Below are positions 1 through 21,204 of a stretch of 21,204 nt of DNA, piece by piece. Made by a program: the position numbers and the translations under genes. The notes under the pieces are model-generated. The model made no database searches and was not told the DNA's origin. It saw only the letters and a list, made by a program, of their open reading frames with translations. Origin of the DNA: a virus; the IMG/VR virus record IMGVR_UViG_3300045970_000604, positions 1 to 21,204 of that record, one strand, 5' to 3'. Within the stretch, counting starts at the first letter, position 1, and each line of letters begins with the position of its first letter.

Positions 1-105
1 ATAGAGGAAGTAGAAAAAGCTATGGGGTATAGCAAGGTGTTTATGCCTGAAGGGGTTAAGCTTACCTCCCATAAGAAGGTGGATGACCTTGCAAAAGGTC
101 TGTAA
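1..105 (+). CDS. C-terminal end of an unknown protein (partial)
   Basis: Frame 1 is open from the left edge to a TAA at 103-105, giving the last 34 residues of a protein. They include the stretch MPEGVKLTSHKKVDD and end in AKGL. The segment is charged and lysine-rich, with no motif that I recognise. The gene-free regulatory-looking stretch that follows suggests this is the last gene of the preceding transcription unit. No function can be assigned. It is called a gene because the frame is open to the edge and its codon use resembles the neighbouring genes, but 34 residues are weak evidence. Confidence 0.55.
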   Translation: MEEVEKAMGYSKVFMPEGVKLTSHKKVDDLAKGL

Positions 106-375
106 TCCGTTTGTCAAGGATTTTTAAAGTGCAACAAATAAAGGCTGAAAAAGGTTATATACTTTCTCAAAAAAGGGGTGCTAAAAAGGGGGTATATAAC
201 CATATAACCAAACATATAACTTTTATTTTTGAAAGTGCAGAATGAACCTTATATTGTTGGTTAAAAATGTGGTTATATATATAACCTTGGATTTTGAAAA
301 CTGTCTAAAGGTTATATACCCCCGTATCTATAGATACGGGTAGTATAACCAGACCTATAACTTTCTTATTGTACG
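106..375. promoter_or_regulatory. AT-rich intergenic region with TATAACC/GGTTATA iteron-like elements
   Basis: No gene is visible here. The heptamer TATAACC or its complement GGTTATA occurs at 153-159 (minus), 195-201 and 203-209 (plus), 271-286 (a perfect palindrome, GGTTATATATATAACC, so both strands), 310-316 (minus) and 344-350 (plus). Near-matches lie at 215-221 and 355-361. A 20-bp perfect palindrome lies at 321-340. Clustered short repeats on both strands in AT-rich DNA next to a primase-like zinc-finger gene are typical of either a multi-site operator or a replication origin. Which one cannot be decided from sequence alone. Confidence 0.6.
321..340. repeat. Perfect 20-bp palindrome
   Basis: The left arm CCCGTATCTA (321-330) is followed directly by its exact complement TAGATACGGG (331-340). 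It is flanked by GGTTATATACC on the left and TATAACC on the right. No T-run follows on either strand, so it does not look like a rho-independent terminator. A dimeric repressor site or a cruciform within the iteron region fits better. Confidence 0.7.
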
Positions 376-687
376 ATGCTTACCAAATTTGTAAATAAAT
401 CTATGAGTACCCTACTACAAATATCAAAGGTTCTATCTACTCTACAGATACCCATACAAGCCCAAGATGGGGCTTGGGTGACGATATTCTGTATGTACCC
501 ACACTCACCCATTACCCACAGACCTTCAGGGCGTATAAACCTCAAATCAGGAGGGTACTACTGCTTTGCCTGTAAGAAGAAGTTTCCCCACTTACAAGCC
601 TTGTTATCAGACTTAGACTTTGAGCAAGTACACGTACTAAAGAAACCAAACCCCCGCATTAAAGAAGCTCTAGCCTTAGTGCAGTAA
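376..687 (+). CDS. Small protein with a primase-like (CHC2-type) zinc finger
   Basis: This is a 103-residue protein with C39, H43, C63 and C66. The segment around residues 49-66 (RPSGRINLKSGGYYCFAC) resembles the zinc-binding domain of DnaG/T7-type primases, where a C-x2-H, a PS pair, short beta strands and Y-x-CF-x-C occur in this order. The first pair is C-x3-H rather than C-x2-H. No TOPRIM or polymerase domain follows, so this is a stand-alone zinc ribbon and not a full primase. It directly follows the iteron-like region, so a role in origin recognition, primer synthesis with a partner, or regulation is possible. Neither ATG 376 nor ATG 403 has a good Shine-Dalgarno site, so the start is uncertain. 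The stop codon overlaps the first copy of the 24-bp GCAGTAATTGCA element. Confidence 0.7.
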   Translation: MLTKFVNKSMSTLLQISKVLSTLQIPIQAQDGAWVTIFCMYPHSPITHRPSGRINLKSGGYYCFACKKKFPHLQALLSDLDFEQVHVLKKPNPRIKEALALVQ

Positions 688-704
688 TTGCAAATTAGGA
701 GGTT
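681..704 (+). repeat. 24-bp element, copy 1
   Basis: The element begins GCAGTAATTGCAAATT and continues into AGGAGGTT. It matches copies at 715-738 and 5292-5315 with one to three mismatches. It overlaps the stop codon of the zinc-finger gene and ends in a Shine-Dalgarno-like AGGAGG, but no ATG follows at a usable distance. Confidence 0.7.
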
Positions 705-714
705 TATACATATT

Positions 715-738
715 GCAGGAATTGCAATTTAGGAGGTT
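715..738 (+). repeat. 24-bp element, copy 2
   Basis: GCAGGAATTGCAATTTAGGA continues as GGTT. It lies 34 bp after copy 1 and includes the perfect decamer palindrome AATTGCAATT. The AGGAGG at 731-736 has no recognisable gene after it: only an 8-codon frame from a TTG at 748. Confidence 0.7.
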
Positions 739-814
739 GGTGGGACTTGCTTTTTAAATTAAACCCTGTATAACGTAGTCTAGCAAATCAGAAGATAAAC
801 CCAATACCGGAAAC

Positions 815-961
815 TGTATCAGAGTGTAGTAGTAATCCAAGAAAATCAAATGTATCAAGAGAATTAAGAAACCCCGTAGTATAGAAGTTGTATCATGCAT
901 GGTAAGTAACCCTGAGTAAGTAAGTGTATCTGTGCTGTTGAGTAACCCTAGCATCAGAAGT
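815..961 (+). repeat. Four imperfect ~37-bp direct repeats before the terminase operon
   Basis: The pattern TGTATC(A/T), nine variable bases, then AG(T/A)AA(C/T)CC recurs at 815, 851, 889 and 925, so the spacing is 36, 38 and 36 bp. The second box lies at 831, 867, 905 and 941. A degraded fifth unit may precede it (TGTATAA at 767, with AAACCC ending at 803). The repeats are too diverged and lack spacers, so they are not a CRISPR. They lie directly upstream of the terminator and the terminase genes. Repeated boxes near the small-terminase gene suit a packaging (pac or cos) recognition region, but this is inference. Confidence 0.6.
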
Positions 962-968
962 TCCAAAG

Positions 969-1000
969 ACCCCCGCCTAAACAACGGGGGTTTTTCTTTT
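969..1000 (+). terminator. Rho-independent terminator before the late operon
   Basis: The stem ACCCCCG (969-975) pairs with CGGGGGT (985-991) around a 9-base loop and is followed by TTTTTCTTTT to position 1000. This stops rightward transcription from the zinc-finger gene and repeat region, isolating the late operon that begins about 75 bp downstream. Confidence 0.9.
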
Positions 1001-1061
1001 CCGCTATATATTATTAGCGTTTAATTATTTTAGTCTAAGTACCTGTTATAACTGAAATTTG

Positions 1062-1070
1062 TGCTATAAT
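1062..1070 (+). promoter_or_regulatory. Extended -10 promoter (TGCTATAAT) for the late operon
   Basis: A perfect TATAAT at 1065-1070 is preceded by TG-N, making an extended -10. The -35 region is weak (CTGTTA at 1043-1048, 16 bp away). It lies just after a strong terminator and about 30 bp before the first well-supported start codon at 1099, so it is the natural start of the packaging and head operon. Confidence 0.7.
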
Positions 1071-1098
1071 GTTATTTCACCTAGACGGAGATAACATT

Positions 1099-1275
1099 AT
1101 GTTTGGAATGTTAGAGAGTTTCACAAAAGCCACGGTAGGTCTACTTGTGGAAACCCCAATAGCCGTAGTAGCAGACATAGCAACATTGGGCGGGGTTTTG
1201 ACTGATAAAGATAAACCTTACACAGAGGAAGCTTTATCAAAAGTCGTTAAGAACCTTAACGATACAACCTCCTAA
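1099..1275 (+). CDS. 58-aa conserved-type phage protein of unknown role
   Basis: ATG 1099 is chosen because GGAG lies at 1087-1090, eight bases upstream. The in-frame ATG at 1069 overlaps the -10 box and would not be in the transcript. The product has a hydrophobic, alanine/valine-rich segment at about residues 12-33 (GLLVETPIAVVADIATLGGV), then a polar DKDKPYTEEA stretch and a charged C-terminus ending in DTTS. Small proteins of this look occur near terminase genes in other phages, but I know no function. The hydrophobic segment could associate with a membrane, although it contains acidic residues. Its last codons begin the shared leader motif that precedes the small terminase gene. Confidence 0.75.
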   Translation: MFGMLESFTKATVGLLVETPIAVVADIATLGGVLTDKDKPYTEEALSKVVKNLNDTTS

Positions 1276-1295
1276 GTTGTCAGTAATTGCAAATG
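1264..1295 (+). promoter_or_regulatory. SD-less shared leader motif, copy 1 (small terminase)
   Basis: ACAACCTCCTAAG (1264-1276), then TTGTCAGTAATTGCAA directly before ATG 1293. Two further genes (11909 and 17406) have the same arrangement: TCCTAA, then TTG, then GTAAT(T/A)GCA, then ATG within a few bases. No purine-rich Shine-Dalgarno sequence lies at the usual distance in any of the three. Confidence 0.6.
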
Positions 1296-1667
1296 GCACT
1301 AAGCCAAACTCAGCTATTATTCATTGATAGCTACATGAAAGACGGAAATGCTTCTGCTGCTTGTGTAGCTGCGGGGTATAAGTCTAAGCCAAATGTTAAG
1401 GGTGCACAGTTATTAGCAAACGTAAGCATCAAGGCAGAAATTAAGAAGCGTCAAGAGGCATTAGCAGAAGCAGCACAATGGACTAGAGAAGAAGCAGTAA
1501 AGACACTAAAGGCAGTTATAAAGGAAAGCCCTAAGCACTCAGATAAAGTATCTGCTTCAAAAGTGCTAAACGATATGTGTGGGTTTAATGCCCCCACCAA
1601 GATAGAACATAGTGGGCTGATACAAAGTATCTCACGTACCATTATTGACCCTGCCAAAGGGCTGTAA
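1293..1667 (+). CDS. terS: Terminase small subunit
   Basis: A 124-residue protein that binds phage DNA and loads the packaging motor. The N-terminal half (LSQTQLLFIDSYMKDGNASA, then ACVAAGY) is the helix-turn-helix region typical of the Terminase_2 family, where a run like F-x-x-x-Y-x-x-x-x-N-A-x-x-A-x-x-x-A-G-Y is characteristic. A long helix follows, rich in K, E and A (about residues 45-85). ATG 1293 is preferred over the in-frame TTG at 1287 and leaves the family start intact. The stop touches the ATG of the large terminase, so the two are translationally coupled. The gene has no Shine-Dalgarno site and instead follows the shared leader motif. Confidence 0.9.
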   Translation: MALSQTQLLFIDSYMKDGNASAACVAAGYKSKPNVKGAQLLANVSIKAEIKKRQEALAEAAQWTREEAVKTLKAVIKESPKHSDKVSASKVLNDMCGFNAPTKIEHSGLIQSISRTIIDPAKGL

Positions 1668-2864
1668 ATGGCTGTATTGAACATTCCTACACCAAGGGTG
1701 TTCTTACCTCTGCTCAAGCCAAGCAGATATAAAGGTTGTCATGGTGGTAGAGCCTCTGCCAAATCTACCTTCTTCGCAGAACTGGCTATAGACAGAAGTA
1801 TTACAGAGAAGCTAGATATAGTCTGCATACGAGAGATTCAAAAGAGTCTTGAATTCTCTGTAAAGAAACTACTTGAACAGACAATAACCAAGTTTAATGC
1901 GGGGGGCTATTTTGAAGTTCAAGATAGACGTATTCTTACCAAGAATGGTGGCACTATCATTTTTGAAGGAATGCAAAACGCTACTGCTTCAAGTATAAAA
2001 AGTCTTGAAGGTTTTGATATAGCGTTTGTAGAAGAAGCACAGACATTATCCCAAACGTCTTTAGACATTCTTAGACCTACGCTAAGAAAAGAAACTTCTG
2101 AATTGTGGTTTGCGTGGAATCCTAGATTAGCCACAGACCCTATAGATAAGTTCTTACGTAGCACTACCCCATACCCTGACTCTGTAGTAGTTCAGTCTAA
2201 CTACATGGATAACCCATTTTTACCCAAAGTAATGCGGGATGAAATGGAATATGACCAAAAGCGTGATCCAGATAAGTACGCTCATGTGTGGTTAGGCGGG
2301 TATCAGCAACACAGTGAAGCTAGAGTATTCAAGAATTGGACTATTGAAGAATTTGAAACTCCTGCTAATGCTGTTATTAGACAAGGGGCAGATTGGGGTT
2401 TCTCTGTTGATCCTTCTGTACTGGTAAGAGGATTTGTACAAGGTAAGAAGCTCTATATTGACCACGAGGCGTACAAGATCAATTGTGAGATAGATGAATT
2501 ACCTGCATTGTTTGATACCGTACCTGAGTCTAAGAAGTGGGCTATTACTGCGGATAGCTCAAGACCTGAAACCATTAGCTACCTACGTAACCATGGTTTC
2601 CCCCAAATCAGATCAGCAATTAAAGGCCCAAACTCTGTAGAAGAAGGGATAGCCTTTCTTAAGACTTACGATATTGTAGTGCACCCTCGTTGTAAGCATA
2701 CGATTGATGAATTAAGCCTATACAAATATAAAACTGACAAACTAACGGGGGAGATTCTGCCTGTACTGTCAGACCTAGATAACCATGTAATAGATTCACT
2801 ACGTTATATGACTGAGGCTTTACGTAAGGCACTCTATAAAAACGTACTTGGTATGAACATCTAG
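1668..2864 (+). CDS. terL: Terminase large subunit (PBSX/Terminase_3-type ATPase-nuclease)
   Basis: A 398-residue packaging motor that translocates DNA into the procapsid and cuts concatemers. The Walker A variant GGRASAKS lies at residues 26-33. A Walker B with catalytic glutamate, IAFVEEAQ, lies at 118-125. A coupling segment WFAWNP follows at about 147-152. The C-terminal RNase H-like nuclease has candidate metal ligands in ADWGFSVDP (D242), TADSSRPE (D296) and DNHVIDSLRY (D371, D376). The length is usual for this family, and all expected motifs are present, so the gene looks intact. It starts directly after the small-subunit stop. Tree-building with headful and cohesive-end families would be needed to infer the end type. 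Confidence 0.97.
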   Translation: MAVLNIPTPRVFLPLLKPSRYKGCHGGRASAKSTFFAELAIDRSITEKLDIVCIREIQKSLEFSVKKLLEQTITKFNAGGYFEVQDRRILTKNGGTIIFEGMQNATASSIKSLEGFDIAFVEEAQTLSQTSLDILRPTLRKETSELWFAWNPRLATDPIDKFLRSTTPYPDSVVVQSNYMDNPFLPKVMRDEMEYDQKRDPDKYAHVWLGGYQQHSEARVFKNWTIEEFETPANAVIRQGADWGFSVDPSVLVRGFVQGKKLYIDHEAYKINCEIDELPALFDTVPESKKWAITADSSRPETISYLRNHGFPQIRSAIKGPNSVEEGIAFLKTYDIVVHPRCKHTIDELSLYKYKTDKLTGEILPVLSDLDNHVIDSLRYMTEALRKALYKNVLGMNI

Positions 2865-2874
2865 GAGAACCCAA

Positions 2875-3177
2875 ATGCAATCTATCTATTCTCAATTCCG
2901 TGTAGAGCTTGACCTTATATCTCCTGACGAAACCAAAGCACAAATAGAAGCTCTTATTAAAAAACATTTACTAGGAAGAAAGGTAACTTTCTCTAGGGTT
3001 CCCCAAGGATCAAGAGCTATTAACACGGCTAAGAAATTACTTGACGAGGGAAAATCTAAAGACGAAGTAGCCCTAATCCTTGTAGAACGTTGTGGTATAT
3101 CTCGTGCATGGAGTAACCAAGTTACAACTAGAGCGGTAAATCTTCGCTATCAACAAGCAGTGAACAAACATGCGTAA
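2875..3177 (+). CDS. 100-aa unknown protein with possible helix-turn-helix
   Basis: It starts at ATG 2875 with AGGAG at 2863-2867 overlapping the end of the large terminase gene. The N-terminal half is mixed charge. The C-terminal half (about residues 58-92, starting EGKSKDEVALILVERCGIS) reads as helices with a turn, resembling a helix-turn-helix, and ends with basic residues. The stop overlaps the start of the next gene by eight bases. Its place between terminase and head genes suggests an accessory packaging or head role, but no family is recognised with confidence. Confidence 0.8.
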   Translation: MQSIYSQFRVELDLISPDETKAQIEALIKKHLLGRKVTFSRVPQGSRAINTAKKLLDEGKSKDEVALILVERCGISRAWSNQVTTRAVNLRYQQAVNKHA

Positions 3178-3571
3178 ATTTTCTTGGTGTGACCGTGCCG
3201 CTATATTGAGTCCTTACTTCTGTTTATGTCTTGATGAAAAGACTTTTCATAAAGAGATTGCTAGATTTGGGGGACTAGAGAAAAAGAATTATCCAAGTTT
3301 TGTAAATGAAAATGCTAGTGCTACTACTCATATTTGGATTAATAACGAAAAGAACAGGGTAGCCACTATCGTATGTTTAAACAAGTGGGAAACAAGGGGC
3401 GGAATACAGATTGCAAGTTTACTTGTACATGAAGCCTGTCACATTTATCAAGAAATGATAAACCTGATGGGAGAACGTAATGCAGGTGATGAAATAATGG
3501 CGTACAGCATTCAACACATTAGTCAAGAATTAATGTACAGCTTTAAGGAGCAAACATGCCAACTAAACTAG
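3170..3571 (+). CDS. HExxH-motif putative zinc metallopeptidase-like protein
   Basis: A 133-residue protein with a clear HExxH zinc-binding site, HEACH at residues 87-91, inside a hydrophobic helix (IASLLVHEACHIYQEM). A plausible third ligand is E108 in GDEIMAYSIQ, 17 residues on, so the pattern fits small gluzincin-like proteases. Similar short proteins beginning with a W-C-D-R stretch and containing HEA-x-H occur beside phage head genes, generally without known function. It overlaps the genes on both sides, which places it firmly in the head operon. A role in maturation cleavage of head proteins or in processing a host target is possible but unproven, and the catalytic state is inferred only from the motif. 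Confidence 0.8.
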   Translation: MRKFSWCDRAAILSPYFCLCLDEKTFHKEIARFGGLEKKNYPSFVNENASATTHIWINNEKNRVATIVCLNKWETRGGIQIASLLVHEACHIYQEMINLMGERNAGDEIMAYSIQHISQELMYSFKEQTCQLN

Positions 3572-4626
3572 AACTCACCTTAGATAAACTTGCTGTAAGC
3601 GTAGATGCAACAGCCAAGAAAGCCTATACACGTTTAATAGGTTTAATAAACCAAGGTGTAAAACCACAAGAGGCATTGAATGCTGTGTACCTGTCATTTT
3701 CCGCAGGTAGCGTGAATGCAGGTTATTTAGCTGCACTAAATACAGCCTTCACTACGATACTTCAACGTCCTTTTACAACTACTGAACTATTACATTATCC
3801 AGTAGGCAATGTGACTTTATCATCTAAGCTCTACGCCAATGCAAAGCTAACATCTGAGCAAGTTGCTACAGCTATACAGAACAACGTAGATGCCTTTATG
3901 AATCTTCGTAAAGTATCCTTGGACTTGTATAGCGGTTATAACCAAGTGTCAAACGAGGTGCTAAAAGTAACTACAGAACTACCTAAGTACCTTCAAGAGG
4001 CAATAAAGCCTTTTGCTAGTGAGATAGACATAGGAACAGCTAAGCTACTTGCCTCAGACCTAAAGACAGATGGGCTTAGGGCAGCTTATAGTACTCTGCT
4101 TGATAAGATTGAATCGGGAGCAAGTAAGAAAGCTTTAGATAACGCAATAAGAACAGCAGCATATGAACGTAACAGAATGCTTGCAAATAGAGTAGGGCAG
4201 ACTGAGGTAGCAAGAGCTTATAACCGTAAGGTAGGGAAAGACTTAGTTAATCGTGAAGATATAGATTGGGTACAGGCAAGACCTAGAGGAAATCATAAGA
4301 GTGATAGGTGCGATATTTACTTATTCAGTGATAACTACGGAATGGGTGAAGGTGTATATCCCAAGGACAAAGCCCCTGTATTTCCTGTGCACCCACATTG
4401 CCGCTGTGCGCTAGTAGCTAGAGTAGATTTAAAGGCTAACCCTGCGGCTAAACTAGACCCCAACGCAGAACGTGATTACCTATCTTCTCTATCTGAAGAA
4501 GATCAAAAGCTAATACTTCCTGAAGGAGGTAGGCAAGCTTTGGCTAATGGTCAGTCAATTACTGACTACTTGAATTCAAGAATAAGTAACCCTGACTATA
4601 GAATAATAACCACAGGGGAGTTATAA
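3556..4626 (+). CDS. MuF/SPP1 gp7-like head morphogenesis protein
   Basis: A 356-residue minor head protein. A long helical N-terminal region leads to the conserved domain with RVGQTEVARAYN at 212-223, CDIY at 252-255, a GMGEGVYPKD stretch, and the terminal HPHCRC motif at 279-284, which is the hallmark of this family (PF04233). Such proteins bind the portal inside the procapsid and may be ejected with DNA. The start at 3556 has AAGGAG five bases upstream and overlaps the previous gene. In most phages this gene follows portal, whereas here it precedes it and an endonuclease gene sits between them. Confidence 0.93.
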   Translation: MPTKLELTLDKLAVSVDATAKKAYTRLIGLINQGVKPQEALNAVYLSFSAGSVNAGYLAALNTAFTTILQRPFTTTELLHYPVGNVTLSSKLYANAKLTSEQVATAIQNNVDAFMNLRKVSLDLYSGYNQVSNEVLKVTTELPKYLQEAIKPFASEIDIGTAKLLASDLKTDGLRAAYSTLLDKIESGASKKALDNAIRTAAYERNRMLANRVGQTEVARAYNRKVGKDLVNREDIDWVQARPRGNHKSDRCDIYLFSDNYGMGEGVYPKDKAPVFPVHPHCRCALVARVDLKANPAAKLDPNAERDYLSSLSEEDQKLILPEGGRQALANGQSITDYLNSRISNPDYRIITTGEL

Positions 4627-4628
4627 TA

Positions 4629-4637
4629 TGATATAAT
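4629..4637 (+). promoter_or_regulatory. Extended -10 promoter for the first HNH gene
   Basis: TATAAT at 4632-4637, preceded by TGA, overlaps the end of the head gene and lies 24 bases before the endonuclease ATG. No clear -35 is seen. Its position suggests autonomous expression of the endonuclease. Confidence 0.55.
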
Positions 4638-4661
4638 GCCCTATTATTTGGAGAGATAAAC

Positions 4662-5282
4662 ATGGGCAAATTCATTGATCTAACAGGTAAGCAGTATGGT
4701 AATTACTTTGTTATTAGTAAGACTGACGAAAAAGTAGGAGGCTTTTACTTTTGGAATTGTAGGTGCACCTGTGGTACAGAAAAGAAAGTGTTGGGTAATG
4801 CTATACGCTATGGCAAGGGTAAAGGGTGTAAAGCGTGTGCTGATAAGGCACTAAGAACCCATGGTTTAAGTAACTCTAAGCTATATAGCGTATGGGCCTC
4901 AATGAAAAGTAGATGTACTAATACCACGCATCATGCCTATAAGGATTATGGAGCTAGAGGTATTACAGTTTGTAAGGAGTGGTTGAGTTTTGAAAAGTTT
5001 TATGATTGGGCAATGTCAAGTTGTTATATAGAAGGTAAGTCTATTGACCGTGTTGATAATAACCTTGGGTATTCCCCCAATAACTGTAAGTGGGCGGGGT
5101 GGTTGGAACAGAATAATAATAGGAGAAATACCCGCAGATTACCAGACGGTAGACTTGCTTCCGAAGTGTATTCAAAAAACGGAATAAGTATAGGAGCATT
5201 TAACGCTAGGTTGCGTATGGGGTGGGATAGTTATAAAGCAGCTACTTTTCCAATAAAAAAGAAAACTAAGAAGGTGATTTAA
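4662..5282 (+). CDS. HNH-type homing endonuclease-like protein with N-terminal zinc ribbon
   Basis: A 206-residue protein. An N-terminal zinc ribbon has C35-x-C37-G and C56-x2-C59. The central nuclease-family block reads HGLSNSKLYSVWASMKSRC, then YKDYGARGI, VCKEW and F-x-x-W, and SIDRVDNN before N-x-C-x-W. This is the widespread phage and bacterial family whose members are usually annotated as HNH endonucleases. The C-terminal 50 residues are basic and may bind DNA. GGAGAG lies at 4650-4655, seven bases before the ATG. It sits alone between head and portal genes and carries its own -10 box, as expected of a mobile homing gene. It is closely related in sequence to the protein encoded at 12568. 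Confidence 0.88.
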   Translation: MGKFIDLTGKQYGNYFVISKTDEKVGGFYFWNCRCTCGTEKKVLGNAIRYGKGKGCKACADKALRTHGLSNSKLYSVWASMKSRCTNTTHHAYKDYGARGITVCKEWLSFEKFYDWAMSSCYIEGKSIDRVDNNLGYSPNNCKWAGWLEQNNNRRNTRRLPDGRLASEVYSKNGISIGAFNARLRMGWDSYKAATFPIKKKTKKVI

Positions 5283-5291
5283 CTATTTGAT

Positions 5292-5315
5292 GCAGTAATT
5301 GCAATTTAGGAGCTT
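5292..5315 (+). repeat. 24-bp element, copy 3
   Basis: GCAGTAATTGCAATTTAGGA continues as GCTT, nearly identical to the copies at 681 and 715. It lies just after the endonuclease stop and about 80 bp before the portal start. As with the other copies, no ATG follows its AGGAG at a suitable distance. Confidence 0.7.
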
Positions 5316-5353
5316 AAAACTCAAGGGGATTAGCCCTACCTCTTAACTCCTAA

Positions 5354-5395
5354 ATGATAGCCTGTCTTAACCTTGCAAGGGAAAAGACAGCATGA
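5354..5395 (+). other. 13-codon upstream ORF overlapping the portal start, through an RBS hairpin
   Basis: ATG 5354 opens the frame MIACLNLAREKTA and stops at TGA 5393-5395, overlapping the portal ATG 5392 as ATGA. The same stretch holds a hairpin in which CTGTCTT (5362-5368) pairs with AAGACAG (5384-5390). The portal Shine-Dalgarno AAGGGA (5377-5382) lies in its loop and can also pair in CCTTGCAAGG. Passage of a ribosome through the mini-ORF would open the hairpin, so this could be a translational coupling device. The mini-ORF has no clear ribosome-binding site. Confidence 0.45.
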
Positions 5396-6825
5396 TAGAT
5401 CATTTGGGTAATGGAATAGACACTTCTAGGTTTACCTTCATTGGGGACAGTTTGAATGGTAGCGGGGGATTTGCCAATGGTGGCAATCTCGTTCAGTTTC
5501 CACGTGAATCTGATGCCAAGTTTCTTAAAAGAAAAGAATTGGCGTGGTACGTTAACCATTTAAAACCTGCTTGTTCACGTTTTGTTGGTTACTTATCCAA
5601 GAAGCCTCCAACTAGAGAAATATCGCACCCATTACTAGAAGCTTTTGCTGCTGATTGTGATTGGAAAGGTAATAGCCTTGATATTTTCATGGCTAATTTC
5701 CAAATTGAATGCAAGGCGCGGGGTTGTGGTTTGCTTCTAGTAGAAATGCCAAGCTTTCAACCTGCAAACCTAGAACAACAATTAGTACAGAGGTTCTTTC
5801 CCTACCTTGTAAATTTACCTGTTGAGTCTATCCGCAGGTATGCCCTAAATCCCATGGGGTTACTAGACGTTATTGAAATTAGTACAACCATGATGGTTGA
5901 TGAAAAGCTACAGCAAGTAATACGTGGTTGGGATGCTGATAGTTGGTGGGTAGTTCTCAATGGTGCAATTATAGAAGGTGGTGACCACGGTTTAGGGCAA
6001 TGCCCTGTACTTGTATTCAGTGAGGGTGACACATTCCCGTATGTAGGTGACTTTAGCCAGATTGCAGACATTGGCAAACGCCTTTACAACATGCATAGTG
6101 AGTTAGACGAATTAGCCCGTAGTCAGGCTTTCTCTATTCTCACGTATCAAATTCCAGTAGAACAACTAGGGCAAGTTGATCCTTCTGCATTGGCAGAGGC
6201 TGTTGGTACAAACAACATGCTTATCTACTCAGGACAGAATAAGCCTGATTTCTCTACACCTGAAACAGGCCCAACGGATTTCTATTTAAAGGCTATAGAA
6301 GCCTTAGAAGCCAATATTAAGGATATTGCCTTAACCATTGACTTAGGAAAGACCACAGGTAGTGGCCCTGAGTCTGGTATAGCTTTAACTATTCGTTTCC
6401 AAGGTTTGAATGCTGCTCTATCTTCATTTGCTAGAAAGTTTGAAGATTTAGAAAGGCGTATGTTTGATGTAGCGTCTAAGTGGTTAGGTGTTCAGAACAC
6501 TACCAAAATATCTTACCCAAAGAGCTTTGAGTTATCAGACCTTACAACAGAACTGAATACGCTAACGTCATACACTGCGGCTAATTTCCCTGTTGAGATT
6601 ATAAAAGCTAAGCAAAAGCAGATTGTATCTTTAGACTTTAGCAACTTAGAAGGTGAAGATTTACAACCCTTGTTAGATGCTATTGATGCTCAAGATGCAG
6701 AAACCCCGTTAATTGAATCGCGCCTTGCAGTGCTAGAAGCAGCTAATCAACCTGTAGATATGCAACCTCCTAATGTAGCAAGTAATGACACGGCTATGCC
6801 AATGAACATGAATGGGGGTGCATGA
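5392..6825 (+). CDS. Portal protein
   Basis: A 477-residue protein that forms the dodecameric ring through which DNA enters and leaves the head. The N-terminal part contains KELAWYVNHLKPACSRFVGY, a typical portal region in which a chain is tested for position in the ring. Next come SKKPP and a clip/wing region with W-rich strands (VIRGWDADSWWVVLNG). The stem-like stretch includes SELDELARSQAFSILT, and the C-terminal half is helical (ALEANIKDIALTIDL and later). The length and segment order fit portal proteins of the DUF4055-like group. The identity is also supported by its neighbours, since no other gene in the cluster could be portal. Its start overlaps a mini-ORF, and its stop overlaps the next ATG. 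Confidence 0.9.
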   Translation: MIDHLGNGIDTSRFTFIGDSLNGSGGFANGGNLVQFPRESDAKFLKRKELAWYVNHLKPACSRFVGYLSKKPPTREISHPLLEAFAADCDWKGNSLDIFMANFQIECKARGCGLLLVEMPSFQPANLEQQLVQRFFPYLVNLPVESIRRYALNPMGLLDVIEISTTMMVDEKLQQVIRGWDADSWWVVLNGAIIEGGDHGLGQCPVLVFSEGDTFPYVGDFSQIADIGKRLYNMHSELDELARSQAFSILTYQIPVEQLGQVDPSALAEAVGTNNMLIYSGQNKPDFSTPETGPTDFYLKAIEALEANIKDIALTIDLGKTTGSGPESGIALTIRFQGLNAALSSFARKFEDLERRMFDVASKWLGVQNTTKISYPKSFELSDLTTELNTLTSYTAANFPVEIIKAKQKQIVSLDFSNLEGEDLQPLLDAIDAQDAETPLIESRLAVLEAANQPVDMQPPNVASNDTAMPMNMNGGA

Positions 6826-7349
6826 TGGTAGCGGCTGTAATAGACCTAAGCATTGAACAAGTTAAGAACTATTTAGCAGAGTACTTTGATTTAAACGCTA
6901 AAGGTGAATTCATTTGGAAAAAGTCCCCTTCAGCAAGGGTTGTTGTAGGTAACGTTGCGGGGGTTATGAGAAGGGGTTATAGGGTATTGACTATTAGAGG
7001 CAAGAAGTATCCTGCACACAGATTAGTGTGGTTGGCACATAACGGGAGCTATCCGCTTTCTTTTATAGATCACTGCAACGGTATTAAGGACGATAACCGT
7101 ATTGAAAATCTACGGGATGTTTCTAACGCAGTGAATATGCAAAATCGTCAAGGTAGGGCGAATAGTAATACAACCTCTGGTGTTCTTGGGGTTTATTGGG
7201 GTAAGAACGTCAATAAGTGGATTGCAACCATCAAGGTTAATTACAAGAAGATTCATTTAGGGTGCTTCAAGCTTTTGGAACATGCTGTAGAAGCCCGTAA
7301 AGCTGCTGAAAATAAGTATTTCAGCTTACCTTTAGTTGTGGGGGTTTGA
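6822..7349 (+). CDS. HNH endonuclease with C-terminal AP2 domain
   Basis: A 175-residue protein with an N-terminal HNH_3-type nuclease. The histidine-arginine pair AHRLVW lies at residues 65-70, the second strand FIDHCNG at 81-87, and the final DDNRIENLR with asparagine at 90-98. A DNA-binding AP2 domain follows at about 119-167, with GVLGVYWGKNVNKW and a helix HAVEARKAAENKYF. This domain order is typical of phage homing endonucleases. The start overlaps the portal stop (ATGA) and is preceded by GGGGG at 6814-6818, so it is coupled to portal translation. It differs in family from the other two endonucleases in this window, so it arrived independently. The nuclease residues look intact. Confidence 0.92.
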   Translation: MMVAAVIDLSIEQVKNYLAEYFDLNAKGEFIWKKSPSARVVVGNVAGVMRRGYRVLTIRGKKYPAHRLVWLAHNGSYPLSFIDHCNGIKDDNRIENLRDVSNAVNMQNRQGRANSNTTSGVLGVYWGKNVNKWIATIKVNYKKIHLGCFKLLEHAVEARKAAENKYFSLPLVVGV

Positions 7350-7350
7350 T

Positions 7351-7719
7351 ATGGCAGCGGCAATGATTAATTTGGAGTTGGAAGCGGGCGCAACCTTTAC
7401 CCATGAATTTCAATGGATGCAACAAGACGGTACTACCCCTGTAGATTTAACGGGGGTAACTGCTCGTAGTCAATGGCGTACTTCAATAGATGACCTAACA
7501 GTACAGGAGGAATTAACCACTGAGAACGGTAAGATTTATATAACTCCTTTACTTGGAAAGGTGGTGATCCATCTAACTGCACTCCAAACAAGTGCTTTAG
7601 CTTTAACGTCATTTGTCTATGATATTGAGTTAGTGTATCCAGTAAATCTAGCGGGGGAAGTTGTTGTTTATCGTTTTGTAAAAGGTAAGGTTAAGGTAAG
7701 CAAAGAGGTAACTAGATAA
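7351..7719 (+). CDS. Small beta-rich fibre-associated protein (Ig-like or BppU-N-like)
   Basis: A 122-residue protein starting at ATG 7351, chosen because GTGGGGG lies six bases upstream, whereas the in-frame GTG at 7336 lies inside the preceding gene. Its strands follow a familiar phage pattern: GATFTHEFQW, then a DGTTPVDLTG turn, ARSQWR, and near the end SFVYDIELVYP and VKGKVKVS. Such proteins sit just before collagen-like fibre genes in many phages and resemble the N-terminal domain of baseplate upper proteins. The exact role is unknown, and an adaptor joining fibre to particle is my inference. Its last base overlaps the next start (TAATG). Confidence 0.8.
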   Translation: MAAAMINLELEAGATFTHEFQWMQQDGTTPVDLTGVTARSQWRTSIDDLTVQEELTTENGKIYITPLLGKVVIHLTALQTSALALTSFVYDIELVYPVNLAGEVVVYRFVKGKVKVSKEVTR

Positions 7720-8813
7720 TGACTGATACCACAATCATTACCGTAGAAACACTTCCCCCGACTATTCTTGTTTCCAATTCAGGTACAGCAGGGGCAGATG
7801 GTAAATCTGCTTATCAAGTTGCCGTTACTAATGGCTTTACTGGTACAGAGTCTGAATGGTTATCATCTTTACACGGTGGGGCAAAAGGTGACAAGGGAGA
7901 CACAGGCGCAACAGGTGCTGACGGTGCACAAGGCATTCAAGGTATCCAAGGAATTAAGGGAGACAAAGGCGATAAGGGGGATACAGGAGCCACAGGAAGT
8001 GCAGGGGCTACAGGTTCCCAAGGAATACAAGGAATTCAGGGCGTAAAGGGTGATAAAGGCGATACAGGTAGTACAGGAGCTACAGGTAGTGCAGGTGCAG
8101 CAGGTACTAATGGTAAGTCTGCTTATGAATTAGCTGTATTAGCAGGATTCTCAGGTAATAACGCAGCATGGTTAGCTTCTCTTGTTGGTGCTACAGGAGC
8201 AACGGGGGCTACAGGTGCTGCGGGAACTAACGGTACAAATGGTGCAGCAGGAGCAACGGGGGCTACAGGAGCCAAGGGAGATAAAGGAGATACGGGAGAC
8301 TCTGCTTATCAAGCTGCTTTAACAAATGGTTTTGTAGGTAGTGAATCTGCATGGTTAGCAAGTCTTGTTGGTGCTACAGGTGCTACGGGAGCCACAGGCG
8401 CAACAGGTGCAACAGGCGCAGCAGGTAGTAACGGAACCAATGGTACGAATGGTTCAGCAGGTGCTGCTGCCACTATATCTATAGGCACTGTAACGTCATT
8501 AGCCGCAGGGTCTACCCCAACTATTAGCAATACAGGCAGTTCTAGTGCTGCTGTATTTGCTTTTGGTATTCCCGCAGGTGCAACGGGTGCAACGGGTGCA
8601 GCAGGTGCAACGGGTGCAACGGGTGCAGCAGGTGCAACGGGTGCAGCAGGATATTCAACCTTAGCAGGGGCCACAGATGTTGTTATTACTAGCCCTGCAA
8701 ACAATGACGTTCTTACGTATGAAACGTCTAGTTCCAAATGGAAAAACAAACCTGCTACAGGTGGTGGTGGTAGTGGGGGCTTTGAACAAACCTTTTTGAT
8801 GATGGGTGCTTAA
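7719..8813 (+). CDS. Collagen-like tail fibre protein
   Basis: A 364-residue protein dominated by Gly-X-Y triplets at about residues 52-130, 157-193, 218-250 and 285-311. They contain GDKGD, GATGATG and GIQGIQG runs that would form trimeric collagen-like rods. Three copies of a non-collagen block (SAYQVAVTNGFTGTESEWLSSL and relatives) lie at about 30-51, 134-155 and 195-216, each before a rod segment. These blocks are common before collagen rods in phages and may nucleate trimers. A beta-rich block (TISIGTVTSLAAGSTP) at about 252-286 separates the last two rods. The C-terminus ends in a glycine-rich linker and FEQTFLMMGA. A 27-bp perfect tandem repeat underlies residues 287-310. Host binding is likely shared with downstream genes. 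Confidence 0.92.
   Translation: MTDTTIITVETLPPTILVSNSGTAGADGKSAYQVAVTNGFTGTESEWLSSLHGGAKGDKGDTGATGADGAQGIQGIQGIKGDKGDKGDTGATGSAGATGSQGIQGIQGVKGDKGDTGSTGATGSAGAAGTNGKSAYELAVLAGFSGNNAAWLASLVGATGATGATGAAGTNGTNGAAGATGATGAKGDKGDTGDSAYQAALTNGFVGSESAWLASLVGATGATGATGATGATGAAGSNGTNGTNGSAGAAATISIGTVTSLAAGSTPTISNTGSSSAAVFAFGIPAGATGATGAAGATGATGAAGATGAAGYSTLAGATDVVITSPANNDVLTYETSSSKWKNKPATGGGGSGGFEQTFLMMGA
8577..8648 (+). repeat. 27-bp perfect tandem repeat inside the collagen-like gene
   Basis: The unit begins GGTGCAACGGGTGCAACGGG and ends TGCAGCA. It occurs perfectly at 8577-8603 and 8604-8630, followed by an 18-bp partial unit at 8631-8648. It encodes GATGATGAA. Elsewhere in the gene the same peptide uses varied codons, so this block looks like a recent expansion. 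Confidence 0.9.
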
Positions 8814-8814
8814 C

Positions 8815-9141
8815 ATGACTAATGCTTATAAGGTGCTTGGACAAAGCAACCCTGCTGCTACTACGCTAACTTCACTTTATACCGTGGGGGCTTCTACATC
8901 TGCTGTAGGTAGCACTCTCTGTATTTGTAACCAAGGGTTATCTACTACCTTTCGTGTTGCTGTACGTCCTGCGGGGGCTGCTATAGACCCCAAGCATTAC
9001 ATTGTGTATGACGCAACTATTGATGCTAATGATACGAAGTTTCTAACGATTGGAGCAACCTTAGCTACTACTGATGTTGTGTCTGTGTACGCAGGTACAG
9101 CTAACGTTGCATTCAATCTGTTTGGAACGGAGCTAACCTAA
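8815..9141 (+). CDS. Small jelly-roll-like fibre or receptor-binding accessory protein
   Basis: A 108-residue protein. Start 8815 is preferred to GTG 8806 because GATGGG lies at 8801-8806, eight bases upstream. It has a family-typical opening (AYKVLGQSNPAATTLTSLYT) and later RVAVRPAGA, KHYIVYD and VVSVYAGT, which suit short beta strands. Proteins of this pattern are common next to collagen-like fibres in phages and appear to be trimeric beta-sandwich tips or caps. I know no proved function. Its stop overlaps the next start by one base (TAATG), so four fibre genes form one coupled set. Confidence 0.8.
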   Translation: MTNAYKVLGQSNPAATTLTSLYTVGASTSAVGSTLCICNQGLSTTFRVAVRPAGAAIDPKHYIVYDATIDANDTKFLTIGATLATTDVVSVYAGTANVAFNLFGTELT

Positions 9142-11693
9142 TGTCTTTCAATTCCGTTAAGGGGGTTGGGTTAGCAAGCAAGACATTAAAGGCTAATACT
9201 GCTTCTCCTACTACCTCATGGGTACGTGATAGCTCATGGATAGCATTACCTACGCTATTAACCTCTGACAACAAGTTTGTTGGGGTTCATAACGTCTATG
9301 CAGATGGTGGGAATTACTTAGCCTTATCTGCTGCGGGTAACTACACAGTAGATTGGGGTGATGGTACTGCTACTGAAAACATTGCTTCAGGTGTACAAGC
9401 CAATCACTTATACGATTACACAGCAGCAGGATTAAACAATTCTAATGCTCCTGTTATCTTGACAGACTCAGGTGATGTAATAGGGCGTACTGCCCATGGT
9501 AAGAACAATGGTGATGTAGTCAGGTTCTATAACATTGCTTCTACCACTGGCTTAACAGAAGGCTACGCTTACTACGTTATAAATGCGGCTGCTGATACCT
9601 TCCAAGTATCCTTAACGGTGGGGGGTTCTGCTGTAGCACTAACCACAAATGGTACAGCTACGTTACTACCTTACAAGCAAGCCTTAGTAACCGTAACCAT
9701 GCAAGGTGGGCAGACATTCACTAACCTGAACCTGCATCTAAAGCATACGGCTACAGGTCTTAATGCCTATACCTCTGGCTTTGTAGATATTGCTATAGCG
9801 GGGGCTTCTCTTACCACTTGTTATATAGCAGGACAAACTAACGGTACTACCCAAGTAATCAACTTTAATAATCTTGAAAGAGCAAATATCGTTGCGTCTG
9901 CTCTAACAAGTGTGGCTTGTGACTTCTACAAGTGCGTAAATTTACAAAACATTGTAGATATAGCTGTAAGCACTTCTAGCAACGTCAATTTCAATTTAAC
10001 ATTCAATGGTTGTTACAACCTAAAGAGCATACCTCTAATAAATACTATTAAGGTTACAAACTTCAATGGCACATTTACAGGATGCTATAGCTTAACCTCT
10101 ATACCGTTCTTAGACACTTCAGCAGCAACTGACATGTCTAGCATGTTTCAGAACTGCTTTAGCCTAAAGACTATACCGCTATTTAATACGAGTGCAGTTA
10201 CAGCAGCAACCTCTATGTTTTCTAGCTGCTACTCTCTTGTATCTATACCCCCGTTAAATCTAACGGCTTGTACAAACTATACGTCTATGTTTGCTTCTTG
10301 TAGAAGCCTTACTTCTATAAGCTTGATAAGCATGAATACAACGGGGTCTAGTATTAACTGTACTTCTATGTTTAATGGGTGTGCTGCTCTTATAACTATT
10401 CCACTACTGAATACTTCTAAAGTTACCAATGTATCCAGTATGTTTAGTGGGTGTTCTACACTTACATCTATACCATTGCTTAACACTTCATTAGTAACTA
10501 ACTTTTCTTCAATGTTTGCAAGTTGTTTTGAATTGGTAACTATTCCGCTATTAGATACCCATACGGGAACCAATTTTTCAATGATGTTTAGTGCGTGTTT
10601 TAGTCTTAAGGAAGTCCCTGCATTAAACACTTCAGCAGGTCTTACTTTTACTTCTATGTTCAATAGCTGTGTATCGTTAAAGACTATCCCACTGCTAGAT
10701 ACACATGCAGGTACAGCCTTTGATACGATGTTTCAAACGTGTTCAGCGTTAGAAACACTCCCACAATTAAATACAGGGGCGGGGCTTGCTTTTACAGCAA
10801 TGTTTGACTCTTGCTATAACCTGAAAGAAGTTCCTTTACTAGATACCCATTCTGGTACTAACTTTTCCTCAATGTTCATAACCTGCTTGGCACTTAAGAC
10901 GATACCACTATTAAATACAGCAGCAGGTACTAACTTTGCCAATATGTTTAATGGTGATATTAGTCTTAACTCAGTACCCGCACTAAATACAGCAGGGGGT
11001 ACAAGTAGTTCTAGCTTTACCAATCCGTTTTTTGGTTGCACTAGCCTAGCTTCTGCACCTTTGGCGGGAACTAAATACACCATTTCTTATGCTTCTCTAA
11101 AGCTAGGAAAGACTGCCCTTGAAAACATATTTACGGGGCTAGGTTTAGGAACAAGTCAGACCATTACTATATCTGGTAACTATGGGGCAGCTAATCCTGT
11201 AGCTATTACAGGCTGTAATGCAACAGGCCCAACTAAAGTAATTACTATGTCTAACACTACGGGCATTAACGTAGGTGACCAAGTAACAGGTACGGGTACG
11301 CCTATTACTACAGGTATTACAGCAGTAACTATAACTTCTACTACCTTTACACCACAAATAGGGGACTATGCTTTTTCTAATGGTGACATGATTTCATTTA
11401 TGACTTCTGCACCTACTGGATTATCAGTAGATAAAATATATTACGTAGTAAATGCGGGGCAGTACTCCCACGGATTATCATTAACATTGGGGGGAACTGC
11501 TTTAACGTGGACTGCTAGTGGTTCTACTTTTACTATTAGATGTATCTGTAAAGTAGTTTCTATAGTAACCAATACAAGCGTTACGTTAGACAGGTCTATA
11601 GGTAGCTATGCTGTAATTAGCAGTGGCACACTTACATTTAGAGCTTTAAATACATCACTAGCCCTATTAAAGGGTTGGACTTTAGTCGGTTAA
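9141..11693 (+). CDS. BspA-type leucine-rich-repeat fibre protein with PKD-like domain
   Basis: An 850-residue protein. A PKD-like fold lies at about residues 65-95 (GNYTVDWGDGT and HLYDYT), apparently continuing at KQALVTVTMQ after an inserted block at 97-176. From about residue 288 to 653 lie fifteen repeats of roughly 24 residues with the plan F-x-x-C-x-x-L-x-x-I-P-L-L-N-T-S-x-x-T-N-x-x-S-M. These are BspA/DUF285-type leucine-rich repeats. The fifth is longer by three residues. The C-terminal part (about 741-800) repeats the inserted block (NGD, TGL, YYVVNA, SLTLGG). No signal peptide is seen. Such repeats bind proteins or surface polymers in bacteria and eukaryotes. Here a receptor-binding or adhesion role on the virion is likely, because it follows three fibre genes. 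Confidence 0.88.
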   Translation: MSFNSVKGVGLASKTLKANTASPTTSWVRDSSWIALPTLLTSDNKFVGVHNVYADGGNYLALSAAGNYTVDWGDGTATENIASGVQANHLYDYTAAGLNNSNAPVILTDSGDVIGRTAHGKNNGDVVRFYNIASTTGLTEGYAYYVINAAADTFQVSLTVGGSAVALTTNGTATLLPYKQALVTVTMQGGQTFTNLNLHLKHTATGLNAYTSGFVDIAIAGASLTTCYIAGQTNGTTQVINFNNLERANIVASALTSVACDFYKCVNLQNIVDIAVSTSSNVNFNLTFNGCYNLKSIPLINTIKVTNFNGTFTGCYSLTSIPFLDTSAATDMSSMFQNCFSLKTIPLFNTSAVTAATSMFSSCYSLVSIPPLNLTACTNYTSMFASCRSLTSISLISMNTTGSSINCTSMFNGCAALITIPLLNTSKVTNVSSMFSGCSTLTSIPLLNTSLVTNFSSMFASCFELVTIPLLDTHTGTNFSMMFSACFSLKEVPALNTSAGLTFTSMFNSCVSLKTIPLLDTHAGTAFDTMFQTCSALETLPQLNTGAGLAFTAMFDSCYNLKEVPLLDTHSGTNFSSMFITCLALKTIPLLNTAAGTNFANMFNGDISLNSVPALNTAGGTSSSSFTNPFFGCTSLASAPLAGTKYTISYASLKLGKTALENIFTGLGLGTSQTITISGNYGAANPVAITGCNATGPTKVITMSNTTGINVGDQVTGTGTPITTGITAVTITSTTFTPQIGDYAFSNGDMISFMTSAPTGLSVDKIYYVVNAGQYSHGLSLTLGGTALTWTASGSTFTIRCICKVVSIVTNTSVTLDRSIGSYAVISSGTLTFRALNTSLALLKGWTLVG
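10002..11100 (+). repeat. Fifteen 72-bp leucine-rich-repeat units
   Basis: The units of about 72 bp encode the F-x-x-C...IPLLNTS...SM repeats of the 850-residue protein. They are diverged at DNA level (unlike the collagen tandem), so this is an old array. One unit at about 10290-10370 is nine bases longer. Confidence 0.8.
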
Positions 11694-11716
11694 TAGCTTA
11701 TATTTAAGGAACCATT

Positions 11717-11890
11717 ATGTTCTATAAGTTTGATACTGAATTATTAAGCGGGGAAGTAGTAGAAGGTAGTGGGTTCTCTTTGAATGAAGATTCTAGGCAT
11801 GAGTATGAGCTACCTATAGATGGTTGGCATTACTTTACTTCTGAATCTGAAGCTAAGTCTTTCTTTGGTATTGTTGATACAACGTCCTAA
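11717..11890 (+). CDS. 57-aa unknown phage protein
   Basis: ATG 11717 follows AAGGA at 11706-11710 with a six-base gap. The product begins MFYKFDTELLSGEVVEG and contains YELPIDGWHYFTSESEAK before FFGIVDTTS. The W-H-Y-F and E-A-K-x-F-F pattern resembles small single-domain phage proteins found next to fibre genes, but I know no function. It could be a fibre assembly chaperone, by position only. Like the 58-residue protein at 1099, it ends in DTTS, because both reading frames run into the shared leader motif. Confidence 0.75.
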   Translation: MFYKFDTELLSGEVVEGSGFSLNEDSRHEYELPIDGWHYFTSESEAKSFFGIVDTTS

Positions 11891-11911
11891 CTTGCAAGTA
11901 ATAGCACCATG
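11879..11911 (+). promoter_or_regulatory. SD-less shared leader motif, copy 2 (tail-completion gene)
   Basis: ACAACGTCCTAAC (11879-11891), then TTGCAAGTAATAGCACC, then ATG 11909. It matches the leaders of the small terminase and the tail chaperone at the same relative positions. No Shine-Dalgarno sequence is present. Confidence 0.6.
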
Positions 11912-12361
11912 ATAGAAATTGAAATAGCGGGGCAAGATCAACTAAACAACAGACTACAAGCACTGTCTGAAGCAAAGTTCTTTGACCATTTCTTAGCAGA
12001 TGTTGCCCAAAATGCTTTTGACCAAGTAGAAGCAGGGGTAGGCAAGCACTCTAAGACAGGAATGTTAGAAAAGGCACTTGGTTCAGGTGCAGAAAAGATT
12101 GGTGATAGAGAGTATCAAGTACGGGTAGATGGGCAGGTAGCACCTTACGGGGTGTTTGTACATTGGGGGCATCGTGCTTTTAGGATGTATCCAGATAAAC
12201 GCAAAGCCCTTAGATGGGTATCAGGCAACTCCTTCGTATTCGCTAAATGGGTTGATATTCCCGCATATGCAGGTGATCCATTTATGGTAGATGCAGTAAC
12301 AAATGTAATGCGGGATTTTGATTCACTCGTTTCTAAGCACCTTAAGCTAGAGGAAAACTAA
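11909..12361 (+). CDS. HK97 gp10-like tail-completion protein
   Basis: A 150-residue protein. The N-terminal half is helical. A segment with KHSKTGMLEKAL at about 46-57 and the characteristic APYGVFVHWG at 78-87 is followed by KRKALRW and FVFAKWVDIPAYAGDPFM. This order is typical of gp10-like tail-completion or neck proteins, which join the head-tail connector to the tail. It starts without a Shine-Dalgarno site, after the shared leader. It is the first non-fibre structural gene after the fibre block, and the connector genes continue downstream. Length and motif content are normal for the family. Confidence 0.88.
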   Translation: MIEIEIAGQDQLNNRLQALSEAKFFDHFLADVAQNAFDQVEAGVGKHSKTGMLEKALGSGAEKIGDREYQVRVDGQVAPYGVFVHWGHRAFRMYPDKRKALRWVSGNSFVFAKWVDIPAYAGDPFMVDAVTNVMRDFDSLVSKHLKLEEN

Positions 12362-12362
12362 C

Positions 12363-12542
12363 ATGGCACTTGCGGTTATTCAAAAGGTAGAAATTGGATA
12401 CAACAAGTATAAATATAAGTGCTTAGCCTCTACTAAAGATCGTGTGTGGGTTTCAAAGTTGTTTGATAAGGAAGAAGAAGCAATTGAAGCAGCAAGAGAA
12501 TACGAAAGTAAAGCTAGTAGAACGGATCAGTTTAAGGTATAA
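12363..12542 (+). CDS. 59-aa AP2-like DNA-binding protein
   Basis: ATG 12363 follows the previous stop by one base. The product has strands around YKYKCLASTKDRVWVSKLF and then a helix EEEAIEAAREYESK, the sheet-plus-helix order of AP2-type DNA-binding domains, and resembles the AP2 domain of the endonuclease at 6822. It has no nuclease part. It sits directly before another endonuclease gene, so it may be a relic or an accessory of one. The -10 box of the next gene overlaps its stop codon. The AP2 assignment rests on pattern only, because the typical tryptophan and glycines are incompletely kept. Confidence 0.65.
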   Translation: MALAVIQKVEIGYNKYKYKCLASTKDRVWVSKLFDKEEEAIEAAREYESKASRTDQFKV

Positions 12543-12543
12543 T
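12538..12543 (+). promoter_or_regulatory. -10 box TATAAT before the third endonuclease gene
   Basis: A perfect TATAAT overlaps the stop codon of the AP2-like gene and lies 24 bases before the endonuclease ATG 12568. The first endonuclease gene has its box at the same distance. The -35 is poor. Confidence 0.5.
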
Positions 12544-12567
12544 AGGCTCCTTTAAATGGGGGTTATT

Positions 12568-13182
12568 ATGGGCAAGTCAGTAGATTTAACAGGGTACAAG
12601 TACGGTAGTAATGAGGTTATCTCAAGATATACAGGTGATAAAGAAGGGGATGGACACTTAAGGTACTTAGTAAGATGCTCTTGCGGTTATGAAAGGCTAC
12701 TAAGGTCAAACATAATCAAAAGAGGCAAATCTACTCATTGTATGTACTGCCACAATAGAAAACCGCGTAAGCATGGGTTGTCAAAGACTAAGATTATGGG
12801 AGTATGGAACACAATGTTATCAAGGTGCTTTAACTCAAATCATAAAAACTATGATACCTATGGTGGTGCGGGTATTACAGTTTGTGATGAGTGGAAAAAA
12901 CCTGCTAGTTTTTTTGAATGGGCATTAGCCAATGGTTATCAGGAAGGGTTGCAGATAGATAGATTTCCTAATAGGCATGGTAACTACGAGCCTTCTAACT
13001 GTAGATGGGTTACTTGTACTGAGAATGCTAGAAATAAAGATTGTGTAACACCTATTGAAACCGTTAAGCAGATCAAATCTTTAAAAGGAATAATGTCTGC
13101 TGCTAAGTGTGCGAAACAGTTTAGTGTATCTAGTGGGGTTGTGTATCACATTTGGCGTAATGAAACTTTTAAGGAGATTTGA
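12568..13182 (+). CDS. HNH-type homing endonuclease-like protein with zinc ribbon and C-terminal HTH
   Basis: A 204-residue protein. Start 12568 (preceded by GGGGG at 12558-12562) is favoured over ATG 12556, since it aligns with the first endonuclease (MGKSVDLTG versus MGKFIDLTG). A zinc ribbon has C37-x-C39-G and C58-x2-C61. The nuclease-family block includes KHGLSKTKIMGVWNTMLSRC, then YDTYGGAGITVCDEW and GLQIDRFPN with YEPSNCRW. Unlike its relative, it has a C-terminal helix-turn-helix (IKSLKGIMSAAKCAKQFSVS, residues 169-188, continuing to HIW) typical of homing enzymes that contact a target half-site. It interrupts the tail-completion and connector genes. The following gene has its own AAGGAG overlapping the end. 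Confidence 0.88.
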   Translation: MGKSVDLTGYKYGSNEVISRYTGDKEGDGHLRYLVRCSCGYERLLRSNIIKRGKSTHCMYCHNRKPRKHGLSKTKIMGVWNTMLSRCFNSNHKNYDTYGGAGITVCDEWKKPASFFEWALANGYQEGLQIDRFPNRHGNYEPSNCRWVTCTENARNKDCVTPIETVKQIKSLKGIMSAAKCAKQFSVSSGVVYHIWRNETFKEI

Positions 13183-13185
13183 AAA

Positions 13186-13491
13186 ATGCTCAGTTACACC
13201 TATACAGACCCCTTGCTTAAAGGCTTGGTATCTCAGAACAATGAAGATGTTGCTGTAGCCGATGTAGCAGCATTCAATGCCAACTTCACAGATAACGATT
13301 TGGCGGGGATTATTCCTTATCGTGCTTATGTCTTAGCCTGTATAGATAATGTGAAAGATGCACAGGATATGTTTGCTACGAAGAAGAAATTCTATGAAAA
13401 GGAATTTGATTCTGCTGTAGCACTAGCACGTAGTAGGGATAAGACAGGTGTAGCCAAGTCCATTTTCAGTATTAGCATTGAAAGGGCGTAA
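13186..13491 (+). CDS. Putative head-tail connector protein
   Basis: A 101-residue protein with AAGGAG at 13170-13175 as ribosome-binding site. The opening SYTYTDPLLKGLVSQN and the later IPYRAYVLACIDN and KKKFYEKEFDSAVALARSR give a largely helical protein. Proteins of this pattern are usual between the portal or capsid genes and the tail genes and are often annotated as connectors or head completion proteins. That assignment comes from position and not from a motif that I can prove. It is separated from the tail-terminator-like gene by a 59-residue zinc-ribbon gene. Confidence 0.7.
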   Translation: MLSYTYTDPLLKGLVSQNNEDVAVADVAAFNANFTDNDLAGIIPYRAYVLACIDNVKDAQDMFATKKKFYEKEFDSAVALARSRDKTGVAKSIFSISIERA

Positions 13492-13493
13492 TC

Positions 13494-13673
13494 ATGGCTA
13501 TAGCAATTGGACAGAAGTACGGCAAGCTAACAGTAATTGCTGCCTTGAAAGAAATTAGCCCTTTCTTATGGCGTTTTAAATGTGACTGTGGGCTATTGAC
13601 AGTGCTACCTAGCCCACCTGTAGAAAAGGGTGTAGTTAAGTGCTGTGCAGAATGCCAAAAGGTGACCCCATGA
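13494..13673 (+). CDS. 59-aa solo zinc ribbon, relic of a homing endonuclease
   Basis: ATG 13494 follows the connector stop by two bases. The product opens with GQKYGKLTVIAALKEI and contains C30-x-C32-G and C51-x2-C54. The spacing from the second to the third cysteine is 19 residues, identical to the endonucleases at 4662 (37 to 56) and 12568 (39 to 58). The nuclease and helix-turn-helix domains are missing, and the gene ends with a TGA that overlaps the next ATG (ATGA). It may be a decayed endonuclease or a retained DNA- or RNA-binding module. Both ends are tidy and all four cysteines remain, so it is probably still translated. Confidence 0.75.
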   Translation: MAIAIGQKYGKLTVIAALKEISPFLWRFKCDCGLLTVLPSPPVEKGVVKCCAECQKVTP

Positions 13674-14056
13674 GCTTCAATGCAGTCTTAACCGATATGA
13701 AGGCTAAGCTAGCCCTTATACCCAATATTAAAACTGTCGGGGTGGGGCTAGAATCTAATTTAAGCCCTGCTGATTATCCTTGTGTACGCCTTGTTCCCCA
13801 ACAGTTCAGCAAAGGGGATCAGAACTACTCGTACCGTACATGCAACCTGCTTGTGTATTTCGGTTTGCCCTTGGTAGAAGGTGATGTATCACTAGAGTCT
13901 ATCTATGACCAACTTCTAACTTTAGAAGAAGAAGTTATTGTTGCTACAAGGCGGGGGGATGGTTACAAGAGCATCTACCAGAAAACTCTAACCTCTGGTA
14001 ATGAGGTTACTAACTACAGGTTATTCTGTGTGGTGCTAGAAGTCAGTTTTGAATGA
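13670..14056 (+). CDS. Putative tail terminator protein
   Basis: A 128-residue protein. Start 13670 is chosen because it overlaps the previous stop as ATGA; the longer frame from 13640 lies inside the zinc-ribbon gene. It begins MSFNAVLTDMKAKLALIPNI, then VGVGLESNLSPADYPCVRLVP, with beta strands that follow (CNLLVYFG and RLFCVVLEVSF). Short proteins beginning with a helix and then a YP-x-V strand pattern are typical tail terminators, which cap the tail tube and accept the head. The assignment is by pattern and order, so it is moderately sure. Confidence 0.7.
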   Translation: MSFNAVLTDMKAKLALIPNIKTVGVGLESNLSPADYPCVRLVPQQFSKGDQNYSYRTCNLLVYFGLPLVEGDVSLESIYDQLLTLEEEVIVATRRGDGYKSIYQKTLTSGNEVTNYRLFCVVLEVSFE

Positions 14057-14069
14057 AGGAGTAGCTATC

Positions 14070-14111
14070 ATGGCTTGTAAAGGTAAGGGTAAGAAACCCC
14101 CAAAGAAGTAA
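14070..14111 (+). CDS. 13-residue lysine-rich micro-ORF
   Basis: ATG 14070 has a near-perfect GAAGGAG at 14055-14061, eight bases upstream, and the frame ends at TAA 14109-14111, just before a terminator. The product is MACKGKGKKPPKK: one cysteine, seven lysines, two prolines. A strong ribosome-binding site before a start with nothing else to translate is the reason for calling it. I know no such peptide. It might be a real microprotein or a site that loads ribosomes before termination. Confidence 0.45.
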   Translation: MACKGKGKKPPKK

Positions 14112-14115
14112 AAGA

Positions 14116-14145
14116 AAAGCCCCTTAGCGGGGCTTTGTCTTTTGT
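14116..14145. terminator. Bidirectional rho-independent terminator
   Basis: AAAGCCCC (14116-14123) pairs with GGGGCTTT (14129-14136) around a five-base loop. GTCTTTTG follows on the plus strand, and an A-rich stretch lies on the other side, so the minus strand also gets a T-rich tail. It separates the convergent rightward tail-terminator transcript and the leftward H-NS-like gene. Confidence 0.88.
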
Positions 14146-14156
14146 AACCATGTTAG

Positions 14157-14465
14157 TTACTTTATCAAGTAGCTTTCAAGTGGCTTCTTAGGGTCTATCC
14201 ACTTAGGTGCACGTCCACGTCCTGTCCAAGTCTCTCTAGCATTGGCAGGATTGATGTACTTGGGTGCAGCAGGTTTGCGGGTGAACTTCTTTTGGGGGGC
14301 TACTAACCCCAAATCTTGCGGGGTAATGTTAAAGGTTTGAATATCCTTTATCAGTCTAGCAATAACTTCTGCTTTCTGACCTTCCTTAGCCTTTTCATAA
14401 GCTGCTGTAGCGGCTGCTGCTGCTTTGGCTAGGGCTTCAAGATCAACTGTTTTATCACTTGCCAT
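14157..14465 (-). CDS. H-NS-family DNA-binding protein (phage-encoded)
   Basis: A 102-residue protein on the opposite strand from all structural genes. The C-terminal domain carries the core motif of H-NS-type proteins, KYINPANARETWTGRGRAPK (residues 69-88) then W, with the GRGR loop at 82-85 that inserts into the minor groove of AT-rich DNA. The N-terminal half is alanine-rich and helical (residues 8-48) and would dimerise. ATG 14465 is preferred, since TAAGGAG lies at 14480-14474, eight bases upstream. H-NS proteins silence AT-rich foreign DNA; a phage copy could silence host or phage genes, or relieve host H-NS by forming mixed dimers. It has its own promoter and a shared terminator, so it is independently expressed. 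Confidence 0.9.
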   Translation of the reverse strand: MASDKTVDLEALAKAAAAATAAYEKAKEGQKAEVIARLIKDIQTFNITPQDLGLVAPQKKFTRKPAAPKYINPANARETWTGRGRAPKWIDPKKPLESYLIK

Positions 14466-14505
14466 GGTATCCACTCCTTAGTATGAAATTGGTACTACGG
14501 GGGTA

Positions 14506-14534
14506 ACTCTATCCTTACTTTAAAACATTGTCAA
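14506..14534 (-). promoter_or_regulatory. Sigma70-type promoter of the H-NS-like gene
   Basis: On the minus strand a consensus TTGACA (14534-14529) is followed after exactly 17 bp by TAGAGT (14511-14506), four of six to TATAAT. The Shine-Dalgarno of the H-NS-like gene begins about 26 bases further. On the plus strand TTGTCA (14528-14533) overlaps the same site and could drive the rightward scaffold transcript, though no good -10 follows. Confidence 0.75.
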
Positions 14535-14621
14535 ATTAAAGGGGATTGAACCTAATACCTTATTGCTAACTGGTAGCCTTAACAACATCAATTAACCAAT
14601 GGCGAGAGGTCATTAACAACC

Positions 14622-15320
14622 ATGGATATTTCCAAATATAAAGAAGCACTTGGTACAGATTTTGAGGCAGTACAGACTTACGTAAATGCCTTAATCGCAC
14701 AAAAAGACGAAGCTAGGGCTGAGTCTATCTCAGGGCGCAAGACCCTGAAAGCAGAAGTAGAAAATCTGCGTAAGGTAAAAGAAGTACTGTTTGACAAGTT
14801 GGGTTTAGATGACGATGCAGACCTTGATTCAGTGTCTATACCTACCAAGGGTCAAGAGTTAGAAGCAAACAAGCAAGCTGAAAGACGCTTGAAGAAGTTG
14901 GAAACAGAATTAGCAGCAGAACGTGAAGCCCGTACTGCATTAGATGGAAAGTATAAAGGCACGTTGACTGAAGCTGCACTTGCTAGAGCAATTAGCAAGC
15001 ACGAATTTGTAGATAATGATCTTGTCATGGAATATGTAAAAGGCAGGATCAAGTTTGAAGGTGATGAATTAGTTTATGTAGATGGGGATAAAACCCTAAG
15101 TGTAGAAGATGGTGTAGGGCTAGTTGCGAAAACCAAGCCCCACCTGTTGAAGGCACAAGGTATAGGTGGTTCAGGGTACAACCCTACGGCTACACAAGGT
15201 AAGACGAAAGCCCTAAAGGATATGAGTCTTACGGAACAGATGAACTTGGCTAAGACTAATAAGCCTTTGTATGACCAACTGAAGGAAAGCACTACGCCCC
15301 AAGTTGCACAAGCAGCATAA
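14622..15320 (+). CDS. Capsid scaffold protein
   Basis: A 232-residue protein directly before the major capsid gene, the usual place for a scaffold. A short N-terminal helix (MDISKYKEALG) leads to a long, highly charged coiled coil at about residues 25-105 (KKLETELAAEREART and neighbours), typical of scaffolds. The end (about 175-232) is flexible, with GGSGYNP and a polar stretch. It contains no protease motif. The ribosome-binding site is weak (AGAGGT at 14605-14610, 11 bases before the ATG), and a tiny ORF (ATG 14599 to TAA 14616, MARGH) lies just upstream. It begins the rightward transcript after the H-NS-like gene. Confidence 0.85.
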   Translation: MDISKYKEALGTDFEAVQTYVNALIAQKDEARAESISGRKTLKAEVENLRKVKEVLFDKLGLDDDADLDSVSIPTKGQELEANKQAERRLKKLETELAAEREARTALDGKYKGTLTEAALARAISKHEFVDNDLVMEYVKGRIKFEGDELVYVDGDKTLSVEDGVGLVAKTKPHLLKAQGIGGSGYNPTATQGKTKALKDMSLTEQMNLAKTNKPLYDQLKESTTPQVAQAA

Positions 15321-15362
15321 CGGTATCGGGATGACACCGTATTACACGTGAAGTGATTTCAC
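15320..15362 (+). promoter_or_regulatory. Structured leader of the major capsid gene
   Basis: ACGGT (15320-15324) pairs with ACCGT (15336-15340), with inner TC/GA pairing, directly after the scaffold stop codon. A second small hairpin pairs GTGAA (15348-15352) with TTCAC (15358-15362). No T-run follows either, so they are not terminators. They may stabilise or process the capsid mRNA. AAAAGGAA at 15396-15403 is the ribosome-binding site and is unpaired. Confidence 0.4.
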
Positions 15363-15412
15363 ACTAGGTTTCACTCTCAGATTTCTAACCGTTATAAAAG
15401 GAATTTTTAATT

Positions 15413-16396
15413 ATGACTCAAACTGTACTCTCGGACATTATTGTCCCTGAAGTTTTCGCTGACTACGTTACCGTCAAAACTGCTGAACTGTCTGCCCTGT
15501 ACCAATCAGGTGTTGCTGTTTCTGATCCTGTTATTGCTGCCCGTGCAGCAGGTGGTGGTGCATTCGTTAATCTGCCTTTCTTCAATGACCTTACGGGTGA
15601 TGACCAAGTAATGTCTGATGCAGGTGAAATGGACATTAACGCAATCACTGCACTTGATGACGTAGCTGTTAAGTGCTTCCGTGAGAATGCATGGGGTTCT
15701 ACTGATCTGGTTCGTAGCCTTGCAGGTGCTGACCCTATCCAATCGCTTGCCAATCGTGTTGCTGATTATTGGGCGCGTAAGGAACAGAAAGCACTTATCA
15801 ATACGCTTGAAGGTGTATTTGCTACTGCTCTGGCTTCTACCCACGTGCTTAATTTAGGTGCTACTAGCGGTGGTTCTATTCTGACTGCTGATGTTGTACT
15901 TGATGCTAAGCAAAAGCTTGGTGACAGTGGTTCATCTATCGTTGCTATCGCAATGCACTCTGTTACTTTCACTGGCTTGCAAAAGGCTAACCTGATTGCA
16001 ACTATCCCTGCTTCTCAGGGCAATGTTGGTTTCAGTACCTACCTTGGCTACCGTGTGATTATTGATGATGCTTGCCCTGTTGTTAGCATCCCTGATGATC
16101 CTGCACATGCACTAGATGCTGATCCTCACCACAACACATACGCTTCGTACCTGTTTGCTGCGGGTGCTGTTGCTCATGTGGAAGTTGCACAGCCAAATGC
16201 AATTGAGTTTGCACGTTACGCTACCAAGAATCAGGACGTTATGATTAGTCGTTCTGCATATATCTCCCATGTGCGTGGAGTGAAGTGGAATGTTACAACG
16301 GTTAATCCTACTAATGCTCAGCTTGCTACTGGTTCCAATTGGGCAAAGGTCTATGCGGATAAGCAAATCCGTGTGGTCAAAGTAATTACCAAGTGA
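15413..16396 (+). CDS. Major capsid protein (HK97-like fold expected)
   Basis: A 327-residue protein, the structural shell subunit. It opens with DIIVPEVFADYVTVKTAELS then ALYQSGVAV, and contains GGGAFVNLPFFNDLTGDDQV and the middle stretch ADPIQSLANRVADYWARKEQ followed by LINTLEGVFA, all characteristic of a common proteobacterial-phage coat family. The segment ending in VKWNVTTVNPTNAQLATG fits the C-terminal part. It follows the scaffold gene, has a strong AAGGAA ribosome-binding site, and uses mainly CGT for arginine and CTG/CTT for leucine, unlike neighbours that use AGA, TTA and CTA. This suggests selection for high expression. No cleaved N-terminal delta domain is apparent, in keeping with a separate scaffold gene. 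Confidence 0.93.
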   Translation: MTQTVLSDIIVPEVFADYVTVKTAELSALYQSGVAVSDPVIAARAAGGGAFVNLPFFNDLTGDDQVMSDAGEMDINAITALDDVAVKCFRENAWGSTDLVRSLAGADPIQSLANRVADYWARKEQKALINTLEGVFATALASTHVLNLGATSGGSILTADVVLDAKQKLGDSGSSIVAIAMHSVTFTGLQKANLIATIPASQGNVGFSTYLGYRVIIDDACPVVSIPDDPAHALDADPHHNTYASYLFAAGAVAHVEVAQPNAIEFARYATKNQDVMISRSAYISHVRGVKWNVTTVNPTNAQLATGSNWAKVYADKQIRVVKVITK

Positions 16397-16403
16397 TTAG
16401 GTT

Positions 16404-16559
16404 ATGTCACTCTGTTTCTTACTCGGTAAATCTAAACCTGCTCCTACTCCCCCTGCTGTTGTGGCAAGGGTAGTAGAGGCAGAAGTTAAACCTAAAACAG
16501 GTTCTAACATGACGATTAAGAAATGCAAGACACGCAAACCAAAAGCTAATCTAACTTAA
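16404..16559 (+). CDS. 51-aa proline- and lysine-rich small protein
   Basis: ATG 16404 lies seven bases after the capsid stop, with only a weak TTAGG in front. The product begins MSLCFLLGKSKPAPTPP, then a hydrophobic-acidic middle (VVARVVEAEV), and ends very basic (KKCKTRKPKANLT). The position between capsid and tail tube, and the basic tail, suggest a head-associated or decoration protein, but no family is recognised. Translational coupling to the capsid gene is likely because of the short gap. A second in-frame ATG at 16509 would leave only the basic end. Confidence 0.6.
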   Translation: MSLCFLLGKSKPAPTPPAVVARVVEAEVKPKTGSNMTIKKCKTRKPKANLT

Positions 16560-16571
16560 AGGATTTAAAAA

Positions 16572-17315
16572 ATGGCTACTCAATCGTTCATGGGCAAGGG
16601 TACTGTATATCTTCAAGCGGGTACTGGCCCTCTTGTAAGTATCGGTAACGTTTCAAAACTGTCAATCTCTGTTGCTGAAGATCGTCAAGACCAGATTGAC
16701 TACGAAAATGCAGGTGGTGGTGTTGCTGAAACCGTTTCCCGCGTTAAGTCGGCTACTCTGGATTTAACAGGATATTCTTTCTCTCCTGAAAATCTGGCAC
16801 TAGCTGTACGTGGTACTGCTGCTGCTGTAACGGCTGCTTCTGTTGTTGATGAAGCTGTTGTTGCTGTTAAGGGAAGTCTGCATGTTCTGGCTAATATTCC
16901 TAGCTTTGCATCTGCTGATACTTTCACTGTAGAAGGTGGCTTGACTGATACCACAATGTATGTAGAAGGTACAGACTATGTGCGTACTCGTTCAGGTTTC
17001 ACTATTCCTTCTACTAGCACCATTACTGAAGGTGACACCCTGATTGTTAACTACAAGTCTGTAGCAGGTTCTGCCCTGCAAGGTCTGGTACAAGGTGCTA
17101 TCAACGTGCGTATGGTGTTTGAAGGTCTGAATGAAGCTAATTCAGGCAAGGCTGTTATTGTTGAGGCTTACCGTGTTCTGTTAAGCCCCACCAAGACTGT
17201 TGACCTTATCAGCGATAAGTTTGGTGAACTCCAACTTAACGGTACTCTGCTTAAGGATACAACCAAGACAGCAGCAGGTGCTTCACAGTACTTCACTATC
17301 AAGCAAGCCGCTTAA
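16572..17315 (+). CDS. Tail tube (major tail) protein
   Basis: A 247-residue protein that polymerises into the tail tube. It opens with MATQSFMGKGTVYLQAG, continues SIGNVSKLSISVAEDRQDQI then DYENAGGGV, which is the standard N-terminal strand and loop pattern of tube proteins, and contains ATLDLTGYSFSPENLALAVRG. A possible inserted beta segment (about residues 95-175, with DTTMYVEGTDY) lies in the middle, and the end has VDLISDKFGELQLNG, also a typical tube strand. AAAGGA lies upstream of the ATG. Codon use resembles the capsid gene (CGT, CTG), consistent with a high-copy virion protein. It is followed by the chaperone genes, the normal order. Confidence 0.9.
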   Translation: MATQSFMGKGTVYLQAGTGPLVSIGNVSKLSISVAEDRQDQIDYENAGGGVAETVSRVKSATLDLTGYSFSPENLALAVRGTAAAVTAASVVDEAVVAVKGSLHVLANIPSFASADTFTVEGGLTDTTMYVEGTDYVRTRSGFTIPSTSTITEGDTLIVNYKSVAGSALQGLVQGAINVRMVFEGLNEANSGKAVIVEAYRVLLSPTKTVDLISDKFGELQLNGTLLKDTTKTAAGASQYFTIKQAA

Positions 17316-17328
17316 TTGTGATTGGGGG

Positions 17329-17371
17329 GTAGGGGTAATAGCCATAAGCTAGAGCCTCTGCCCCTTTCTAC
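17329..17371 (+). promoter_or_regulatory. Structured leader upstream of the tail chaperone
   Basis: GTAGGGG (17329-17335) can pair with CCCC (17361-17364) and CTAC (17368-17371), leaving a TTT bulge. Inside, AGCcataaGCT can form a small stem. It precedes the SD-less shared leader and follows the tube stop. A regulatory RNA role is inferred. Confidence 0.35.
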
Positions 17372-17373
17372 TT

Positions 17374-17408
17374 GTAACTTCCTAACATTGTCGGTAATTG
17401 CACAAATG
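17374..17408 (+). promoter_or_regulatory. SD-less shared leader motif, copy 3 (tail chaperone)
   Basis: GTAACTTCCTAAC (17374-17386), then ATTGTCGGTAATTGCACAA, then ATG 17406. It aligns base for base over most of its length with the leaders at 1264 and 11879, despite no similarity between the proteins they precede. Confidence 0.6.
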
Positions 17409-17804
17409 TCTGAAGCTCAATTCTTTGTAGCAGCACAAAAGATTACGCTACGTGATACAGAAGTAAGCGTAAGCCCACTGGCAGTAAAGAATATTAGTAA
17501 GGCAGTAAAAGCAGCAGGGGGTTTGATTGATACCCTGTCTGTAGAAGGAATTAATCCCCGCATTATATTAGAACATGCTGACGAAGTTATTACAGTGTGT
17601 TCTTTGGCTACCGATCAATCAGAAGAATTCGTAGGTAATCTGAATGGTGCTGAACTGCTAGCCTTACTTACGCTAGTTGTAACGGTAAATTCAGATTTTT
17701 TCGTACAGGCAATCATGCCCCAAATGACAACCCTTCTGAACTCAGTGAAGGTGACAGCAGAGAAGGCGAAGCAAGACCCCAAGAAACTTGGGAAAGCAGC
17801 TTAA
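17406..17804 (+). CDS. Tail assembly chaperone G
   Basis: A 132-residue protein (zero-frame product), starting at ATG 17406; a longer frame from TTG 17322 lacks a ribosome-binding site and would cross a structured leader. It has helical content (SPLAVKNISKAVKAAGGLI), then an acidic stretch, and ends in a polar tail. Position between tail tube and tape measure, plus a downstream overlapping -1 frame, identify it as the G protein of the G/GT pair that escorts the tape measure during tail assembly. The slippery heptamer lies at 17696-17702, so the normal product continues 33 codons beyond it to the stop at 17804. It has no Shine-Dalgarno site. Confidence 0.88.
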   Translation: MSEAQFFVAAQKITLRDTEVSVSPLAVKNISKAVKAAGGLIDTLSVEGINPRIILEHADEVITVCSLATDQSEEFVGNLNGAELLALLTLVVTVNSDFFVQAIMPQMTTLLNSVKVTAEKAKQDPKKLGKAA

Positions 17805-18004
17805 CGAAAAACGTTTCACGTTTAGCCCTAGCAGGGACTGCCATTGAAACGATTGGTAACTTAAGTCTGTTTCAATATCAGTCCCTTTTACGTGGGCTAG
17901 AAGAAAAGGAAAGACAGCACTACCGCAACATGCTAATTGTATCTAGGGCAGCACAGGCAGAATCAGACGTATTCAGCACTATCTTAGAAAGCTTTGGGGA
18001 CTAA
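17406..18004 (+). CDS. Tail assembly chaperone GT, -1 programmed frameshift product
   Basis: Ribosomes that slip back one base at 17696-17702 leave the G frame after 99 codons and continue at CGT 17702 in the -1 frame, which stays open to TAA 18002-18004, adding 100 residues for a 199-residue GT fusion. The -1 frame is open from 17654 and lacks an ATG until near its end, so it can be reached only by frameshift. The added T domain (NVSRLALAGTAIETIGNL and then a helical segment ending in SFGD) is charged and helical, as expected for a domain that contacts the tape measure. The tape measure ATG lies two bases after the stop. Confidence 0.88.
17696..17702 (+). promoter_or_regulatory. -1 ribosomal frameshift slippery site T TTT TTC
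   Basis: Six T bases and a C lie in the phase GAT-TTT-TTC of the G frame, so they read T TTT TTC, a classic X XXY YYZ heptamer where both tRNAs can re-pair after slipping. About 27 bases downstream CCTTC and GAAGG can form a short stem, and CCCAAG-AAA-CTTGGG (17778-17792) forms a stronger one further on. Neither lies at the usual 5-9 base distance. Confidence 0.9.
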
Positions 18005-18006
18005 TC

Positions 18007-21000
18007 ATGGCAGATAAAGACTTAAGTATTAACCTCAAAGGGAATGCAGATTCATTTACTTCTGCCATTCAAAAGGCTGTAGCTGATTTCAAGACAGGAA
18101 TGCAAGGGGTAGAAGCTACCTCTGCGGGGGCTAAGAAAGCCCTAGATTCTGCTTTCAGCACTCTTAATGTAAAACCCTTCCAAGAGCTACAAGCAGAGGC
18201 TATCAAGGTTAAAGAAGCCTTTAATACTATTTACATGAGTGCGGGGGCATCTGGTCAAGATGTTTCTAATGCTGCTAAGGCTATGAAAGCTTCATTAGCA
18301 GATATTGATGCCCAAATGAAGGGTAACAAAGCTTCTTCTAATGCTCTAGGAGATTCCCTATCTAGCTTAAAGGGTCAGGTACTAGCTGCTGTTACAGCCT
18401 TTGCAGGGTTTGCAGCATTAAAAACTGCCTTTGACAATATCATTAGGGAAGGCTCAGAAGCTGAACAACAAGTACTTAAGTTGTCCTCTGCATTAGGTGG
18501 GGGTTCTGAGGCAATGGCTATTGCCAAGGATAAGCTATCTGGTCTTGGAGAAGAAGCTAATAGGCTAGGGCAAGATAATGATGCCCTAGCAAATAACTAT
18601 ATTAAGCTAACCCTTGCTGCAAAGGGTACAGCCAGTGCAGGGGCTATTGTAGAAACCTCCTTCAAGGCTGTTAATGATATACAAGGTGCATTAGGTCTTA
18701 GCACAGAACAAACCGCAAGCATTACAGACCTGTTAGCACGTGCCTTCTCTAAGGGGTCTATCTCTGCTAGAGAACTACGGGGGGTACTGCTGCAATCAGG
18801 TTTGTCAATGGAGGCATTTGCTGCTGCCTCTGGTAAGTCAATGGCAGAGCTAAAGGATGATCTAAAAGACGGTACGCTAAGTGCTGAAGAATTCGCAAAT
18901 GGTTTAAAGCATATTGCAGATGTAGACCTAGCGGGGCAGTCTGGTAACTTTGCCAAGACCTTTGATGGGCAAATGCAGATTCTCAAGAATAGTGTTGCTG
19001 ACTTCTTCCAAGCTATTGCAGAATCAGGGGCATTAACCGCATTCAAGGAAAAGATTCAAGGAACCATTGATACGTTTAAGTCTATGTCTGCTGATGGTTC
19101 TTTGCAGAAGTACGCTGAGGGTATCGGTTCTGCTATTGGTAGCTTAATTGAACTGTTTGTAAAGGTAACCAAGGTTGTAGTTACGTTTAAAGATTCCATT
19201 GCTGTGTTAGTTGCAATAGGTGCTGCTTTATGGCTAGCAAATACAGCTAAGGCAATCATTGCCTTTACCACAGTTACAGAAGCCTCTACAGGTGCTGTTA
19301 TTGCTCTTAACTTGGCTCTAAAGGCTAGCTTGGTGGGTCTTGCTGCTGTAGTAGGGTATGAAATTGGAACATGGATAAATGATAACTTCCTTACAGCCAA
19401 GAAAGGTGTAAAAGAAGCCACTACTGAAATTGAAAAATTCAATGAGGAACTGAAGAAGATTAAGGGCGTGGATATGTCCAAAGCCTTTGGAGATATTTCC
19501 ACTAACGTAGCTACTCAGCTAAAAGAAATTGACAAAGCCTATGCTGATACAGCTAAGGCTGTAATAGTGAGTGATAAGTCTGCTGCTGATGCCTTTACTG
19601 CAAGTATGCAGTCCCGTATCAAGAATCAGGCTGAAGTTAACAAACAATATACTGCCCAAGAGAACCAGTTAGCTATTGCACAAAAGCAACTAGCCCAAGA
19701 CAAGGCACAACTTGAAACTAAGCAACGTGCAGAGGCACAGGCACAGCAGCAGGAACAGCTACAGAAAACCATAGCTTCTGAAGCTACCAAGAATGGTGCT
19801 TTGCTAACGGCTGAGAAGTCCTTAGAAGCCTCTAAGCAGCAGTTGGCAGACCTATCTAATCAGAAGCTATCTAAGGATGCTCTGAAGGCTGCTCAAGAGT
19901 CTGCAAAGTGGCGTATTGACCAAGAGCAAAAGGTAGTAGATGCTATCAAGCAGACTGAATCACAAATTTCTGCCAATGATAAAGTCAATAATGAACTACG
20001 TGCTATTGAGTCTAAGAAAGCCACAGATAAAATTGCTAACCAAGAGGCTGCTTTAAAGGCACAGGTAGAACAATTAAAGGATCAGAAGCTAGCAGTAGAT
20101 AGAAAGTATGTAGCAGACTCAGAGGCAAGCTTTACAAAACGTGCTTTAGAGTTACAAAACCTTGAGTTTGTCATTACTGAGAATGCTGCTTCTCATGCTC
20201 GTCAACGTGCAGAGATTGAACGTACTGCTATTGACCAACGTGTAGAGGTTATACGTGCTAACTCTGCCAAGATCGTTGCAGAAACTGATCGTATTAACCA
20301 TGAGCTTGTACAGAAGTCTATTGACAAGCTTCAGGCTGAAATCAGGACAGGGGCAGCACTGTTTGAAAGCCATGAGGGGTTCTTAAAGAGAATTGAAGCC
20401 TCTGAAAAGGCTACTGCTCAGGTACTCAAAGACGCAGCTATATCTACGTCTAACAAGATCATTGCTACCAAGCAAGCAGAACGGGATGCAATCAAGGGAT
20501 TACTTGATAAGCAACTGTCTGATGTAGAAGCCCACAATGCCAAGATCAAAGAAGCTAATGATAAGTTGGCAGGTATAACCAAGTCCTATGCTGATGAGGA
20601 ATTCGGGGTTTCTCTTAAGCGTATGTCTGATGGTGAAAAGTACGTTGCATTGCAAGCACGTATTTTACAATCTGTTAAAGAAATGCAAGACATACGTGCA
20701 CTTGCACAGCAGCAAGATGGCGGGGCTACTGACAAGCAGATAAAGCAACTAGAAGCCTTAGAAACTCAGGCACGTGGTTACAACACTGAGCTTGAAGGCT
20801 TAGGTAAAACCTCTAGTGACTCTGCTGTAAGTGCTACTCAAGCTACTTCTACGTATCTTGCTAATAACAAGCTTCTCAAAGATGTTAGCGTAGGTATGGT
20901 AGAGGATACTAAGAAGTTATCTACAGCCTTTGTTGAAATGGCTACTAAGTCAGGTGGTTCTATTGAAACTACAGCTATCAAGTTGCGGGATTTAGATATA

Positions 21001-21204
21001 CAACTTGGTAAGTTGAAAGATATGCAGCTTGATTTGAAGGCTACTGTAGATTTGTCTGAAGTTATCGTTAAGACGAAGAAACTAAGAGACATGGCAGAAG
21101 AAGGATTCAATCTAACTGCCAAGGTTGATGATACTGCTGCTAAGGCAGAGATTGCCCAACTTACCAAGACAGAAACCAAGACCATTATTGTTAATGAAGT
21201 AAAG
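18007..21204 (+). CDS. Tape measure protein (incomplete, runs off right edge)
   Basis: The frame is open for 1066 codons to the window end, so the protein is at least that long and the true stop is missing. The N-terminal part (about residues 1-170) leads to EAEQQVLKLSSALGGG at about 160-175 and a conserved block with ANNYIKLTLAAKGTASAG and ARELRGVLLQSGLSMEAFA, which matches the tape measure N-terminal domain of the TMP_3 group. Two hydrophobic segments lie at about 395-425 and 428-455. A long alanine/glutamine/lysine coiled coil follows (about 480-800), the usual ruler part. Its length sets the tail length. It is preceded by the chaperone GT, two bases away. Confidence 0.95.
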   Translation, partial: MADKDLSINLKGNADSFTSAIQKAVADFKTGMQGVEATSAGAKKALDSAFSTLNVKPFQELQAEAIKVKEAFNTIYMSAGASGQDVSNAAKAMKASLADIDAQMKGNKASSNALGDSLSSLKGQVLAAVTAFAGFAALKTAFDNIIREGSEAEQQVLKLSSALGGGSEAMAIAKDKLSGLGEEANRLGQDNDALANNYIKLTLAAKGTASAGAIVETSFKAVNDIQGALGLSTEQTASITDLLARAFSKGSISARELRGVLLQSGLSMEAFAAASGKSMAELKDDLKDGTLSAEEFANGLKHIADVDLAGQSGNFAKTFDGQMQILKNSVADFFQAIAESGALTAFKEKIQGTIDTFKSMSADGSLQKYAEGIGSAIGSLIELFVKVTKVVVTFKDSIAVLVAIGAALWLANTAKAIIAFTTVTEASTGAVIALNLALKASLVGLAAVVGYEIGTWINDNFLTAKKGVKEATTEIEKFNEELKKIKGVDMSKAFGDISTNVATQLKEIDKAYADTAKAVIVSDKSAADAFTASMQSRIKNQAEVNKQYTAQENQLAIAQKQLAQDKAQLETKQRAEAQAQQQEQLQKTIASEATKNGALLTAEKSLEASKQQLADLSNQKLSKDALKAAQESAKWRIDQEQKVVDAIKQTESQISANDKVNNELRAIESKKATDKIANQEAALKAQVEQLKDQKLAVDRKYVADSEASFTKRALELQNLEFVITENAASHARQRAEIERTAIDQRVEVIRANSAKIVAETDRINHELVQKSIDKLQAEIRTGAALFESHEGFLKRIEASEKATAQVLKDAAISTSNKIIATKQAERDAIKGLLDKQLSDVEAHNAKIKEANDKLAGITKSYADEEFGVSLKRMSDGEKYVALQARILQSVKEMQDIRALAQQQDGGATDKQIKQLEALETQARGYNTELEGLGKTSSDSAVSATQATSTYLANNKLLKDVSVGMVEDTKKLSTAFVEMATKSGGSIETTAIKLRDLDIQLGKLKDMQLDLKATVDLSEVIVKTKKLRDMAEEGFNLTAKVDDTAAKAEIAQLTKTETKTIIVNEVK

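Follow-up and report, generated by a model that had tools for sequence, protein, structure and literature searches.

Why would a tailed phage carry a gene for an H-NS-like protein inside its virion module, on the strand opposite to that of its neighbours? We addressed this question for a gene at positions 14157-14465 (minus strand) of the virus record IMGVR_UViG_3300045970_000604, the whole of which (21,204 bp) constitutes the window analysed here. The reading that we favour, and consider reasonably likely, is that the gene belongs to a moron unit which codes for a complete short-form H-NS protein, is transcribed separately from its surroundings and silences AT-rich DNA.

Gene order and transcription signals around the H-NS gene

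Nearly all genes of the window lie on the plus strand, and the sole clear minus-strand gene is the H-NS gene, with its ATG at 14465 and its stop at 14157. The window encodes small and large terminase, head morphogenesis, portal, collagen-like and repeat-rich proteins, tail completion, scaffold, an SPP1 gp13-type major capsid, the major tail protein, a tail assembly chaperone and the start of a tape measure gene, whilst no integrase, repressor or early genes were seen within this 21-kb fragment. Comparison of the window DNA with phage records gave no near match. Between the portal and tail completion genes we observed a 364-aa collagen-like protein (7719-8813) and an 850-aa protein with DUF285/PARCEL repeats (9141-11693), which are possibly host-contact or decoration proteins.

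The H-NS gene faces the gp17-like gene, the last of the connector block (13670-14056, plus strand; 51% identity to positions 769-1149 of L002, the closest relative found, and 34% to L030). Between the two lies a bidirectional intrinsic terminator (14116-14136) that scores on both strands, and the 61 nt around it fold strongly, at -20.3 kcal/mol (z -4.0). On its other side the gene diverges from the head scaffolding gene (14622-15320, plus strand; phrog_206, E 1.7e-15; 52% to L002), which is followed by the SPP1 gp13-like major capsid gene (15413-16396, plus strand; PF20036, E 4.4e-15; phrog_247). Gene coordinates and strands, together with the terminator, therefore agree with the original prediction, which had placed the gene convergent with the upstream genes across a bidirectional terminator and divergent from the scaffold gene.

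On the minus strand, a ribosome-binding site (AAGGAG, 14474-14479) is located 8 nt before the ATG, and a predicted sigma-70-like promoter (TTGACA-17-TAGAGT, 14506-14534) matches the consensus at 10 of 12 positions. The end coordinate of the feature under study, 14534, takes in this promoter as well as the gene. Of the host-type promoter that had been claimed for the gene, the consensus -35 element (14534-14529), the 17-nt spacer and the correct placement all stand, but the -10 element TAGAGT (14511-14506) is weak, agreeing with the consensus at only four of six positions. Promoter-like sites are overall no commoner in the window than expected by chance (8 found versus 8.5 expected), so the case for the H-NS promoter rests on its position: counting both strands, the window has five sites of at least 10/12, of which this one alone sits directly 5' of a start codon, at a distance of 41 nt. 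The rough chance of such a placement is 0.6% (five sites over 42,408 strand positions, multiplied by about 50 suitable positions), and random 156-nt leaders reached the score of the H-NS promoter in 1.5% of cases when taken from pieces of the window and in 2.6% when shuffled. No promoter-like site of at least 10/12 exists on the plus strand anywhere in the window, which suggests that the virion genes probably rely on other signals or on read-through. A phage-specific promoter motif common to the intergenic regions of the window was likewise not found.

The anatomy of this locus is directly established, and we posit that promoter-like site, gene and terminator would form a self-contained unit at the transcription-unit border that separates the connector block from the scaffold-capsid genes. 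In this model the sigma-70 form of host RNA polymerase would transcribe the unit independently of the virion genes, in a lysogen and/or early after entry. Being built as a separable unit, the H-NS gene can be expressed differently from the virion genes that surround it.

The encoded H-NS protein

The gene encodes a protein of 102 aa (P0001), and its predicted membership of the H-NS family is confirmed by a match to the H-NS C-terminal domain family PF00816 far above the cut-off (42.2 bits against 25.6). P0001 also matches phrog_10171 (E 1.5e-18, residues 7-101), a family without an assigned function; since all 37 virus-encoded H-NS proteins of our alignment match this family, phrog_10171 can be read as phage H-NS. 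The protein comprises a helix (residues 9-45), a linker and a DNA-binding domain (64-102) that contains TGRGRAPKW, and it can be aligned over its full length, N-terminal helix included, with the 36 other virus-encoded H-NS proteins. W80, G82, R83, G84, P87 and W89 are invariant across the alignment, and Y70 and R85 are nearly so. The GRGR minor-groove motif is intact, as had been proposed, within a loop (TWTGRGRAPKW) that fits the pattern W-[ST]-G-[RQ]-G-R-x-P. This Q/RGR motif is an AT-hook-like minor-groove element of H-NS, which favours TpA steps (PMC6936261).

An AlphaFold model computed with the 37-protein alignment (mean pLDDT 89.1) shows one long helix, a linker and a small C-terminal domain, in keeping with a predicted N-terminal oligomerisation region joined by a flexible linker; the alignment pairs the helix with the N-terminal helices of the 36 other proteins. 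Structural comparison (Foldseek/VIA) matched the fold of the C-terminal domain to Bv3F and to the DNA-binding domain of Salmonella H-NS. Bv3F (PDB 2l92) superimposed on the P0001 domain with an rmsd of 1.5 A over 36 residues, at 42% identity and a Z of 4.0. The very small size of the domain keeps this Z low in absolute terms, and the fold is in accord with the sequence match. Like P0001, Bv3F of Burkholderia vietnamiensis has an RGR hook and a DNA-binding domain, but it is a cellular protein and its match to P0001 covers the C-terminal domain only. By sequence and model, P0001 has both H-NS domains and is a whole protein. Its scores of 21.8 and 19.1 bits lie below the NCBIfam equivalog cut-offs for E. 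coli H-NS and StpA (about 200 bits), and its sequence places it as a short-form (Bv3F-like) member of the family and not as an ortholog of either.

Among 369 sampled genomes of one class, the best matches to P0001 showed 38-41% identity over 80-87 residues, and the best plasmid matches (39-50% identity) covered part of the protein. Peptide-pattern searches of viral and bacterial collections for close relatives found none, the protein tree grouped P0001 with no host, its branch being long and unresolved, and PADLOC returned no match for P0001 or six small ORFs nearby. Three contigs came from a scan with a narrower H-NS motif, and the product of L223, the one read through, is longer and of a different type. 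When the phage collection was searched by tblastn, the result was only Acinetobacter chromosomal hns in mislabelled records, with no true phage match: CAKLQH020000023.1 and CAKLQF020000026.1 are labelled Acinetobacter phage MD-2021a and have bacterial chromosomal genes inside (argH, hemC/D, hns, type II secretion, trpE and tRNAs, according to the annotation of the first record), and hns there is not a phage gene.

With these features P0001 would oligomerise via its N-terminal helix, whilst its RGR loop would enter the minor groove of AT-rich, TpA-rich DNA; by adding to host H-NS, or partnering with it, the protein may then silence AT-rich DNA and repress transcription. Silencing is the simplest reading of a protein equipped both for oligomerising and for AT-rich minor-groove binding. 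The original prediction had also allowed for an anti-silencing decoy. In such a reading P0001 would join host H-NS filaments or compete for AT-rich sites and so relieve the silencing of phage or host genes. Phages do counter H-NS or MvaT, as seen for T7 (gp5.5, Ocr), T4 (Arn) and LUZ24 (Mip), and truncated H-NS relatives such as H-NST oppose H-NS. However, the antagonists known so far either bear no relation to H-NS or consist of a single domain, and the single-domain architecture of H-NST-type proteins was not found in P0001, which has a helix and a DNA-binding domain. We therefore regard anti-silencing as unlikely, since the presence of both domains speaks for a silencer rather than for an anti-silencing fragment; of the roles that had been predicted, it is the decoy that is weakened.

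Insertion between gp17 and the scaffold gene

We compared the locus with that of L002, in which tail completion, orf13186, gp17, scaffold, capsid, major tail and chaperone genes occur in the same order as in the window, at 50-62% identity. In L002, 74 bp separate gp17 from the scaffold gene and no H-NS gene is present, so that an empty site is observed directly. Across 63 related virus records (27 identified by capsid, and 36 more by tail protein, scaffold or Manatee Spring phage), many of which are fragments, PF00816 was found in none. The empty site, together with this absence from the relatives, supports the view that the H-NS gene is an insertion, and the proposal of a moron within the head genes is thereby upheld on comparative sequence grounds.

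The assignment of the gene to a phage could in principle be an artefact, with bacterial DNA joined to a phage contig during assembly. The gene comes from one record only, and mislabelling exists, as in the Acinetobacter 'phage' with hns among chromosomal genes; against this, both flanks follow the gene order of L002 and the window contains no other bacterial gene. We consider such a chimera very improbable.

The insertion coincides with a joint at which related phages differ. In the window and in L002 the portal-to-gp17 block runs in the same direction as the scaffold gene, whereas the portal gene of L030 and of L151-L153 is directly divergent from the scaffold-capsid genes, and L030 has its entire portal-to-gp17 block flipped with respect to the scaffold. 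These changes of orientation mark the gp17/scaffold joint as both a rearrangement point and a transcription-unit boundary; it is a site where an additional gene does little harm.

The H-NS gene has a GC content of 0.456 and a GC3 of 0.369, against 0.24-0.43 in its neighbours. The deviant base composition that is frequent in morons, but not required, is therefore absent, and a GC3 within the phage range suggests that the insertion is probably not recent and that the gene has been kept long enough to blend in.

The surroundings of the gene also raise the possibility that it is a passenger, a host gene acquired where HNH-type mobile genes abound and without a present role. Three HNH endonuclease genes (4662-5282, 6822-7349 and 12556-13182) lie in the same virion module, and one of them, together with two small ORFs, is located just upstream, between tail completion and gp17, where L002 lacks these extra genes. 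The occurrence of H-NS in no sampled relative would fit such a history. A passenger is harder to reconcile with an intact reading frame, with DNA-binding residues that are all kept, with a codon GC like that of the phage and with the signals around the gene, and we think this explanation improbable. Two 59-aa reading frames in this part of the window (12363-12542 and 13494-13673) resemble pieces of HNH genes by eye and have no family match.

Possible targets, parallels in other phages and a neighbouring micro-ORF

If P0001 is indeed a silencer, its targets may lie in the host (defence or accessory genes), in competing elements or in the phage itself. Were it to act, one small protein could switch AT-rich host and phage genes, defence genes included. 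One version of this, which we judge possible but rather unlikely, is that P0001 acts mainly on the phage chromosome, either keeping AT-rich regions silent in lysogeny or modulating late transcription in the neighbourhood of the insert. The prophage CGP3 is kept silent by CgpS, an Lsr2 relative that it encodes itself, and the window has a candidate target: its AT- and TpA-richest stretch (100-375) contains seven copies of GGTTATA/TATAACC within 200 bp (150-350), compared with seven further copies over the other 21 kb. This array could be regulatory, but it may equally well be no more than an origin or a packaging site, and the fragment contains no sign of lysogeny. We also observed that the array adjoins the small terminase gene and a reading frame of 103 aa whose C/H pattern resembles that of a zinc finger.

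Phage-encoded H-NS has been known since 2011 from phage EPV1 of Candidatus Accumulibacter, for which a role in silencing the defences of the host was suggested (Skennerton et al. 2011, PMC3097231). Like P0001, the EPV1 protein is full-length with both domains, and both are metagenomic finds. However, EPV1 is an integrase-bearing podovirus with H-NS among its presumed early genes, whereas the window derives from an SPP1-capsid-type phage in which H-NS is found between connector and scaffold genes and not in the early cohort of a temperate phage. Within this head/connector module it occupies the strand opposite to that of its neighbours, and it has a promoter-like site and a terminator of its own. 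Silencers supplied by a mobile element are also known from plasmids, which carry the H-NS relatives Sfh, Pmr and Acr2 (PMC7074111); these resemble P0001 in being mobile-element H-NS proteins and differ in their carrier, a plasmid instead of a phage. The gene is thus a well-placed new example, a moron in a head module, and it extends the set of phages known to carry a whole bacterial silencer to a tailed phage with an SPP1-like capsid.

The location inside the head genes had been singled out as notable, a view that is tempered by parallels in a sample of virus contigs with an H-NS motif. Among the matches listed, H-NS lies at the 3' end of an N4-type virion RNA polymerase gene in five contigs (L044, L062, L078, L098 and L124), mostly in convergent orientation, and these H-NS genes form one supported clade in the tree. 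The closest parallel among the matches listed is L111, where a minus-strand H-NS gene (1345-1659) is placed between a plus-strand gene and the plus-strand portal gene; its sister in the tree, L049, has H-NS (4-318) next to portal. Among the same listed matches, L134 and L148 have H-NS near, and divergent from, the large terminase gene. As in the window, these genes adjoin or lie near virion or packaging genes, mostly on the opposite strand, but the phages are unrelated, the neighbours different and the protein identity about 20-37%. It is conceivable, although we hold it only as a tentative idea, that unrelated phages repeatedly set a full-length H-NS gene opposite virion or packaging genes as a host-controlled silencer that is off under antisense late transcription. 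If true, the phage would silence rivals or host defences ahead of virion production but no longer while it is under way. The similar siting of H-NS in several unrelated phages points to a testable rule on when phages need this protein.

A 13-aa micro-ORF (MACKGKGKKPPKK; 14070-14111, plus strand) that has a good ribosome site separates gp17 from the terminator and stands outside the H-NS unit. Scanning IMG/VR for MACKGK-x-K returned 48 contigs (L225-L272), in all of which (48/48) the match fell in a tiny reading frame of 8-25 codons, whilst a control scan with reordered codons (MAKCGK-x-K) gave no match and a literature search found no paper containing the peptide string. The frames represent 35 distinct peptides, 24 of which have a ribosome-site-like motif, and 83% of residues after position 8 are K, G or R. 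Many of their identifiable neighbours are terminase, portal, head and head-tail joining genes. Judged by these sequence features, the MACKGK-x-K frame looks like a real and widespread phage micro-protein, and it was this micro-ORF, rather than the H-NS gene, that we found the most surprising element of the locus.
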